From Blastomonas sp. (GTDB lineage Bacteria > Pseudomonadota > Alphaproteobacteria > Sphingomonadales > Sphingomonadaceae): DNA of 64,000 bases. Position numbers and translations under genes: made by a program. The stretch covers positions 1-64,000 of the forward strand of contig NZ_JAUCZC010000008.1 in assembly GCF_030373265.1 (NCBI RefSeq). Reading direction: 5' to 3'. Under the pieces are notes generated by a model, which worked only from the letters and a program-made list of their open reading frames with translations, was not told where the DNA came from and made no database searches. Of the stretch, positions 1 to 64,000 are shown piece by piece. The stretch's first letter is position 1; each line of letters starts with the position of its first letter.

Positions 1-680
1 TAGTCAGGTTGCTCCCTGTTCAACGCAAATGTGACCAGGCCGACCCCATGAATGCTGCAAAGAGATTTGAGCCGGCTCATATCGTCGCTGCTCGTAGAAT
101 TTGGGATCACGATATAGCTCTTGTGCGAGAACAAACGGTAAGCAACTGCTTGGCCAAACGCCACAACCGGCTGGCTAGGAACCGCTTTGATCTCAGCGGT
201 GACGATCTGCGGTTCAAACTTGAATATATCCTGCGCTCGGGGCTTCAGAACACCAATGACGTCCGGAGTACCCCATTTTCCGCCAAGGCTGCTGCCACCC
301 AGCGCAGAAGCCACCGTGGCCTCATCGTTTTCCTCCAGCCACTCCGCAAAGCTCTGGTAGAAGTCCTGCTCCGTCAGCGTTTCAGCCGCTGGTGTGTCTG
401 ACCGGACGGGAGCAGAAATGACTTCAGCCTCGTGAACATTTGCAATCGCATTATCGGCCACCACATATTTTGCTAGCTGATATGTGCCGCGCGCGACCTT
501 TACAATGTCGCTCGTTCGCGTTGTGAGCAAATTGTGAATGCCGCCATGCACACTGTTGTGGGGCGTATCAGGCGCCCGCGCTTCGACCGCGCGCAGCAGG
601 TCAACCCATCGGATACCCTGGGGATGGTCAGCTAACACCTGTAATGCCTGCTCATGAATTTGCTGCCGGTTCAATTTCAT
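1..680 (-). CDS. Winged-helix / PD-(D/E)XK nuclease-like protein (partial, C-terminus beyond the window)
   Basis: Read by translating the complement from the ATG at 678-680; 226 codons are visible and the next codon begins TA at the very edge, so it is either Tyr or the stop. Residues about 1-70 look like a HARE/winged-helix DNA-binding domain (LLRAVEARAPDTPHNSVHGG). After a linker, WGTPDVIG, then TAEIKA, then FGQAVAYRLFSHKSY give the D...ExK...Q pattern of the PD-(D/E)XK nuclease fold. It diverges from hsdR across about 250 bp, so it probably belongs to the same defence cassette. Substrate and cleavage are inferred from the fold only. It could instead be a nuclease-fold regulator or binding protein. 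Confidence 0.8.
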   Translation of the reverse strand, partial: MKLNRQQIHEQALQVLADHPQGIRWVDLLRAVEARAPDTPHNSVHGGIHNLLTTRTSDIVKVARGTYQLAKYVVADNAIANVHEAEVISAPVRSDTPAAETLTEQDFYQSFAEWLEENDEATVASALGGSSLGGKWGTPDVIGVLKPRAQDIFKFEPQIVTAEIKAVPSQPVVAFGQAVAYRLFSHKSYIVIPNSTSSDDMSRLKSLCSIHGVGLVTFALNREQPD

Positions 681-792
681 TGACCGCCCCTCCAACCTTT
701 CAAGTTTGAACGTCCGCGCTACATCGCTCTTGGCCGTAACAGCAGGTGAAGTCATAGGGTATCGAAGAATGCATAGGTGTCCCGAGACTGGT

Positions 793-825
793 CCGTGCCT
801 AGGCCGTGCCTAGGCCGTGCCGCCT
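793..825. repeat. 11-bp tandem repeat in the divergent promoter region
   Basis: CCGTGCCTAGG occurs twice head to tail (793-803, 804-814) and a third partial, altered copy follows. It lies in the 681-927 gap between the divergent nuclease gene and hsdR, so it may be an operator or simply slippage. Nothing else recognisable was seen in this gap apart from a Shine-Dalgarno-like AAGGA before hsdR. Confidence 0.6.
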
Positions 826-927
826 AGCTGCAAGCTGCACATTCGCCCCATCTCGCTGATTTTTGTCCTCGCAGACTGGCTTTGATGTGGATCAAGCTAT
901 AGTCATTGTACCGAAGGACAAGATCCA

Positions 928-3396
928 ATGATCAACAAGAAGCCTCTGAGCGAACGAGATATCTGCACAAAATTTATCACTCCAGCCCTTAAGAAGGCTG
1001 GCTGGGATGAAATGACGCAGATCAGGGAGGAGGTTAGCTTTACCAAGGGTCGCATCATAGTGCGCGGTAAGATGGTGCACCGTGGCAAGGCTAAGCGCGC
1101 TGACTATGTTCTTTACTACAAGCCCAACATTCCACTCGCGATCATCGAGGCGAAGGAAAATGGGCAGAGCATCGGGGCAGGCATTCAGCAAGCACTCGAG
1201 TACGCGGAAACCTTGGACATACCATTCGTCTTTGCCTCAAACGGCGATGGCTTCGTTTTCCATGATCGCACTGGCACGGGCGATGCTGTCGAAACCAACC
1301 TCAGCCTTGATGCCTTCCCGTCACCTGACGAACTATGGGGCAGATATGCTAAATGGAAGGGTCTGACACCCAGGGGCGAGGAGATCGTCCTCGAAGATTA
1401 TTACGACGATGGTATTGGAAAACAGCCTCGTTATTATCAGGTCAACGCAGTCAATGCGGCCATGGAAGCCATAGCCAAGGGTCAAAACCGCGTACTGCTT
1501 GTCATGGCCACCGGCACTGGCAAGACCTACACGGCGTTCCAAATCATCTGGCGGTTGTGGAAGGGCGGGCACAAAAAACGTGTACTGTTCCTCGCTGATC
1601 GCAACATTCTGATCGATCAGACCATGGTCAACGATTTCCGCCCATTTGGCCCAGCCATGGCAAAACTGTCTGCCAACGCAAAAACCATTGAGCGGGCGGA
1701 TGGTAGCAAGATCGACCTGACCCTCGCAATGGACAAAAAGCGGCGCGTCGATACCGCTTACGAGATTTATCTGGGGCTGTATCAGGCGATCACCGGCCCA
1801 GAAGAGCAAAAAAAACTGTTCAAGGAGTTCTCGCCCGGCTTTTTCGACCTGATCGTGATCGACGAATGCCACCGTGGCAGCGCCGCCGATGATAGCGCAT
1901 GGCGCGAAATCCTTCAACATTTCACCGATGCAACGCAGATCGGGCTAACCGCCACGCCCAAGGAGACGACCTACGCCTCCAATATCGATTACTTCGGCAA
2001 GCCCGCTTACAGCTACACCCTGAAGCAAGGCATCCGCGATGGCTTCCTCGCGCCATACAAGGTCATCAAGGTTCACATCGACCGTGATGTTGAAGGGTAT
2101 AGGCCTGAAAAGGGTCAGGTAGACCGCGACGGCATCGAGATTGAAGACCGTATCTACAATGCTAAGGATTTTGACCGGACCTTAGTGCTGGATGATCGAA
2201 CCAGGCTCGTGGCCAAAAAGGTTACAGAATTCCTCAGGGCCAGCGGCGACCGATACCAGAAAACCATCGTGTTTTGCGTCGATCAGGAACACGCTGCTCG
2301 TATGCGGCAGGCGCTCATCAACGAGAATGCTGACCTGTTTGCCGAAAATTCCCGCTATGTCATGCGCATCACCGGCGATGATCCAGAAGGACAGGCGCAG
2401 CTTGGCAACTTCATTGATCCGGAAAGCCGCTACCCTGTGCTCGTCACCACTTCCCGGCTGCTATCGACCGGCGTTGACGCACAAACGTGTCGCCTGATCG
2501 TGCTCGACCGCGACGTAGGCTCGATGACTGAGTTCAAGCAGATTGTCGGGCGCGGCACACGGGTGCATGAGGACACTCGCAAGTATTTCTTCACGTTGAT
2601 GGATTTTCGCGGGGCGACGAACCACTTTGCCGATCCCGATTTTGACGGCGAACCCGTCCAGATTTACGCACCTGGACCGGACGATCCAGTGATACCCCCC
2701 GATGGGGGGGACACTATCTCCGGCGCGGATGAAGATGACAATCAGACCAGCGAAAACGGTGAGGCCGGTGGAGATGCAGTTTTGATTGATGATGGCAACG
2801 ACATCACCATCGCCGGGGACGCCGGTAAAAAAGGCAAAATCTATGTCGATGGAGTGCCAGTGGTCATCGTTGCCGAGCGGGTCGAATATCTGGACGAAAG
2901 CGGCAAACTTGTCACTGAAAGCCTGCGCGACTTTACCAAAAAGGCCTTACGCAAGCACTTCGCCAGCTTGGATGAATTCCTCAATCGTTGGAATTGTGCC
3001 GAACGCAAACAAGCCCTGATTGATGAATTGAGCGCCGAAGGGTTAGAACTGGCTGTGATTGCTGACGAGCTAGGCAAAGACCTAGACCCGTTCGACCTCA
3101 TCTGCCACATCGCCTTTGACCGCAAGCCGCTGACCCGCCGCGAACGCGCGGACAATGTCCAAAAACGCGACGTTTTCGGCAAATATGGCGAGCAGGCCCG
3201 CGCCGTGCTCGATGCCCTGCTGACCAAGTATGCCGATGAAGGAATGCTCAATCTCGATGATACCAACGTGCTGCGTATTCCACCCTTGAATACGCTGGGC
3301 ACCCCCGTACAGCTCATCATGGCCTTTGGCGGGAAGGCTGGCTTCGAAGATGCCGTCCATGCCTTGCAAAACGAACTATATCAGGAAGTTGCTTAA
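928..3396 (+). CDS. hsdR: Type I restriction enzyme R subunit (HsdR), EcoEI-like
   Basis: DNA translocase and endonuclease subunit of a type I restriction-modification complex; it cuts unmodified DNA remote from the target. The N-terminal nuclease domain shows ADYVLYYKPNIPLAIIEAKE (D...ExK). The SF2 motor follows with Walker A MATGTGKTYTA, motif II VIDECHRG, motif III GLTATP and motif VI QIVGRGTRVHED. At 822 residues it matches the shorter EcoEI type rather than the roughly 1,170-residue EcoKI type, with an EcoEI-R C-terminal-like region after an acidic linker (about 590-640). The ATG at 928 has AAGGA 9-10 bases upstream. The hsdM start follows 3 bases after the stop, so they are one operon. 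All catalytic motifs are intact. Confidence 0.96.
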   Translation: MINKKPLSERDICTKFITPALKKAGWDEMTQIREEVSFTKGRIIVRGKMVHRGKAKRADYVLYYKPNIPLAIIEAKENGQSIGAGIQQALEYAETLDIPFVFASNGDGFVFHDRTGTGDAVETNLSLDAFPSPDELWGRYAKWKGLTPRGEEIVLEDYYDDGIGKQPRYYQVNAVNAAMEAIAKGQNRVLLVMATGTGKTYTAFQIIWRLWKGGHKKRVLFLADRNILIDQTMVNDFRPFGPAMAKLSANAKTIERADGSKIDLTLAMDKKRRVDTAYEIYLGLYQAITGPEEQKKLFKEFSPGFFDLIVIDECHRGSAADDSAWREILQHFTDATQIGLTATPKETTYASNIDYFGKPAYSYTLKQGIRDGFLAPYKVIKVHIDRDVEGYRPEKGQVDRDGIEIEDRIYNAKDFDRTLVLDDRTRLVAKKVTEFLRASGDRYQKTIVFCVDQEHAARMRQALINENADLFAENSRYVMRITGDDPEGQAQLGNFIDPESRYPVLVTTSRLLSTGVDAQTCRLIVLDRDVGSMTEFKQIVGRGTRVHEDTRKYFFTLMDFRGATNHFADPDFDGEPVQIYAPGPDDPVIPPDGGDTISGADEDDNQTSENGEAGGDAVLIDDGNDITIAGDAGKKGKIYVDGVPVVIVAERVEYLDESGKLVTESLRDFTKKALRKHFASLDEFLNRWNCAERKQALIDELSAEGLELAVIADELGKDLDPFDLICHIAFDRKPLTRRERADNVQKRDVFGKYGEQARAVLDALLTKYADEGMLNLDDTNVLRIPPLNTLGTPVQLIMAFGGKAGFEDAVHALQNELYQEVA

Positions 3397-3399
3397 TTC

Positions 3400-4857
3400 A
3401 TGTCGGTCCGCACTCTCGTCAAATCCATTCAGGACATCATGCGCAAAGACAGCGGCGTCGATGGTGACGCCCAGCGCATTAGCCAGCTTTGCTGGCTGTT
3501 CTTCCTTAAAATCATAGACGATCAGGATCAGGAACTGGAACTGATGCGCGACGGCTATCAGTCGCCCGTGCCCGAGCAATTCCAGTGGCGTACATGGGCC
3601 GCCAACCCTGAAGGCCTGACCGGCGAGGCGCTGCTTGCCTTTGTCAATGAGGAGCTGTTCCCGGCGCTGAAAGACCTCAAGCCCACGGGCCTGCCCGGTG
3701 ATCGCCGCCGCGTGGTGCGTGATGTCTTCGAGGATGCATACAGCTATATGAAATCCGGTCACCTGCTGCGGCAGGTGGTCAACAAGATCAACAACGTCGA
3801 TTTCAATAACCTTTCCGAACGCCAGCACTTCGGCGACGTTTACGAGACGCTGCTCAACGACCTGCAATCCGCTGGCAACGCCGGGGAATACTATACTCCC
3901 CGTGCAGTCACCGCCTTCATGGTTGACCGTATCGACCCCAAGCCGGGCGAGATCATTTTTGATCCATCGTGCGGCACTGGCGGCTTCCTCACTTGCGCCA
4001 TGAAGCATATGCGCGACCGCTATGTGAAGCGGCCCGAGGACGAGGTATTGATGCAGGCTTCATTCCGCGCCGTGGAGAAGAAGCCTCTCCCGCACATGCT
4101 CTGCGTCACCAACATGCTGCTGCATGGCGTGGAAGACCCCAGCTTCGTACGCCACGATAACACACTGGCCCGACCCTATATCTCTTGGGAGCAAAAGGAC
4201 CGCGTTGATGTAATCCTCACTAATCCGCCGTTCGGCGGCAAGGAAGAGGACGGCATCGAAAGCAATTTCCCGCAGCATTTCCGCACCCGTGAAACGGCCG
4301 ACCTGTTCCTGGCCCTGTTCATTCGCTTGCTTCGCAAGGGTGGTGTCGCGGCTATCGTGTTGCCGGATGGCAGCCTGTTTGGCGAAGGCGTGAAGACCCG
4401 ACTGAAGGAGGCGCTGCTCGAGGAGTGCAACCTCCACACCATTGTTCGCCTGCCCAACTCCGTGTTCAAGCCCTACGCCTCCATCGGCACCAATCTGCTG
4501 TTTTTTGAAAAAGGCGAGCCGACCAAGGACATCTGGTTTTATGAACATCAGGTGCCGGACGGGCAAAAGGCCTATTCGATGACGAGACCCATCCGGCAGG
4601 AGCATTTCGCACCCTGCGTCCATTGGTGGGGCGGCGGCGAGCGCAAGGGGCGCGAGGAAGGGCCGCAGGCGTGGAAGGTCGGTATCGATCAGGTAAAGGC
4701 GCGCGGCTATAACCTCGACTTCAAGAACCCGCACAGCGTCGTTGCCGATCTTGGGGCGCCCTCCGAATTGCTGGCGGCGCTGGACATGGCGGAAGCAAAA
4801 ACGGCGGACCTACGTGATAAACTGAAAGCCATTTTGGCCGAGGCGCTGGCGCGATGA
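3400..4857 (+). CDS. hsdM: Type I restriction-modification N6-adenine methyltransferase subunit (HsdM)
   Basis: Modification subunit of the type I complex: transfers methyl from S-adenosylmethionine to N6 of adenine in the site chosen by HsdS. An N-terminal helical domain (about 1-140) precedes the catalytic domain. The AdoMet-binding motif I is FDPSCGTGGFL (about residue 185) and the catalytic motif IV is NPPFGG (about 275). The length of 485 residues is normal. It starts 3 bases after hsdR and its last four bases (ATGA) overlap the hsdS start, indicating translational coupling. No defect is seen. Confidence 0.96.
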   Translation: MSVRTLVKSIQDIMRKDSGVDGDAQRISQLCWLFFLKIIDDQDQELELMRDGYQSPVPEQFQWRTWAANPEGLTGEALLAFVNEELFPALKDLKPTGLPGDRRRVVRDVFEDAYSYMKSGHLLRQVVNKINNVDFNNLSERQHFGDVYETLLNDLQSAGNAGEYYTPRAVTAFMVDRIDPKPGEIIFDPSCGTGGFLTCAMKHMRDRYVKRPEDEVLMQASFRAVEKKPLPHMLCVTNMLLHGVEDPSFVRHDNTLARPYISWEQKDRVDVILTNPPFGGKEEDGIESNFPQHFRTRETADLFLALFIRLLRKGGVAAIVLPDGSLFGEGVKTRLKEALLEECNLHTIVRLPNSVFKPYASIGTNLLFFEKGEPTKDIWFYEHQVPDGQKAYSMTRPIRQEHFAPCVHWWGGGERKGREEGPQAWKVGIDQVKARGYNLDFKNPHSVVADLGAPSELLAALDMAEAKTADLRDKLKAILAEALAR

Positions 4858-6560
4858 ACGCTGCGCTGTTGCTGGAACACTATGCGCGGATCGCGGATGC
4901 GCCCGATGCCATCGCCCGGATGCGGCGGTTCGTACTGGACCTCGCCGTGCGCGGAAAGTTGGTGGAACAGGATGCATCGGAAGAACCGGCATCGAAATTG
5001 CTCCAAGCATTTGAAAGCGAGCGGGCAATACGAGTTGCTCGTAAGGAAATGCGCAAACGTAAAGGGCTGGAACTCGGTAGTGAAATTCCGTTTGAGGTTC
5101 CTTCTAGTTGGCTGTGGTTGCCACTTGGTGAAACCGGTCACATTTTTTCTGGCAGCAGCATAAACGAAGTCACGCGCGAACGGTTTTCACGTGCAGAAGA
5201 TGGCCGACCTTTTATCGCGACGAAGGATGTGGGCTATGGTTTCGACCAACTAGCTTACAGCAATGGGCTTCTCGTCCCCACGTCTGAGGAACGCTTTAAG
5301 ACCGCGCGTCCAAATACGCCGCTAATCTGTGCTGAAGGTGGTAGCGCAGGTCGCAAAATTGGCCTGTGCGACAGGGAAATTTGCTTCGGCAATAAGCTGA
5401 TCGCAAACGAGTTATGGGGCCAAATTGCACCTAGATACGTCTTGTGTGTCTACCTTAGCGGTTTCTTCTACGATCAATTCTGCTCTCGGATGACTGGAGT
5501 AATCGGCGGCATCTCCCTCAATCGGTTCCTTCAACTGCCTTTCCCTTTGCCACCGCACAACGAGCAACACCGCATTGTTACCAAAGTCGATGAGTTGATG
5601 GCGCTGTGCGATCAGCTTGAAGCGGCACGAGCTGCGCGCGAAGCGGCGCGTGACACGTTCACGCTGTCCACCCTTGCTCGGCTCAACACCCCCGACCCTG
5701 AAATGTTCGTGGCCGACGCTCGCTTCACGCTGGCCAACCTCGCCCCACTTACCACCCGCGCGGACCAGATTAAGCAACTTCGCCAAACCATCCTCAACCT
5801 TGCCGTTCTTGGCAAACTTGCCGAGCAAGATCCCGCTGACGAAATTGCAGATGTGCCACCACTTCGGCAGTTTTCCGCTGCCAGCAGTATTGACCCTGCC
5901 GTTTTCGAAAAGTTTAGCAAAACGATTTCGTTGCCGGGGGGATGGCAGGTCGCGCCGCTTGCACAGCTATCAGCATATATTGTCGATTGCCCCCACACGA
6001 CGCCAAAATGGAAAGAACAGGGCGAAATCTGCATCCGGACGAACCAGCTTCGCCCCGGTGCTCTGGACTTGTCGGCTCCACGTTACGTCAGTCCGGAAGA
6101 GTATGTTGAACGCATCGAGAGGCTAGAACCACTCGTGGATGACATTCTCTATAGTCGGGAAGGAGGCATTCTGGGCATAGCGTGTCTTATACCGCCCGGG
6201 ATCCGGCTGTGCCTCGGTCAACGCTTGATGCTTATTCGCGCGGGAGCTGAAACACGCCCGGACTTTCTCGAATTAGTCCTGAATTCACCCTTTATCACCT
6301 CAATAGCAAAAGCTTGCACAACGGGGGGTGCAGCTCCTCGGGTCAACATGTCGACAGTCCGCGCTTATCCGATCCCGCTGCCTCCGCTTGCTGAGCAGCA
6401 CCGAATTGTCGTTAAAGTCTATGAATTGATGGCGGTGTGCGATGAGCTTGAAGCCGGCATCACAACTGGCGAACACACACGCTCTCGCTTGTTGGAAGCA
6501 ATCTTGCGTCAATCGTTGAAAACTGACACGGACCGAGATGAAGGCCCATCGAATGCGTAA
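4854..6560 (+). CDS. hsdS: Type I restriction-modification specificity subunit (HsdS)
   Basis: DNA-recognition subunit that sets the bipartite target of the HsdM/HsdR complex. Two target-recognition domains are visible, one beginning near IPFEVPSSWLWLPLGETG and one near LPGGWQVAPLAQLS. Each is followed by a conserved helical spacer with similar text (LPPHNEQHRIVTKVDELMALCDQLEA and LPPLAEQHRIVVKVYELMAVCDELEA, quoted here only to show the internal duplication). The 568-residue length fits a full two-domain subunit. The target sequence cannot be predicted by eye. It overlaps hsdM by 4 bases. Confidence 0.95.
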   Translation: MNAALLLEHYARIADAPDAIARMRRFVLDLAVRGKLVEQDASEEPASKLLQAFESERAIRVARKEMRKRKGLELGSEIPFEVPSSWLWLPLGETGHIFSGSSINEVTRERFSRAEDGRPFIATKDVGYGFDQLAYSNGLLVPTSEERFKTARPNTPLICAEGGSAGRKIGLCDREICFGNKLIANELWGQIAPRYVLCVYLSGFFYDQFCSRMTGVIGGISLNRFLQLPFPLPPHNEQHRIVTKVDELMALCDQLEAARAAREAARDTFTLSTLARLNTPDPEMFVADARFTLANLAPLTTRADQIKQLRQTILNLAVLGKLAEQDPADEIADVPPLRQFSAASSIDPAVFEKFSKTISLPGGWQVAPLAQLSAYIVDCPHTTPKWKEQGEICIRTNQLRPGALDLSAPRYVSPEEYVERIERLEPLVDDILYSREGGILGIACLIPPGIRLCLGQRLMLIRAGAETRPDFLELVLNSPFITSIAKACTTGGAAPRVNMSTVRAYPIPLPPLAEQHRIVVKVYELMAVCDELEAGITTGEHTRSRLLEAILRQSLKTDTDRDEGPSNA

Positions 6561-6572
6561 AGGAAGCACATT

Positions 6573-7697
6573 TTGAAGCACTCCGATTTCGTCGGCCGGG
6601 TAACCGTCGATATTGCCACTCGCATGGTGGGTGACCAAGAGGACATCTACATCGTGCAACCGGGGCGGCGGTACTGGCTATACGAACATTTCAGGCGGTC
6701 GAGGCATATTTTTCTTGAGTTTCCCGGCCTGGACCTCGAGTTTTCAAGCCCTGCGCCAGATGACCGAGTGCTTCGACAAATGGTTGTTCGCTCAGTGGCC
6801 ATTTCAGACTGGCTCCAAGATGACAAGACCGGCCCTCAACCCGCTGATGATCTGAACGCCTACATAGGCAAGGACAAGCGCAAGCGTCTCGGTCGGTATG
6901 TGGGAGCGATCAAGCGGCTCTATTGGGATATGGAGCCCGGAACTATAATCGTTGTGCCGGGGCCAAACTACTATGACGAAGTGCTGATCGGCGAAATTGT
7001 CGGGAAGCCAAAAATGCTTCGAAACGAAGCTATTTATCCCGGCTATGCGACGCCTGCTCGAAAGATTGAATGGCTACGGTCCAAACCACGTGCCGCCTTT
7101 TCCCGAGACGTCCGAGAAAAGTTCGGCACCCCAAACCCCATCATGCAGCTTGACCGCAGTTTAAGGAAGGAAATCCTGCGAGCCGGATACGACCAGTACG
7201 CCTTTGAGAATGAGTTTACAGCTCGGCTGAATACCTCTGAAGATGAATTCTCAAGCCTCGATGATTACAACATCCAGACGTTTGTGAACTACGTTAGCGG
7301 TGTGTTGCTCGCGCTCGAGGGTGGCCAGACCACCGAGATAAGTTTCTTGGATGCGATCGATCGCCTACGCAGGGATCCGGACGCAGCGCCTGAGTTGAAG
7401 CTGAACATAAACTCAATCGGCTTTCAGCGGTTGATCGACCAAACCGTTAAACCTCTGGTCATTGCTGCATTGCTATCGGCAGCTTTATCTGCGAATGCGG
7501 GTGCGCAGCTGGCTCCTCCAACCATCGCCATCTCCAACACTGTGGCAGCAGGTGGGGACGAATGCACGATTATGGTGTCCGAGAAGGTCGAGGGTGCATT
7601 GAAGCTAATGAGACTTCAAGACTGGAAAATGGTATGCGAAGCTGCCCGAGACGCGCATAATGCGACCGGCCTTTCGACAACCATGCGTGCCGAGTAG
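6573..7697 (+). CDS. Unrecognised protein: possible PUA-like reader domain plus a C-terminal membrane segment
   Basis: Starts at TTG (6573) 12 bases after hsdS, with AAAGGAAG just upstream, so it appears to be the fourth gene of the hsd operon. I do not recognise a named family. Residues about 105-145 (PGTIIVVPGPNYYDEVLIGE) resemble the strand pattern of PUA/EVE-like folds used to read modified nucleic acid; this is a weak pattern match. A hydrophobic stretch at about 295-315 (PLVIAALLSAALSANAGAQL) looks like one membrane helix. The remaining 60 residues contain the protein's only two cysteines, compatible with a periplasmic disulphide. It may be an accessory of the restriction system or an independent defence gene. 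Confidence 0.7.
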   Translation: MKHSDFVGRVTVDIATRMVGDQEDIYIVQPGRRYWLYEHFRRSRHIFLEFPGLDLEFSSPAPDDRVLRQMVVRSVAISDWLQDDKTGPQPADDLNAYIGKDKRKRLGRYVGAIKRLYWDMEPGTIIVVPGPNYYDEVLIGEIVGKPKMLRNEAIYPGYATPARKIEWLRSKPRAAFSRDVREKFGTPNPIMQLDRSLRKEILRAGYDQYAFENEFTARLNTSEDEFSSLDDYNIQTFVNYVSGVLLALEGGQTTEISFLDAIDRLRRDPDAAPELKLNINSIGFQRLIDQTVKPLVIAALLSAALSANAGAQLAPPTIAISNTVAAGGDECTIMVSEKVEGALKLMRLQDWKMVCEAARDAHNATGLSTTMRAE

Positions 7698-7711
7698 GAG
7701 AGTTGATCGCT

Positions 7712-8275
7712 GTGTCTGCTACCGGTGCCAGTCCTGCAAGCCCCCGCCGCCACAGCATGAAGGCGAAGAATTGGTTTGCGCCAATAGTCTCAGCCGTGGG
7801 CGTGAGCGCCCTCGGTCTGATCGGGCAGTACTTCGTATTCTCTTATCAAACCCAGCAGACGCAGCGCTCCGCAATGGTGATGCAGTTCGTCGACGTGTCT
7901 CAACAATTCGATCGTAACGTTGCCGAATTCATGGGGCCATTTCTGGATGGAAAAGCCAGCGATGCGCAGCGGGAGGCGCTTCGAAAGAACATTCAGGATC
8001 AATTTTTGGCACTTGAACAATCAGAAGGCATTTTGCCAGCAGCCGAAGAAAGGCGCGCCAAGGCCTACAGGGACGCTCTGGTTGACGTAAATTTCCAGCT
8101 CGGTAGGAACGAACGAGCGCCCAAAGCTCGCGCGCTGGTGCAGGCAATCGCAAATGCACGTGAGGCAAATGTTTGCGTTACCTTTTTCATGAAGGACGAG
8201 GTTGGCTTGAGCGTGTCGGATGCCGATGCAGAGTATTGCAACAGTAGCCGTAAACCTCACCTCGAGCCGCTGTGA
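7712..8275 (+). CDS. Unrecognised single-pass membrane protein, last gene of the hsd cassette
   Basis: GTG at 7712 is chosen because GGAG (7697-7700) lies 11 bases upstream; an in-frame TTG at 7703 is too close, and ATG at 7757 is a further alternative. One transmembrane helix is evident near the N-terminus (FAPIVSAVGVSALGLIGQYF). A mostly helical domain of about 140 residues follows and holds the only two cysteines (NVCVTFF and EYCNSS), again outside the membrane segment. It follows the preceding gene closely on the same strand. No function is recognised. The matched architecture of this protein and its neighbour suggests they work as a pair. Confidence 0.65.
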   Translation: MSATGASPASPRRHSMKAKNWFAPIVSAVGVSALGLIGQYFVFSYQTQQTQRSAMVMQFVDVSQQFDRNVAEFMGPFLDGKASDAQREALRKNIQDQFLALEQSEGILPAAEERRAKAYRDALVDVNFQLGRNERAPKARALVQAIANAREANVCVTFFMKDEVGLSVSDADAEYCNSSRKPHLEPL

Positions 8276-8386
8276 TCAACACTAGCGGGGACATTAGATT
8301 AAGCTGCCAAGCAGGTCCGCTAGGCCGATTAACCTTATTGGCGAGCTAAATCGCCCACCTTCTGACCAAGTCAGCCAGTTTTGAGG

Positions 8387-9496
8387 TTACTGGCTAGCGC
8401 TCGAGGTAGAAAGGTACCTAGGCCGCACCTTTGCGATTTGACTGCCCTTATCTTGGCAATGGCGAAGAATTGCGGGGAGATGGTGGCCAAGGGTTGCAAC
8501 GGCTGGCAACCAACGGCTCGGATGACGCAAAAGCTCAGCTTTATCCCAGGCTATTCGCTTCACCGTTGTCCCTCCCTCGATCAGAAATAGAACGTCGCCG
8601 ACAATCCGGGGCCAAACTGATTTCGCTATTCCAGCTTGTGCGAGTAAGTGCTGCAATTCCTGATCCCCAGCAATGATGGCCCGGCTGATCTGGTTGCCCG
8701 TCCGCGTGAACTGGTCCAGCGCATAACCAGGGACGCCTTCAATGAGCTGGACGGCCACCATGGGGTCATCCTTCACGAGCTGTGTTCCGCCAGCTTGTGA
8801 CCACGCTTGCCAGACCAACGGCAGCAGCAACGCCATCGGGTTTCTGGATACCCTCCATGCCTGCTTGCAGGTGGCGACCACATGGGAAAAGCTGCCCGCC
8901 TCAGCCATGACCTCGAAGACAGCTGCTGGGTCGGAATGCGGCTGGCCTTCTGCCAGCCCGCCCCCAACTGCCAAGGCGGCTATGCCGCGATCAACCAGTG
9001 GCAACGTGCTGTCCGCCATCGCCGCCGTCAGCGTGGACATGCTGGCGTCAAGTGCCCACTCCCGCACGGGCTCAAGCGCAGGGTCGTTGCTTGCTCGTAG
9101 CAGCAAATCACAGGCAGCCTGACAATGGTTGCTGTCGGCCATCTGCCGGACAAGCTCGGCCATCACCGACCAGTCCCCACCCATGCTGATACGCCATGAC
9201 CTATCGCGCTGGGCTCCGACGATCTGCGCCAGCAAATCAACATTGGCAACGCCGACATCTTCAACGGCGATGATCACCAGATGACGCCAAATCGCCCGGG
9301 GGTCATGTCCATACAGATTGGCCAGGGCGCGTTGAGCAAGGGCCACTTCCCCGCGCCGGATGGCCTTTTGGAACGCACTTCGGGCAATCCACCGGTCACA
9401 TGGGAGGGGGTCGGCTAGTGGGGTGGGATCACCTCTAATCCCGTCGGCAAGATCGAGCAGGAAATAGTCAAACAGGGCAGCATCGGGAAACATCAT
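8387..9496 (-). CDS. Hypothetical protein with a RarA/MgsA C-terminal-like segment but no ATPase
   Basis: Start taken at the double ATG (9496/9493), which has GGAGGT 4-7 bases upstream; a longer start at 9508 would include that ribosome site. Residues about 35-95 (SAFQKAIRRGEVALAQRALA, then IWRHLVIIAVEDVGVANVDL) resemble the post-ATPase region of RarA/MgsA clamp-loader-like proteins, where the text is typically RRLVRIASEDIGLADP. No Walker A or B motif is present, so this would be a stand-alone version. The rest is helical and unrecognised. It points away from the hsd genes and lies among mobile-element genes. Confidence 0.7.
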   Translation of the reverse strand: MMFPDAALFDYFLLDLADGIRGDPTPLADPLPCDRWIARSAFQKAIRRGEVALAQRALANLYGHDPRAIWRHLVIIAVEDVGVANVDLLAQIVGAQRDRSWRISMGGDWSVMAELVRQMADSNHCQAACDLLLRASNDPALEPVREWALDASMSTLTAAMADSTLPLVDRGIAALAVGGGLAEGQPHSDPAAVFEVMAEAGSFSHVVATCKQAWRVSRNPMALLLPLVWQAWSQAGGTQLVKDDPMVAVQLIEGVPGYALDQFTRTGNQISRAIIAGDQELQHLLAQAGIAKSVWPRIVGDVLFLIEGGTTVKRIAWDKAELLRHPSRWLPAVATLGHHLPAILRHCQDKGSQIAKVRPRYLSTSSASQ

Positions 9497-9566
9497 CGTG
9501 ACCTCCATATCGGGAGGCCGCAGGACTTCTGCCCCGTCATTAACGATAGAGAGGTGGCACCCTCTG

Positions 9567-9613
9567 TGAAGTTAATTGCGCAACCTCAGCCGGTCTTTGT
9601 GCAATTAACTTCA
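9567..9613. repeat. 13-bp perfect inverted repeat, GTTAA-type motif
   Basis: TGAAGTTAATTGC at 9567-9579 is repeated inverted (GCAATTAACTTCA) at 9601-9613, 21 bp apart. It lies upstream of the 8387-9496 gene and just past the stop of the 9621-10700 gene. The AT-rich arms do not look like a terminator. The motif is a variant of the palindromes at 11261-11333, 12306-12319 and 13023-13036, so it may be a binding site of an element-encoded protein. Confidence 0.65.
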
Positions 9614-9620
9614 GCATAGG

Positions 9621-10700
9621 TCAGTCAGTGGCCGTGACAAATCCAGTTCCATCCCATCTGGCCACCGCACGATCAGATGGCGGCTGGAGATCGTAATACA
9701 GGCTATCACCGATTTGCGGGTTCCAGCGATATTCTACACGGCGAAACCTGAGCCGGTTTACGACGGGAGCTAGCACCGTTTGGGTATCTTCGACATTAGC
9801 ATTGCGAACGAACATACCACCAACGAGCTTTAATGTGGTCCCGCTAACAGTCACCCTGACATCTCGCCTGAACAGTTTTTCATCCAATGCCTCGGAATAC
9901 CGCCGCCGCATTGCAGGAAGCAGACTGGCTTGCTTGCTGCCCAGCTCTTGCATCAGCTGGGATCGCAGCAGTTTCTGCTTCGGGCTCAGTTCTAGGTCTG
10001 CTCCATCCTCCACGTTTACAACCAACCCATCAATCTGGGTTAGAAGCTTTCCGAATGCTTCATCGTCGGCCGGCGGTGCATCTGGCAACGCGCCAACCTC
10101 GGGCAACCAATATGTCTCGATCCGCTCTGCATACGCTGACGCCGGATCTTGCATCACAGGCGGGGGCGGTGTCTTCGTGAGCGCCGCTGCCGCTTTGGAT
10201 TGGTCGGGACTATTCGCCGGTGCCTTGCTCGCATCAATCGCTGTCAGCAGAGCATCGATCTCGCGATCTTTGTCGCGGCTAACACTAAATTTTGTCAGGG
10301 CCATCCGTGCAGCGGTCGCGTTACCTTTCGCCAAGTGAGCTTTGGCGTCCGTGATCGCAGCTTCTCGCAGCGCGGCTTGCTCGCTTGCCGACGGCTTGAA
10401 GGGCTCTGCTATCGCTAAAGATATCGGTATCAACAGCGCACCGAAGATCAGGGGCACGATGCTAGGACGAACAAGCGGATAGCGGACACGGAGCCGTCGC
10501 AAAACAGGAGGCAGAAGCAAAGCACCCCCGGCCATGTAAAGGGCTCCAGCTACCCGGTCGTTAAGCCAGCTTTGCGGGGATATTGCCCCAGCCAGCCCGA
10601 GCAAGATCACGCCCGCCGAGAAAATCCAGCAGAACAAAACCTTTAGATTGGCTCCCGTGGATTGGCCGTCTGATTGCCTGGGCGCGACACTCGTCGTCAT
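9621..10700 (-). CDS. Hypothetical membrane protein
   Basis: Start chosen at ATG 10700 because GGAG lies 7-8 bases upstream; an in-frame ATG at 10724 lacks such a site. The N-terminal 100 residues carry about three hydrophobic segments (near LFCWIFSAGVILLGLAGAIS, VAGALYMAGGALLLPPVL and IVPLIFGALLIPISLAIA). A helical, Ala-rich region with proline stretches (about 110-185) follows, then a soluble domain with YAERIETYWLPEVG. No catalytic motif or family is recognised. It sits among tRNA-Arg element genes and diverges from the XRE regulator. Confidence 0.65.
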   Translation of the reverse strand: MTTSVAPRQSDGQSTGANLKVLFCWIFSAGVILLGLAGAISPQSWLNDRVAGALYMAGGALLLPPVLRRLRVRYPLVRPSIVPLIFGALLIPISLAIAEPFKPSASEQAALREAAITDAKAHLAKGNATAARMALTKFSVSRDKDREIDALLTAIDASKAPANSPDQSKAAAALTKTPPPPVMQDPASAYAERIETYWLPEVGALPDAPPADDEAFGKLLTQIDGLVVNVEDGADLELSPKQKLLRSQLMQELGSKQASLLPAMRRRYSEALDEKLFRRDVRVTVSGTTLKLVGGMFVRNANVEDTQTVLAPVVNRLRFRRVEYRWNPQIGDSLYYDLQPPSDRAVARWDGTGFVTATD

Positions 10701-10851
10701 ACTTTTCTCCGCACTACACTTCATACTTCCGGCAAAAAGCGTAGCGGGATGACGGACTTCCGCAAGTAGAAGTCGGATGGAGACCGTTTTCGCAATTCTG
10801 GTTCGTGTTGTCGAGCGCCGCCCTCTCCTATGCCGGGTGCAGGAGCAGGTG

Positions 10852-11184
10852 ATGGACCTTCGTAAGCGCGTCGGAATTTTGGTTGCCAGTCATCGGCGGA
10901 CGCGTGGCCTTACCCAGCAGCGCCTTGCTGAGCTGACGGGCATGTCTCCCGACATGATCTCCCGCATCGAAACAGGCGGGACTGGATTACGCTTTCCCAC
11001 AATCGAGAAGCTGGCAGAGGCACTGCAGGTGGATCCCGCGCAGCTGTTCATTGTCGATCCTGCCCCAGGCCGCGACATGCGGCGTCCGCTTGTCGAACTG
11101 ACAGTGAGGCTTTCGGCTCTGTCGGACAGCGATCTGGCGTGGGTGGCCGATTTGCTGACGTCGGCGTTGAAGACGCGCCGATAG
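10852..11184 (+). CDS. XRE-family transcriptional regulator
   Basis: Start taken at ATG 10852, with AGGAG at 10841-10845; the longer reading frame back to 10777 has no evident ribosome site. Residues about 8-65 form a Cro/C1 helix-turn-helix (RGLTQQRLAELTGMSPDMIS, then RIETGG and PTIEKLAEALQVDPAQLF). The short C-terminal tail may mediate dimerisation. As the only classic DNA-binding regulator in this part of the element, it is a candidate to bind the nearby GTTAAC palindromes; this is inference from proximity. Confidence 0.85.
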   Translation: MDLRKRVGILVASHRRTRGLTQQRLAELTGMSPDMISRIETGGTGLRFPTIEKLAEALQVDPAQLFIVDPAPGRDMRRPLVELTVRLSALSDSDLAWVADLLTSALKTRR

Positions 11185-11260
11185 ACGTGGCTGCGCCATC
11201 GCCGCCAGCTGCGCACCTACAAGCGGTCGGACCGCCTTTGCAGATAAGATGCAAGCTCGC

Positions 11261-11333
11261 TGCAGTTAACTTCACGGCTGGCTCAGCTCAGACGCGCGGC
11301 CAGCACAATCACACTGGCGTGAAGTTAACTGCA
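11261..11333. repeat. 16-bp perfect inverted repeat, GTTAAC type
   Basis: TGCAGTTAACTTCACG at 11261-11276 and its exact reverse complement at 11318-11333 flank 41 bp. They occupy the 331-bp gap (11185-11515) between the convergent XRE and resolvase genes, so promoter function is unlikely; an origin, partition or recombination site is possible. No convincing gene is seen in the rest of this gap. Confidence 0.75.
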
Positions 11334-11515
11334 CTTTTCGGGGATCGAGGCGCTGGCATTCGCTTCTTGTCGCCCTTCATAATTGTCCCCATTTTCGCTT
11401 CAAAACTGGCTTTTGCGTTTTGCGTCTAAGCAGCCACGCAAGATAGGCAGCATTAGACCTATTTTTTGGCAGATTTCCTAGCGTTTCAGGCAATCGCCAT
11501 GATGAATTTAGACCA

Positions 11516-12202
11516 TCATAGAGCATCGGTCGCCCCCTGGTTTTGTTTCATTGCTGCCGTTCGCAGGCCAAGGCGTTGAATTACCTTCTGCGCCGTCTGG
11601 GCTGTCCACTGCTGTCCCTCTCGGGTGCAGTAGTTTTTCATGTTCAGATGGGCTGCCACATCCTTCAAGGTTGCGTTGCCGCTGTCGATTGCCTCTTCGA
11701 TGGTGCTGCGCATGCTTTCGGCAAAATTCTGTGCTTCCGCCCGGCGGCTGGCGGCCAGGACCTTCCCATTCTGGCCAAGAATGACCCCGCGCGCCTTTGC
11801 AGCGGCCAACGCTGCCTTGGTGCGGGCAGCTATCTGATCGCGTTCGTATTCCGCAAACACCGCGAGCATCTGGAGCATAACCTTCGTGGCAGCCGGATTG
11901 TCAGCAGCGACAAACTCAACGCCGCTGTCGATCAGCGACGACACGAAAGTGACGGATCGCGCCAGTCGATCCAGGCGAGCGATCAGCAGCACTGCCTTTT
12001 CTTTCCGGCACTGTGCAATTGATTGCAGCAAAATCGGTCTGGTGGCTGACCTGCCCGTCTCGACCTCCACGTGCTCTGCCAAGAGATAACCGCCGACATT
12101 TTCGACATATCGCCGCACCGCCTCCCGCTGGGCTTCGATCCCAAGGCCAAACGCGCCTTGGCGATCAGTGGATACTCGGAGGTACGAAACAAAGGATGTC
12201 AT
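11516..12202 (-). CDS. Serine recombinase (resolvase/invertase family)
   Basis: Site-specific recombinase of the small serine type, acting through a phosphoserine-DNA intermediate. The N-terminal catalytic domain shows SFVSYLRVSTDRQG (nucleophile Ser within YLRVST), then LLIARLDRLARS and the long E-helix region AVFAEYERDQIAARTKAAL. A C-terminal helix-turn-helix follows (DVAAHLNMKNYCTREGQQWT). The size of about 228 residues is typical of resolvases. The ATG at 12202 is used; an in-frame GTG lies at 12214. A palindrome (12306-12319) about 100 bp upstream may be a regulatory or resolution site. Confidence 0.9.
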   Translation of the reverse strand: MTSFVSYLRVSTDRQGAFGLGIEAQREAVRRYVENVGGYLLAEHVEVETGRSATRPILLQSIAQCRKEKAVLLIARLDRLARSVTFVSSLIDSGVEFVAADNPAATKVMLQMLAVFAEYERDQIAARTKAALAAAKARGVILGQNGKVLAASRRAEAQNFAESMRSTIEEAIDSGNATLKDVAAHLNMKNYCTREGQQWTAQTAQKVIQRLGLRTAAMKQNQGATDAL

Positions 12203-12305
12203 GGGCCGCTTCACGGATAAATGGTGGTTTGTCCGTGAAACGATATGACCTGACCGGCATCAACAAAGGGAAATCGGCTTTGCACTACCGAATTTACCCA
12301 CCCCG

Positions 12306-12319
12306 TGCAGTTAACTGCA
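12306..12319. repeat. 14-bp perfect palindrome TGCAGTTAACTGCA
   Basis: A self-complementary 14-mer in the 12203-12341 gap, upstream of the resolvase gene and just past the stop of the replication-initiator-like gene. The identical 14-mer recurs at 13023-13036, and half-sites match the inverted repeats at 11261-11333. Likely a protein-binding site. Confidence 0.7.
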
Positions 12320-12341
12320 TACTCGGCCAGCTGCAAACCGG

Positions 12342-13511
12342 CTATCCCTTGGCCCCCGCCAGTACTATCCAATCGCCTAGCCCGGTGTAGTTCAGGCCAT
12401 CCTGCCATCGATCCCAACAATCCGGGTGGACAAGGTCGCCGGGGCAGGTGGAATAGGTTTTTCGAAAGTTGAGCCCGACGCCACCCGGCCATTTGTGCTG
12501 GGCTGTCCTCACGCCGCCGCCGAATGCCGCGAGGCAGAATGCAAGCCAGTCCTGCGGCTTCTGCTGGCTGGCAGCAAGACTTGCTGCGTAGGCCACATGT
12601 GTTCCGGCGAAAAGATTGCTTAGGTTCGCCAAGCTAGACAGCGCTGGCCTCTTCGATGGCGTCTTGTTGGTCCATTTTTTGGTCGTTTCCACACGGGTTA
12701 CCGGACAACCGGCGTATGGTGGTTCGAGCAAAAGCTGCTTAAAATAGTCTCGGCGTTCATACAGTTTGAGGCGGAATGGGCCGGTCGTTTTTGTAGAGAG
12801 CGATTTGGGGGGCTCTTTCAGGAGCTTACGTTTTTCGTAAAGATACAAGCTTTCCGGCTCCCCGTGGTCTCCGACGTAGACCAATCGTTTGCCGGGCTTC
12901 TTGATACGGGAGATAACATCAATCGGTCGGATGCCGACAAGATCAATTGCGGCATCAACACGAGATACCCGAAAATCTGGCAGGACCTTCTCGAAAACAA
13001 GAGGTAGGGCTTCTTCGACTGCTGCAGTTAACTGCACGAGACCGTGCGGAGAGGCCTTACTCACCGAAAACTCCAACCGAACAGTCCATATCCCATAATC
13101 TTGGCCTGGCCTTCTCGTTAGGGTCAGATGGGCGCGATGCAGTGGCTCTACCGAATTGTACGCTATCCAAAAATCAGCCTTCGCGTGCTCCCCTGCGACA
13201 ACATACGGCTTGGGGACAAGGAGCGTCTCCTTTTTGGTGACTTCGATGAATTCCTGCAGCTGTTTATCCACCCCCTTGTAGATCTTTTTTGCTCCTCCCC
13301 CCGTCGAAGATGGATTTGCCAGATGCTCATTTCTGACTTCTGCGATCAGAGCTATCGTGTCAGGAAACGGTACTGTCACCAGGATAGTACGGTCTCCGTA
13401 CTCCATACTCTGGGCTATCAGATCACTCGGTGGGTATGGCTCAGGCTTCTCCGGGGGGCTTGTTAGAGAGTGAACTTTCGGCCCTGAGGAAATTGATACG
13501 GCCATAGACAC
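12342..13511 (-). CDS. Replication initiation factor-like protein (Rep_trans-type)
   Basis: 389 residues from a GTG at 13511 (ATG at 13505 is also possible). Three spaced motifs fit the replication-initiation-factor family of rolling-circle plasmids and filamentous phages: VSRVDAAIDLVGI (about 180), SLYLYEKRKLLKEP (about 225) and PVTRVETTKKW (about 270). I do not see an unambiguous catalytic tyrosine motif, so nicking activity is inferred only from family resemblance. Its place between resolvase and integrase suggests an integrative element with a replicative phase. One GTTAAC palindrome lies inside this gene. Confidence 0.6.
   Translation of the reverse strand: MSMAVSISSGPKVHSLTSPPEKPEPYPPSDLIAQSMEYGDRTILVTVPFPDTIALIAEVRNEHLANPSSTGGGAKKIYKGVDKQLQEFIEVTKKETLLVPKPYVVAGEHAKADFWIAYNSVEPLHRAHLTLTRRPGQDYGIWTVRLEFSVSKASPHGLVQLTAAVEEALPLVFEKVLPDFRVSRVDAAIDLVGIRPIDVISRIKKPGKRLVYVGDHGEPESLYLYEKRKLLKEPPKSLSTKTTGPFRLKLYERRDYFKQLLLEPPYAGCPVTRVETTKKWTNKTPSKRPALSSLANLSNLFAGTHVAYAASLAASQQKPQDWLAFCLAAFGGGVRTAQHKWPGGVGLNFRKTYSTCPGDLVHPDCWDRWQDGLNYTGLGDWIVLAGAKG
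13023..13036. repeat. Second copy of palindrome TGCAGTTAACTGCA, inside a coding region
   Basis: Exact duplicate of the 12306-12319 palindrome, within the replication-initiator-like gene, where it encodes part of LVQLTAAVEEA. Conservation of a perfect 14-bp palindrome inside a gene suggests a DNA role such as an origin or autoregulatory site. Confidence 0.65.
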
Positions 13512-13636
13512 CAGCTGGGGTTCTGCGTGGCTTGCCAGTCATCTGATCCGCCGCTTTCGAAACGGTGCACGGACAAGAGCTTCCATGTCAACCCCGACCG
13601 TTTGTCAGCTCGATCATTCGCACGGGATTGGCATCG

Positions 13637-15370
13637 TTACCAATGGACCTTTTTGTTCCATGGCCCTCCCAGCAGGTGGAGGAGATCGAACCCATAATCT
13701 AGCTTTTCAAGGGTTTTCAGTTTTCTGGTCAGCGGCTGATCACCGCCATACTGTCCAGTCATGGTATCGGGCGCGTGGCCAACCAGGGCACCGATGTCTT
13801 CGTTCGTCGCTCCGTTGGTCCGCAAACACGCCACGACGGTATGTCGCCACACATGGGTAGACCGGCCAGGCAGCCAAAGATCGAACTTCTTGGTGTAGTG
13901 CGACCAGAACTTCGTCATCCCGTCGCTGATCTTGCCACGCGTTCCAAGCCGGAACTCCCGGAAGAGGCGATCCTTGGGGTACCGGCTACCACGCAGAGTT
14001 ACAAATTCTTGGAGCCCGAGCTGCAACAGGACTGGATGCAACGGCAAATCGCGAACCGATGCATTGTTCTTGGTTTGCTTGGTATCCTTACCGCTGCCGT
14101 CTTCCCGGCGCACCTTCAAGTGGGGCACCGGATGGTCAAACATGAAATCGGTCGGCAATAGCTGAGATAGCTCGCCAGCCCGAAGGCCAGTCAGCGGCAT
14201 GATCACTCCTGCCCACCAACGCCCCTCGCGCCGGATGCAAGAGCCGGGTGTGGCCAGCCGGTGGTTGGAAAGATATCCCGCATACAGCGGCGTCTTGAAC
14301 AGACGCTGCAACTCGTCCGGCGAATAAGGTTTAGGGGTGCTCGGTTGCTCTCCCTTTTTCGGTTTGAGAATGAGCCCTTCGGCCGGGTTGGTCTTAACCT
14401 CGTCGAACTCCGAGTGCGCCCAATTGAAGAAGGCGCTAACTGATCGCCAATACTTGGTTGATGTGGCCGATTTGATCTGTCGGTCAGTGATCGAAGTCAG
14501 CCTTTCGCTGAATGGCCTTCCTTGGCCCCGCAGCGCCCTATCCATCCGGCATATATCATCCCGAAACTTTCGGGCGTCCGCTCTGGTGACCGAGTTGATG
14601 TCTTGATCATGCCCCAGAACTTCCAGCATCCATTGGAGAACGCGCCCGACCTCATCAACGTGGGAGAGCCCAAGCTGCCGCTGGTGCATATGCCGCGTGT
14701 ACTCTCTTACCAAATCAGCCAGTGATGGACCGGCGGTTTCAGATTGATTTTGAGGGCTGGCTGCAACCGATGATGTCGGCTGCTGGGATTGCGAGAATAA
14801 CAGATCATCGCCGCTGAATGGGGCGGTCGGCTTAAGCAGAAGATGTTTTAGCAACTGCAGCTTTTCCCGCTCGGCACGTGCCGCCAGCTTGAGTGCATAT
14901 CCCTTTAGCTCGGCTGGCAGCTCAGCGAATGTCGATCCAAGCTCCTCCGAAAGAAGGCCAGCTTCGTTGTGAACGAGTGGATCGAACTCATTGCTGACCA
15001 GCTGAAAATCTAGTTGCCTTATACGGTCATCGCTCATCTCGATGTTGTAGGCGACCTCTTGATCGACATAGTCCGGATCGAAGCCACGCGGCACGTCAAC
15101 GGCTTTGGCGAGCTGACCAAAATATCGCCGGGCAGCATTTTCGAGATCGGCGCGGGTCGGGTTTGGCATCTTGCTCAATGTCTCGATCAGCGCCGCAAAC
15201 CAGTACGTTGCGGCAAGGCACCTACGACGGGCTTCGGCAGGCTCGCGAGTGTGCAGCGACCGGCTCAACTCGGCAATAGCCAATGCTGAAGCCAGTTTCT
15301 CCGGCAGCCGACAGCGGAAATGGTAGGTTGCACCTCGCCGGATCAGGTGTCGTGGACGCCTACCTGACAT
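13637..15370 (-). CDS. Tyrosine-type site-specific integrase (tRNA-Arg element)
   Basis: 577-residue tyrosine recombinase. The N-terminus (RHLIRRGATYHFRCRLPEKL) matches the DUF6538-type arm domain common in proteobacterial island integrases. The core-binding domain lies about 220-330. The catalytic domain has TGLRAGELSQLL (Arg I), HVWRHTVVACLR (His-x-x-Arg), LVGHAPDTM (His) and the nucleophile Tyr in GQYGG, so it is intact. It begins 95 bp from the 3' end of tRNA-Arg, the usual position for an integrase that uses that tRNA as attachment site. The element would extend leftward, past the window edge. Confidence 0.93.
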   Translation of the reverse strand: MSGRRPRHLIRRGATYHFRCRLPEKLASALAIAELSRSLHTREPAEARRRCLAATYWFAALIETLSKMPNPTRADLENAARRYFGQLAKAVDVPRGFDPDYVDQEVAYNIEMSDDRIRQLDFQLVSNEFDPLVHNEAGLLSEELGSTFAELPAELKGYALKLAARAEREKLQLLKHLLLKPTAPFSGDDLLFSQSQQPTSSVAASPQNQSETAGPSLADLVREYTRHMHQRQLGLSHVDEVGRVLQWMLEVLGHDQDINSVTRADARKFRDDICRMDRALRGQGRPFSERLTSITDRQIKSATSTKYWRSVSAFFNWAHSEFDEVKTNPAEGLILKPKKGEQPSTPKPYSPDELQRLFKTPLYAGYLSNHRLATPGSCIRREGRWWAGVIMPLTGLRAGELSQLLPTDFMFDHPVPHLKVRREDGSGKDTKQTKNNASVRDLPLHPVLLQLGLQEFVTLRGSRYPKDRLFREFRLGTRGKISDGMTKFWSHYTKKFDLWLPGRSTHVWRHTVVACLRTNGATNEDIGALVGHAPDTMTGQYGGDQPLTRKLKTLEKLDYGFDLLHLLGGPWNKKVHW

Positions 15371-15465
15371 GACGATGTGGTATAGTAATGTGGGAACAAA
15401 GATAGACGCGGCCCATCCTGGAAATCATAACATGTTGAAATGTTTTGATATTCTGGGAATTTTGG

Positions 15466-15539
15466 CGCGCCCTACAGGAGTCGAACCTGTGGCCTCAAGA
15501 TTAGAAGTCTCGCGCTCTATCCAGCTGAGCTAAGGGCGC
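15466..15539 (-). tRNA. tRNA-Arg (anticodon TCT)
   Basis: On the minus strand the cloverleaf reads: acceptor GCGCCCT paired with AGGGCGC, D-stem GCTC/GAGC, anticodon stem CGAGA/TCTTG with loop CTTCTAA (anticodon TCT), and T-stem ACAGG/CCTGT with loop TTCGAGT. CCA is not encoded. The adjacent integrase implies that this gene is the insertion site of the element to its left. Confidence 0.95.
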
Positions 15540-15608
15540 GCACCGATTGATATGGGGCGCAATAGCGGGCTTTGCATGGGCGTGTAAACCGCGATATGGC
15601 GATGCTCG

Positions 15609-16376
15609 ATGCAGCCCGCCCGCCCCGCCTCCGCCGGTCCCGATCCCACAGGTTCAGCCCTGCCCTTAGGCAGCGGCTTCGACCCTGCCACGCACCGCTT
15701 CCGCTATTACGACTTCGTCATGGCGGCGTTCGTTACGGTGCTCTTGCTGTCCAACGTGATCGGCGCGGCCAAGCCGACGTTCATCACCATCGGCGGCGAG
15801 CAATGGATCTATGGCGCGGGCATCCTGTTTTTCCCGCTGGGCTATGTGATCGGCGACGTGCTGACCGAGATCTATGGCTATGCCCGGGCGCGCCGCGTGA
15901 TCTGGGCCGGCTTTGGCGCGCTTTTGTTCATGGCGTTCATGAGCTGGGTGGTCGTCAGCCTGCCGCCCGCGCAAGGCTGGGACGGACAGGCGGCGTATGA
16001 ATCGGTGTTCGGCCAGGTGCCGCGCATCGTGTTCGCCTCGATCATCGCCTTCTGGGCGGGCGAGTTCGTCAACAGCTATGTCATGGCGCGGATGAAGGTG
16101 TGGACCTCAGGGAAAATGCTGTGGACCCGGACGATCGGCTCGACGATCGTCGGCCAAGGCGTCGACAGCCTGATCTTCTATCCGCTCGCCTTCTGGGGCG
16201 TCTGGGAAACCGGGCAAGTCATCACCGTGATGATCACCAACTGGCTGCTGAAAGTCACCTGGGAGGCGGTGCTGACCCCGGTGACCTATCTGGCTGTCGG
16301 CTGGCTGAAGCGGCGCGAGGGCGTCGATGTGTTCGATACCGCCACCGATTTCACCCCGTTCAGCACGAAAGTCTGA
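15609..16376 (+). CDS. yhhQ: Queuosine precursor transporter (YhhQ/VUT family)
   Basis: Inner-membrane protein of the VUT/YhhQ family, which in E. coli imports queuosine precursors (preQ0/preQ1) for tRNA modification. Family features visible are FVTVLLLSNVIGAAKPTFIT, then the hallmark segment GYVIGDVLTEIYGYARARRV, and later WTRTIGSTIVGQGVDSLIFY. About six hydrophobic helices fill the 255 residues. The N-terminal 25 residues before DPATHRFRYYDFV are low in conservation, so a later start is possible. No preQ1 riboswitch was recognised upstream. Confidence 0.92.
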   Translation: MQPARPASAGPDPTGSALPLGSGFDPATHRFRYYDFVMAAFVTVLLLSNVIGAAKPTFITIGGEQWIYGAGILFFPLGYVIGDVLTEIYGYARARRVIWAGFGALLFMAFMSWVVVSLPPAQGWDGQAAYESVFGQVPRIVFASIIAFWAGEFVNSYVMARMKVWTSGKMLWTRTIGSTIVGQGVDSLIFYPLAFWGVWETGQVITVMITNWLLKVTWEAVLTPVTYLAVGWLKRREGVDVFDTATDFTPFSTKV

Positions 16377-16400
16377 ACTGCGGGGCGGCTGCCGCCCCTC

Positions 16401-16589
16401 TCACCGGTCCGAGGCGACCAGGCCGATGATCAGATAGATCAGCACCGGTGCGCCGACCCCGAACAGGGCAGCCAGCACGAAGGCAATGCGGATCAGATTG
16501 CTATCCCAGTCGAAATAGTTGGCGATGCCCGAGCACACGCCCATCAGCTTGCCGTTGGACTTGTCGAGATGGAACGAGCGGTTGGTCAT
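16401..16589 (-). CDS. PspC-domain small membrane protein
   Basis: 62 residues forming essentially one PspC domain: FHLDKSNGKLMGVCSGIANY, then FDWDSNLIRIAFV and a C-terminal membrane helix (GVGAPVLIYLIIGLVA). Stand-alone short PspC proteins are common in sphingomonads and are linked to envelope stress; no other psp gene is nearby. Transcribed convergently with yhhQ. Confidence 0.9.
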   Translation of the reverse strand: MTNRSFHLDKSNGKLMGVCSGIANYFDWDSNLIRIAFVLAALFGVGAPVLIYLIIGLVASDR

Positions 16590-16633
16590 GATGGCTTTCC
16601 CTTAAAAGCGGATGGAAGGACTGAAAGGATGGA

Positions 16634-16762
16634 TCAGGCGATGATCACCGCCATGGTGCCGATTTCTGCCGGACCTACGCTCAGGCCGATGAAAAGTGCC
16701 GAGGCCGCGAAAGCGCAGACGGCGGCGAGAAGGTTGCTGTTGAGGTTCGAAAGCGAGAACAT
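16634..16762 (-). CDS. Small membrane protein, unknown function
   Basis: ATG at 16762 has AAGGA about 7 bases upstream, giving 42 residues (MFSLSNLNSNLLAAVCAFAA, then SALFIGLSVGPAEIG). The protein is one hydrophobic helix with a short tail. It lies just upstream of the pspC-like gene on the same strand and may be co-transcribed with it. No family is recognised. Confidence 0.6.
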   Translation of the reverse strand: MFSLSNLNSNLLAAVCAFAASALFIGLSVGPAEIGTMAVIIA

Positions 16763-17017
16763 GATGAAGGTCCTTTCTGGTGTTGGGGTCCCTCGGGAGT
16801 GTCCGTCGGGAGATGCCAGAAGCATTGCACGGGGCGTGCCAGTTTGAAGAAGCCCACCAAATCAGTAGCTTTTACGCGAAGTGACAAATCTTGCCCAAAG
16901 CTGAATGCGAAGTTTTGGGAATATTCACGATAAATTGGCGAGTGACCTCCCGGCCCATCGCAAACCGAAGCGATTTTGCGCGCGATCGCCCTGACTTGCG
17001 GCTATAGCCTAGCCCAC

Positions 17018-18103
17018 ATGGCGCTCTCCAACCTGTCCCTCAGCCAGTTTCGCAACCACGAAGCCAGCCGCATCGCGGCGGGCGCGCGGTTCAACGTCAT
17101 CTGGGGCGACAACGGTGCGGGCAAGACCAACATCCTCGAAGCCATATCGCTGCTCGCCCCCGGGCGCGGGATGCGCCGCGCCAGCATCGACCAGATGGCG
17201 CGCCAGCAGGGACCCGGCGGCTTTGCGATCTCGGCGAGCCTTGCCGGCGAAGAGGTCAAGATCGGCACCGGCACCAACGCCGACGCGCCCTCACGGCGGC
17301 TGGTGCGGGTCAACGGCGCCGCGGCAGCGGCGACGGGACTGGCCGACTGGCTGGCGGTGGTGTGGCTCACCCCGGCAATGGACCGACTGTTCCTGGAAGG
17401 CGCGGGCGGCAGGCGGCGGTTCCTTGACCGGCTGGTGCTGGCGCTGCACCCCGCGCACGCGCGCCACGCCGCACGCTACGAGGCCGCGATGCGCGAGCGC
17501 AACCGGCTGCTGGGCGAAACCCGTGCGATCGATCCGGGCTGGATCGATGCGCTTGAGGCGCGGATGGCCGAGCACGGCGGCGCGATCGCCGAGGCGCGCG
17601 CCGATACGCTCGAAGCACTCGAGGTGCAGATCGATGCGCTCGCCGATGGTCCGTTCGCGCAGCCCACGCTGGCGCTCGAGCGCAAGGGCCCGGTCGAGGC
17701 GGATGCGCTCGCCGCTGCGCTGCGAGCAGGCCGTGCGCGCGATCGGGCCGCAGGGCGAGCGCTTGCGGGCCCCCACCGCGACGACCTCATCGTCACCATG
17801 CGGCAGAAAGCCCAGCCAGCGGCTTTGTGTTCGACCGGCGAGCAGAAGGCGATGCTGATCGCGATCATCCTCGCGCATGCCGATCTGGTCGCCACGCGCC
17901 GTGGCAGCCGCCTGATCCTGCTGCTCGACGAAATCGCCGCGCACCTCGACCCTGTGCGCAGAGCCGCGCTGTACGAACAGCTTGCCGATCGCTCCGGCCA
18001 GGTGTGGATGACCGGCACAGACGCATCGCTGTTCGAGGCGGTGCCACTGGCGGGACGGGCCGACTGGAGCGTCAGCGGCGGGGTGGTGAACGCGGTGGGC
18101 TGA
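17018..18103 (+). CDS. recF: DNA replication and repair protein RecF
   Basis: SMC-like ATPase that helps load RecA at single-strand gaps in the RecFOR pathway. It begins MALSNLSLSQFRNHE, the expected RecF N-terminus, so the ATG at 17018 is preferred over an in-frame ATG at 16976. Walker A is WGDNGAGKTNILEAIS, the signature region is STGEQKAMLIAIILAHA, and Walker B is RLILLLDEIAAHLD. The length of 361 residues is normal. It is not beside dnaA/dnaN here, a layout I believe is common in sphingomonads. Confidence 0.95.
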   Translation: MALSNLSLSQFRNHEASRIAAGARFNVIWGDNGAGKTNILEAISLLAPGRGMRRASIDQMARQQGPGGFAISASLAGEEVKIGTGTNADAPSRRLVRVNGAAAAATGLADWLAVVWLTPAMDRLFLEGAGGRRRFLDRLVLALHPAHARHAARYEAAMRERNRLLGETRAIDPGWIDALEARMAEHGGAIAEARADTLEALEVQIDALADGPFAQPTLALERKGPVEADALAAALRAGRARDRAAGRALAGPHRDDLIVTMRQKAQPAALCSTGEQKAMLIAIILAHADLVATRRGSRLILLLDEIAAHLDPVRRAALYEQLADRSGQVWMTGTDASLFEAVPLAGRADWSVSGGVVNAVG

Positions 18104-18215
18104 GGGCGGTCCGTAACCCGCCCCGCTCTTTCGAGCTGGCCCCACACCCGCTCAGCCTGAGCGGAATAAGGCGTGGTCAGACTTTACCGAAACACGCCTG
18201 CCGTCCCGCCGTTTC

Positions 18216-18305
18216 CGTCATCCCGGGCTTGACCCGGGACCCAGCGTTTCCGGGCAAGCGGCAATCAAGGATGGCCCTGGGCCCCGGATCAAGTCCGGGG
18301 TGACG
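18216..18305. repeat. REP-like palindromic repeat
   Basis: A 90-bp unit in the 18104-18363 gap with CGTCATCCCGGGCTTGACCC at one end and the complementary GGATCAAGTCCGGGGTGACG at the other. It resembles the dispersed extragenic palindromes common in alphaproteobacteria and may act as a transcription end for recF. No gene is seen in the gap. Confidence 0.75.
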
Positions 18306-18363
18306 AGGAGGGGCTGCGGTGGGGAATTTCCTCAATTCCTCAATTCCTCACTCAACCCACCCC

Positions 18364-18573
18364 TCAGTGAATCGTGCCAATACTCTGGTCGATCGTCATG
18401 ATCACCAGCAGCCGTTCGATCTGGCGCCAATGGCAGAAGTGGATGTGGTTGCCGCGCGCGCGGGCGGCTTCGGCGCGGTCGGAGGCTTCGAGGCCGGCGG
18501 TCTCGCCGAAGCGCGAGAGCAGCATGCAGGCGTCGTCATAGGCTTCGCGGGTTCCGATATAAGGCAGGTTCAT
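18364..18573 (-). CDS. Small conserved-looking hypothetical protein
   Basis: 69 residues from the ATG at 18573 (MNLPYIGTREAYDDACMLLS ... NHIHFCHWRQIERLLVIMTI). Composition and codon use look coding; the longer reading to 18651 adds an implausible N-terminus. It is a soluble helical protein with two cysteines and a C-terminal FCHWRQIERL segment. No function is recognised. It is divergent from the small gene at 18755. Confidence 0.65.
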   Translation of the reverse strand: MNLPYIGTREAYDDACMLLSRFGETAGLEASDRAEAARARGNHIHFCHWRQIERLLVIMTIDQSIGTIH

Positions 18574-18754
18574 GGCCGCTTGTGTGTTCCTGTGTACAAC
18601 CGCCCCCCCTGCTGGTTGCGGTTCGAACAGGGATAACGCGCGGGCGTGCAAGAAGGCTCAACCGGCTTGGTAAATACAGCGTTAGTGTTTTGCGGTGGCG
18701 CTCCGCCTCACTTCGCGTTGGCAAATCGGAGCCAGCCGTGGCAAGGGCTGGGCC

Positions 18755-18961
18755 ATGCAGAACGATACGCGCAAAACCCCTGCCCGCCCGGACGATCGCC
18801 CCCCCGTACGCGGTGGCGGCGTGTTCATGGCCTTGGGGACGTTGGTTGGAACCGTGGTCGGCGGACTGATGGGCCAGCCCTCGATCGGCTTTCTGGCAGG
18901 CCTGGGCGGCGGCTTCGCGCTGCACGGGGCATTGTGGTACATGGACAGCCGCAAACGCTGA
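18755..18961 (+). CDS. Small glycine-rich membrane protein
   Basis: 68 residues from ATG 18755 (MQNDTRKTPARPDDRPPVRG). A basic, proline-rich N-terminus is followed by two short hydrophobic Gly-rich helices (FMALGTLVGTVVGGLMG and GFLAGLGGGFALHGALWYMD). This looks like a small helical-hairpin membrane protein. No function is recognised. A longer frame from 18695 is in phase but unlikely. Confidence 0.6.
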   Translation: MQNDTRKTPARPDDRPPVRGGGVFMALGTLVGTVVGGLMGQPSIGFLAGLGGGFALHGALWYMDSRKR

Positions 18962-18986
18962 GGGCTGGGTCCGCGCCGCCTACCCT

Positions 18987-19014
18987 CGTCATTCCCGCGC
19001 ACGCGGGGGTGACG
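18987..19014. repeat. Short REP-type palindrome
   Basis: CGTCATTCCCGCGC directly joined to ACGCGGGGGTGACG, an almost perfect 14+14 hairpin of the widespread GTCATTCCCGCG type. It sits between the convergent small membrane protein gene and the helicase gene and could end transcription from both sides. Confidence 0.75.
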
Positions 19015-19026
19015 GTCAACGAACGA

Positions 19027-21375
19027 TCACGCCAGCGAGATAAAGCTGTCGATCACCCGCTTGCGGCCCGCGCTTTCGAAATCGATCTCGAGCTTGTTGC
19101 CTTCCTTCTCCGCGACCAGCCCGTAACCGAATTTCTGGTGGAAGACGCGGGTGCCGATATCGACATCGCTGCGCCCGGCATTGCCCAGGCTGATCGCGCT
19201 GGTGCGCGCCTCGGCGACACGCTGCGGGGTGGTGTTGAACCCGCCAGGCGTCTGCGCCGCGCGCTGCCAGCCGGGGCCGCGCCGCGCCGCGCGTTCGGGA
19301 TCGCGCGCCAGATGCGCGAACGGATCGTCGCGCTCTGACAGCCCCGCCCGCCACAGCGACGCGCCGCCGGTCAGCGAGCTTTCCTCATCGATATGCTCGG
19401 CCGGCAGCTCGCCGATGAAGCGCGAGGGGATCGAGCTGGTCCACTGACCATAGATGCGCCGGTTGGCCGCGTGCATGATCGTGCACGTGCTGCGCGCGCG
19501 CGTAATTGCCACGTACGCGAGGCGGCGTTCTTCCTCGAGGCTGGCGAGCCCGCCCTCGTCGAGCGAACGCTGCGAGGGAAAAACTCCCTCCTCCCATCCG
19601 GCGAGGAAGACATGCTCGAATTCGAGCCCCTTGGCGCCATGGATGGTCATCATCGTGACCTTGGCCTCGTCTGCCGAGGCCTCGTTGTCCATCACCAGGC
19701 TGACATGCTCGAGGAAATCGCCGAGGCTTTCATACTCTTCCATCGCGCGCGCGAGTTCGGAGAGGTTCTCGAGCCGTCCCGATGCCTCGACCGACTTTTC
19801 CGCCTGAAGCACCTGGGTATAGCCTGATTCGTCCATGATCTGGCGCACGAGGTCAGCAGGGTTCATCGTCGACAGCAGATCGCGCCAGCGGGCGATGCCG
19901 CGCATCAGGCTGGTGAGCGAGGTACGCGCACGCGCGGGCAGTTCGTCGCTGTCGAGGATCTGGAACGCTGCGGCGCTCAGCGGCAGCCCGGTGGCGCGCG
20001 CCAGCCGGTGCACCTTTTCCAGCGCCTTGTCGCCCAGGCCGCGCTTGGGGGTGTTGAAGATCCGCTCGAACGCCAGGTCATCTGCGGGCTGGTTGACGAC
20101 GCGCAAGTAAGCCAGCGCATCGCGGATTTCGGCGCGCTCATAGAAGCGGAAACCCCCAACGATGCGATACGGCATGCCGATGGCGATGAACCGGTCCTCG
20201 AACTCGCGAGTCTGGAACGAGGCGCGCACCAGGATCGCGGTCTTGTCGAGGCTGGTGCCTTGCCGCGTGATCCGCTCGAGCTCCTCGCCGGTGCGCCGCG
20301 CCTCTTCGAGCCCGTCCCATACGCCGAGCACGCGCACCTTGTCGCCCGCATCGACCTCGGTCCACAAGGTCTTGCCCAGCCGGTCGCTGTTAGAGGCGAT
20401 CAGGCCCGAAGCCGCGCCCAGGATATGCGGGGTCGAACGGTAGTTCTGCTCGAGCCGGATGGTCCGTGCGCCGGGAAAATCCTTTTCGAACCGCAGGATG
20501 TTCGCGACCTCGGCGCCGCGCCAGGAATAGATCGACTGGTCGTCATCGCCTACGCAGCAGATATTCTTGCGCGCCTGCGCGAGCAGCCGCAGCCACAGAT
20601 ACTGGCTAGAATTGGTGTCCTGATATTCGTCGACCAGGATGTACTTGAACCTTTGCTGGTATTGCTCGAGCACCGCGCGGTCGGTCTTGAGCAATGTCAG
20701 CATGTGCAGCAGCAGGTCGCCGAAGTCGCAGGCATTCAGTGCCTTCAGCCGGTCCTGATAGGCGGTGTAGAGCTCCTGCCCCCGCCCGTTGGCGTAGAGC
20801 TCGCTCTCGGCGGCATCGAGCTCGGGCGGATTGAGCCCCTTGTTCTTCCAGCGGTCGATGCAACCTGCGAGCTGGCGCGCGGGCCAGCGTTTGTCGTCGA
20901 TGTCGGCGGCCTGGATCAATTGCTTGAGCAGACGCAACTGGTCGTCGGTGTCGATGATCGTGAAATTGCTCTGCAGCCCGACCAGTTCGGCGTGGCGGCG
21001 CAGCATCTTGGCGCCGATCGAGTGGAAGGTGCCCAGCCAGGGCATGCCCTCGACCGCATCGCCGATGATCCGCCCGACGCGCTCGCGCATCTCGCGCGCG
21101 GCCTTGTTGGTGAAGGTCACCGCGAGGATCTCGGACGGCCAGGCGCGGCGCGTCGCGATCAGGTGCGCCAGCCGCGCGGTCAGCGCGGCGGTCTTGCCCG
21201 TGCCCGCGCCCGCCAGCACCAGCACCGGCCCTTCGGACGACAGCACCGCCTCGCGCTGCAGCGTGTTGAGCCCCTGCAGATAGGCGGGGTCCTGCGGCGA
21301 TGGCGGCGGAAATTCGGATGCGGGGGCGAGACTGTTCACCAACGAACGTTTAGGGAACGCAGGCGCCCGGGGCAA
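19027..21375 (-). CDS. ATP-dependent DNA helicase, UvrD/PcrA family
   Basis: SF1A 3'-5' helicase for repair and removal of replication blocks. Motifs in order: Q motif GLNTLQREAVLS, Walker A LAGAGTGKTAALTARLAHLI, motif Ia AVTFTNKAAREMRERVG, Walker B ILVDEYQDTNSSQYLW, motif III CCVGDDDQSIYSWRGAEVAN, motif IV LEQNYRSTPHIL, motif V MTIHGAKGLEFEHVFLAGWE and motif VI EERRLAYVAITRA. A C-terminal Tudor-like segment (TRVFHQKFGYGLVAEKEGNK) is present. The 782-residue size is normal. The first 20-25 residues are uncertain, with an in-frame GTG at 21339. Sphingomonads may hold more than one UvrD/PcrA paralogue. Confidence 0.94.
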   Translation of the reverse strand: MPRAPAFPKRSLVNSLAPASEFPPPSPQDPAYLQGLNTLQREAVLSSEGPVLVLAGAGTGKTAALTARLAHLIATRRAWPSEILAVTFTNKAAREMRERVGRIIGDAVEGMPWLGTFHSIGAKMLRRHAELVGLQSNFTIIDTDDQLRLLKQLIQAADIDDKRWPARQLAGCIDRWKNKGLNPPELDAAESELYANGRGQELYTAYQDRLKALNACDFGDLLLHMLTLLKTDRAVLEQYQQRFKYILVDEYQDTNSSQYLWLRLLAQARKNICCVGDDDQSIYSWRGAEVANILRFEKDFPGARTIRLEQNYRSTPHILGAASGLIASNSDRLGKTLWTEVDAGDKVRVLGVWDGLEEARRTGEELERITRQGTSLDKTAILVRASFQTREFEDRFIAIGMPYRIVGGFRFYERAEIRDALAYLRVVNQPADDLAFERIFNTPKRGLGDKALEKVHRLARATGLPLSAAAFQILDSDELPARARTSLTSLMRGIARWRDLLSTMNPADLVRQIMDESGYTQVLQAEKSVEASGRLENLSELARAMEEYESLGDFLEHVSLVMDNEASADEAKVTMMTIHGAKGLEFEHVFLAGWEEGVFPSQRSLDEGGLASLEEERRLAYVAITRARSTCTIMHAANRRIYGQWTSSIPSRFIGELPAEHIDEESSLTGGASLWRAGLSERDDPFAHLARDPERAARRGPGWQRAAQTPGGFNTTPQRVAEARTSAISLGNAGRSDVDIGTRVFHQKFGYGLVAEKEGNKLEIDFESAGRKRVIDSFISLA

Positions 21376-21406
21376 GGGGGGAGGTGGCGGGATCGCTCAG
21401 CCGAAA

Positions 21407-21558
21407 ATCCTCCCCGAGCTCGCCTCGGGGAGGGGGACCGCCGCAGGCGGTGGAGGGGAAGCGATTTGGCACAGCGATCAATCGGAGCACTATCCCGCTT
21501 CCCCTCCACCCCCCGCTGCGCGGGCGGTCCCCCTCCCCCAGCAAGCTGGGGGAGGATT
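21407..21558. repeat. Palindromic repeat element, copy 1 (intergenic)
   Basis: 152 bp bounded by AATCCTCCCC...GGGGAGG hairpin ends and containing CCGCCGCAGGCGGTGGAGGG and its near-complement. It fills the gap between the helicase and DUF2254 genes. Related copies lie inside valS (24122-24253) and between the two metH genes (63584-63706). Confidence 0.85.
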
Positions 21559-21578
21559 TGAGTCGCTAGCAAACGCCA

Positions 21579-22820
21579 TCACTTGAGAACAAACCGCTCC
21601 AGCGTCTCGACATCCCCAGGCAGCGCCAGCCCGATCTTCGCGCGTTCGAACGCCTCGTGCGACATCGCCCGCGCCGCCGCACCGAAGTGCGCCGGATCAT
21701 GCGCGGCGAGCGACTGCAGCGCCTTTTGCAGGCGGATCTGGACCTCGAGCTGGCCTGCGCCGTCGCGCGCGATCCAGCGGAAGGCATCGCCAACCAGCTC
21801 CTCGACGCGAACCGGCGGCACATGCAGCCGCGGGCAGGTCGCGCTGGCTACCGTCTTGCGTGCTTCGCTGCTCCATTGTGCCAGCACCCGAAGCGCTGTC
21901 CCCAGCACATCGATGGCGGTCCCGGGATCGTTGATCCCGGCGGACAGCGCCTTGGACGCGGTTTCGGACAGCACAATCAGGCAATAGCGCGGATCGGCCT
22001 CGAAGGTGCGTTCGCCGCCGATGACGAAGGCATTGCGCACCGAGCGAACGGTATCCTCGTCCAGCGCCTTGGATGTCTTGAGCAGGATGGTGGTCGAATC
22101 GACATAGGTGCCGGGGCGGACAGCGAGATAGATGTCCATGTCTTGCTCAGCGGTCAGCGCCGCAAACACCTGATCGTCGATCGCCTGAACGAAGCCAAAC
22201 CGCGCCGCGCGCAACGGAACGCCCAGGTCCGGCATCGCTTCGAGCGCCACTCCGCCCAATAACGGCCTGTGCGCGAGTTCGGCAAACGCCTTGTCAGCCG
22301 CGCCTTCCAGCAGGTCGACCACTTCGGAGACGTCCCCGAGATTGCTCAGCCGTCCGATCCAGCGGAGCAGCGCATAGATCACCGAGACGATCACCAGGCA
22401 GGTCGTCATGAACAGGATGACGCGCGCGGGCGGGCCGTAATAGCTGGTAGACAGCCCCACGGTGCCCACGATCGAGAAGATGAACCCGCCGATGAACACC
22501 GAAATGGCGTTCTGCGCGGTGCGGTCCTGCATCATCAACGGACGCGCGCGCGGTGTCGCGGCAGAGGCCGCCGCCTGCAGCGAGGAGACCATGATGCCCA
22601 GCGAGAAGATCGCCACCGCCAGCAGCGTGTTGGCGAGCACGCCGAGCAGGTCATCGACGCCATCCAGCCCGATCAGCTCGTTGAATTCATCGGGCAGCAG
22701 CACCGCCGCTGCCGGCGCGAGCAGCAGAACCGCCACCGCCAGCACCGCATAGGCGGCGGGCGTGAACCACAAGGAGCGGACTATTCGCAGCGCGATCAGT
22801 CGGGCATGGGGCATGTTCAT
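21579..22820 (-). CDS. DUF2254 integral membrane protein
   Basis: About 413 residues from the ATG at 22820; a longer in-phase frame adds an unlikely N-terminus. Four hydrophobic helices occupy the first 170 residues (AAYAVLAVAVLLLAPAAAVL, VLANTLLAVAIFSLGIMVSS, AISVFIGGFIFSIVGTVGLS and ILFMTTCLVIVSVIYALLRW), followed by a large soluble domain. The layout and the GIMVSSLQAAAS segment match DUF2254, whose function is unknown. It follows valS on the same strand across about 70 bp, so co-transcription is possible. Confidence 0.9.
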   Translation of the reverse strand: MNMPHARLIALRIVRSLWFTPAAYAVLAVAVLLLAPAAAVLLPDEFNELIGLDGVDDLLGVLANTLLAVAIFSLGIMVSSLQAAASAATPRARPLMMQDRTAQNAISVFIGGFIFSIVGTVGLSTSYYGPPARVILFMTTCLVIVSVIYALLRWIGRLSNLGDVSEVVDLLEGAADKAFAELAHRPLLGGVALEAMPDLGVPLRAARFGFVQAIDDQVFAALTAEQDMDIYLAVRPGTYVDSTTILLKTSKALDEDTVRSVRNAFVIGGERTFEADPRYCLIVLSETASKALSAGINDPGTAIDVLGTALRVLAQWSSEARKTVASATCPRLHVPPVRVEELVGDAFRWIARDGAGQLEVQIRLQKALQSLAAHDPAHFGAAARAMSHEAFERAKIGLALPGDVETLERFVLK

Positions 22821-22889
22821 GGCCGTTGCTCCCCTGTGTGCGGACCATGGGCCTGCACCGCCGGGGCGGTGCGCCGACAAGGCATGCGC

Positions 22890-25757
22890 CTAGCCAAGCC
22901 GCGCGAGCGCCGCTGCCAGCCGCTCGGCTTCGGCGGATTTCTCCGCATGATCAGCGCGGGCCTTCTCGACCGCCTCGGGCTTGGCCTTTTCGACGAACGC
23001 CGGGTTGGAGAGCCGGCCGTCGAGCGACTTGGCTTCCTTGGTCACCGCTTCGAGCGCCTTGGCGAGGCGGGCCTTTTCGGCGGCGATGTCGATGATGCCT
23101 TCCAGCGGCAGCACGAAGGTCGCCTCATTCACCACGATCTGGATGGTCGCGCCCTCGGGGGCAGCGTCCTCGAGCGGCGCGAAGTCGATGCGAGCCAGGC
23201 GTTGCGCGCCGGCTTGGAAGCCGCTGATCCAGCCTTGGGTCTGGTCATTGGCATCCTGAACGAACGCCTTGAGCCGCGCGCCGGGCGCAATGCCGAGTTC
23301 GTTCTTGGCCGAGCGGATTTCGCGCACCAACGCGATGCGCCACTCGGTCTCGGCCTTGGCATCGGCATCGACGCTGGCGTCCGGCGCGGGCCATTGCGCG
23401 AGGATCAGGTCGTTCGACCGTGGGTGGGTGGGGCCAGACAAGGCGTGCCACAATTCTTCGGTGATGAAGGGCATGAACGGATGCAGCATCACCAGGATCT
23501 GGTCGAGCACCCAGCCTGCGACCGCGCGGGTTTCCGCAGCTTCGGTCGCGTTGCCCTCGGCCGACAGCACCGGCTTGATCAGCTCGAGATACCAGTCGCA
23601 GAACTGGTCCCAGACGAAGTGATAGATCGCATTGGCAGCCGCATCGAAGCGCAGGTCGGCGAGCGCCTTGTCCAATGCTGCGACGGTATCGACCACCTCG
23701 CCGATGATCCAGCGGTTGACCGCCAGCGTTGCCAGCGGAGCCGAGACCGACGCACTCGCGCCGATGCCGTTGGCCTCGCAGAAGCGCGCGGCGTTCCACA
23801 ATTTGGTGGCGAAGTTGCGATAGCCCTCGACGCGGCGCTCATCCATCTTGATGTCGCGGCCCTGGCTTTCCATCGCCGCCATGAAGAAGCGCAGCGCATC
23901 GGCGCCATATTGGTCGATCAGACCCAGCGGATCGACGGTGTTGCCCTTGGACTTGGACATCTTCGCGCCATCCGCCGCGCGGACGAGCCCGTGCAGATAC
24001 AGCTGCTTCCACGGCGCCGCGCCCATGAAATGCGTCCCCATCATCGCCATCCGCGCATCCCAGAAGAACAGGATGTCAAAGCCCGAGATAAGGAGATCGT
24101 TGGGATAGTGTTTGCGCACCAGATCCTCCCCGGAACGGGGAGGGGGACCATCCGAAGGATGGTGGAGGGGAAGCGAGTTTGTGCCCCCGTCGCTTGCAGC
24201 CGCTTCCCCTCCGTCAGCGCTGCGCGCTGCCACCTCCCCCGTTGGGGGAGGATTTGAAGAGTCCGGCCAACCCAGAGTCGCAAACGGCCAAAGCGCGGAG
24301 GAGAACCAGGTGTCGAGGACATCCGCATCGCGTTCCAGCGTGACGCCCTCGCCGGCCAGCGCCTGAGCCTCCGCTTCGGTCTCGGCGACATAGCATTTGC
24401 CGTCCGAACCATACCAAGCCGGAATCCGATGCCCCCACCAGAGCTGGCGGCTCACACACCAGGGCTGGATATTGTCCATCCAGTGGAAGAAGGTCTTCTC
24501 CCAGCTCTTGGGGACGATCTCGATGACGCCGGTCTTCACCGCCTCGATCGCGGGCTGCGCGAGGGTCTTGGCGTCGACATACCATTGATCGGTCAGCCAG
24601 GGTTCGATGACCACGCCGCCGCGGTCGCCATAAGGCGTCTGGATGGTGCGCGGTTCGGCGTCGTGTTCGGTGACCTCGCCGTCCTTGGCGGTCACGACGT
24701 GCGGCACGAGGCGACCCAGCGCCTTCATCTGTTCGACGACGAGCTTGCGCGCATCGAACCGGTCCACGCCGACGAACTCGGCGGGGATCAGGCCATCGGT
24801 GGTCTGCACCACCTTGGCCTCGGCATCGAACATGTTGAGCATGTCCGCCGCTGCAATCCCTGCGCGCCTGCCGACCTCGAAGTCGTTGAAATCATGCCCT
24901 GGCGTAATCTTCACCGCGCCCGAGCCCAATTCGGGATCGGCATGGTCGTCGGCGACGATGGGCACGCGCCGTCCGGTGATCGGCAGCTCGATAAACTTGC
25001 CGATCACGCTGGCATAGCGCGGGTCTTCGCCATTCACCGCCACCGCCATGTCGGCGAGCATCGTTTCGGGCCGAGTCGTCGCGACCACGATATGATCCCG
25101 CCCGTCTTCGAGCGTCACGCCATCGGCGAGCGGGTAACGGAAGTGCCAGAAGCTGCCCTTGATCTCGCGGGTTTCCACCTCGAGGTCGCTGATCGCTGTC
25201 TTGAGCTTGGGGTCCCAGTTGACCAGCCTTTTGTCGCGGTAGATCAGCCCCTGATTGTACAGATCGACGAACACCTTGAGCACCGCCGTGCTGAAATGCG
25301 GGTCCATGGTGAACTGCTCGCGAGACCAGTCCATCGAACAGCCCAGGCGGCGCAGCTGGCGGGTGATCTGGCCGCCGCTTTCTTCCTTCCACTCCCAGAC
25401 CTTCTTGACGAAGTCCTCGCGGCTGTAGTTGGTGCGCTTGTCCTGCGCCGCTTCGAGCTGGCGCTCGACCACCATCTGCGTCGCGATGCCCGCATGGTCG
25501 GTGCCGACCACCCAGAGCGCATCCTTGCCGCGCAGCCGCTCGTAGCGGATCATGATGTCCTGCAGCGTGTTGTCGAGCGCATGGCCGATATGCAGGCTGC
25601 CGGTGACGTTCGGCGGCGGATTGACGATCGTGTAGGGCGCAGCATCGGGCCGCTCGGGGCGGAACGCGTTCGTCTCCTCCCAATGCGGATACCATTTCGC
25701 CTCGATCGCGGCAGGATCGAATGTCTTGGGCAGCTCTTGCTTGTCGGTGCTGGTCAT
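22890..25757 (-). CDS. valS: Valyl-tRNA synthetase
   Basis: Class I aminoacyl-tRNA synthetase that charges tRNA-Val. It begins with the typical [19 protein letters not shown]; the HIGH motif is in [13 protein letters not shown], the editing domain lies in the middle, the KMSKS motif is in [15 protein letters not shown], and a C-terminal coiled-coil arm is present ([20 protein letters not shown]). At 955 residues it is long for the family. The excess includes a 44-residue in-frame insert encoded by a palindromic DNA repeat (24122-24253), between LGWPDS and [10 protein letters not shown]. The frame is unbroken and catalytic motifs are intact, so the enzyme is probably functional. Confidence 0.96.
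24122..24253. repeat. Palindromic repeat element, copy 2, in frame inside valS
   Basis: 132 bp, a multiple of three, beginning ATCCTCCCCGGAACGGGGAG and ending CACCTCCCCC then GTTGGGGGAGGAT. It has the same end hairpins and GGTGGAGGGGAAGCGA core as copy 1. Translated as part of ValS it gives a Pro/Gly/Ala/Ser-rich segment ([20 protein letters not shown], then [17 protein letters not shown]). The normal family sequence resumes on both sides. Confidence 0.88.
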
Positions 25758-25798
25758 CCCGCCGCTTTAACGCAGGACGCGGTATTTTCCAGCCGTTT

Positions 25799-27856
25799 TC
25801 AGGTGCCGCCCTTCAGATGCTTGGCCAGCCAGTCGAAGACATTGCGGTGCCATTGCACCGAGTTCTGCGCTTTCAGGATCCAGTGGTTCTCATCCGGGAA
25901 GATCAGCAGCTTCGATTCGATCCCCTGGCGCTGCAGCGCGGTGAAGGCGGCGAGCGATTGCGAATAGGGGATGCGGAAGTCCTTCTCGCCGTGGATCACC
26001 AAAGTCGGCGTCTTCCAGGCGGTGACGTAGTTGACCGGGTTCCACTTCTCGGCATCGGTCCGCTCCCACCACGGGCCGCCATGATCCCATTCGTCGAACC
26101 ACAGTTCCTCGGTCTCGAACGCCATGGCGCGCAGGTCGAACACGCCCGCATGCGTCACCAGGCACTTGAAGCCATCGGGCCACTGGCCTGCGATCCAGTT
26201 CATCATATAGCCGCCATAGCTGCCGCCCAGCGCGCAGGCGTTGGCGGTATCGAGCGACGCGTCGATGCCCGGCAGCGCGGCCATACCGAGCTTGAGGTCT
26301 TCGAGCGGTTTGCCACCCCAGTCCTTGTTGATCGAGTCGGTGAAGGCCTGGCCATAGCCGGTCGATCCGTGGAAATCGATGCTGACTGCGGCATAGCCCT
26401 GCGAGGCCACCACCGCCGGGTTCCAGCGATACGACCAGCTGTTGTTGAACGTGCCCTGCGGCCCGCCATGGACCAGCAGTGCGACGGGCAGCTTGCCCTG
26501 CACGCCTTGAGGCTTAACGATCTGGCCATGGACGAGATCGCCATTGGCGCCCTTGAAACTGAACTTTTCGTAGGCCACCGGGTCAAGCCCGGCGAGCTTG
26601 TCGGCATTGACATTGGTCAGCCGGCGGGTCTGGCCGCTCTTGTCCATCAGCACCAGATCATCAGGCGCGGCGATCGAGTTGATCGTGTAGACGAAACCGC
26701 CATTCATCAGCGGAACGACATTGTTCACATTGCCGCGCTCGGTCAGCCGGATGACCTTGCCATTTGCCACATCGACGCGGAACACCGGGTGCTCGAGCGT
26801 ATCCTGCGCGGTGACCAGCAGGCTTTTCGAATCCGCCGCCCAGGCAATCGAGCCTGCCGAGCGGTCCCAGCTTTCGGTGAGCCTGGTGACCTTGCCGGTC
26901 TTCATGTCGCGCAGGTGCACGACCATGCGATCGGCTTCGTAGCCCGGCCGCGCCATCGCCGCCCATGCGAGCCACCGGCCATCGGGCGAGGCGGCGGCCA
27001 GCGAATCCGTCGCCTGATTGGCCTCGGTGAGGTTCACCGCCGCCGCGCCGTCGGCCAGCGGCTGCCAGATGATATCGGTGTTGGTCGAGCGCGGCTCGTC
27101 GCCATCGGATTTGCGGATGGTGAAGGCGATCGCGCTGCTGTCTGCGGCCCAGGCAATCTCTTCGCCGCCGCCGAACGGCTTGGTCGGGGCGTCGCCCTCG
27201 ATCGCGCCGCTGATGCTGCGCGCCGGCCCTGCGGCCTTGCCATCGGTCCCGAGCGCATAGGCATAGATCCGCGAATAGGTGCCAGGCTCGCGCCACGTAT
27301 CCCAATGCCGCACGAACAATCGGTCGTATTCGCGGCCACTGCCCTGCGGCGCGGTTTCGGGGGCGGCACAACCGGCCAGATCGCAGCCCTGCTTCACATC
27401 GGCCCACACCGCGAGCTGCCCGCCGTCGGGCGACAGGCTGAACCCGCTGAGGTCGGTCGCGGCCTGCGTGACCTGCACCGGCTCGCCGGTGGGCAACGCG
27501 ACGCGCCACACCTGGCTGCTGCCCGAACGGTTGGAAAGGTAATACAGATGCTGCCCATCACGCGCGAACACCGGCGCGCTTTCATTGTGGCCAGGCGAAT
27601 CGGCGACCGCCATGGGTTGTGCGTTTCTGCTGGCGATATCGAGCAGATACAGCCCCGTGCTGCGCGTGTTCGCGGCCAGATCGGTGGTGGTGAGCTGGAA
27701 GGCGACCCATTTGCCGTCAGGCGAGGCGGCGGGCGCACCCAGCCGGTCGAGCCCGGCCAGATCGGTTTCGATCATCGGGCGGGCGGCGGCGGGTGTGCTG
27801 AGAACCAGAGGCGACAGGGCGCTGGCCAGCAGCGCTGCGAGGATAGGCTGTTTCAT
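25799..27856 (-). CDS. Exported S9-family (prolyl oligopeptidase/acylaminoacyl-type) peptidase
   Basis: 685 residues from the ATG at 27856, with a signal peptide (MKQPILAALLASALSPLVLS, cleavage near AAA-RP). A beta-propeller region (about 30-400, repeated SPDGKWVAF/SPDGGQLAV-like blades) precedes an alpha/beta-hydrolase domain. The nucleophile Ser is in GGSYGGYMMNW, the Asp in HGEKDFRIPYSQS and the His in DENHWI, so the triad is complete. Probably periplasmic oligopeptide turnover; the exact specificity cannot be read from sequence. Confidence 0.93.
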   Translation of the reverse strand: MKQPILAALLASALSPLVLSTPAAARPMIETDLAGLDRLGAPAASPDGKWVAFQLTTTDLAANTRSTGLYLLDIASRNAQPMAVADSPGHNESAPVFARDGQHLYYLSNRSGSSQVWRVALPTGEPVQVTQAATDLSGFSLSPDGGQLAVWADVKQGCDLAGCAAPETAPQGSGREYDRLFVRHWDTWREPGTYSRIYAYALGTDGKAAGPARSISGAIEGDAPTKPFGGGEEIAWAADSSAIAFTIRKSDGDEPRSTNTDIIWQPLADGAAAVNLTEANQATDSLAAASPDGRWLAWAAMARPGYEADRMVVHLRDMKTGKVTRLTESWDRSAGSIAWAADSKSLLVTAQDTLEHPVFRVDVANGKVIRLTERGNVNNVVPLMNGGFVYTINSIAAPDDLVLMDKSGQTRRLTNVNADKLAGLDPVAYEKFSFKGANGDLVHGQIVKPQGVQGKLPVALLVHGGPQGTFNNSWSYRWNPAVVASQGYAAVSIDFHGSTGYGQAFTDSINKDWGGKPLEDLKLGMAALPGIDASLDTANACALGGSYGGYMMNWIAGQWPDGFKCLVTHAGVFDLRAMAFETEELWFDEWDHGGPWWERTDAEKWNPVNYVTAWKTPTLVIHGEKDFRIPYSQSLAAFTALQRQGIESKLLIFPDENHWILKAQNSVQWHRNVFDWLAKHLKGGT

Positions 27857-27934
27857 GGTTGCAGGCGATACCAGCATGCGCAGGCAGGTGCAAAGCCCCT
27901 GAACTGTCCTGGGCGGCCAGGACAGGAGTGAAAG

Positions 27935-28366
27935 CTAGCCCTTGCGTCCGGTGATCCGCCCGATTTCCTTGGCGACCAGACCCTCGACCATGCCCGGCAG
28001 GTTCTTGTCCAGCCAGTCGGCGAGCATCGGACGCAGCATCTCGCGCACCATGCCTTCGAGCGAGGTTTCGCCCGAACGGACAATCTGCGGGCTGACGCCA
28101 GGCTCGGTCAGCGTGGCCAGTGCCGCCAGCGATTCGCGCATCGACTGCTCGCCTGCGCGGCTCATCAGAGGCGGCTCATCGTCGATTGCATCGAGCGGCT
28201 CGACGCTGTCGGTGAGTTCGAGAACGTCATCGGTTGGCTTTTCCTGCCGCGCGGATGCGGGCCGCGAGGGCGCAGGACGGCGCGGTTTGCGGCCATCCTC
28301 GGCGATCACCTTCTTGATCGAGGCGAGGATTTCCTCAAGGCTTGGCTCGCCGATATCGCGCGTCAT
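27935..28366 (-). CDS. popZ: PopZ-like polar organising protein (DUF2497)
   Basis: 143 residues with the family layout: an N-terminal helix (PSLEEILASIKKVIAEDGRK), a disordered Pro/acidic middle, and the conserved C-terminal helices (LEGMVREMLRPMLADWLDKN, then LPGMVEGLVAKEIGRI). In Caulobacter PopZ forms a polar matrix anchoring the centromere. Placement beside tolC and near valS is the usual alphaproteobacterial neighbourhood. It is assigned by motif and context. Confidence 0.88.
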   Translation of the reverse strand: MTRDIGEPSLEEILASIKKVIAEDGRKPRRPAPSRPASARQEKPTDDVLELTDSVEPLDAIDDEPPLMSRAGEQSMRESLAALATLTEPGVSPQIVRSGETSLEGMVREMLRPMLADWLDKNLPGMVEGLVAKEIGRITGRKG

Positions 28367-28405
28367 TGTTCCAGCCCCTGATTCGAAATCGCCCCTGAGC
28401 CCGGC

Positions 28406-29875
28406 CTATTGATCGGGCGGTCCCATCACTGCGGCATTTTGCGCGGGGCTGTCAACGGTGCGCGTCGATTGGGCAACCGGGTTCTTGTCCGAATCCCAGT
28501 CATTGATCTTGTCGCGGACGCGTTCGTAGTTGATCTCGGGATCGTACAGCACCCCGCCATCGAGACCCAGATCGCGCGCTTCGGCGCGGCCCATCGCGGC
28601 GAGCAGCGTAAAGCCTGCGACATAGGCGTTGCGGCGCGCGGTCACCAGCTGCACCTGCGCATTGAGCAGTTCACGCTCGGCATCGAGAATGTCGAGAATG
28701 GTGCGGTTGCCGACGCTGTTTTCGGCGCGCACGCCTTCCAGCGCCAGCGTGTTCGATTCAACCGCCTTTTGCGACGATTCGATCACCTGCATCGAAGCGT
28801 TGAAGCTGGCATAAGCGGCGCGAACCTGCGAAATAATGCTGCGCTCGACCGCGATTTCCTGCTCGATGGCCTGTCCCGATATTGCCTGCGCGCGGCGGAT
28901 CTGGGCACCGGGGCGCCCGCCCTGATACACCGGTACGGTCAGCTGGACCCCGGCAGCGGCGCTCGACTGCTGCTGGACGAACGGCACATTGATCAGGGCA
29001 CTGCCCAAAGTCCCAAGGAAGTTCTGGTAATTGCCCTGAGTGAACAGGCTGACCTGCGGCATCCGCGTCCCACGCGCGGCCTTGACGTCGAAATTGGCGG
29101 CCTCCACGCGCTCGCGTGCGGCTTCCAGATCCGGGTTGTTGTCGAGCGCGGTGAACACCGCGGTCTCGGGTGCATCGGGCAGGTTGGGAAGCGGCGGCGG
29201 TGGCTGCAGCTCGCCCGGCGCCATGCCGACCAGCTGAATATAGGTTTCCTTGCTGCGGATCAGATTGGCTTCGGCGGTCTGCAGATCGCTGCGGGCAATC
29301 GCCAGCCGTGCTTCGGATTGCGCGACATCGGTGCGGGTCAGGTCGCCGATCTCGAAGCGGTCGGACGACGCCTGCAAGGTGACATCGAGCACCGCAACGT
29401 TCTGCCGCTGCAGCCCGACAATCGCCTCATCGCGGATCACGTCCATATAGGCCGCGACGACATTGCTGAACACCGTCGCTTCGGTACCGCGCAGATCAGC
29501 CTGGCCCGCATCGACGCGGACCTTGGCGGCATTGATCGCGTTGCGCGCGCTGCCGCCCGAATAGATCGGAACGTTGAGGTTGATGGTACCGCTCACTGAC
29601 CTTTCAGGCGCCGTGAAGGCGTTGGCCGGGTTGAGGAAGTTTTCCGAATACTGCGCCTGCACCTGCGAATTGGGTCGGCCATCGGCCAGCGCGATCGACA
29701 CGCCTTCATCGGTCGCCCGCTGCTGCGCGCGCGCGGCGTTGAGCGTGGGGTTGGTCTGATACGCAGCGATCAGCGCATCGCGCAGCGTATCCGCCTGCAA
29801 CGGCGCATTGCCCAGAATGAGTGCCGCACCACAACCGGCCAGCCAATGCGAAGTCTTCATCAATCCGGTTCTCAT
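28406..29875 (-). CDS. tolC: TolC-family outer membrane efflux channel
   Basis: About 489 residues; ATG 29875 has GGTGGAAG just upstream, and a further in-frame ATG (29860) begins MKTSHWLAG. A signal peptide (CGAALILGNAPLQA) is followed by the two homologous coiled-coil/beta halves of TolC, e.g. ALIAAYQTNPTLNAARAQQR and the second-half VPVYQGGRPGAQIRRAQA, both with the YxGG repeat (VPIYSGGSARNAI). Likely outer-membrane duct for type I secretion or RND efflux; no pump gene is adjacent. It lies immediately downstream of the PIMT-family gene on the same strand. Confidence 0.93.
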   Translation of the reverse strand: MRTGLMKTSHWLAGCGAALILGNAPLQADTLRDALIAAYQTNPTLNAARAQQRATDEGVSIALADGRPNSQVQAQYSENFLNPANAFTAPERSVSGTINLNVPIYSGGSARNAINAAKVRVDAGQADLRGTEATVFSNVVAAYMDVIRDEAIVGLQRQNVAVLDVTLQASSDRFEIGDLTRTDVAQSEARLAIARSDLQTAEANLIRSKETYIQLVGMAPGELQPPPPLPNLPDAPETAVFTALDNNPDLEAARERVEAANFDVKAARGTRMPQVSLFTQGNYQNFLGTLGSALINVPFVQQQSSAAAGVQLTVPVYQGGRPGAQIRRAQAISGQAIEQEIAVERSIISQVRAAYASFNASMQVIESSQKAVESNTLALEGVRAENSVGNRTILDILDAERELLNAQVQLVTARRNAYVAGFTLLAAMGRAEARDLGLDGGVLYDPEINYERVRDKINDWDSDKNPVAQSTRTVDSPAQNAAVMGPPDQ

Positions 29876-29913
29876 ATCTTCCACCGCCTCTGCTGCCGGG
29901 CGGCGGTCATGCG

Positions 29914-30585
29914 TCAGAAGCTGTAGCTTTTTGGCCGGGCAAAGGCCGCAAGCGGGGCAATATCGGTGTCGGCGAACGGGATGAGGGCAAAGGCACCGCC
30001 CTGCCGCCGCCCTGTCGCCAGCCGCGAAACTCCATTCTCATCGACGCCGGCGAGCAAGCGGCCACCTTCGGCCAGTTGCGCCAAGATCGCTTCGGGCACC
30101 TGCTGCACCGCGCCATCGATGATGATCAGATCATAAGGCGCGTCTGCTGCATGGCCTTGCGCCAGCGGGGATTCGATGACCGAAACATTGGCCATGCCCG
30201 ACAGCGCGGTGGTGGCATGTTCGACCAAGGCACGATCGTCTTCGACCGCCACCACATGGGCGACGATGCCAGCGAGCAGCGCTGCGACATAGCCTGTGCC
30301 GGCGCCGATCAGCAGCACCTTGTCGTTGCCGGACAGTTCGGCGCGCGTCAGCAACAGGCCGGTGGAAAGCGCGGGATTGATCACGCGACCGCCACCCAGC
30401 GGGACGGAGCGATCGATATAGGCCAGATGCTGCTGTCCGGCGGGGACGAAGTCCTCGCGCCGGGTCACCGCCATCGCGGCGATGACGACGGGGTCGCTGA
30501 CGTCGCTGGGACGCAGTTGGCTTTCGATCATGTGCCTGCGGGCAGCGGCAAAATCTGGCGGAGCGAGTGTATGTGTGTCGGTCAT
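29914..30585 (-). CDS. Protein-L-isoaspartate O-methyltransferase family protein
   Basis: 223 residues from ATG 30585. It follows the PIMT pattern: RRHMIESQLRPSDVSDPVVI, then REDFVPAGQQHLAYIDRSVP, AdoMet motif I KVLLIGAGTGYVAALLA, and DLIIIDGAVQQVPEAIL. The segment that in canonical PIMT reads GQTISQP, with a conserved Ser, is here GRVINPA. Activity on isoaspartate is therefore uncertain. Variants of this kind are commonly found next to tolC in alphaproteobacteria. It probably shares a transcript with tolC. Confidence 0.85.
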   Translation of the reverse strand: MTDTHTLAPPDFAAARRHMIESQLRPSDVSDPVVIAAMAVTRREDFVPAGQQHLAYIDRSVPLGGGRVINPALSTGLLLTRAELSGNDKVLLIGAGTGYVAALLAGIVAHVVAVEDDRALVEHATTALSGMANVSVIESPLAQGHAADAPYDLIIIDGAVQQVPEAILAQLAEGGRLLAGVDENGVSRLATGRRQGGAFALIPFADTDIAPLAAFARPKSYSF

Positions 30586-30838
30586 GTCCAAGCGCCCTAG
30601 AATATGCAACCAGCGATGCAAGCCCAAACGGCCCGAAGAGAACCGCTTTGATAGACTTCCGGTTGCAAAATGCAATCGACATCGCGTTATCGGCGGTTAT
30701 GGCACGGCTGTGTTATTATGGCAATACAGCTTTTGGGGATGCCGGTGCGTTTGATTGTGCTGCGAGGGAAGCCGGTCGGTCGCTTGAAGCTTGACTTTCA
30801 AGCCAAAGCCGCACAATGCCGCGTCCTTCCCCACCGGT

Positions 30839-30912
30839 GGCCCGATGGCGGAGTGGTTACGTAGAGGACTGCAAATCCTCGCACGCCGGTTCGATTCCGG
30901 CTCGGGCCTCCA
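30839..30912 (+). tRNA. tRNA-Cys (anticodon GCA), CCA encoded
   Basis: Acceptor GGCCCGA pairs with TCGGGCC, the anticodon stem-loop is GAGGACTGCAAATCCTC with GCA, the T-arm is GCCGG TTCGATT CCGGC, and T-CCA ends the gene at 30912. The layout matches other bacterial tRNA-Cys. The last 16 bases are duplicated at 36978-36993, so this gene is the attachment site of the adjacent element and is kept intact by integration. Confidence 0.95.
30897..30912. other. attL: left 16-bp direct repeat of the tRNA-Cys element
   Basis: CCGGCTCGGGCCTCCA, the 3' end of tRNA-Cys including CCA, is repeated exactly and in the same orientation at 36978-36993. The match stops on both sides, defining the core. Confidence 0.92.
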
Positions 30913-30951
30913 CCCCCTTTGTATTTGGGCAACGAAACCGGGGTGTTCCGG

Positions 30952-32091
30952 CTATTTGGTGTCTAACTTCGATTGAGGGTTAGACTTTTCCCAATCCACA
31001 AGCTGGTTGATGGCGCTTCGCGCCAGTCTTTCCTGATTGGCAGCCTCGGTGTAGCGGGCAATCTCATCATCCTTCGAGTGCCCACTGACCGATTTCATAG
31101 TTTTGTTGGGCATTTCGAGTTCAGCCATCCGCCTCATGGTTGCCTTGCGTAAGCCGTGCGCAGTGCATTTGGGTAGGCCTGCTGCGTCGCATTGCTCTCG
31201 AAACCAGCCACCAAATCCTTTGACGGAAAATGGGCGGCCCCATTCGGTCATCAAAAAGCACATGGCATCGGACTTGGGCATGGCTGCAATGGCATCGGCA
31301 AGTGGCGGCGCGATAGGAAGGGTTAGGAGTTTGCCGGTCTTGGTTTGCCGAAGCTCGAATTTTCCGTTGCGAATGTGCTGCCGCCCAAGGTGGATTGCAT
31401 CAACTTTGCGCTGATCGGTCCACAGCATCAATTCCATTGCCAACCGCTGCTTTGACCCTAGCGGCCAGTGGGTGCGGTATTGTGTAATGTCATCTTCCGT
31501 CCAGGTGTAGAATCCCGTCGATCGCTCGCTGGGCGAGACCCGAATTTGTTGCGAGTCGTCCACTGGGTTCGTTGCAATCCAGCCCAGTTTGCGCGCAAAT
31601 GCGAAAAAGCGTCTCAGCTCCTTGCGCAGCTTTCGGGCGGCTTCGACACCGCCCACAGTGCGCCCCTTGTGATCGAGAGTCTTGATGCGGGCCTTAGCAA
31701 TAATCGCGTCGATATGTTCAAAGCGAATGCCTCTGACGGGTCGGTCCTCTCGACCCTCGGCAAAGCGCTCAAGAATATTCCTGACCTTAATCTGGGTGAC
31801 CTCGCTGGGGCCAAGACGTTCAGGGATAGCGACGTAACGACGCAATAGGTCTCCAATGCTGCCGGGAGGGCAGCGTTCCGCAGCCAAACTTGCTGCCGCC
31901 TGCGCGACAATCTCGGCGCTATTGAAACGGTGATATTCTTCGCGGAATGCCTCTGTTCCCAGCGGTGCGGTGAAATATTGTGAGGGATAGCCTTTCCGCC
32001 TAAAACGCAGTCGCTCCTTGCCGTGCCTGTCTTTGAAGAGAGACACGTATTTGGGGAGGAAGCGGTTTGCTTTCGATCTGCGGCGGCTCAT
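30952..32091 (-). CDS. Tyrosine integrase of the tRNA-Cys element
   Basis: 379 residues from ATG 32091 (MSRRRSKANRFLPKYVSLFK); this start overlaps the stop of the upstream small gene as ATGA, so it is preferred over 32112. Catalytic residues are visible: Arg I in LMLWTDQRKVDAIHL (a variant setting), His-x-x-Arg in TAHGLRKATMRRMAE, HSKDDEIARYTEAAN with the nucleophile Tyr in ARYTEA. It lies 40 bp from attL and is transcribed toward the tRNA, the standard arrangement. This is probably the enzyme that integrated the element. Confidence 0.92.
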   Translation of the reverse strand: MSRRRSKANRFLPKYVSLFKDRHGKERLRFRRKGYPSQYFTAPLGTEAFREEYHRFNSAEIVAQAAASLAAERCPPGSIGDLLRRYVAIPERLGPSEVTQIKVRNILERFAEGREDRPVRGIRFEHIDAIIAKARIKTLDHKGRTVGGVEAARKLRKELRRFFAFARKLGWIATNPVDDSQQIRVSPSERSTGFYTWTEDDITQYRTHWPLGSKQRLAMELMLWTDQRKVDAIHLGRQHIRNGKFELRQTKTGKLLTLPIAPPLADAIAAMPKSDAMCFLMTEWGRPFSVKGFGGWFREQCDAAGLPKCTAHGLRKATMRRMAELEMPNKTMKSVSGHSKDDEIARYTEAANQERLARSAINQLVDWEKSNPQSKLDTK

Positions 32092-32285
32092 GCTGGCAAC
32101 TCCGCGTCCCAAGGATTGTTGCCAGCATCTCCCGCAAGCGGGCTTTCGCTCAAGATAACCAGAATGGCCCCAGACGGTTCAATACGATAACCACTTGGGC
32201 GCAAGCCGGCTCGTTGTGCAGCGCGAAGCGCTCTCGTGGCATCCGCTTGCTTGAATTGCGCTCTCCGCGTTGTCCCGACGCTCAT
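32088..32285 (-). CDS. Small protein upstream of and coupled to the integrase
   Basis: 65 residues (MSVGTTRRAQFKQADATRAL, then RAAQRAGLRPSGYRIEPSGA). Its stop overlaps the integrase start by 4 bases. From memory, short proteins with the FKQADATRALRAAQ...G...I.P.G.I pattern are frequent partners of integrases in alphaproteobacteria. A directionality role like an excisionase is possible but not shown; no winged-helix motif is obvious. Confidence 0.75.
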   Translation of the reverse strand: MSVGTTRRAQFKQADATRALRAAQRAGLRPSGYRIEPSGAILVILSESPLAGDAGNNPWDAELPA

Positions 32286-32366
32286 GAGCAGAATTCCGGC
32301 GTATAAACGGGAATGAGATTGCCGTTGCGAATAGGGCAGGCTCTGCTGGAAACATTCTGGCTAAAA

Positions 32367-32419
32367 GATGGATAAATCCGCATGGCCATATATACAGCCA
32401 AATGCGGATTTTATCCATC
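32367..32419. repeat. Long imperfect hairpin
   Basis: GATGGATAAATCCGCAT (32367-32383) pairs with ATGCGGATTTTATCCATC (32402-32419) with one bulged T, and the stem continues inward through TGGC/GCCA around an AT-rich loop. It lies in the 188-bp gap between the XRE gene and the small integrase-coupled gene, both on the minus strand. It could be a terminator, a recombination-directionality site or a single-strand origin. Confidence 0.75.
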
Positions 32420-32473
32420 CTACCGACCTCTGAACATAAACTATTGGTCTATTTTCAAGCCGATTATAGGCTA

Positions 32474-32713
32474 TCAAATGGTCGCCATAATTGCAGAAAA
32501 CAGCTCTTCGGGCTTTTCATCCAACGCCCTTGCTATCTCGGCAAATTCGATGACGTCCAGTCTTCGCTGTCCCCGTTCAATATTGCTGATATAGGATTGA
32601 TCGCGTCCTAGCCGTCTCGATAGCGTTTCTTGGGTCACACGCTTTTCACGCCGCACGTCACGAAGTGCAGCTATGAAACTCCTATGATCTTCCGTGAAAA
32701 TTGTTTTCGCCAT
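32474..32713 (-). CDS. XRE-family transcriptional regulator
   Basis: 79 residues from ATG 32713 (MAKTIFTEDHRSFIAALRDV). The Cro/C1-type helix-turn-helix is complete: REKRVTQETLSRRLGRDQSY, then ISNIERGQRRLDVIEFAEIA and RALDEKPEELF. It diverges from the lipoprotein pair across 78 bp that contain a near-palindrome CGGTTAACG flanked by ATATGC repeats, a plausible operator. It probably controls itself and the lipoprotein genes; this is inference from the layout. Confidence 0.88.
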   Translation of the reverse strand: MAKTIFTEDHRSFIAALRDVRREKRVTQETLSRRLGRDQSYISNIERGQRRLDVIEFAEIARALDEKPEELFSAIMATI

Positions 32714-32791
32714 CGTGGCTGTCGAGCCCTTTGGCGATTGCAATATATGCGGTTAACGAATATGCATTTTTCTAATATTTTGGAGGTGTGA

Positions 32792-33106
32792 ATGGGCAAG
32801 TTTACCGCATTGGTAGGCATGGCAACGGTAAGCACTCTGCTGTCAGGTTGCGTTTCGATGGGAACGAACTTTGATCCGGCAGCCGTCGGAATGGTACAGG
32901 CAGGCATGACGGAAAGTGAAGTTGTCGGGCTACTGGGTAAGCCTAATAGCCGCTCGCGGACCGCCGATGGCAAAGAGGTTTGGGTGTGGCTATATAGTCG
33001 CGGGACGGCGCTTGGGTCTGCAAGGTCGCGGCTCGCAAGCATCCTGTTCGATCAACATCACAGGGTAATCCGTGTGCAAAACATGACCGAAACTGAGTTG
33101 CGGTAA
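32792..33106 (+). CDS. BamE/OmlA (SmpA)-like lipoprotein
   Basis: 104 residues with a lipoprotein signal (MGKFTALVGMATVSTLLSGC, lipobox LSGC). The mature part has the SmpA/OmlA pattern VGMVQAGMTESEVVGLLGKP followed by a strand-rich end (EVWVWLYSRGTA). GGAGGTGTGA precedes the ATG closely. It is a small cargo protein, not the housekeeping BamE, judging by its place in the element. It overlaps the next lipoprotein gene by one base (TAATG), so the two are probably translated together. Role unknown; surface exclusion is one idea. Confidence 0.85.
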   Translation: MGKFTALVGMATVSTLLSGCVSMGTNFDPAAVGMVQAGMTESEVVGLLGKPNSRSRTADGKEVWVWLYSRGTALGSARSRLASILFDQHHRVIRVQNMTETELR

Positions 33107-33567
33107 TGAACCGCTTCGCGCCAATACTAGCGATAGCCCTCGCCTGTGGCGGGTGTGGAACAGACAACCAGATGGCCGCCGATAGGAAGCCAGATAAGTT
33201 ACGGCTTGCAGATATTGCGGCTGTTGACGCGGTAAAGTCCAAGCTGCGCGATCCCGGCAGCGCGCAATTCAGGAATTTCCGTCGCGTCCCGATGTTTGCT
33301 GATTCCGAAGCGGATACTGCAATAGGAGAGTCCTATGTGTATTGCGGCGAAATAAATTCGAAAAATGCATTCGGTGGCTATGTAGGATTTACCCGACTTG
33401 CAGTATTGCCGTGGGCGAGCAAGAAGCCTGACGATCCGTATGGCGTACCGGGCGAGCAGTTGTCGGTGTATATCTTAAACGCGGACGATCTGTTTGGCCC
33501 AATAGCAGTTAACCCTTTCTGTGGCGAACCGGGTTCGGAGAAAACGGGAACACCCATAAAAGCGTAA
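33106..33567 (+). CDS. Lipoprotein, unknown function
   Basis: 153 residues. A lipobox is visible in LAIALACGGCGTDN. The mature part begins after a short linker with LADIAAVDAVKSKLRDPGSA, then QFRNFR and VYCGEINSKNAFGGYVGFTR, a pattern I recall from small hypothetical proteins of phages and proteobacteria. Two further cysteines (YCGE and FCGE) could form a disulphide. It starts on the last base of the preceding lipoprotein gene and is followed by a strong hairpin, so the pair is one short operon. Confidence 0.8.
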   Translation: MNRFAPILAIALACGGCGTDNQMAADRKPDKLRLADIAAVDAVKSKLRDPGSAQFRNFRRVPMFADSEADTAIGESYVYCGEINSKNAFGGYVGFTRLAVLPWASKKPDDPYGVPGEQLSVYILNADDLFGPIAVNPFCGEPGSEKTGTPIKA

Positions 33568-33592
33568 GGGGGTTGGATCAAATCCAACCCCC
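33568..33592 (+). terminator. Probable terminator of the lipoprotein operon
   Basis: Perfect 11-bp stem GGGGGTTGGAT / ATCCAACCCCC with a 3-base loop, beginning immediately after the stop codon. There is no clear T-run after it. The rest of the gap to 33867 holds no convincing gene. Confidence 0.7.
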
Positions 33593-33867
33593 TGTTGCAA
33601 AGTCCTGGGTTCTGTCCTGTATTGTAATCAATTCCTGAAATTGCATCTTCCTGAATCTCAGTTGCAATCTTCCATGTTCCTAAAATGATGCCGAAGGCAG
33701 TTGTGGTTTGCGAGATTTGTCTTGCTGCCGCTTACGATGCCCTGCCCGTGTCCACCTCGCTAAGACCGCACTTGAGCATGCGGCCCAATGGCCGCCCGAC
33801 CTCTTTTAATGCTGTTTCATTCGCTCTCGGAATTCGTACCATTTGTACCATTTCCAAGAGGAAAGCG

Positions 33868-34980
33868 TCACAGATCAACCTCCTCGACGCGCTCTGGCTC
33901 AACCATACATGACCGGAGAAATTCATCCCATCTGGCTAAATCGCCTCGGCGTGCGACGAATTCCCGCTCGACGCTTTCTCGCATTCCTCTCATTGTTGCG
34001 CGGCTATGCCCCGCTGCGTCACGAAGGCAATTCCAATGACGCTGCTGAAACACCATTGGAGTTCGTTTGCCCCGCGCAACAAATAGGAAGCGTCCGCCAT
34101 CATGCCCCATGGACTCTAGCAGTTGTTTGACTACCTCGCTGCGGCGGCCTGACGTATGATCGTCGCCTTCGGGCCATTCATGCCAAGCACGTTCACGGGT
34201 GAGTGAGAGAATTTCATCGATCGATCGCCCGCTGGCGATCATCAGGCGAAACGCGATCGCCCAATTGGCGGGGAGTACCGCACACGCTCGCCAAATAGCA
34301 CCAATTTCAGCGCCGGTGGGCGAATACGAGTGCGCGCGAGGTCGCCAAGGCAACTTCACTCGCCCACGTAGTACGTTGTAGCGAACCAGACCCTTCGAAT
34401 AGGCCCAGGTCAAAAACGCTGAAAGGATGTATGCAGGCGTTCCTTTGACATAGTAGCCTTCCAAGTGATCAAATAGTTCGGCTGCTTGATCACCAGTGAG
34501 TTTATTTATCTCGACATCACCAATTTTTGGCAAAATCAAGTCCCTGAAGGTTTTTTCAATTCTGCCTGACCACTGCGATTTTGGTTTTTCGCTTATGTAA
34601 ATGTCGAAGCTTTGCGCGACGGTCTTTTTATTGGGACCCCCGATAAAAACTCGGGACATACGCCCTTCGTCTCGTTCAATTTTGATCCGTGATGCCGCTG
34701 CCCGTGCTGCCGCGATTGATTGGGACTCTGCATTCCCTAGTGTGACCGCCTGCTTGCTACGGATGCCGGGCTGCCGATAGCAATAGGTTTTTGCGCCTGA
34801 TGGACGGATGCGCACGAAAAGGCCTCTCATAGAGGCATCGTGAATCGACCGTTCTCTGCGGATTGCAACCGCCTCGGCGACCATTTCGTCTGTTAGCTCG
34901 GCACGTTCCGAGGCTTTGCGACCTCGGCGTTCTATGTCCCACTCAGGGTCTTTGAAGGCCGATTTTCTGCGTCGAGACAT
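33868..34980 (-). CDS. Integrase-like protein lacking the catalytic tyrosine region
   Basis: 370 residues. The N-terminus has the arm-type fold of P4-like integrases (MRGLFVRIRPSGAKTYCYRQ, then QAVTLGNAESQSIAAARAAA) and a core-binding domain follows. Arg I is present in LMIASGRSIDEILSLT. Where HxLR is expected the text is TMRGMRESVERE, and the protein ends without the GH...Y block. The reading frame is open, so this is either a decayed, inactive recombinase or one converted to another role. No good ribosome site is seen before the ATG at 34980. Confidence 0.75.
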   Translation of the reverse strand: MSRRRKSAFKDPEWDIERRGRKASERAELTDEMVAEAVAIRRERSIHDASMRGLFVRIRPSGAKTYCYRQPGIRSKQAVTLGNAESQSIAAARAAASRIKIERDEGRMSRVFIGGPNKKTVAQSFDIYISEKPKSQWSGRIEKTFRDLILPKIGDVEINKLTGDQAAELFDHLEGYYVKGTPAYILSAFLTWAYSKGLVRYNVLRGRVKLPWRPRAHSYSPTGAEIGAIWRACAVLPANWAIAFRLMIASGRSIDEILSLTRERAWHEWPEGDDHTSGRRSEVVKQLLESMGHDGGRFLFVARGKRTPMVFQQRHWNCLRDAAGHSRATMRGMRESVEREFVARRGDLARWDEFLRSCMVEPERVEEVDL

Positions 34981-35066
34981 AGGAGGAGATTCCTTTCCTC
35001 CCCTTATACAGTGGCGCGCGAGAAATCTCGGTAAGGGGCCTTACTGACCTCCCGCGCGCCAGTGCA

Positions 35067-35285
35067 TCAGCGAGCGCCTTCGATGACCTGAGCGTCGAAA
35101 AGCTTGGCAAGCTGGCTAGTCTGCAAGCTGGTGTAAATGCTCGGTCCTGCTGCGGTATAAACGACCGCGCCGCCATTTGGGCCGTTCGGTCGTGAACCGA
35201 CAACCTGCGCGCGCCGGATCAGCACACCATCGCCCGTCACGCTGGGAAGGAATACGAAGCCATTCTGTTCGTCGGTCTGTTCCAT
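35067..35285 (-). CDS. Small hypothetical protein
   Basis: 72 residues from ATG 35285 (MEQTDEQNGFVFLPSVTGDG), with GGAG about 7 bases upstream. The sequence is strand-rich (VLIRRAQVVGSRPNGPNGGA, then VVYTAAGPSIYTSLQTSQLA). No family is recognised. It lies upstream of the degenerate integrase on the same strand and diverges from the AbiTii gene. Confidence 0.6.
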   Translation of the reverse strand: MEQTDEQNGFVFLPSVTGDGVLIRRAQVVGSRPNGPNGGAVVYTAAGPSIYTSLQTSQLAKLFDAQVIEGAR

Positions 35286-35308
35286 GTTCAACTCCATCTG
35301 GTTGGTTC

Positions 35309-35358
35309 ATGGGGAGAAAAGCGGGTGGAATTAATTTCCTACGTCACCTTCTCCCCAT
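35309..35358. repeat. 10-bp perfect inverted repeat upstream of the AbiTii gene
   Basis: ATGGGGAGAA (35309-35318) and TTCTCCCCAT (35349-35358) flank a near-palindromic GGAATTAATTTCC. This is in the 299-bp divergent region 35286-35584 before the AbiTii gene and may be an operator. An 83-codon frame (35325-35576) also crosses the region but is not convincing as a gene. Confidence 0.55.
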
Positions 35359-35584
35359 TATCTAAAACCAGATTCCCATGGGGTGTCAAATATTCGGTCG
35401 TCGCCCAGCCTCCATCGGTCGTTTTCAAAGAGGTAGATTTCCTCCCTGAATCGCAACGCGGCAGGCGTTATGCGGTAAGGCTGGAGGCGAAAGGAGATTA
35501 TATTTTTGCGAAACCAGCGCACCGAGGAGTGACCTTCGGCGAAGTTAGCACTAGAATGACCCTCAATGTGGCGTAGGAGCTTTG

Positions 35585-36454
35585 GTGCCGGGTCTCGTCG
35601 AACAACTTCAATCGGATGCTTTGGACAATAGTGTTTCCGTGGGCACCTTACTCGGTAGGGTAAAAATTTGCGCGGTACGGCTAGGACTTGAAGACGCGCT
35701 TGCGTGGGTTGAAGGTGAACTGAACGGCTATGATTGCGACGGCGATAAACTGCCACCATATCGGGTAACGCAAGGTATTACCAACGCCCAGGATAGGTTC
35801 GGACGCTGGACACCAATTCAGTTTGGTGATGCTGACCTTGCAGACAAGATTGCAAAGGTTTATTATAAAGAGCCGGTCTCTAGTTACGAAGAGCTGCTCC
35901 GCAGTGATGCAAACACTTTCATGATTCCGATTGATAATGGACTGGTCAACATCCTAGCCAAATCATACGGAGTAGAAATCATTGCGATGCGTAATATGGT
36001 TTCACGAGGTGCAATGCATGCAATAGTTCAGAAGGCGAGAAATCTTGTTCTTGACTGGTCTCTTGAGCTTTCGCGTGCGGGTATAAACGGAGATGGTATG
36101 AGTTTCAGCGCCGATGAGCGAGAGCGCGCCGACAGCGCGCATATTTCTATAGGCACATTCCATGGCACATTCAGCACGGGCGATGCTTCGGGTGAAGGTG
36201 CGAGGATTCAACAGTCTTATTCGGCTACAGCCACGGATTTGCCTGCAATTGTCGAGCTGATCGCTGCAGTGCGCGCCAATGTATCGGAGGCAACCGAACA
36301 GGAGGCGATCGTGGCTGCTGCGATGCAAATTGCCGACGCCAAGGACAAGCCGACGATGCTGCAAGGGTATGATAGGCTGATTGCTGCGGCTGCGAACCAC
36401 ATGACGGTAATCGCGCCATTCCTTCCAGCAATAGGCTCGATGCTAGCTAGCTAA
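35585..36454 (+). CDS. AbiTii-domain protein (abortive infection type)
   Basis: 289 residues from GTG 35585, with GGAG at 35576-35579; an in-frame TTG at 35582 is too close. The N-terminal half matches the AbiTii domain as I know it: LVEQLQSDALDNSVSVGTLL, then GRVKICAVRLGLEDALAWVE and GELNGYD...LPPYR. The middle (RGAMHAIVQKARNLVLDWSL) is typical of the same family. The C-terminus is helical with a hydrophobic end (HMTVIAPFLPAIGSML). AbiTii takes its name from lactococcal phage-resistance genes; mechanism is unknown to me. Its place in a small mobile element fits an antiphage role. Confidence 0.85.
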   Translation: MPGLVEQLQSDALDNSVSVGTLLGRVKICAVRLGLEDALAWVEGELNGYDCDGDKLPPYRVTQGITNAQDRFGRWTPIQFGDADLADKIAKVYYKEPVSSYEELLRSDANTFMIPIDNGLVNILAKSYGVEIIAMRNMVSRGAMHAIVQKARNLVLDWSLELSRAGINGDGMSFSADERERADSAHISIGTFHGTFSTGDASGEGARIQQSYSATATDLPAIVELIAAVRANVSEATEQEAIVAAAMQIADAKDKPTMLQGYDRLIAAAANHMTVIAPFLPAIGSMLAS

Positions 36455-36529
36455 ATCCCGCGTGAGCATGCCGAGCATCTTGGCAGACTACCATTTTGGG
36501 GGCTGCGGTGTGTCCGATGAGGTAACCAT

Positions 36530-36880
36530 ATGATGACGTATGTGGGTACGAGGCTGCCAACAGATTACATTGAGGCGTTGGATAGTTGGCGTCTCGCACA
36601 AGATGATCCCCAGCTAACGCGAAGCGATGCCGTAGAATATTTTATCGCAAAGGGTTTGGAAATGGCAGCCCCCAGTTTTGCGGGGCGGCGACGGCGACCT
36701 TCGGAGTCAGATCGCGATGAAAGAGCTGAAAAATACTGCCAGCTTTACGCGGAGCTTGGGACTTACACTGCGGTTGCTAGGGAAGTAGGGTTCTCCGTCG
36801 ACACCGTGAAGAGGGTGATCCATAGTTATGAACGGAGAGTTCGTTTTCCAAGGGCGCGACCTACGCCTGTCGGTGCGTGA
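36530..36880 (+). CDS. Ribbon-helix-helix plus helix-turn-helix regulator
   Basis: 116 residues; ATG at 36530 or 36533. The N-terminus (YVGTRLPTDYIEALDSWRLA, then LTRSDAVEYFIAKGLEMA) has the strand-helix-helix pattern of CopG/Arc-type binders. The C-terminus (LYAELGTYTAVAREVGFSVD, then TVKRVIHSY) is a resolvase-like helix-turn-helix. Two DNA-binding units in one small protein are unusual. It is the last gene before attR, 75 bp downstream of the AbiTii gene on the same strand, and may regulate it. Confidence 0.7.
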   Translation: MMTYVGTRLPTDYIEALDSWRLAQDDPQLTRSDAVEYFIAKGLEMAAPSFAGRRRRPSESDRDERAEKYCQLYAELGTYTAVAREVGFSVDTVKRVIHSYERRVRFPRARPTPVGA

Positions 36881-36977
36881 TCTGGTTAGCCAATGGAGTA
36901 TAAACCATTGATATATCGTGGGCCGAAATTTGCCAGTTAGACAATCGAGGGCCGCACCAAACCTCAATTGTGGAACC

Positions 36978-36993
36978 CCGGCTCGGGCCTCCA
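36978..36993. other. attR: right 16-bp direct repeat of the tRNA-Cys element
   Basis: CCGGCTCGGGCCTCCA, identical to the tRNA-Cys 3' end at 30897-30912. It is a bare fragment with no tRNA body, lying 18 bp from the end of ligD, and marks the right boundary of the element. Confidence 0.92.
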
Positions 36994-37011
36994 ACTCTCC
37001 TGATCTGACCG

Positions 37012-39516
37012 CTAATAGTCTGGCAGCGCCTGTTCGGCGAAGCCCCAGCCGCGCAAGCCAGGGTCCGCCGCGCGGTTGATCAGCGCCTGGGCATCCTCGA
37101 TCGTCCATCTGTCCGCAGACTCGATATCGGCAAGCTCTTCCCATCCGATCGGCGCCGCCACCGGCGCCCTGGGCCGCGCCCGCGCGGAATAGGGCATCAC
37201 TGCGGTGCTGCCGCGCTGGTTGCGCATCCAGTCGATGAAGATCTTGCCCTTGCGCTTGGCCTTGCTCATCGTTGCGACGAAGCGGTCGGGTTCGGCCAGG
37301 CTCAGGGCTTCGGCGAAATGCCGGGAAAAGGCCTTGTGCTCCTGCCAGCCATGTCCCGGGGTCAAGGGGACGACGACATGAACGCCCTTGCCGCCGGTGA
37401 GCATCGCAAAGCTCACAAGGCCGATGTCGGCGAGATGCCCGCGAATATCCAGCGCGGCCTTGCGGACGTCGGTGAAATCCAGAGCGTCATCCGGGTCGAG
37501 ATCGAACACCAGCCTGTCAGGGCTTTCCACCGCGTCGCTATGGCTGGCCCAGCCATGAAACTCGATGGTCCCCATCTGCACGCAGGCGAGCAGCCCGTCG
37601 GCGTCCTCGACATACAGATAATCCTCATGCCCGCCGTGCTTTTCGCGAATCGCGACTTGATGGACGGCATCACCGAATGCCCCCGAATCGTGTTTCTGGA
37701 AGAAGCATGCCTTGGCGCGCCCCTGCGGGCAGCGGACAAGGCTGATCGGCCGACGCGCGGCGTGGAGCAACATCAGCGGCGCGACGGCAGCATAATAATC
37801 CGCAAGATCCCCCTTGGTCTTTTTCGCTTCGGGAAAGATGATTTGCTCGCGGCTGCTGATCTTCACGGCGGGGGCAGCATCGGGCGCCGGGCCCGCCACC
37901 TCGGGCGTGACCTCGCGCGCCGGCTTGTCGGCTCTCAGCCCCAGAAAGCTGGCGTGGCGCACCGATCCGCCGGCGGTGAACTGGGCGAACGCGATCTGGG
38001 CCACCAGTTCGGGCCGCAACCAGTGCGCATGGCGCGCGCTGGCGGCATCGGTCTTAAGCGGTGCGGTCTTGCGCGCCAGCCGCGCGAAGCTCCTGGCCAG
38101 ATCCTGCATCGCATCGGCGGAAAAGCCGGTGCCGACATTGCCCTTGTAGACCAGCGCGTCGCCTTCATATTGCGCGAGCAGCAACGAGGCGAACGGGCGG
38201 CCCTTGGCCTTGGACGGGTTCCAGCCGACGATCACGAACTCCTGCGCCAGCGTGCATTTCACCTTGACCCAGTTGCTCGACCGCTTGCCCGAATAGCTGG
38301 CGCCGGCGCGCTTGGAGATGATCCCCTCCTGCCCGGCGTCGCACATCGCCTTGTACAGCCTCTCGCCCGCACCGATGACATGATCGGCGACCGCGACCGG
38401 CCCGCTGGCCTGATGGAGCAGCGCCTCGAGCCGCTCCTTGCGTTCCAGATTGGTGAGGTCGTCCAGCGTCTCGCCATCGCTTTCGAGCAGGTCGAAGGCG
38501 AAGAACGACAATGCGGTATCGTCGCCCTGCGCGCCGCTGCCGCGCTTGAGCACCGCCTGCAGCGCGGAAAAATCCGGGTTTCCGCTGCTATCGAAGGCGA
38601 CGATCTCGCCATCGATCAGACAGGGCGGCAGATCGAGCGCGGCGATGTGGCGCGCGAGCGGCGCGAACTTGTCGCTCCAGTCAAGCCCGTTGCGCGTGTA
38701 GATGCGCACATTATCACCCGCGGCGGCGACCGCAGCGCGATAGCCGTCAAATTTGATCTCGTGGATCCAGTCATGCCCCGTCGGCACCGCGTCCACCAGC
38801 GTTGCCAGTTGCAGCGAACGGAAGCTGGGCGGCTTGCCCGCGCCCGATCGGCTCGCAGCGGGCGCCCTGGACTTTGCAGGTTTGGCGGACTTGGCGGGTT
38901 TTGCGGCAGACTCGGGGGCTGCGCCCTCCTCCCCCGATGCGATCTGCGCCATCGTCCGGCCGGTCGAAACGCTGGTCAGCGCGCGCCCGACCAGATCGTC
39001 GGTGCCGCCAGCCCAGTCGTCGTCGATCTTGCGCAGCAGCCAGTTCTCGCGCTTTTCGCCCGCGCGCGGCTTCATCCGCACCAGCAGCCATTCGCCCTGC
39101 ATGCGCTCACCCTCGAGCGTAAAGTGCAGATGCCCTTCTTCGATATCGCTGGCGCTCTTGCCGGCGATCGGCGCCCAGGTTCCGCGATCCCACAGCATCA
39201 CCGTGCCGCCGCCATAAGAGCCCTTGGGGATCACGCCTTCGAACGCGGCATAGGCCATCGGGTGGTCCTCGGTGCGCACCGCGAGACGCTTGTCGGAGGG
39301 GTTGGCGCTCGGCCCCTTGGTCACCGCCCAGCTCTTGAGCACGCCGCCGATCTCCAGACGCAGGTCGTAATGCAGCCTTGTGGCATCGTGCTTCTGGACG
39401 ATGAATAGGTGTCGGTCGCCTTTGCGCCCCCGACCCGGCTTGCCCGCAGGTTCGGCGGTGACCGAAAAATCGCGCTTGGCATTGTACTGCGCGAGCGGAT
39501 CGGGCGCCTTGGCCAT
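37012..39516 (-). CDS. ligD: Multifunctional ATP-dependent DNA ligase LigD (NHEJ)
   Basis: 834 residues from ATG 39516 (MAKAPDPLAQYNAKRDFSVT). Domain order is 3'-phosphoesterase (about 20-190, FIVQKHDATRLHYDLRLEIG and DHPMAYAAFEGVIPKGSYGG), a Lys/Ala linker, the ligase domain with nucleotidyl-lysine about K255 (HEIKFDGYRAA) and GEIVAF, then the AEP primase/polymerase domain (about 560-830, DRLVFDLDPDD with metal-binding Asp residues). It seals double-strand breaks with Ku. The ku stop lies at 39518, so the two genes abut and form one operon with ku first. Confidence 0.95.
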   Translation of the reverse strand: MAKAPDPLAQYNAKRDFSVTAEPAGKPGRGRKGDRHLFIVQKHDATRLHYDLRLEIGGVLKSWAVTKGPSANPSDKRLAVRTEDHPMAYAAFEGVIPKGSYGGGTVMLWDRGTWAPIAGKSASDIEEGHLHFTLEGERMQGEWLLVRMKPRAGEKRENWLLRKIDDDWAGGTDDLVGRALTSVSTGRTMAQIASGEEGAAPESAAKPAKSAKPAKSRAPAASRSGAGKPPSFRSLQLATLVDAVPTGHDWIHEIKFDGYRAAVAAAGDNVRIYTRNGLDWSDKFAPLARHIAALDLPPCLIDGEIVAFDSSGNPDFSALQAVLKRGSGAQGDDTALSFFAFDLLESDGETLDDLTNLERKERLEALLHQASGPVAVADHVIGAGERLYKAMCDAGQEGIISKRAGASYSGKRSSNWVKVKCTLAQEFVIVGWNPSKAKGRPFASLLLAQYEGDALVYKGNVGTGFSADAMQDLARSFARLARKTAPLKTDAASARHAHWLRPELVAQIAFAQFTAGGSVRHASFLGLRADKPAREVTPEVAGPAPDAAPAVKISSREQIIFPEAKKTKGDLADYYAAVAPLMLLHAARRPISLVRCPQGRAKACFFQKHDSGAFGDAVHQVAIREKHGGHEDYLYVEDADGLLACVQMGTIEFHGWASHSDAVESPDRLVFDLDPDDALDFTDVRKAALDIRGHLADIGLVSFAMLTGGKGVHVVVPLTPGHGWQEHKAFSRHFAEALSLAEPDRFVATMSKAKRKGKIFIDWMRNQRGSTAVMPYSARARPRAPVAAPIGWEELADIESADRWTIEDAQALINRAADPGLRGWGFAEQALPDY

Positions 39517-39517
39517 A

Positions 39518-40405
39518 TCAGGCGCGCTTGCGCGGAGCCGCCTTTTTGGGCGCGGCCTTGGCCGAGGACTTCGCCTTGGCGGCGGCGGGCTTCTTGGCCT
39601 GGGCGGGCTTCTTGCCATCGACCGAGGCCTTGAGCGCGGCCATCAGATCGATGACGTTCGATCCGCTTGCACCGGTATCGGCGGGCTCTTCGACATCCTC
39701 GAGCACGCGGGCGCCCTTGGCCTTGGCCTTTTTGGCGATCACGCGCTTGAGCGCATCGACATAGTGATTTTCGTAATCCGCCGCATCGAACTTGCCCGAT
39801 TTCTTCTCGATCAGCGTCTCGGCCAGATCGAGCAGATCGGCATCGGGCTTGTCATCGCCCACCTCGCGGAAATAGTCCGCCGCCTTGTTGACCTCGTCGG
39901 CATAGCGCAGCACTTCCAGGATGAGACCGCGACCACACGGGCGCAGCGCCACGAGCTGTTCCTGGCCGCGCAGCGACAGCTGACCCAACCCGACCTTCTT
40001 GGTCCGCTTGAGCGCCTCGCGCAGCACGATATACGCCTCTTCGGCGAGCTCGTCGGCCGGCGCGACATAATAAGGCTTGGTGTAATAGAGCAGGTCGATC
40101 GAGTCGATGTCGACAAACTGGACCAGTTCGAGCGTACGCTTGCTCTCGAGCTTGACCGCCTCGATCTCCTCATCATCGAGCAGCACATAGTTGCCCTTCG
40201 ACAGCTCGAAGCCTTTGACGATATCGTCGTGGTCGATCGCGCCGATCCCCGGCACCACCTTTTCATACTTCACCGGCTTGCCGCTGGGTTCGTGGATCTG
40301 GCGAAAGCTGACCGACGCGCCCGATTTGGTCGCCGAGTAGATCTCAACAGTGATCGACACCAGCGCCAGGCGGATGTGTCCCTTCCAATATGCGCGTGCT
40401 GCCAT
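39518..40405 (-). CDS. ku: Bacterial Ku protein (NHEJ end binding)
   Basis: 295 residues from ATG 40405 (MAARAYWKGHIRLALVSITV); an upstream in-frame start at 40429 is less likely. The Ku core is clear: RQIHEPSGKPVKYEKVVPGI, then FELSKGNYVLLDDEEIEAVK and IDSIDLLYYTKPYYVAPADE. A Lys/Ala-rich C-terminal tail (KKPAAAKAKSSAKAAPKKAA), often used for DNA threading and LigD contact, is present. It is directly upstream of ligD on the same strand. Function: binds broken ends and recruits LigD. Confidence 0.95.
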   Translation of the reverse strand: MAARAYWKGHIRLALVSITVEIYSATKSGASVSFRQIHEPSGKPVKYEKVVPGIGAIDHDDIVKGFELSKGNYVLLDDEEIEAVKLESKRTLELVQFVDIDSIDLLYYTKPYYVAPADELAEEAYIVLREALKRTKKVGLGQLSLRGQEQLVALRPCGRGLILEVLRYADEVNKAADYFREVGDDKPDADLLDLAETLIEKKSGKFDAADYENHYVDALKRVIAKKAKAKGARVLEDVEEPADTGASGSNVIDLMAALKASVDGKKPAQAKKPAAAKAKSSAKAAPKKAAPRKRA

Positions 40406-40536
40406 CTTGACCCCCGAAGGTTGTTCCACCTGCAGATATGCCTCAGACCACGACAGGTTCCAAACGTTCCGCGCACAACGCGTCGCCTGTCGGTCCGTCG
40501 AGGATCGCGGTGGGTCTAGCGCGAAGGGCCTTCAGG

Positions 40537-41145
40537 CTAGCTCGCCCAATAGAGATGGCATGGCGGAATGTTGCGCCACACAAAGGATTTGCGCACCTTG
40601 CCGAAGCGCGGTTCCAGATAGCCTTCGACCGCGGTGCGCATCTGATAGGCCAGCACCTGCCCATGAGGCGACAGCACCTGCGCGCTGGCGTCCATGATCT
40701 GGTCCGCCAGTTGCGCGGACATCGTCGAAAACGGGATCCCGGTGACGATCAGATCGGCCGAACCGAGGCCGTGGCGTTCGAGGATTTCGGCAACCGAAGA
40801 CGCCGACGCGGTGACGGCGAGCAGACGCGGATCGTCGATCGAGCGCTGAAGATGCCGGGTAAAATGCGGGCTGACGTCGAGCGTGACCAGCCGGCTGTCG
40901 TGCGGCATCCGCTGCAGCATGGCGCGCGTGAGCGGGCCCGAGCCCGGGCCGTATTCGACCACGACGCGGGCGCTGCTCCAGTCCACCGGATCGAGCAGCC
41001 GGTCCACCAGAACCTGCGAGGCCGGGAACGCCGAACCGACGAGCTGCGGGCTGCGCAGGAACTCGCGCGCAGACACGCCCAGCGCGGACGTCTTGCGCGC
41101 AAGATCGCTCGAGGTCTTGTCGGGGGATTGGAACCGGGTTGCCAT
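40537..41145 (-). CDS. SAM-dependent methyltransferase (phospholipid N-methyltransferase-like)
   Basis: 202 residues from ATG 41145 (MATRFQSPDKTSSDLARKTS); an in-frame ATG at 41166 is also possible. It is a class I methyltransferase with AdoMet motif VVVEYGPGSGPLTRAMLQ, acidic motif VTLDVSPHF and motif IV DLIVTGIPFSTMSA. The pattern resembles PmtA/PE N-methyltransferase-like proteins related to rRNA adenine dimethylases. Substrate cannot be fixed; lipid methylation is a guess from the family. Confidence 0.8.
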   Translation of the reverse strand: MATRFQSPDKTSSDLARKTSALGVSAREFLRSPQLVGSAFPASQVLVDRLLDPVDWSSARVVVEYGPGSGPLTRAMLQRMPHDSRLVTLDVSPHFTRHLQRSIDDPRLLAVTASASSVAEILERHGLGSADLIVTGIPFSTMSAQLADQIMDASAQVLSPHGQVLAYQMRTAVEGYLEPRFGKVRKSFVWRNIPPCHLYWAS

Positions 41146-41175
41146 GCCTGTCTCCTGGGTCTGCATGTTGGGCTA

Positions 41176-41820
41176 TCAACGTGGCGACGCAGCACCGGGT
41201 TCCGCGTCTGCTGCAGTCGACTGGGGCACCAGGATCAGTTCCCGGCCCTCGACCCGCCACGATTGCAGTTGCGACAGGAAGTTCATGCCCAGCACATCGA
41301 CGTTCCCAAGCGCAGGCGACACCACCACCTTGAGGTTGCGCGCCTCGATATTGCCGAGGCCGAGCTGCTCGACCGTGCCGGTCTGCGCCTGGACATTGCC
41401 ATTGGCGGTCCGCAACACCACCGGCAGCAACCCTGCCGAGTAGCTCACCGATGCAGCATCGGCGGTTGCCTGCGACAAGGCGGTCACGGTAGCGCCGCTG
41501 TCGATCAGCATCCGCCGCTCAACGCCGTTCAGCGATACCTGTGCCCAGAAATGGCCGTCGCTGGACATCCTCAGCCTGACCTCGTCGCCCTCAACCGATT
41601 GGGTGTCGAGACCCAGCCTCTCGGTGATCCGAGACAAATTGGGATCGAACGGCGCCTGCTGGAACAGCACGAACAGGCACAAAGCGAGCAATGCGATCGA
41701 AAACAGCGAGCGGAAGATGCGCCCGACAAAAGGGATATTGAACAGGATGAACAGCACCAATGCGCCGCCCGCAGCGTAAAGCGCAAGCTGCTGCCATTCG
41801 GGGTTTGTGGTGATTTCCAT
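41176..41820 (-). CDS. Membrane-anchored retropepsin-like aspartic protease (TIGR02281-type)
   Basis: 214 residues with two N-terminal membrane helices (QLALYAAGGALVLFILFNIP and IFRSLFSIALLALCLFVLFQ) and a periplasmic retropepsin-like domain. The catalytic motif is MLIDSGATVTALSQ, with a later VLGMNFLSQLQSW that matches the conserved GMSFL segment of this family. One active-site Asp per chain implies a homodimer. Target unknown. Confidence 0.88.
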   Translation of the reverse strand: MEITTNPEWQQLALYAAGGALVLFILFNIPFVGRIFRSLFSIALLALCLFVLFQQAPFDPNLSRITERLGLDTQSVEGDEVRLRMSSDGHFWAQVSLNGVERRMLIDSGATVTALSQATADAASVSYSAGLLPVVLRTANGNVQAQTGTVEQLGLGNIEARNLKVVVSPALGNVDVLGMNFLSQLQSWRVEGRELILVPQSTAADAEPGAASPR

Positions 41821-41856
41821 GCTGTCTCCGGTTGTGCCCGCCGCCCCTGTCCGGGC

Positions 41857-44322
41857 TTATACGATGTAGCGATCCCAGCTGCCGTAGCGTTCGTGGACCG
41901 AACCCCTGCGGACGCTGAGCGCGATCAATGCCAGACCGATGACGATGTTCGCACCGGTATGGAGGGGGCTCGCTTCGAGCACGAATGGCGTCACCATCGC
42001 TGCGACGCCCAGGGGCACAAGGCCATAGCGGACCGCGCGCGCGACTTCGGCAGCCGCCAGCGAGATCACGGTCAGCGCCAGCAGCCCGATGACATGATCG
42101 GCATGGGCCATGGTGCCCTCTGCGCCAAAGGTCAGCCGCGTGAACGGCAACGTGGCGGCCAATATGCCGGCCAAAGCGAGGTTCCATGGCAGGTTGACCC
42201 CGCCGATCCACATGTCCTTGAGCACCACGCCTGCACCGCGGTCGAACTCGTCGGCGCGCGCGTCGCGCGGTCCCTCATCGGTGTCGCCGAACAGGAAGAC
42301 CCGCAACCACGACCGCCCCGCCTTCGCCCGCCGCCGGACGAATTGCAGCGTCGCGAGCAATTCATCGAGCGAATAGGGAATCTGGATCAGCATCGCCGCC
42401 GCGCCGATAAGCGTCAGCGTCGCCCAGGTGCCGATGACGATCGGCTGGATGATCACGAACAGGATCGAGACCACGCCAAGCGGCGCGATCATCAGCCCGA
42501 ACAGGAACACCAGCCAGGGCATGGTCCGCCAGCGCGCGCGCGATCCGATGATGCCGGTGACGATCTCGAGCGCATAAGTATAGCCGCCGAGCGCGGCATC
42601 GGGGATCGGGAAAGCTTCGGAGACCGATGAGGTGATCACCGCCTCGGTGCCGTTCTTGGAGGGGTCGTCGGGAAGGCCCGGGAAGAACGGATCCCAGACG
42701 CCATCGATCTGGCCGAGCTGATAGGCGGTGAGATAGCGCGCCACCAGCAGCCCGACCAGCGCCAGCAGGATGATCGGCACCCTCTGGGTCCAGTTGGACG
42801 GGTTGTAGCTCCATCCGGGCGGCACATCCGGCCCGGTCATCGCCGCGACCATCGATGTCCCGGGCTCGGGCCGTGTGCCCACCGCAAGTCCGAAGGCGAA
42901 CGCGCCGACCAACGTATCGGACAGGAAGGCGGCGGGATTGGTCGTCCAGAACAGGAACGGCACCGCCATGATGCCCGCAGCGACCGCAGCGCTGGCCCAG
43001 CGCGCCCAGGCCATGCGCCACGACAGCGAGAGCGTGGCGAAAATCATCAGCGCGGATCCCAGCCCGATCTCGGACCAGAACAGCGCCGGTTCTGCGACCT
43101 GGACGATAACCGGCTGCACCAGGATCCATAAGCCCAGCGCGATGTTGACGAAATGCGCCCAGCGGGTTTCGCGATGCGCCGCGCGCCGCCATGTCTCGTG
43201 GCGCGCACGCAGCGCTTCGGGGTCTTCGCCCACCTCCTCGGCCTCGGTCACAAAGGGCGGAACGGGGATCTTGTTGGCCTCGTACCATGCCGCCGGATCG
43301 TCCTTGAGCGTCTCCACGATGGCGGGCAGCTCGTCCGCCAGCCGATGCTTCGGCTGCCAATCCAGCAGTTCGCGGGCGCGGCTGGTGTCGATCGCATAAT
43401 GATCGCTGGCCATCTCGATCATGAACGGCTGAATGAACGGCCGTTCGCCCTGATCGATCGCATCGGGGATCAGGGGCTCGGCCTTGTCCTGCACCCAGGC
43501 CCCCAATTTGGCCGGGGTCGATGGCACGCGCAGCGTTTCCCAATCATCCTCGCCATGGATCAGACACCCCAGCCGGTCCTGCAGATCGTCATAGCCGATC
43601 GCGTCGCTCTCGCCGATCAGAATGACGGTTTCGCCTGCAAAGCTGGCACGGCGGTCGATGGTGCGGACAAAGGCGTCGATCATGTCGTCGCGGTGGACCA
43701 TCGCCTGCCCGGCATCGGTATCGCCCGAATACAGATGGCTCTGGAAATCGCGCTCGTAGATCCGCGCGATCTGGTTGGCGAAGGTCGGCACCGATGTGTT
43801 CGTGTCGTACAGCCCGGCCAGGTGCAGATAGACCACCGGAATGTCGCCGCGTTCCTCGCCGATCGCCTGCTCGGCCTTGGCCTTGGACTTGGGATAGGCC
43901 CAGCCCGGTTCGATCGGGCGGTCCTCGTCGATGCGCTCGCCGGGGCGGCCCGGCTTGTGGACCAGCATGGTGCCCGAATAGACGAACTGCTCGACGTGGA
44001 AGTCCTGCAGGGCGCGGACGAGATGGCGGCTGCCATCGACATTGACCGCCTGATATTGCGGCTTGTCCTCGCCGCTGAAGTCGAAAAACGCGGCCAGATG
44101 GACGACGCTGGCGATATCGCGGCCGTGTTCGGAGCCGATCTTGTCCAGCGCCTTTCGCACGCTGCTCTCGTCGGTCAGGTCGACTTCGAAGACCGGATAG
44201 TCGGTGTCGCCGGTCACCATATCGAGCCCGACGACCGAATAATCGCGCTGCAAAGCCTGCGCCAGCGACTTGCCGATGTTGCCGGCTGCACCGGTAATCA
44301 GAACGATTGGCTTGTTCGCCAT
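41857..44322 (-). CDS. NAD-dependent epimerase/dehydratase fused to SPW-type membrane domains
   Basis: 821 residues from ATG 44322 (MANKPIVLITGAAGNIGKSL). Residues 1-370 form an extended SDR: Rossmann GAAGNIG, and YPKSK as the Tyr-x-x-x-Lys catalytic pair. After a linker, about ten hydrophobic helices occupy 390-821. The first block (WAHFVNIALGLWILVQPVIV) and the last (HTGANIVIGLALIALSVRRG) have the SPW-repeat look. The enzyme is therefore tethered to the inner membrane, possibly acting on a lipid-linked or sugar substrate. The reading frame is continuous, so this is a real fusion. Confidence 0.85.
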   Translation of the reverse strand: MANKPIVLITGAAGNIGKSLAQALQRDYSVVGLDMVTGDTDYPVFEVDLTDESSVRKALDKIGSEHGRDIASVVHLAAFFDFSGEDKPQYQAVNVDGSRHLVRALQDFHVEQFVYSGTMLVHKPGRPGERIDEDRPIEPGWAYPKSKAKAEQAIGEERGDIPVVYLHLAGLYDTNTSVPTFANQIARIYERDFQSHLYSGDTDAGQAMVHRDDMIDAFVRTIDRRASFAGETVILIGESDAIGYDDLQDRLGCLIHGEDDWETLRVPSTPAKLGAWVQDKAEPLIPDAIDQGERPFIQPFMIEMASDHYAIDTSRARELLDWQPKHRLADELPAIVETLKDDPAAWYEANKIPVPPFVTEAEEVGEDPEALRARHETWRRAAHRETRWAHFVNIALGLWILVQPVIVQVAEPALFWSEIGLGSALMIFATLSLSWRMAWARWASAAVAAGIMAVPFLFWTTNPAAFLSDTLVGAFAFGLAVGTRPEPGTSMVAAMTGPDVPPGWSYNPSNWTQRVPIILLALVGLLVARYLTAYQLGQIDGVWDPFFPGLPDDPSKNGTEAVITSSVSEAFPIPDAALGGYTYALEIVTGIIGSRARWRTMPWLVFLFGLMIAPLGVVSILFVIIQPIVIGTWATLTLIGAAAMLIQIPYSLDELLATLQFVRRRAKAGRSWLRVFLFGDTDEGPRDARADEFDRGAGVVLKDMWIGGVNLPWNLALAGILAATLPFTRLTFGAEGTMAHADHVIGLLALTVISLAAAEVARAVRYGLVPLGVAAMVTPFVLEASPLHTGANIVIGLALIALSVRRGSVHERYGSWDRYIV

Positions 44323-44549
44323 CAATTTCCCCCGAAAGACTGGTCTGTTCGCCCGGCGATCAGGCAGGCGTGATCGGCCGAGCCGCGCTGCGCCGGTGTT
44401 CAGGGCATTTACTGTTAACGCCGCGGTTCGTTGCCGAGCCCGCCAATTTCCTGCACGAACGAGCGGAAACATGCGCCGCGGGCTGGCATTGCCGCGCCGC
44501 ATCGCCCATCAGGGCACCCAAGCCTCAGCCGCCCAAGGAACGATGCCTT

Positions 44550-44996
44550 ATGCCCATTCTGGTCGATGCCGACGCCTGCCCGGTCAAGGACGAGATCTAC
44601 CGCGTCGCTTTACGCCACGGCGTTTCGGTCATGATCGTCAGCAACAGCCCGATCCGGGTGCCCGACCACCCGCTGATCGGGCGCACGGTGGTGGGCGACG
44701 CATTCGACGCCGCCGACGACTGGATCGCCGAGCGCGCCGATGCAAAGACCGTGGTGATCACCGCAGACATCCTGCTCGCCGACCGCTGCATCAAGCAGGG
44801 GTCGGTGGTGCTGTCTCCCACCGGCAAGCCGTTCACCGCCAACTCGATCGGCAGCGCGATCGCGACCCGCGCGATCATGGCGGATCTGCGCGCAGGCGGC
44901 GACATCATCGGAGGCCCCGCACCCTTCAGCAAGGCCGACCGGTCGCGGTTCCTGCAGGCGCTGGACGAGACGCTGGTCCGGCTCAAGCGGCTCTGA
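44550..44996 (+). CDS. yaiI: YaiI/YqxD family protein (DUF188, PIN-like)
   Basis: 148 residues from ATG 44550. The hallmark start PILVDADACPVKDEIYRVAL and later VVITADILLADRCIKQGSVV and PFTANSIGSAIATRAIMADL identify the DUF188 family. The conserved Asp residues suggest a PIN-like nuclease fold, but no activity is established to my knowledge. It is divergent from the epimerase fusion gene. Confidence 0.93.
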   Translation: MPILVDADACPVKDEIYRVALRHGVSVMIVSNSPIRVPDHPLIGRTVVGDAFDAADDWIAERADAKTVVITADILLADRCIKQGSVVLSPTGKPFTANSIGSAIATRAIMADLRAGGDIIGGPAPFSKADRSRFLQALDETLVRLKRL

Positions 44997-45020
44997 TGAT
45001 CGCGAGCTTGTTCCGCAGTC

Positions 45021-47474
45021 TCAGTTGCCCCCGTCGCCGATCGGCATTCCCGGCGGAACCGGAACGCGCGCCTTCTCACTGGCCAGCGCCACGCCCAGCG
45101 CCTCGCGGTCGCTGAGCAGCCGCGCGGTCGAAAGCGCCCAGGCACGGTCGGCCGGATCGGCAAAACGGCGTGCGCCCTGCGCCTGTGCCCAGTCCTGCAG
45201 CGCCTGATCGATCCGGCTCGATGCCTCGGTCCCCGTGGCAGGATCGCGTGCAGCCCTGGCGAGCGACAGCACGATCCGCGTGCCCAGCGCGCGCCTTACG
45301 GCAGCCAGATGCGCATCACCTGCCGGGGCATCGGCCAGCGCCAGCAGTCGCTGCACGATCCCATGCGCCCCAGGGCTCGCAGGATCGGCGCGGTGCTGCT
45401 GCGTCATCCGTGCCAGCCTTTCAGGGGCAAGCAGCGCGTTCAGCGTGACCTGCGCCGCGACCTCGGATGCGGAGAGCGGATCGAAGGCCGCAGCGCCCGC
45501 CATCGGCATGATCTCGATCTCGGTCTGGCGATCGCTATCCCCCGAGAACCCGGCGGACAGCTGCAACACCAGCGGAGCGGGAATGTCGAGCACGGCGGGC
45601 TGCAACGTCGCCATCAGTGCATCGAGCGCGCGCAGCTGTTCGGCTGGAGCCACCGCCGCGGTCGCGCCATCGCCCTGCCCCGCCACCGTATATTCCGAAT
45701 ACATCCCGCCGAGCAGCTTGGCCGCCGCCTCGACCTGATAGCGGTGCACCAGCCAGATCGGCACGAACTTGCGGCGCAGATTGGCCACCGGCTCGCCCGC
45801 AGCCAGCGCCGCCGGTCCGAACCGCGCAACCGCCGCGGCGCGCACCTGCATCATCCGGTCGAGCTCGGCCACCGGGTCGGCACCGTCGTCCCACAGGCTG
45901 CCCCAGGGCTGGCTGGCCGAGGCCGTGCGGGCGTTCTCGTCCGCGACAAAGCGCTGGCCCTGACGCGCTGCCTCGCTCGCTTTCGTCATCGCCGCAGCAT
46001 CGGGATCGCCGCTCACCGGATCGCCATACAGCCAGTCGATCGCATACGCGTCCCAGCGGCCTAGCCCCACGCCATAGGCATCGGACAGATCGGGCACGCC
46101 ATCCTTCAGCCCGATGCGCGGCGCGGGATAATCCATCACCGAAGCCCGGTCCTGCGTGCTGCCGGCGAAATTGTGCAGCAGCCCCAAAGCATGACCGATC
46201 TCGTGCGCGGACAGCTGGCGGATGCGCGCCAGCGCCACCTCCGCGGGATCGTTGGGACCGCCGGTGCCGGTCTTGTCCGCGCCGACCAGCCCTTCATAGA
46301 TCAGCATGTCCTGCCGCACGCGCAGCGAGCCGAGCAGCACCGCGCCCTTCAAGATCTCGCCGGTGCGCGGATCGGTCACCGCATAGCCATAAGACCAGCC
46401 GCGTGTCGCGCGGTTGACCCAGTTGACGACGTTGTAGCGCATGTCGAGCGGATCGGCGCCTTCGGGCAGGATCTCGACCTGATAGGCATCGATATAGCCC
46501 GCCGCCTCGAACGCGGTCTTCCACCACAAGGCGCCTTCGAGCAAAGCGGTGCGGATCGGCTCGGGCGCGGCATTGTCGATATAGAACTTGATCGGCTTGC
46601 GCACCCGCGAGCGCGGCGCGGTGGGATCGGTCCGCTCGAGCCGGAAGCGGTTGGCGAGATTCTGGACGATCTGGCCGCCCAAGGGCGCGGAAAAATCGAG
46701 GATCTGGGTGGCAAAACTGCCACCGCGCGGATCGAACGCGCGCGGCACATAGCCGGCCTGCGGCAAGGCGATGAGGCTGTGGCGTACAACCAGCGTCACC
46801 TGCCGCGAATCGGGCGCGATGTTGCGCACCTCCGGCCCCGGGGTTTCGCTGGCATAGGTCTGCCGCGCCTCGAACTCGAGGTTCATCGGGAACGCGCGCA
46901 CGGCGGCGGGATCCGCGGCGCTCAATGCATCGACAAGCTTCCATCCCTTTTCGCCGCTCGAGTTGAGCTGGCCGATGACGTTGCGGGTATCGCGCGCCAG
47001 GAACGGCGCGACATCGACCAGCAGCCGGCCGTCGGGCGCATCGATCGCATCACCCAGCCACAGCATCGAGGTCGCAAAGGCGTTGGCGGCGGCGGCCTGT
47101 TCGGATGGCGAACCGGCGCTGGCGCGGAAGCGCGGATTCTCGAGCTCGAACGACACCTTCTTGCCCATCCGCCGGATCAGCAGGATCTGCGCCGGTCCCG
47201 GCTGTGCACGATCAAGCCCGATTGGCGCCGAGCCCAGGCCGGTACGCAGCGCGGTGGTGTAGAGCATCCGCGCGACCACGCCGTCGGCGCCTGCAGCGGG
47301 AATCGAGAGCAGGATACGCCCGGACGTCTGGTCGACATGCACCGGATACAGCCCGTCGCGCTTTTCGGTCCCGGCATAGGGGTTCGACGCAGCGGCAGCA
47401 GGCGGCGCGGCGAAGGCCTGCGGCGTGGAAAGGACAGCCGCAAGGCCCAGCGTAAGTGCAAGTGTTCGGTTCAT
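45021..47474 (-). CDS. Exported zinc-dependent metalloprotease (DUF5117/DUF4953 type)
   Basis: 817 residues with a signal peptide (MNRTLALTLGLAAVLSTPQA, cut near FA-A). The central part carries a metzincin-like zinc site SAHEIGHALGLLHNFAGS (HExxHxxGxxHN). The regions before it (GLYPVHVDQTSGRILLSIPA and KFYIDNAAPEPIRTALLEGA) match the large exported metalloproteases annotated DUF5117/DUF4953. Periplasmic or surface; substrate unknown. Stand-alone gene on the minus strand. Confidence 0.92.
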   Translation of the reverse strand: MNRTLALTLGLAAVLSTPQAFAAPPAAAASNPYAGTEKRDGLYPVHVDQTSGRILLSIPAAGADGVVARMLYTTALRTGLGSAPIGLDRAQPGPAQILLIRRMGKKVSFELENPRFRASAGSPSEQAAAANAFATSMLWLGDAIDAPDGRLLVDVAPFLARDTRNVIGQLNSSGEKGWKLVDALSAADPAAVRAFPMNLEFEARQTYASETPGPEVRNIAPDSRQVTLVVRHSLIALPQAGYVPRAFDPRGGSFATQILDFSAPLGGQIVQNLANRFRLERTDPTAPRSRVRKPIKFYIDNAAPEPIRTALLEGALWWKTAFEAAGYIDAYQVEILPEGADPLDMRYNVVNWVNRATRGWSYGYAVTDPRTGEILKGAVLLGSLRVRQDMLIYEGLVGADKTGTGGPNDPAEVALARIRQLSAHEIGHALGLLHNFAGSTQDRASVMDYPAPRIGLKDGVPDLSDAYGVGLGRWDAYAIDWLYGDPVSGDPDAAAMTKASEAARQGQRFVADENARTASASQPWGSLWDDGADPVAELDRMMQVRAAAVARFGPAALAAGEPVANLRRKFVPIWLVHRYQVEAAAKLLGGMYSEYTVAGQGDGATAAVAPAEQLRALDALMATLQPAVLDIPAPLVLQLSAGFSGDSDRQTEIEIMPMAGAAAFDPLSASEVAAQVTLNALLAPERLARMTQQHRADPASPGAHGIVQRLLALADAPAGDAHLAAVRRALGTRIVLSLARAARDPATGTEASSRIDQALQDWAQAQGARRFADPADRAWALSTARLLSDREALGVALASEKARVPVPPGMPIGDGGN

Positions 47475-47564
47475 TGGACCCCCAGTCTTTGGGTAAGACT
47501 AGGGGCCAATGATGCTGGCGGGCAAGCGGCTTTTGCCACGGGCCTGAAGCCAGACAGGCAGACC

Positions 47565-48200
47565 TTACTGGCCAACCGGCGCAGCGGCCACGGGCGGATC
47601 GGTTGCAACCGCTGTCGCAGCGGCTGCGGCTGCGGCTGCGCCGACGACCATCGGTGCAGGTTCGGCCGATTTGGCAAAGGACAGCGGCACATCCTCCTGG
47701 ACGAAGCCCGTGACCGAGCTGCCTGCAGGGATGACCGCGCTGGTGCCGGTCAGGAAAAACCCTGCCACCGGCAGCAGCACCACGGCTCCGACGACGCCGG
47801 CGGTGCCGGTCACGCCCTTGTCGTCACTTGCACCCGACAGCCGGATCTGGCGGCCGTTGACGGTGGTGTAGAGCATCCGCACCTCGATTGCCCCCGATTT
47901 GCCCCACATGCCCTTGTTGCGCACGCTGGTGATTTCACCCGTCGCCGGGCTGCCCACCGGAATCACCGTCACACCGTTGACCATGACGGGCTCGGCCACT
48001 TCGAGGTTGAAGCGGTCGCCCACCCGCAGCTTCTTGCCCTTGGTGGTCAGTTCGGTCAGCGTCTTGAGCGGAACCGACGTGCCAGCGCGCAGCGTCGGGC
48101 GTTCCTCCGCCCCGATCGTCATCGCCTCCTGAGCGAACACCGGCGCCGAAACGGTCGCGGCCAGAAGCGCTAATGACACACTATATGCTAAATTTTTCAT
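47565..48200 (-). CDS. Exported hypothetical protein
   Basis: 211 residues with a signal peptide (MKNLAYSVSLALLAATVSAP, cut near FA-Q). The mature part is strand-rich (RAGTSVPLKTLTELTTKGKK, then LRVGDRFNLEVAEPVMVNGV) with one hydrophobic Gly/Val stretch (VVGAVVLLPVAGFFLTGTSA) and an Ala/Pro-rich tail. A related layout occurs in sphingomonad periplasmic proteins I cannot name. No catalytic motif seen. The 129-bp gap to the PepSY gene holds nothing recognisable. Confidence 0.75.
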   Translation of the reverse strand: MKNLAYSVSLALLAATVSAPVFAQEAMTIGAEERPTLRAGTSVPLKTLTELTTKGKKLRVGDRFNLEVAEPVMVNGVTVIPVGSPATGEITSVRNKGMWGKSGAIEVRMLYTTVNGRQIRLSGASDDKGVTGTAGVVGAVVLLPVAGFFLTGTSAVIPAGSSVTGFVQEDVPLSFAKSAEPAPMVVGAAAAAAAATAVATDPPVAAAPVGQ

Positions 48201-48329
48201 TAATTTTCCCCTGCCTTTTCAATTGGCTAGCTGGAGATGCCGATAGTCGCAGGATCTGTCAAACGCCTTCTAAGCCAAATCGGGGCGACTTGGTTTTCAC
48301 GGCGGGCAGACGAGGGGCGATCGGCCAGA

Positions 48330-49871
48330 TCATCGGCCCCGTGCCCGCCTGCGCCGTCGGTCGAGCACCAGCCCGATGCCGGCCATGAAACCCAGCAGCA
48401 ACAGCACGAACACGCCCACCACAACGTTCAGCCCGACCCGGCCGATCGGGAACAGGAAGTTCCATTTGTGGACGAAACTGAAGATGTACCGCTCGGGCTT
48501 TTGCCAGTCCTCGGTGCGATCGGCGAGGACGCCGGTGGTGGTGTCGACGAACAAGGTCGCGTTGACCGGCGCGCTATAATCGATCCGCCACACCGGGAGG
48601 CGCTTGTTGCGGAAATCATAATCCGGGCCAAAGCGGGTGACGACCTCCATGCTCTTGATCGCGCTGTCGGGTGCGCCGCTGAACCTGCGCCCCAAAGCGG
48701 TCGCCAACGCCTTGTCGCCCTGCGCCCAGGGCTTGCCGGTGGCGGCATCGATATAGAGCGCAGGGCCGGTGGGGCTGACCCCGTCGAACCGCGCATTGCG
48801 GATCGCGGTGTCGCCCATCGGCATCGTGTGCCCTGCATGCGCGCTGTGGTCGTGCTCGCCCTTGGGCATCGCGCCCTTGGGCTGGGCGAGACCCAGCCGG
48901 TAGAGCGGGCGGCCATCGGGGGCTTCGACCAGCGAGAGCGCATTGACGTCCAACCCGGCGGCGATCTCGGCCCAGTCACGCTCGATCGGATAGCGCGCGT
49001 TCGCCACATCGACCGGCGGCGACATCCGCATCTGGCTGGTCGGCACCTCGATGGCGGATTGCACGAGATGGATGATCCCGCTGATCGAGAACATCAGCAA
49101 AGGCAGCGCAAGCACATAGCCCATCGCCCGGTGCCAGCCCTTCGATCCCGCCAGACGTTTGCCGCGCCGGATCGCGATGAGCAACAATATGCCGGTCACC
49201 GCCAGCGCGGCGAGACTGCCGACCATCGCGGTGATCACGATCACCCGCAGCCAGTCGAGCCCCGGCGGCACCCATTCCCAGCTGTGCAGCCAGCGAAACA
49301 CCTTCTGCATCCGCGTCTTGGTGAGGTTGTTGACCGCAGCGAGGCTACTCGTTTCGGTATGCACATAGGCGGTCAGCCGGTCATCCCCTGCAAACCGCAC
49401 CCGCCACACCGGCAGCAGCCGGTTGACCCACGGGTAGTCCGCATCGAACTTTGTCTGGTGGACGATCTCGGCGACCGGGCGCTGGTCCTTGAGGTAGTGC
49501 CGCGCGATGAACTCGGCCTGGCGGGAGTCGTATCCTGCCTGCTCTGCCCCACTATCGAGCGCAAAATAGCGACGCGGCGCTGCAGGCGCCTCGGTCACCT
49601 GCAGCAGGTTGGCTTGCCTGCCGACCACCACCTTGACCGCAGTGGCCTTGGCGATGCCTGCCTTAGCCAGCACGGCTTCCACCGGCTGCGCGGCGGACAT
49701 ATCGACGCTGCGCATCGGCGGCATGAACTCGGCCTGTTGCGGGCCGAACAGCACCATGACGATATGCGCGAGCCCCGAGAGCCCCCAGATGAAAAGGCTG
49801 ATGCCGCCGATCAGCGCCAGCCATTGATGCTTGCTCATCGACCATCGGCCAAGCTTGGGACGGTTTGCCAT
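48330..49871 (-). CDS. PepSY-TM domain inner-membrane protein
   Basis: 513 residues with about four membrane helices (QWLALIGGISLFIWGLSGLA, VIVITAMVGSLAALAVTGIL, VLALPLLMFSISGIIHLVQS and a C-terminal VVVGVFVLLLLGFMAGIGLV) and long periplasmic loops with PepSY-like segments (LPVWRVRFAGDDRLTAYVHT and LPVWRIDYSAPVNATLFVDT). A His/Met-rich stretch, EHDHSAHAGHTMPMGD, suggests copper contact. It starts 24 bp after the TonB-receptor gene, so it shares an operon. Such proteins are often reductases or partners of metal uptake. Confidence 0.9.
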   Translation of the reverse strand: MANRPKLGRWSMSKHQWLALIGGISLFIWGLSGLAHIVMVLFGPQQAEFMPPMRSVDMSAAQPVEAVLAKAGIAKATAVKVVVGRQANLLQVTEAPAAPRRYFALDSGAEQAGYDSRQAEFIARHYLKDQRPVAEIVHQTKFDADYPWVNRLLPVWRVRFAGDDRLTAYVHTETSSLAAVNNLTKTRMQKVFRWLHSWEWVPPGLDWLRVIVITAMVGSLAALAVTGILLLIAIRRGKRLAGSKGWHRAMGYVLALPLLMFSISGIIHLVQSAIEVPTSQMRMSPPVDVANARYPIERDWAEIAAGLDVNALSLVEAPDGRPLYRLGLAQPKGAMPKGEHDHSAHAGHTMPMGDTAIRNARFDGVSPTGPALYIDAATGKPWAQGDKALATALGRRFSGAPDSAIKSMEVVTRFGPDYDFRNKRLPVWRIDYSAPVNATLFVDTTTGVLADRTEDWQKPERYIFSFVHKWNFLFPIGRVGLNVVVGVFVLLLLGFMAGIGLVLDRRRRRARGR

Positions 49872-49895
49872 GATGCTGTTCTCCTTGTCCGTTGC

Positions 49896-52031
49896 TCAGA
49901 ATTGCGCGGTGAGGCCGCCATAGATCGCGCGTCCGACCCCGGGCGTGTAGATCGCGGCGCGCTCGAGCGACTGGTTGGCGTTGGTGGCGACGTTGGAGAT
50001 GAACACGGTGTCGAACAGATTTTCGACCGATCCGAACAGCTTCACGCCGGGCAGCACATCGACGCCGGCGGTCAGCCCGACCAGCTCGTATCCCGGCGCG
50101 CGTTCGGTGTTGCTGAAATCCGCCCAGGGGCCGTCGAACACCCAGCGCAGATTGGCCGAGACGTACCATCTGTCCTTCTGCTCGAACCGCGCTTCGGACA
50201 CGAACACATGGCGCGGGACGCCCGCAAGCTGGTTGTCGCCATAGGTCGCGTCATCATCGAAGCGGAAGTCGTTGAAGGTGTACGCGCCGCGCAGTGTGAG
50301 CGCCTGTCCCCGCGCCGCCAGCACATCGCGCGCGACATAGACGTCGAGCCCCAGCTCCACGCCCTGGTGGATGGTCCTGTCGGCATTGGCGGTGAACGAG
50401 ACGAAGCCGTTGGCACCCGGCACGCCGAAGTCGAGGAACTCGTTCTCCACCTCGCTGCGATACAGCGACACGTCCCAAGCGACGAAGTCCGCCTGGCCGC
50501 GGCTGCCGATCTCAAAGGTGGTCGCACGCTGTTCCTTGAGCGGCGCGAACGGCAGCGCGCCGCCCGAGGTCAGGTCGGCCAGCGTGGGCGGTTCGAAGCT
50601 GCGGTTGATGTTGCCGTAAAGCTGGGCGGTGTCGGAAAGCTGATAGAGCAGCCCGAAGCGCGGGCTGAACTGTTCGTATTCGCCGCGGCCCGAGACATCG
50701 CCCAGCGCGGCATCCACATCGCGCACCACCTTGACGAATTGCCCGCCGGCGATCGCGGTCAGACGGCTGGTGAGGCCGAGCTCGAACTGGCCGAACGCGG
50801 TGAGGTTGGTCGAATCCTGATCGGATTGGCTGACCAGCCCAGCACGCTCCCCGTTCAGGTTGCGGTGCCGCCGCGCGAGCGTGTCGCCCTGCGCGTAGCT
50901 GCCGCCCAGCGTCCAGCGGCTGGTGGCATCGCCAAGCAGCGTGACCTCGCCGAGCGCGCGCAGCGACACGCCGAACTCGTTCTCCTTCTGGTCGATGATC
51001 CCGGCAAAGCGGGTGATCGCATGGTCGAGCTTGCGCCGCGCATACCAGCTGCCGATCTCCAGCGTGCTGCTGCCCAAAGTGATCGCGGTGAGGTTGGAGA
51101 GCCGTAGCACATCGAGATTGCGGTCCCAGTCGTCGGCGACCGGCCCCGGATCGAGCACCGTCACCGGACCGCCGGGGCGGAACGGCCCCACGGTGACCGG
51201 ACGCCCCGCCGCGCGCGGATTGGCCAGCGCATCGGCCAGACGCAGCGAGCCGTTCAACTCGAAATTGTCGCTGAGCGCGGTGACGTAGAACCGCGTTTCG
51301 ACCGTGTCGCTGAGCTTGAAGCCGATATTGCCATGGCCATAGAGGCTGCGGACATCCGAGTGCTCGCGAAAGCCGTTATCGCGAAGACCGGTGAGCCCGA
51401 TGTAATAATCGGTGCTGCCCGAGACCCCCGAGGCGCTGACATTGCCGCGCAGCGTGTTGAAGCTACCGCCCTCGATGCGCCCTGCAAAGTTCGAGCGCGC
51501 GGTGCGCCCGGTGGGCGAGACGATGTTGACCGCGCCGCCCAGTGACGCTGCACCAAACTGCAGGCCATTGGCGCCCTTGAACACCTCGAGATAGCGGATG
51601 GTGAGCGGGTCGATTTCCTGGAACTCGGTCGATCCGCTCGCGCGGCTGATCGGAACGCCATCGCGCAGCACGGTGAGGCCGCGCCGCTCGAAGCCCGAAT
51701 TGAGGCCGGAACCGCGGATCGAGATTCGCGATTCGCGCTGGGCGCTGGTGTCGGCGAAAACGCCGGGCGTGAAGATCAGCACATCGCCGATGCTCTGGGC
51801 GAAATCTTCAGCGAACACGGTGTCCTCGACCAGACCGACGCCGCCGGGGACGCGCTCCAGCCGTTGTCGCGCTTCCTCGACGGTGGGCGACGTCGCCGTG
51901 CCGGGCGCGCTGGCGGTGACGACGATGACGGGTTCGGTGCGCTGGCCGACGCCCTGGGCCAAGGCGGGAGACACGATCACGAGCGAGGCGCCGCCCAGCA
52001 GGGCGGCGCGCAGAATTGCGTGGATTTTCAT
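49896..52031 (-). CDS. TonB-dependent outer membrane receptor
   Basis: 711 residues from ATG 52031 with a signal peptide (MKIHAILRAALLGGASLVIV). The plug domain (SIGDVLIFTPGVFADTSAQR, then SRISIRGSGLNSGFERRGLT) is followed by a 22-strand barrel ending in a final Phe (AIYGGLTAQF). A TonB box-like PVIVVTA follows the signal. Sited between a DUF2946 gene and a PepSY gene, it is probably a metal or metallophore receptor, with copper more likely than iron given the neighbours. Confidence 0.93.
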   Translation of the reverse strand: MKIHAILRAALLGGASLVIVSPALAQGVGQRTEPVIVVTASAPGTATSPTVEEARQRLERVPGGVGLVEDTVFAEDFAQSIGDVLIFTPGVFADTSAQRESRISIRGSGLNSGFERRGLTVLRDGVPISRASGSTEFQEIDPLTIRYLEVFKGANGLQFGAASLGGAVNIVSPTGRTARSNFAGRIEGGSFNTLRGNVSASGVSGSTDYYIGLTGLRDNGFREHSDVRSLYGHGNIGFKLSDTVETRFYVTALSDNFELNGSLRLADALANPRAAGRPVTVGPFRPGGPVTVLDPGPVADDWDRNLDVLRLSNLTAITLGSSTLEIGSWYARRKLDHAITRFAGIIDQKENEFGVSLRALGEVTLLGDATSRWTLGGSYAQGDTLARRHRNLNGERAGLVSQSDQDSTNLTAFGQFELGLTSRLTAIAGGQFVKVVRDVDAALGDVSGRGEYEQFSPRFGLLYQLSDTAQLYGNINRSFEPPTLADLTSGGALPFAPLKEQRATTFEIGSRGQADFVAWDVSLYRSEVENEFLDFGVPGANGFVSFTANADRTIHQGVELGLDVYVARDVLAARGQALTLRGAYTFNDFRFDDDATYGDNQLAGVPRHVFVSEARFEQKDRWYVSANLRWVFDGPWADFSNTERAPGYELVGLTAGVDVLPGVKLFGSVENLFDTVFISNVATNANQSLERAAIYTPGVGRAIYGGLTAQF

Positions 52032-52129
52032 GGGTATATACGTCCCTGAACGGGGAATGGAATGGCAGCAGCCGGTGCTACGCGCCGGATGGTCCGGCAC
52101 GCAGGATCAGCGCTGCAGCGTCAATGGGT

Positions 52130-52558
52130 TCAGGCGAGCGAAGGGGGCCCAGTCGCAGGCGGCGTTGCGGCGCGATGGCGCGCGCGCAGCAGGCTGTGGT
52201 GAAGCGCGGGGGGGACATCCAGCGCGACCAGCATCGGCGGCAGGACGACAGGTTCGGTCGGAACCGCCAGCATCGCCAGCCCGGCAAAGGCGCAGGGCGG
52301 CAACGGATTGTCGCTATCGTCGCCCTGATCGTGAACCGGCTCGCCGGTGCTCGCTGCGGCCAGCACCAGATAATCCTGATACCGCGGATCGTCGCGCGCG
52401 ATTGTCGCCGCCTTGTTGCCGACACCCGAGCACAATTCGATGGTCAGGCCATCGGGCCCGAAGCGCGGCATGAACCCCTGGGGCGCAAGCGCACCGAACA
52501 GCATGGCCAGCAGCAAAGCCGGCAGAATGCGGGTCGTCCATGTGCGCATGCTATCCAT
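52130..52558 (-). CDS. DUF2946-family protein
   Basis: 142 residues; ATG at 52558, or 52549 (MRTWTTRILPALLLAMLFGA). A signal/anchor helix is followed by the family pattern QGFMPRFGPDGLTIELCSGV and a later PPCAFAGLA. Two Cys residues could bind metal. DUF2946 proteins recur beside copper-handling and TonB-receptor genes, which fits the two genes downstream on the same strand. Confidence 0.85.
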   Translation of the reverse strand: MDSMRTWTTRILPALLLAMLFGALAPQGFMPRFGPDGLTIELCSGVGNKAATIARDDPRYQDYLVLAAASTGEPVHDQGDDSDNPLPPCAFAGLAMLAVPTEPVVLPPMLVALDVPPALHHSLLRARHRAATPPATGPPSLA

Positions 52559-52635
52559 GATCCGGCGCGTTAGAACCGGACGGCGCAGGTTTCAAGCAGG
52601 AAGCATATTGATCAGGCCAGGATGGCCCTGCCAGA

Positions 52636-52971
52636 TCAGGACACCCAGCGGCGCGGCGCGCGGCGATCGATCGATCTTGAAGGGATCAGCGCCGCTCTGA
52701 CGCGTGACCAGACGGTCGGCCTGGCTGCTTCGGGCAGGGTCTGGCCGGTCACCTTCAACAGATACCGCGCCAGCAGCAACGCCTGATTGTGGGTCATGAC
52801 GATGTCCTGCTGTTCGATCATGTCGTTGTCCAGCGCGATCCGCGACCGGGCAAATTCCATCCGCAGGTCAATGCCATTGGGCATGTCCAGATGTGTCCAC
52901 CCCACCAGAGCCAGCGGCGGCTGAAGAACGGATTTCCGTTCGGTCACAACCGGTTGCAGTTCGTCATTCAT
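52636..52971 (-). CDS. Hypothetical protein
   Basis: 111 residues (MNDELQPVVTERKSVLQPPL, then TLPEAARPTVWSRVRAALIP). Strand-rich N-terminal half with RMEFARSRIALDNDMIEQQD, then a helix (NQALLLARYLLKVTGQ). It looks coding and soluble. No family is recognised. It is upstream of the DUF2946 gene, in the same direction. Confidence 0.55.
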   Translation of the reverse strand: MNDELQPVVTERKSVLQPPLALVGWTHLDMPNGIDLRMEFARSRIALDNDMIEQQDIVMTHNQALLLARYLLKVTGQTLPEAARPTVWSRVRAALIPSRSIDRRAPRRWVS

Positions 52972-53067
52972 AGCCCCACTCCTGCGCTATCTAGCTTCTA
53001 TTTGTCCGCTGCTGTCAAGCGTCCGAATGATGGCGCGTGGTTGTTGGCGAAGATGCAAGATCGGCAA

Positions 53068-53092
53068 GGAACCCGGGATGAAACGGCGCGTA
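53068..53092 (+). promoter_or_regulatory. Candidate EcfG-type promoter for dps
   Basis: GGAAC (53068-53072), 16 bases, then CGTA (53089-53092); the general-stress-response consensus is GGAAC-N16/17-cGTT, so the -10 end is imperfect. It lies 68 bp before the dps start. A second GGAAC at 53093 lacks a good partner. Confidence 0.45.
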
Positions 53093-53159
53093 GGAACTGT
53101 GTAAGGCCTTGCCATCGTGTGGGGCCATCCCTTTCGCATTCAAAACAGGAGACCATGAC

Positions 53160-53672
53160 ATGGCAACTGACGCCAAAAGCTCATCCAAAGCCACCACCAA
53201 GTCCGAAAACGTCGACATCGGCATCGAAGCCAAGGATCGCAAGGAAGTCGCCAAGGCGCTCCAGCACGGTCTGGCCGACACCTATTCGCTGTACCTCAAG
53301 ACGCTCGGCGTTCACTGGAACATCGTTGGCCCGTCGTTCTACAGCGTGCACAAGCTGACCGAAGAACAGTATGAAGACCTCCATGCTGCTGCCGATGTGA
53401 TCGCAGAGCGCGTCCGCGCGCTGGGAGAAATCGCACCGGCATCGTTCGGCGACTACACCAAGCTGTCGGTGGTCGATTCGAGCAAGACCCCGCATGAGGC
53501 CGACGCCATGATCAAGGGTCTGATCGGCGACAACGAAGCCATCGCCAAGCGGATGCGGGAATTTGTCGAAGTCGCTGAAGAGGCGGACGATGTGTTCACC
53601 GCCGACCTGCTGACCGCACGCATCGGCAAGCACGAAGAAAATGCCTGGATGCTGCGCGCATTGATCAGCTAA
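53160..53672 (+). CDS. dps: Dps/ferritin-like DNA-protection protein
   Basis: 170 residues from ATG 53160 (MATDAKSSSKATTKSENVDI); an upstream in-frame start at 53109 is not supported. The Dps ferroxidase pattern is present: LGVHWNIVGPSFYSVHKLTE, then EQYEDLHAAADVIAERVRAL (His, Asp, Glu ligands at the dimer interface). The Lys/Ser-rich N-terminal tail can bind DNA. It stores iron and shields DNA in stress. A possible EcfG promoter precedes it, and nepR/ecfG lie downstream. Confidence 0.95.
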   Translation: MATDAKSSSKATTKSENVDIGIEAKDRKEVAKALQHGLADTYSLYLKTLGVHWNIVGPSFYSVHKLTEEQYEDLHAAADVIAERVRALGEIAPASFGDYTKLSVVDSSKTPHEADAMIKGLIGDNEAIAKRMREFVEVAEEADDVFTADLLTARIGKHEENAWMLRALIS

Positions 53673-53693
53673 GCGCCGATCGAAGGCTAATCC

Positions 53694-53735
53694 AAAAAGG
53701 GCTGCGATCCATAGCGGATCGCAGCCCCTTTTCTT
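53694..53735 (+). terminator. Rho-independent terminator of dps
   Basis: GGGCTGCGATCC, a short loop, GGATCGCAGCCC, then CTTTTCTTG. Lies just after the dps stop. Confidence 0.9.
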
Positions 53736-53784
53736 GCTGCTTGCTTGTATCGCGACATGGGCAACCGTTCGCACCGGCAAGACC

Positions 53785-53821
53785 AAAAGAACCGCCCGCA
53801 CCCGCAAGGGTGGGACGGTTC
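53785..53821 (-). terminator. Terminator of nepR (minus strand)
   Basis: On the minus strand GAACCGTCCCACCC, loop TTGC, GGGTGCGGGCGGTTC, then TTTT. The stem has one mismatch region. It lies about 70 bp downstream of the nepR stop. Confidence 0.75.
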
Positions 53822-53887
53822 GGTAACTTGTGCTGCAAAAAACTGTCAGACCGCTAAAAGGTCTTCTGGTTTTAAAGAGGCGTGCCG

Positions 53888-54049
53888 TCAGCGCGAAGCG
53901 GCCGTAGCGCCGATCTTGTCGAGTTCATCGAGCAGGGATTCGAACTGGTCGGGAAGCGGGGTATCGGTGACGCCGTTATAGACCTGACGCAGGCTGCGCC
54001 CGATATGCGCCTGACGCATCACGATCGGATCAAAAGCTGACGTCTGCAT
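53888..54049 (-). CDS. nepR: Anti-sigma factor NepR
   Basis: 53 residues from ATG 54049. The core pattern IGRSLRQVYNGVTDTPLPDQ followed by FESLLDELDKI matches NepR, which holds EcfG inactive until phosphorylated PhyR captures NepR. The ecfG gene lies upstream on the same strand, 169 bp away, so the order is ecfG then nepR. No phyR is seen in the window. The longer frame to 54145 is not supported. Confidence 0.9.
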   Translation of the reverse strand: MQTSAFDPIVMRQAHIGRSLRQVYNGVTDTPLPDQFESLLDELDKIGATAASR

Positions 54050-54218
54050 GGCGGTCTCCTCCAGGGTGTCTAGGGAACTGGCGCCGCGCACTGTCTTCAC
54101 TTCCCGATCCGGCCAACATGGCCGCTTTCTATGTAAAGGACGCATAAAGCTGGTCCTGGTTGCACATGGTCGCGACGGGTCGAGCCGCGATGTCCGGCAA
54201 AGCGCCGGACGGAGATTG

Positions 54219-54881
54219 TCACGCGGCGAGCGCCGTAACGCCCTCGCTCAGTCGATCGAGCGTTCCCAGAATATCGCTCATGGCTTCGTCAGCCGAATGG
54301 CGCTGACGCTTGGTGCCGATCGGCGAATCGCCGTCCAGCATCGCCACCAAAGCTGCCCGTGCGCGCGAAACGCGGCTCTTCATCGTGCCGACCGCACATT
54401 CGCAGATCTCGGCAGCTTCCTCGTAGGAAAAGCCGCCCGCGCCGACCAGAATGATCGCCTCGCGCTGGTCTGCGCCAAGCTGCATCAAGGCCATGCGGAC
54501 ATCTTCCAGATGCAAGGGTGCCTGCTGGTCGGAATTGGAGGTCAGCGTGCGCTCGGCCACGCCCTCATCATAGGGGGCGGTGAACTTGTTGCGGCGCATC
54601 TGCGAGATATAGCAGTTGCGCAGAATGACGAACGTCCAGGCGCGCATCGAGGTGTCCGGACGGAAACGTGCGCGCGCTGCCCATGCCTTCAGCATGGTGT
54701 CCTGTACCAGATCGTCGGCCAAATCCATCTTGCCGCACAGGCTGTAGCCGAATGCGCGCAGATGCGGGATCGTCGAGGCCAGCCGCTGCTTGAAGGTGGC
54801 ATCGTCCAGGGGCACGATAGCGTTCTGGGTGCCTGCCTCGACGGAATCGGTTTGCGTGGTCTGGTCCGGTTTGGTCGTCAT
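54219..54881 (-). CDS. ecfG: General stress response ECF sigma factor EcfG
   Basis: 220 residues from ATG 54881 (MTTKPDQTTQTDSVEAGTQN). Sigma-2 region: LCGKMDLADDLVQDTMLKAW and TSMRAWTFVILRNCYISQMR. Sigma-4 region: ADQREAIILVGAGGFSYEEA and CAVGTMKSRVSRARAALVAM. The text is very close to EcfG (ECF15). It directs the alphaproteobacterial general stress response. A GGAAC-N17-GTT element at 54988-55012 on the same strand suggests autoregulation. Confidence 0.95.
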   Translation of the reverse strand: MTTKPDQTTQTDSVEAGTQNAIVPLDDATFKQRLASTIPHLRAFGYSLCGKMDLADDLVQDTMLKAWAARARFRPDTSMRAWTFVILRNCYISQMRRNKFTAPYDEGVAERTLTSNSDQQAPLHLEDVRMALMQLGADQREAIILVGAGGFSYEEAAEICECAVGTMKSRVSRARAALVAMLDGDSPIGTKRQRHSADEAMSDILGTLDRLSEGVTALAA

Positions 54882-54987
54882 TGTTTGCGCCTCTCGATAG
54901 CTGCCCCCAAGCAGCATGATTCGTCCTGATGGGGCATGTCCTTTGGCGCCTGATCTTCAGGCACCAGCCCGCATCCCACTCTCCAAC

Positions 54988-55012
54988 AACCCGCCGCCTG
55001 CGCGATGGTTCC
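54988..55012 (-). promoter_or_regulatory. EcfG-dependent promoter of ecfG (candidate)
   Basis: On the minus strand GGAAC (55012 to 55008), 17 bases, then GTT (54990 to 54988). This fits the general-stress-response consensus GGAAC-N16/17-GTT and lies 107 bp upstream of ecfG. Confidence 0.6.
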
Positions 55013-55111
55013 GTTATAAATCAAGGCAACCATTGCTGCAGCCTTGCGTAGGTGGGCGGGCCATGCCGCCCTGAAACGGCATCAGGTTATTGAAAACGAA
55101 GGATTACCAAC

Positions 55112-55249
55112 ATGAAGCGTACCCAGTCTTTTCGCATCATCGTAGCCGCCGGCCTCGTCGCGACGCTGCTGTCCGCCTGCAACACCGTCAAGGGTGCCGG
55201 CCGCGACGTCGAATCCGTGGGCCGCGCTGGCGAACGCGTCATCGATTAA
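55112..55249 (+). CDS. Entericidin-like small lipoprotein
   Basis: 45 residues read from the ATG at 55112 (MKRTQSFRIIVAAGLVATLL, then SACNTVKGAGRDVESVGRAG). A lipobox LSAC and the motif CNTVKGAGRDVESVGR identify the entericidin A/B family, small outer- or inner-membrane lipoproteins often under stress-response control. It diverges from ecfG, and a strong terminator follows. Too short for most gene callers. Confidence 0.9.
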   Translation: MKRTQSFRIIVAAGLVATLLSACNTVKGAGRDVESVGRAGERVID

Positions 55250-55272
55250 TCGCTTTCAGCCCCGGCTGATAG

Positions 55273-55306
55273 AAAAAAGGCCCGGATCGCTCCGGGCCTT
55301 TTTTTT
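55273..55306. terminator. Bidirectional terminator
   Basis: AAAAAAGGCCCGGA, loop TCGC, TCCGGGCC then eight T; A- and T-runs on both sides suit termination from the entericidin gene and from the convergent DUF1328 gene. Confidence 0.92.
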
Positions 55307-55325
55307 GGTCATCGTGCGACCGGCT

Positions 55326-55493
55326 TTACGCTCGGCCTCGCACCAGATGCATGATCAGGCTGATGACGAGGAACGCCAGGAACAGGAAGAAAAGGATCTG
55401 GGCAATGCCGGCAGACGCGCCGGCAATTCCACCAAAACCCAGAACGCCCGCCACGATGGCGACGATCAGAAAGATAAGGGCATATTGCAACAT
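55326..55493 (-). CDS. DUF1328 (YtjA-like) small membrane protein
   Basis: 55 residues read on the minus strand from ATG 55493 ([20 protein letters not shown], then [20 protein letters not shown]). Two hydrophobic helices separated by [11 protein letters not shown] are the DUF1328 signature, and VRGRA ends the protein. Such proteins are often induced by envelope or osmotic stress, in line with the stress genes beside it. Confidence 0.9.
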
Positions 55494-55585
55494 TGTTCAT
55501 CTCCGGTTGGGATGAACGGTTTACGCAGTCCGTCCGGTCGAGGTTCCGCAGGGCTTGCAACCTTTTTGCCCCGCTATGACGACAA

Positions 55586-56413
55586 TTACCGCCGCATGGC
55601 CCTGTTCAGCGGCTCGCTGGTGACCGGATAGCCCAGTGCGTCGGGGATACACAGGTGCTGCTGACCATCGCGCTCCTCGATAAACGGGATGATCATCTGC
55701 GGCGGAAATTGGCCGATATGCTCGATCGCATCCTCGAAACTGCCGAACTGGGCCAACCGCTCCAGATTGCGGCGTGTCGGAAAGATCAGCTTGACCTTGC
55801 CTTGCGCTGCCATGCCCAGCACGTCGTCGGCGGTTGCCCAGAACAGATGGCGGTTCTCGGTCGCATCCACCTCGACGATATGATCATGGCCATCGCACCG
55901 GGCGACGTAGAACCGCGTATCGAAGACCCGCTGCTCGTTGAACGGCGGCCGCCAGCGCGTGAAGGCGCTCAGCGCATCCAGATCGAATTGCCAGCCTTCG
56001 CTGCGCACCAGATCGGAGAACACCGATCCCTCGTGCAATGCCGCCCGCGCCCGGGCCAGCGCTTCACGCTGCGGGGCCTCAACAAAGCCGATGCCAAGAC
56101 CGGTTTCCTCGATCGTCTCGCGGATCGCGGTGATCCGCGCGGCCGCATCGAGCGGGTCGAGGTCGTGCTCGATCGCCTCAGCCAGTGCATGATCATCCGG
56201 ATCGACTCGGCCACCGGGAAACACCACGGCGCCACCGGCAAACACCATCTGCGAGGATCTCTCGACCATCAACAGCTCGGGTGCGCCCTTGGTCGGCGAC
56301 GTCCGGCATACGATGATCGTCGCTGCAGGAGTGGCAGTGGCCATCGGCTCGCCGGTGCGCGGATCGACGGCGGTGGTTTGATCAGACGGGGGAGCAGCGG
56401 TAGGATCGGCCAT
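55586..56413 (-). CDS. Nudix hydrolase
   Basis: 275 residues. The Nudix box is GGRVDPDDH... extended by an insert, then AARITAIRETIEETGLGIGF (RExxxExxGx form). The long insert between the glycine part and the RE-EE part and the overall size resemble the NUDT19-like group that acts on CoA derivatives; substrate is not certain. LLMVERSSQMVFAGGAVVFP precedes the box. Confidence 0.88.
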   Translation of the reverse strand: MADPTAAPPSDQTTAVDPRTGEPMATATPAATIIVCRTSPTKGAPELLMVERSSQMVFAGGAVVFPGGRVDPDDHALAEAIEHDLDPLDAAARITAIRETIEETGLGIGFVEAPQREALARARAALHEGSVFSDLVRSEGWQFDLDALSAFTRWRPPFNEQRVFDTRFYVARCDGHDHIVEVDATENRHLFWATADDVLGMAAQGKVKLIFPTRRNLERLAQFGSFEDAIEHIGQFPPQMIIPFIEERDGQQHLCIPDALGYPVTSEPLNRAMRR

Positions 56414-56484
56414 GCCCTATGTCATCGCCGATCAGGCGGATGCTGCCAAGCGCGAAAACGATAGCCAGCCCGAACCTTCCGGTG

Positions 56485-56733
56485 TCAGTGCCGCAGCAGC
56501 CGCTCGGCGATGCGCTCTGGCTCGATCCGGTAATGGCCCTGTGCGGCGGCACGGGCGAGCGAGTAATAGCGATCGGGCAGCAATGTCGCATCATCGACCA
56601 GGCCTGCCTCACGGTCGCATTCGTCGACCAGCATGTCGAGCAGCCCGATCAGCCGGTCACGATCCGGCGAAGGCTGCGGCGCGCTGTTGCGGCTGAACAG
56701 GCCGAGACCCTTTTGCGCCAGAATACCGATCAT
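56485..56733 (-). CDS. Hypothetical protein
   Basis: 82 residues from ATG 56733 (MIGILAQKGLGLFSRNSAPQ), chosen because AGGGAG lies 8 bases upstream; longer in-phase starts (56754, 56910) lack this. Helical, acidic (RLIGLLDMLVDECDREAGLV, then RYYSLARAAAQGHYRIEPER). No family is recognised. The 277-bp gap upstream (56734-57010) shows nothing distinctive beyond this ribosome site. Confidence 0.6.
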   Translation of the reverse strand: MIGILAQKGLGLFSRNSAPQPSPDRDRLIGLLDMLVDECDREAGLVDDATLLPDRYYSLARAAAQGHYRIEPERIAERLLRH

Positions 56734-57010
56734 CGCTGCTGCTCCCTTGTTCATTGGTTCGGACCAGACATTAAACGGCAGCGCATCGCCCTGGTTTAGG
56801 GTTTTGCTAACCATAACGATGCCGTCGGGAAATTTTACAGTCATCCATGGCTGGAAGCATTTGTTAACCAAGCAAGTGCATGACTGTGTTTGCAAAGCGC
56901 GGACTGGCACAAGGACTGCATCGGTTCGCGCACAGTCGTCTTATACTTCCGGCAGGGCGGTCGCTTCACAGGTCTCGCACCGCCCTGCCCCTCCCCCCGC
57001 ACCGCCAGCA

Positions 57011-57808
57011 TCATCCGCCGCCGAGCGCGCGCAGCACCTGCATGGTGTGCGAATCGGCCGGGAAGAACGTCTCCAGCGCCAGTTCGGACAGGGTGATATC
57101 GCGCGGCGTGCCGAAGATCGTCACCGTCGTCATGAACGACAGCCTGCCCGCCACGGTATCGATCACCAGGGGCAGCGCGATCGGTGCGCGACCGGCCGGG
57201 GCGTTGTCGTTGGCCGAGCCTGGATAGCCGGCCAGTTCGTCGCGCAGCGCCGCCAGCCCCGAATCCGCGGTCAGATCGATGTCGCGGTCAAGCCGGTGCA
57301 GGATATAGCTGCGCCATTGTTCATAGTTCACGATCTGCGGTGCCAGACCATCGGGATGCAGCGCCAGCCGCAGCACATTGACCGGGGGCTCGAGCAGATG
57401 CGGCGCGATCTGTTCGGTCAGCAACGCCAGCGCGCCATTGGCGGCGACCATGTTCCAGTGCCGGTCGACCGCCAGCGCAGGAAACGGCTCGTGCGCCTTG
57501 AGCAGATGCTCGACCGCGGCCAGCGCGTCGGCCATCTCCGGCGCGGACAGGCCGGTTTCCTCGAACTCGGGGGCAAGGCCCGCCGCGAGCAGGATCTGGT
57601 TGCTTGCGCGCAGCGGGATATCGAGATAATCGGCCAGCCGGATGATCAGGTCGCGGCTGGGCTGCGCGCGCCCGGTTTCGACGAAGCTGAGGTGCCGGGT
57701 GGACATCTCCACCTCCAGCGCGAGCTGCAACTGGCTGAGGCGGCGGCGCTCGCGCCATTGGCGCAATTGCTGCCCGGCGGGTTCGGGGGTGCGGCTGTCC
57801 TGCTTCAT
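57011..57808 (-). CDS. XRE regulator with MmyB-like ligand-binding domain
   Basis: 265 residues. Helix-turn-helix at about 10-70 (LRQWRERRRLSQLQLALEVE, then MSTRHLSFVETGRAQPSRDL). The C-terminal two thirds matches the MmyB-like domain (LKAHEPFPALAVDRHWNMVA, then FMTTVTIFGTPRDITLSELA), thought to bind a small ligand such as a fatty acid. Target genes unknown; it is downstream of ubiA on the same strand across 56 bp. Confidence 0.9.
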   Translation of the reverse strand: MKQDSRTPEPAGQQLRQWRERRRLSQLQLALEVEMSTRHLSFVETGRAQPSRDLIIRLADYLDIPLRASNQILLAAGLAPEFEETGLSAPEMADALAAVEHLLKAHEPFPALAVDRHWNMVAANGALALLTEQIAPHLLEPPVNVLRLALHPDGLAPQIVNYEQWRSYILHRLDRDIDLTADSGLAALRDELAGYPGSANDNAPAGRAPIALPLVIDTVAGRLSFMTTVTIFGTPRDITLSELALETFFPADSHTMQVLRALGGG

Positions 57809-57864
57809 GCACGCGATGCTAGCGCGGCCGGGTAGGCAACGCCATTACCTGCCGGGTAACGCCT

Positions 57865-58773
57865 TCACCCCGCCAGCCCGACCGTGGCGAACGCCAGAAA
57901 GGCGAGCAGGCCGGCGGTGCGGTTGCTGCGGAACCGGTTGAGCGGATCGAGCGGGTCGGAGGGCTTGAGACCTGCCACCTGCCAGGCAAGGTGCCCGGCC
58001 ACCGGGAGCAGCGCCGCCAGCGCAAGCATGTCCGGGCGCACTGCCCAGATCGCCGCCGCCCACAGGCCGAGCGCGAGCGCATAGAACACAGCGACCCCGG
58101 GCTTGACCGCGCCGCCCATCGCGCGTGCGCTTGACCGGATGCCGACCAGCGCGTCGTCCTCGACATCCTGCAGCGCGTAGATGGTGTCATAGCCGATCAC
58201 CCAGGCGATACAGCCGCCATAAAGCAGCAGCGCAGGCAACGGCAGCGCATCGGCGACCGCCGCCCATGCGACCAAGGCGCCCCAGCTGAACACCAGCCCC
58301 AGCCAGACCTGCGGCCACCAGGTGATGCGCTTCATGAACGGGTAGGCCGCGACCAGCGCCAGCGAACCGATCGCGATCAGCGCCGCGATCCAGGTGAGCT
58401 GGACGAGCACGACCAGCCCGATCAGGCACAAGACCAGCAACCACGCCCAGGCCGCCTTGAGGCTGACCGCGCCGCTCGCCAGCGGACGCCCACGGGTCCG
58501 CGCCACACGCGCGTCGAGATCGCGATCGACGATGTCGTTGTAGACGCAGCCCGCGCCGCGCATCGCGATCGCGCCCAGCAGCATCCAGGCGAGCAGCGGC
58601 CAGTGCGGGATCAGCCCGCCCGACAGCGCCAGCGCAAAGGCGCACGGCCAATACAGTAGCCACCAGCCGATCGGCCGGTCGAACCGCGCGAGCAACGCAT
58701 AGGGTCGCGCCGCTGCCGGCAGCAGCGCGAGCAGGCCGCGGGTCTCGGTATCGGGGAGCGGTGTGGTGGTCAT
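57865..58773 (-). CDS. ubiA: 4-hydroxybenzoate polyprenyltransferase
   Basis: 302 residues, with eight or nine membrane helices. UbiA prenylates 4-hydroxybenzoate in ubiquinone synthesis. The two Asp-rich motifs are present: GAGCVYNDIVDRDLDARVAR (NDxxDxxxD) and WVIGYDTIYALQDVEDDALV (DxxxxxxDxxDD-like). RPLASGAVSLKAAWAWL also fits the family. Full length and intact. Confidence 0.94.
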   Translation of the reverse strand: MTTTPLPDTETRGLLALLPAAARPYALLARFDRPIGWWLLYWPCAFALALSGGLIPHWPLLAWMLLGAIAMRGAGCVYNDIVDRDLDARVARTRGRPLASGAVSLKAAWAWLLVLCLIGLVVLVQLTWIAALIAIGSLALVAAYPFMKRITWWPQVWLGLVFSWGALVAWAAVADALPLPALLLYGGCIAWVIGYDTIYALQDVEDDALVGIRSSARAMGGAVKPGVAVFYALALGLWAAAIWAVRPDMLALAALLPVAGHLAWQVAGLKPSDPLDPLNRFRSNRTAGLLAFLAFATVGLAG

Positions 58774-58847
58774 GGCATAGCCCTAATGCGGTTTGCGGCG
58801 TCAGGGAACCCGCTGTCCCGCCAAGTTACACACGCGCCTTGCTGCTT

Positions 58848-58877
58848 CGTCATACCCGCGTTCGCGAAAATGACGAC
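58848..58877. repeat. REP-like palindrome
   Basis: CGTCATACCCGCGTTCGCGA followed by AAATGACGACG, an imperfect member of the GTCATTCCCGCG family, between ubiA and the tryptophan dioxygenase gene. Confidence 0.6.
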
Positions 58878-58899
58878 GGATGAGACCACAAAGGCTGGG

Positions 58900-59712
58900 C
58901 TAAAGCCGCGTGCGCAGCGACCACAATTCCGGAAACGCCCGCTTGTTCAGCGTGGTGTGCAGATACGCCGCGCCTGCGGTGCCGCCGGTGCCGCGCTTCA
59001 TGCCGATGATGCGTTCGACGGTGAGCACATGCTTGTGCCGCCAGGCGGCCATGGCATCATCGAGGTCGACCAGTTTTTCGGCCAGCTGGTAGAGGTCCCA
59101 ATAGGTATCGGGATCGCGATACACCTCAAGAAACGCATCCTCGACCGCAGGATGCGGCGCGTGCGGCAGGCTGAAGTCGCGCTCGAGCAGCTCGGGCGGA
59201 ATGGCAAAGCCTGCGCGGTGCAGCGCCGCGACCGCATTGTCCCACAGGCTGGGGCCGTTCAGCGCCTGTTCCATCGCCGCCTGGGCTTCGGGCCGGTCGT
59301 CCTGATATTTGAGGAAGGCCTTGTCCTTCAGCCCGAGCAGATATTCGACGGTGCGGAACTGGTCCGACTGAAAGCCCGAGCTGGGGCCGAGCACGTCGCG
59401 AAAGCGGGTGTAATCGCTGGGCGTCATCGTCGAGAGGATGTCCCAGCTCAAGGTCATCACCGCCTGGATCCGGCTGACGCGTGCCAGCCCCTTATAGGCC
59501 GGGATCAGCGCGCCGCCTGCGACCTGGGCATTGGCCAGCCGCAGCTCGCGGATGATCTGCTTGAGCCACAATTCCTTGGTCTGGTGGATGATGATGAACA
59601 GCATCTCGTCGTCTTCGGACGAGACCGGGTGCTGGCAGTCCAGCAGCGGGTCGAGCGCAAGATAGCGCGCATAGGTCATCGGAAGGGATGGTTCTGTCAT
59701 GCCCGGCGTCAT
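58900..59712 (-). CDS. kynA: Tryptophan 2,3-dioxygenase
   Basis: 270 residues; an alternative ATG is at 59700. Haem enzyme that opens the indole ring of L-tryptophan, first step of the kynurenine pathway. Family features: TYARYLALDPLLDCQHPVSS, then DEMLFIIIHQTKELWLKQII (the conserved FI..HQ.YELW substrate segment), SGFQSDQFRTVEYLLGLKDK, and AAWRHKHVLTVERIIGMKRG with the likely haem His. No other kyn genes are adjacent. Confidence 0.95.
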   Translation of the reverse strand: MTPGMTEPSLPMTYARYLALDPLLDCQHPVSSEDDEMLFIIIHQTKELWLKQIIRELRLANAQVAGGALIPAYKGLARVSRIQAVMTLSWDILSTMTPSDYTRFRDVLGPSSGFQSDQFRTVEYLLGLKDKAFLKYQDDRPEAQAAMEQALNGPSLWDNAVAALHRAGFAIPPELLERDFSLPHAPHPAVEDAFLEVYRDPDTYWDLYQLAEKLVDLDDAMAAWRHKHVLTVERIIGMKRGTGGTAGAAYLHTTLNKRAFPELWSLRTRL

Positions 59713-59754
59713 AGCGCCCGGGCGAGGATGACGAAACCTGCTATTGCGCGGCTG

Positions 59755-59979
59755 CTATTGCGCGGTCGTATCGGTGGCCGCGTCCGACTGCGCGGAAGCG
59801 CCGGCAGGATCGGCATTGCGCTCATCGAGCATTTCGGCGGCTTCGTCGAGCGCGCGGGCCTCGCCCACGGTGACGCCGCCAGGGCCCGGATCATTGTCCG
59901 CTGCCCCACAAGAAACGGCCGCCAGCGCGGTTGCGCTGACGGCCAGAATCTTCAGCATGCTTCCGAAGAAGCGTTGCAT
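59755..59979 (-). CDS. Small lipoprotein, hypothetical
   Basis: 74 residues, with a lipobox in LAAVSCGAADNDPGPG. The mature protein is acidic and Ala-rich (EARALDEAAEMLDERNADPA). No family is recognised. It follows the Ala-rich lipoprotein gene by 3 bases on the same strand, so the two are one unit, and precedes kynA. Confidence 0.75.
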   Translation of the reverse strand: MQRFFGSMLKILAVSATALAAVSCGAADNDPGPGGVTVGEARALDEAAEMLDERNADPAGASAQSDAATDTTAQ

Positions 59980-59982
59980 GGC

Positions 59983-60300
59983 TTATTCAGCAGCCTTCTT
60001 GGCAGCGTCGCCAGCGGCAGCAGCAGCAGCCTTGGCATCGCCAGCAGCAGCAGCGGCTTCGTCAGCAGCGCCTTCAGCAGCGTTCACGGCGCCTTCGGCA
60101 GCAGCTTCGGTTGCGTCACCAGCAGCGTCGGTTGCTTCAGCAGCGGCATCGCCAGCAGCTTCAGCAGCTTCCATGCCGGCTTCAGCAGCTTCTTCAGCGG
60201 TTGCTTCGGTGGTGGCAGCTTCTTCGGTGTTTTCTGCGCCGCAAGCAGCCAGGGCCAGCGAGAGAGCGGCAACCGATGCGATCGAAAAAATGGTCTTCAT
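59983..60300 (-). CDS. Alanine-rich lipoprotein with repeats
   Basis: 105 residues with a lipobox (LSLALAACGAENTEEA). The mature part is nearly all Ala, Glu, Asp, Gly and Thr in repeats of the type EAAGDAAAEATDAAGDATEA, predicted to be one long helix or coiled coil. AAGGACGGAAG precedes the start. Such Lpp-like Ala-rich proteins are plausible envelope spacers; this is a guess from composition. Confidence 0.8.
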   Translation of the reverse strand: MKTIFSIASVAALSLALAACGAENTEEAATTEATAEEAAEAGMEAAEAAGDAAAEATDAAGDATEAAAEGAVNAAEGAADEAAAAAGDAKAAAAAAGDAAKKAAE

Positions 60301-60544
60301 CTTGAACTTCCGTCCTTATCTAATTGGCTGATCACCAGCCCAAAAGGAGTTAAACACTGCACATTCGTGCCGACAAGCTTCAGCCAAGCCCCCACTGTCG
60401 GACCGGCGCATCTAGCGCCAGTTATTGTCCTTTGCAACCACTTTGGTTGGGATAGCGGCACGCCGGGGATTCCCCATGGCATCGACACCTTGCCCAGCGC
60501 GATGCGGCGACCCGAGAACCCGAGGCCATATGCCGCATTGACCA

Positions 60545-60566
60545 CATATAAAGATTTCTTTATATG
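60545..60566. promoter_or_regulatory. ArsR-type operator in front of the met operon
   Basis: CATATAAAGA, two bases, TCTTTATATG: a perfect 10+10 palindrome starting 29 bp before the ArsR-methyltransferase start. From memory this resembles the SahR-type sites that control the methionine cycle in Proteobacteria. The rest of the 273-bp gap from 60301 holds no gene. Confidence 0.85.
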
Positions 60567-60573
60567 ACTGTTC

Positions 60574-61581
60574 ATGGATATGACGCAGCTCTTCAAGGCC
60601 TTGGCCGACGACAGCCGTTTGCGCATCATGCTGCTGCTGCAGGTGATGGAGCTTTCGGTAGGCGAGCTGGCGGCCGTGCTCGACCAGAGCCAGCCGCGGG
60701 TATCGCGCCATGTCCGCATCCTGGCCGAAGCCGGGCTTGCCGAACGGCACAAAGAGGGAAGCTGGGTGTTCCTGCGCCCCGCCCTGCCGCGGATGGACCA
60801 CCCCGCGGCCAGTCTGCTCGACCGTTTCCTGCGCCAGGACGACGCCGTCGGCTCCGCGCTCGCGGCTCAGCACGCCGCCGATCGCACCCAGCTCGATGCG
60901 ATTCGCGCGATCCGCGAACAGCGCGCCGCCGATTTCTTTGCCCAGCATGCCGGCCAGTGGGATGCGATCCGGTCGCTGCACCTGCCGGAGGCCGACGTCG
61001 AATCGGCGCTGGCCGACCTGATCGGCGACAGGCCGCTGGGCCGGCTGCTCGATATCGGCACCGGCACCGGGCGGATGATCGAGCTGTTCGCCGCATCCGC
61101 CGATCACAGCACCGCGCTTGATCGCAGCCCGGAAATGCTTCGGCTGGCGCGGGCCAAATTGCAGCATCATGCCGCAGGCCAGGTCGATCTGGTGCAGGCC
61201 GATTTCTATTCCTTGCCGCTGGCCGATCAGGGTTTCGACACGATCCTGCTGCACCAGGTGCTGCATTACGCGCAGAACCCGCAAGGTGTGCTCGACGAGG
61301 CCGGCCGGGTCGCGGCGCCGGGTGCGCGGATCGCGATTGTCGATTTCGCGTCGCACGCGCTGGAAGAACTGCGCGAGCGCGACGCGCATGCCAGGCTCGG
61401 TTTTGCCGACGATCAGATCGCCGCGATGTTCGAATCGGCCGGTTTCGATCTCACCCGCACGCGCGGCCTTTCGGGCGGCACGCTGACCGTCAAGATCTGG
61501 CTGGGGCGCCGCCATGGCGATGCATCCCCCACCCTGCTTCATCCACAAGAACAAGAAACGCCCAGAAAGGCTGCCGCATGA
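60574..61581 (+). CDS. ArsR-family regulator fused to a SAM-dependent methyltransferase
   Basis: 335 residues. N-terminal ArsR winged helix (LFKALADDSRLRIMLLLQVM, then LDQSQPRVSRHVRILAEAGL) without the metal-binding Cys motif. C-terminal class I methyltransferase domain (RLLDIGTGTGRMIELFAASA, then DTILLHQVLHYAQNPQGVLD). It overlaps metF by ATGA and is preceded by a palindromic operator. The AdoMet-binding domain suggests that it senses AdoMet or S-adenosylhomocysteine and represses the metF-metH operon; this is inference. Confidence 0.88.
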   Translation: MDMTQLFKALADDSRLRIMLLLQVMELSVGELAAVLDQSQPRVSRHVRILAEAGLAERHKEGSWVFLRPALPRMDHPAASLLDRFLRQDDAVGSALAAQHAADRTQLDAIRAIREQRAADFFAQHAGQWDAIRSLHLPEADVESALADLIGDRPLGRLLDIGTGTGRMIELFAASADHSTALDRSPEMLRLARAKLQHHAAGQVDLVQADFYSLPLADQGFDTILLHQVLHYAQNPQGVLDEAGRVAAPGARIAIVDFASHALEELRERDAHARLGFADDQIAAMFESAGFDLTRTRGLSGGTLTVKIWLGRRHGDASPTLLHPQEQETPRKAAA

Positions 61582-62537
61582 CCCTGTCACTCAAACAACT
61601 GGCTGAAGCGCGCGAAGCGCTCGGCACCCCCTTGTTCGCAGGGCTTGCAGGCGACGTCGAGGTCAGCTTCGAATTCTTCCCGCCCAAGAGCGAAAAGATG
61701 GAAGAGACATTGTGGGATACGCTGACCACGCTGGCGCCGCTGCAACCTAAGTTCGTCTCGGTGACCTATGGCGCGGGCGGATCGACCCGCGAGCGCACCC
61801 ACGCGACCGTCGCGCGGATCGCGGCGGAAACCGCCATTCCCGCCGCAGCGCACCTGACCTGCGTCGATGCCACCCGCGACGAGATCGACGAGATCGCGCA
61901 AGCCTATTGGAACGCAGGTGTGCGCCACATCGTCGCTTTGCGGGGTGATCCGCCGCGCGCGGGCGAGACATTCGCGCCGCATCCGGGCGGCTATGCCAAT
62001 GCCGCCGAGCTTGTCACCGGGCTGAAAAAGGTTGCGCCGTTCGAGATTTCGGTCGCGGCCTATCCCGAAACCCATCCCGATGCCGATTGCCCCGAGAGCG
62101 ACATCGACAATCTGAAACGCAAGATCGATGCGGGCGCGGACCAGGCGATCACCCAGTTCTTCTTCTCGCCCGAAGCGTTTTTCCGCTTCCGCGACGCGTA
62201 TGCCAAGGCGGGGATCACCAAGCCGATCCTGCCGGGGATCCTGCCGGTCAGCAATGTCGCCACCACCCGCAAGATCGCCGGGCTGTGCGGCACGGAAATT
62301 CCGCAGTGGATGAACGACCTGTTCGAGGGGCTCGACGATCACCCGACCACCCGCCAGCTGGTCGCGGCCACTGTGGCCGCCGAGATGTGCCGCCGCCTTT
62401 ATTCGGGCGGGGTGCGCCACTTCCATTTCTATACCCTCAACCGCGCCGAGCTGAGCTTTGCGATCTGCCACCTGCTGGGCATGCGCGCACCGCAAGCCGC
62501 AGCGGCCGCACCGGTGCTACAGGAGAATGCAGCGTGA
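61578..62537 (+). CDS. metF: 5,10-methylenetetrahydrofolate reductase
   Basis: 319 residues. It makes 5-methyltetrahydrofolate for methionine synthase. Motifs: VEVSFEFFPPKSEKMEETLW, then FVSVTYGAGGSTRERTHATV, RHIVALRGDPPRAGETF and AGADQAITQFFFSPEAFFRF. It overlaps the ArsR-methyltransferase gene by 4 bases and the metH part 1 gene by 4 bases (GTGA), so the operon is tightly coupled. Confidence 0.96.
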   Translation: MTLSLKQLAEAREALGTPLFAGLAGDVEVSFEFFPPKSEKMEETLWDTLTTLAPLQPKFVSVTYGAGGSTRERTHATVARIAAETAIPAAAHLTCVDATRDEIDEIAQAYWNAGVRHIVALRGDPPRAGETFAPHPGGYANAAELVTGLKKVAPFEISVAAYPETHPDADCPESDIDNLKRKIDAGADQAITQFFFSPEAFFRFRDAYAKAGITKPILPGILPVSNVATTRKIAGLCGTEIPQWMNDLFEGLDDHPTTRQLVAATVAAEMCRRLYSGGVRHFHFYTLNRAELSFAICHLLGMRAPQAAAAAPVLQENAA

Positions 62538-63580
62538 CCCCCGCCGAGAAACTCAAGTCGATCGCCGCCACACGCATCATGATGCTCGATGGCGGCTATG
62601 GCACCGCGATCCAGGCGGCCAAGCTCAACGAAGCGGATTTCCGTGGGAGCCTCGAGTTCACGCATGACCAGAAGGGCAACAACGACATTCTGGCGCTGAC
62701 GTGCCCCAGCGTGATCGCCGGCATCCACCGCGCCTATCTCGATGCGGGATCGGACATCATCGAGACCAACACCTTCAGCGCCAACCGCATCAGCCAGGCC
62801 GACTATGGCGCCGAGCATCTGGTGCGCGAGATCAACCTCGAATCCGCCCGCGTCGCGCGCGAGGAAGCCAACGCCGCAGAAGCGCGCGACGGCAAGCCCC
62901 GCTTCGTCGCGGGCGCGATCGGCCCGACCAACAAGACATTGTCGCTGTCGCCCGATGTCAACGATCCGGGCTATCGCGAGGTCGATTTCGACACGATGCG
63001 CGATGTCTATCGCGAGCAGTGCGATGCGCTGGTCGAAGGCGGCGTGGATTTCATCCTGATCGAGACGATCTTCGACACGCTGAACGCCAAGTCCGCCGCG
63101 ATGGCGGCGCGCGATGCGGCAGAGGCGGCAGGCCGCGACGTGCCGATCATGATCTCGATGACGATCACCGACATGGCCGGGCGCAACCTGTCTGGCCACA
63201 CCGTCGAGGCGTTCTGGCACGCGGTGCGGCACATCAAGCCGCTGACCATCGGGCTCAACTGCTCGTTCGGCGCCGACCTGTTGCGCCCGCATCTGGCGGC
63301 GCTCGCGCGGCAGGCCGATACTTTGGTGATGGCCTATCCCAATGCGGGCCTGCCCAACGACCTTGGCCAGTATGACGAGCTGCCCGAGCACACCGCCGAG
63401 CTGATCAAGGTGTGGCTCAAGGACGGGCTGATCAACATCGTCGGCGGCTGCTGCGGTACCACCCCGGCGCACATCGGCGCGATTTCGCGTGCGGTCGCCG
63501 ATGCCCAGCCGCGCGCCATCCCGACCCCGCCGGTGCAGACCCGCCTTGCCGGGCTGGAGCCGTTCACGATGGCGGCTTGA
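62534..63580 (+). CDS. metH: Methionine synthase, homocysteine-binding part (split MetH, first gene)
   Basis: 348 residues from GTG 62534 (overlaps the metF stop; AGGAG 9 bases upstream). This is the homocysteine S-methyltransferase domain of cobalamin-dependent Met[21 protein letters not shown], then [34 protein letters not shown] and zinc ligands in [13 protein letters not shown]. It ends there; the folate, cobalamin and activation domains follow in the next gene. The two halves act together. Split MetH occurs in other sphingomonads as I recall. Confidence 0.93.
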
Positions 63581-63583
63581 ATC

Positions 63584-63706
63584 AATCCTCCCCTGCAAGG
63601 GGAGGTGGATCGCCGCAGGCGAGACGGAGGGGTATCGCCCCCTCGATAGCGTGACACCCCTCCACCATGCTTCGCATGGTCCCCCTCCCCCGCAGGGGGA
63701 GGAATT
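63584..63706. repeat. Palindromic repeat element, copy 3, between the two metH genes
   Basis: About 123 bp starting AATCCTCCCCTGCAAGGGGA and ending CCCCCTCCCCCGCAGGGGGA then GGAA. It has the same ends and GACGGAGGGG core as the other two copies. It fills nearly all of the 137-bp gap; its last arm supplies GGAGG 15 bases before the next start, with GAGAG closer. Confidence 0.85.
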
Positions 63707-63717
63707 TGAGAGAAAAA

Positions 63718-64000
63718 ATGACCCAGTCCTCCACTCCTTCGACGGCCCAGTTCGTCAACATCGGCGAGCGCACCAACGTCACCGGATCGGCCAAGTTCAA
63801 GAAGCTGATCATGGAAGACCGCTATGAAGAGGCGGTCGATGTCGCGCGCCAGCAGGTCGAAAGCGGCGCGCAGATCGTCGATATCAACATGGACGAAGGC
63901 CTGCTCGACGCGCACGCCGCGATGACCCGCTTTCTCAAGCTGATCGCCGCCGAGCCCGATATCGCGCGCGTGCCGTTCATGATCGATTCGTCGAAATGGT
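63718..64000 (+). CDS. metH: Methionine synthase, folate/cobalamin part (split MetH, second gene; partial)
   Basis: 94 codons are visible from ATG 63718 ([20 protein letters not shown]) and the gene runs off the right edge. The text is the pterin-binding domain of MetH ([20 protein letters not shown], then [20 protein letters not shown] and FMIDSSKW), which binds methyltetrahydrofolate. The cobalamin and AdoMet-activation domains would lie beyond the window. Confidence 0.92.

Follow-up and report, generated by a model that had tools for sequence, protein, structure and literature searches.

The window (the whole stretch of Blastomonas sp. DNA that was analysed, 64,000 nucleotides) contains a tRNA-Cys(GCA) gene whose last 16 bases, CCGGCTCGGGCCTCCA, recur exactly at a second position further along the same strand (Table 1). 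No third match with up to two mismatches was found in the window, where 0.14 would be expected, and two copies at this threshold occurred in 1 of 100 shuffles. There were two exact copies of the 16-mer in the entire assembly (3,658,526 bases, 95.8% complete), both at the borders of the intervening DNA, here called the element, whose G+C content was 0.533 versus 0.617 for the window. The element bears two hallmarks of a tRNA-integrated mobile element: each border has an exact copy of the tRNA 3' end, and a catalytically complete integrase (an open frame of 379 aa) adjoins the tRNA. The original prediction of perfect 16-bp repeats at both ends, with an integrase beside one of them, was therefore confirmed.

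Table 1. Features of the tRNA-Cys element and their positions in the window.
Feature	Position	Strand	Evidence
tRNA-Cys(GCA), integration target; left att core formed by its last 16 bases	30839..30912	+	ARAGORN
attL, tRNA-side 16-bp core repeat	30897..30912	+	Exact-match search of window and assembly
Int1, tyrosine recombinase, 379 aa, ATG at 32091	30952..32091	-	Phage_integrase E 2.1e-12
Putative left arm-type sites TGTCTAACT (30960-30968) and GGTTAGACT (30978-30986)	30960..30986	.	Inverted pair within int 3' end
ORF65, 65 aa, overlaps int by ATGA; candidate excision cofactor	32088..32285	-	Kept before related integrases
Cro/C1-type HTH regulator, diverges from lipoprotein pair; shorter start near 32713 possible	32474..32743	-	PF01381 E 2.7e-11; phrog_3
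BamE-domain protein, 104 aa, probable lipoprotein	32792..33106	+	PF04355 E 8.9e-06; phrog_3135
153-aa protein of a phage family without assigned function, probable lipoprotein	33106..33567	+	phrog_2320 E 6.3e-19
Int2, integrase-like, catalytically incomplete	33868..34980	-	PF13356 E 3.5e-07, without PF00589; alignment
76-aa ORF, possibly not a gene	35067..35297	-	No family match (Pfam, PHROGs, PADLOC)
83-aa ORF directly upstream of AbiTii gene	35325..35576	+	No family match (Pfam, PHROGs, PADLOC)
AbiTii-domain protein, 290 aa	35582..36454	+	PF18864; PDLC02334; predicted model
116-aa putative DNA-binding protein	36530..36880	+	PF13542 E 6.7e-05; C-terminal HTH under Pfam cut-off
Putative right arm-type sites GGTTAGCCA (36884-36892) and AGTTAGACA (36935-36943)	36884..36943	+	Start 110 and 59 bp from right end
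attR, distal 16-bp core repeat	36978..36993	+	Exact-match search of window and assembly

Int1 faces the tRNA, its frame is open, and the R, K, HxxR, H and Y residues, which we take to be catalytic, are all retained. Of 15 related loci, 12 had a 4-nt overlap between the stop of ORF65 and the start of the integrase gene (ATGA in nine, GTGA in three) and three lacked it; the overlap was also present in L138 and in the window. No PDB entry matched the AlphaFold model of the ORF65 protein (pLDDT 68.9) at an E below 0.88. The motif GGTTAGACA had five matches in the window with up to one mismatch, four of them at the ends of the element, and at least two motifs at both 130-bp ends were obtained in 0 of 20,000 Markov simulations. 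These putative arm-type sites would be bound by Int. Their spacing, 64/82 on the left and 110/59 on the right, resembled that of a 9.0-kb relative; the values in locus L111 were 63/81 and 111/59. Right arm sites stood at 111/59 in L169, and in L163 only the site at 111 reached the threshold.

Ten ORFs in the element were scanned with Pfam, PHROGs and PADLOC profiles. The predicted AbiTii gene was clearly identified (PF18864, E 1.8e-39, 136.3 bits versus a cut-off of 27.6; PADLOC PDLC02334, E 1.3e-41). The domain occupies residues 5-186, and the C-terminus, which was assigned to no domain, is helical in the AlphaFold model (pLDDT 78.4), for which the best PDB match was no better than E 0.88. 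PADLOC recognised no other Abi component, abiTi relatives included, among the 10 ORFs. The AbiTii domain is what the element has in common with lactococcal AbiT, which the available text of PMC3710099 and PMC3985639 describes as an abiTi/abiTii pair, AbiTii alone not inhibiting the growth of E. coli. Two lipoproteins had also been anticipated; the two small exported-protein genes are present (BamE domain and phrog_2320), and the lipoprotein nature of their products was judged by eye.

Int2 keeps the arm-binding and core-binding parts of an integrase, whereas its HxxR box and catalytic tyrosine could not be aligned; it may be a remnant or a DNA-binding regulator. The N-terminus of the 116-aa protein resembles small genes of related elements (39% to an ORF of L086, E 8.9e-06). 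By eye, this N-terminus is of the ribbon-helix-helix type. The same protein had a weak terminase-small-subunit match (phrog_4044, E 0.026) among several HTH matches, and apart from this sole hint no structural, replication or transfer genes were found among the 10 ORFs, as the original prediction had stated. Int2, the Cro/C1-type regulator, ORF65 and the 116-aa protein did not figure in that prediction. Searches with 16 packaging and replication reference proteins (tblastn) gave a best E of 0.33 inside the element. At 36903-36995, tblastn gave a match to a satellite protease (E 0.37), which was regarded as chance.

Eight loci encoded integrases 73-85% identical to Int1. Packaging genes of capsid-forming satellites were present in five of these loci (the search took packaging genes, not tails), and tRNA-Cys adjoined four; in L113 (75% integrase), the 2.1-kb tRNA-side flank contained neither a tRNA nor the core at up to four mismatches. 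Searches for Int1 in phages (tblastn) returned 14 records, every one below 60% identity. Twenty-six integrases were aligned and 24 were placed in the tree, which left out the fragments L113 and L088, was built without L080, L117-L121, L130, L134 and later-fetched loci, and represented L111 by a 355-aa piece. The topology was (L125,(window,(L111,L122))), with support of 100/97 for the four and of 90/86, which is under the starred threshold of the tree tool, for the inner three.

The closest likeness was to Sphingomonadales elements resembling capsid-forming satellites (L111 and L122-L125/L163), whose integrases are 79-85% identical to Int1 and are overlapped by an ORF through ATGA. The 16-bp core is identical in L111, L122 and L163, and the arm spacing matches in L111 and partly in L163. 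Unlike the element in the window, these relatives have their own TerL, head protein, protease and portal. L125, for example, encodes a helicase/primase, HNH, TerL, major head protein, protease, portal and adaptor, and L111 a head protein, protease and portal (PHROGs) along with HNH and TerL (tblastn). HNH is present in the satellite-like relatives except L122, which is cut inside TerL, and helicase/primase relatives are present in L123-L125, whereas the element has neither; conversely, it carries AbiTii, the lipoproteins, the C1-like regulator and Int2. Outside tRNA-int-ORF65, no DNA was common to the element and these relatives, so the element may have acquired its integrase module by capture instead of being a shrunken satellite. 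Among 25 viral stretches that contain the 16-mer, only 7 had an Int1 relative (L122 counted among them), indicating that other elements also use this tRNA end. In a size survey of 48 loci, some of them covering the same place, both att repeats lay within the stretch examined in 14, and the other 34 included fragments and stretches shorter than a prophage. Two small candidates, L146 (3.1 kb) and L147 (5.8 kb, with an apparent inserted IS), were judged not to be comparable.

Together, these data are best explained by an integrated 6,081-bp element built on the tRNA-Cys att/int chassis of the Sphingomonadales capsid-forming-satellite-like lineage and carrying a different payload, a reading to which we assign a probability of roughly 0.77. 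At the sequence level, the core duplication, the open Int1 frame, the arm motifs at both ends, the ATGA-overlapping ORF and the nested position of the integrase are all in place. The suggestion that the locus was phage-satellite-like held for the integration module, whose integrase, att arms and int-overlapping ORF correspond to those of the satellite-like elements; it was not supported for the element itself, in which the searches found no gene for packaging, capsid remodelling or replication. The satellite-like att/int features together with this gene content point to a satellite-type chassis with a defence-like payload, and the proposal of a sharply bounded integrated unit with defence-like cargo was supported. 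Under this reading, Int1 would join attP to the tRNA-Cys 3' end and rebuild the tRNA, the ORF65 protein would aid excision, the C1-like regulator would hold the element quiet, and AbiTii, perhaps also the lipoproteins, would lower phage growth. Since no packaging, replication or conjugation gene was found, spread would depend on a helper, the integrase of a co-resident satellite, or transduction.

Compatible with this explanation would be descent from a satellite or prophage at tRNA-Cys that lost its packaging genes, gained unrelated genes and is now immobile, its cargo kept by chance or for host benefit. We consider such decay doubtful, with a real though minor chance of being correct. The lack of a catalytic part in Int2, the stretches at about 33570-33860 and 34980-35320 without a family-assigned gene, and the short or broken integrases of L080 and L088, elements of the Int1 family that retain both att repeats, are consistent with it. 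However, the catalytically equipped open frame of Int1, the perfect 16-bp repeats with four arm motifs, and the retained ORF65-int overlap argue against decay.

Phage-inducible chromosomal minimalist islands (PICMI) of the Vibrionaceae offer another comparison. In the available sections of PMC10803314, 67 PICMI-like elements average 6.7 kb, int, alpA and prim are together mandatory in the model, the site is next to fis, and iolg overlaps int by ATGA and is required for excision of PICMI115, in which no known packaging-redirecting gene was found. The element is similarly small (6.1 kb) and has few genes, an ATGA-overlapped int, no packaging genes and one predicted anti-phage gene, and ORF65 resembles iolg in layout. 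A PICMI-like minimal satellite, excised on infection by its own Int and overlapping protein and packaged as is by a helper phage, is nevertheless unlikely: no primase or AlpA-type gene was recognised in the element (Pfam, PHROGs, tblastn), the target is tRNA-Cys rather than fis, there is no known helper, and no phrog_9 terminase was found in the genome. Capsid-forming PICI (cfPICI) are defined by their own capsid and packaging genes, which the element lacks. The cfPICI of Enterobacteria, named in the available text of the review PMC11389934, resemble the relatives of the element in gene content, and the relation of its integration module is to the cfPICI-like elements found here, not to published cfPICI. 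The element fits neither the cfPICI nor the PICMI definition as tested.

The right flank was also compared with congeners. The original prediction envisaged an empty site reading tRNA-Cys then ligD, and this arrangement was seen in none of eight congeners; in four, the tRNA was followed by the gene that lies at about 44.5 kb in the window (with one ORF between in G005). The right flank thus differs from that of congeners and no clean empty site was seen. ligD-ku sat elsewhere in five of the eight, those having it at the threshold used, and from these sequences it is ligD-ku itself that is displaced in the window. The exact 16-mer occurred once in each of the eight congener stretches, two of which also had a near-copy with three mismatches at some distance from the tRNA. 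None within three mismatches lay near ligD in the five congener ligD loci, so a second copy before ligD in relatives lacking the element, which would have spoken against integration, was not observed. Joint arrival of the element and ligD-ku (from 36994 to about 44.5 kb) as a larger composite island would account for ligD-ku lying between the tRNA and what is its next gene in those four congeners. Such joint arrival is very unlikely, and ligD was rejected as part of the element, given the host-like G+C of the ligD region (0.64-0.67), its location elsewhere in congeners, and the absence of a third 16-mer (up to three mismatches) near 44.5 kb. A chance second 16-mer unconnected with integration has a negligible probability, as no point in its support was found, and the expected number of matches, the two exact copies genome-wide and the arm motifs at matching distances are all against it.

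The satellite-type chassis with a different payload would link a mini-island with defence cargo to the way in which capsid-forming-satellite-like elements integrate; narrow full-text searches of the open literature returned no paper for this bacterial family. If common arm sites and core do allow the integrase of one element to move another, small defence islands that lack packaging genes could still spread, and the conserved 65-residue int-overlapping protein is a possible excision factor common to these elements. We speculate, while considering it improbable, that in sphingomonads one integration chassis, consisting of the 16-bp tRNA core, arm sites at fixed places and an integrase overlapped by an ORF, serves for the exchange of whole payloads. 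These would be capsid-forming satellites, tailed prophages, filamentous-phage-like elements that carry restriction genes, a CRISPR-Cas9 island and the packaging-free defence mini-island. The mini-island would ride in trans on the integrase, and possibly the packaging, of a co-resident tRNA-Cys satellite, as a satellite of satellites.

The same element was not found in a second genome; in the loci fetched, only Int1 and ORF65 recurred with strong similarity, and the whole element had no match in plasmids (distant blastn). AbiTii was present in 7 of 199 family genomes including the window, with none of the other window cargo near its relatives in the loci fetched (1.5-kb flanks), and in 100 plasmid records, every one below 60% identity. 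Int2 was present in 11 of the 199 (E <= 1e-10), again including the window. The 10 other matches were 25-30% identical, their alignments stopping at residues 258-264; with tblastn, the alignment of L095 reached residue 276 and that of L102 residue 323. Seven of these 10 were aligned with Int2, and they retain the C-terminal part absent from it.

The 16 bases that end the tRNA-Cys gene recur exactly at 36978-36993, and no further exact copy of this 16-mer was found in the 3.66-Mb assembly; chance alone would give 0.14 matches in the window even with two mismatches allowed. The unit bounded by exact tRNA-end repeats, as put forward in the original prediction, is real, and its G+C content is 0.533 versus 0.617 in the window. 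The motif GGTTAGACA, at one mismatch or fewer, has five matches in the 64 kb, four of which lie at the ends of the element as candidate arm-type sites, starting, on the left, 64 (minus) and 82 (plus) from the core and, on the right, 110 and 59 from the element's end. At least two motifs at both 130-bp ends occurred in 0 of 20,000 Markov simulations, and on this motif layout both ends are taken to belong to one attachment system.

Features of the tRNA-Cys element, in order from the tRNA
Feature	Coordinates	Strand	Remarks
tRNA-Cys(GCA)	30839-30912		
Int1 (tyrosine recombinase)	30952-32091	minus	379 aa counted from ATG
ORF65	32088-32285	minus	65 aa; stop overlaps int start as ATGA
Cro/C1-type regulator		minus	after ORF65
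Pair of probable lipoprotein genes			after the regulator, divergent from it
Int2 (integrase-like)	33868-34980	minus	mid-element; open frame without catalytic end
Two small ORFs			uncertain gene status; between Int2 and AbiTii
AbiTii		plus	beyond the two small ORFs
Putative DNA-binding protein gene		plus	last from the tRNA side

Int1 has all of the R, K, HxxR, H and Y residues that we take to be catalytic. The arm-binding domain and the greater part of the core-binding region are present in Int2, and no alignment with seven homologues was possible over the HxxR box and the region of the catalytic tyrosine; it may be either a remnant or an arm-site-binding regulator. The AbiTii gene already noted in the element was confirmed. 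The two small exported proteins are similar to phage-encoded proteins, mostly of unassigned function, and superinfection exclusion by them would be a guess.

Matches to Int1 were found in 19 of 199 family genomes at E <= 1e-30 and in 23 of 397 genomes at E <= 1e-45, the window being counted in both; one scan gave 11 loci from genome contigs and one gave 13 from viral contigs. Eight loci (L111, L112, L113, L119 and L122-L125) had integrases 73-85% identical to Int1, that of L119 being a 77-residue piece. The integrase adjoins tRNA-Cys in L111, L112, L119 and L122; no flank is visible in L123 and L125. The 16-mer stands at the far end of L163, which covers more of the L124 contig. The L113 integrase (75% identical; on one contig of G174 with L052 and L081, where it is covered by L081:1-2184) has the left arm motifs, and its 2.1-kb flank showed no tRNA and no core within four mismatches, which points either to a different target or to a break in the assembly. 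A tree of 24 rows placed the window integrase with L111 and L122 (90/86), then with L125 (100/97), within the clade that L112 and L122-L125 form.

Several of these closest relatives carry packaging genes. PHROGs identified a helicase/primase, HNH endonuclease, TerL, major head protein, protease, portal and head-tail adaptor in L125, and a head protein, protease and portal in L111, where tblastn added HNH and TerL. By tblastn the same gene set was present in L123 and L124, whose integrases are 99% identical, and, except for HNH, in L122, which ends inside TerL. L111 and L122-L125 are called capsid-forming-PICI-like by gene content, in a search that covered head, packaging and replication genes. 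Both ends lay within one stretch in L111 only, bounded by 17 exact core bases in copies 9,018 bp apart; L163 has one core and extends to the integrase. Arm-site values in the 9.0-kb L111 element were 63, 81, 111 and 59; L163 has a site at 111 and, by eye, a weaker copy near 59. We give a probability of roughly three in four to the reading that the element sits on the attachment and integrase chassis of this capsid-forming-satellite-like lineage of Sphingomonadales and bears a different payload. The L113 flank, and three of 15 related loci in which an ORF65-like match does not overlap int, lower this slightly. DNA common to the element and the compared loci was confined to tRNA-int-ORF65, save 47 bp within one AbiTii gene (L104).

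Both att repeats were present in 14 of the 48 loci examined, spaced 3.1 to 12.8 kb apart. HNH, TerL, head protein, protease and portal occurred together in five of these (L084, L086, L111, L143 and L144), and a head protein without that full set in three: L082 (with primase), L087 (with a tape-measure protein) and L139. The remaining six (L080, L088, L138, L146, L147 and L153) matched no packaging reference at E <= 1e-5; the family search among them covered three ORFs of L088 and one of L080. The L088 element (L088:2800-15637 in G055; 12.8 kb, att-bounded, at tRNA-Asn, with a short integrase) encodes Cas9, Cas1 and Cas2, and a repeat array was seen by eye. L153:1300-10296 (G184), 9.0 kb at tRNA-Phe with a distant Int1 relative and a Zot-like ORF noted by eye, looks like a filamentous-phage-like element. 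L080:2283-14551 (G091), 12.3 kb at tRNA-Cys with a shortened integrase, has apparent sugar-uptake and regulator genes. L087:2995-13942 (G192), 10.9 kb at tRNA-Glu, pairs its head protein with a 1367-aa tape-measure-like protein, which is odd at that size. In L087 and L082, which both occupy tRNA-Glu, the motif takes the variant form GGTTAGCCA, placed at 81 and 111; the arm geometry of L080, L084, L086 and L088 agrees partly or not at all.

Scanning viral contigs with the 16-mer alone returned 25 stretches, seven with an Int1 relative (L122, L157, L162, L163, L167, L172 and L178), one further with an ORF65 relative (L169) and 17 with neither. L169:1-11891, an IMG/VR contig with right-side arm sites at 111 and 59, seems to be a filamentous-phage-like element; its ORFs were read as including a DNA methyltransferase and a Vsr-like nuclease. 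Other loci have more distant integrases, at about 50-62%. Among them, L114-L117 are located next to tRNA-Cys, -Ala and -Arg, and the roughly 10 kb covered on the element side showed no exact repeat; L126, L127 and L129-L131, on 35-39 kb contigs, are probably prophages, and the L128 contig is 10.6 kb. In L126 (11264-11279) the 16-mer lies 145 bp past a 60% identical integrase, oriented opposite to the other loci.

The flanks were compared with those of eight congeners, using genes that we take, from reading the sequences, to be TolC-like, PCMT-like, LigD, Ku and YaiI-like. TolC-like and PCMT-like genes lie upstream of tRNA-Cys in all eight. The window's YaiI-like gene follows it in G002, G004, G005 (one intervening ORF) and G006; the next window-like gene lies about 10.6 kb beyond it in G007, and G001, G003 and G008 had no window gene downstream within the stretch compared. 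An empty site reading tRNA-Cys then ligD had been predicted, and found no support: ligD-ku was detected in five congeners at the threshold used and was not seen beside tRNA-Cys in the stretches compared. A second 16-mer before ligD in relatives would have counted against the element; every congener stretch carries a single exact 16-mer, and none lies near ligD in the five congeners where it was detected, so the second copy goes with the element. The ligD-ku block (window 36994-44540) intervenes between tRNA-Cys and the gene that follows the tRNA in four of the eight congeners. Its ligD end has host-like G+C and its far end no core repeat. The block is read as having been placed there by a separate rearrangement.

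In the best reading Int1 would recombine the 16-bp core, aided by binding at the arm sites. An ORF65-like ORF overlaps int by 4 nt as ATGA in nine of 15 related loci and as GTGA in three, and neither overlap was present in the other three loci with an ORF65-like match (L053, L115 and L116). The 65-aa protein may act in excision, by analogy with the Vibrionaceae island PICMI115, in which phage-induced excision required a gene with an ATGA overlap with int (PMC10803314); the likeness drawn is one of position. A repressor role, what the payload does and how the element spreads are matters that we infer.

Integrase elements that sit in tRNA genes and carry a defence gene are already a known kind, and anti-phage genes occur in many satellites (review, PMC11389934). 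What appears new is that, in sphingomonads, an integration module of capsid-forming-satellite type is joined to a payload that includes AbiTii and is free of packaging genes; narrow full-text searches of openly accessible papers found none on phage-inducible satellites in Sphingomonas or on phage satellites in Sphingomonadaceae. PMC3710099 describes a conserved glutamate in the AbiTii domain and its fusion to HEPN domains in some homologues, and PMC3985639 reports that lactococcal AbiTii on its own did not inhibit E. coli. Anti-phage defence by the element's copy is plausible. The congener G008 has a tandem pair of AbiTii genes (L105 and L110), as well as a 9.9-kb capsid-forming-like element at tRNA-Tyr.
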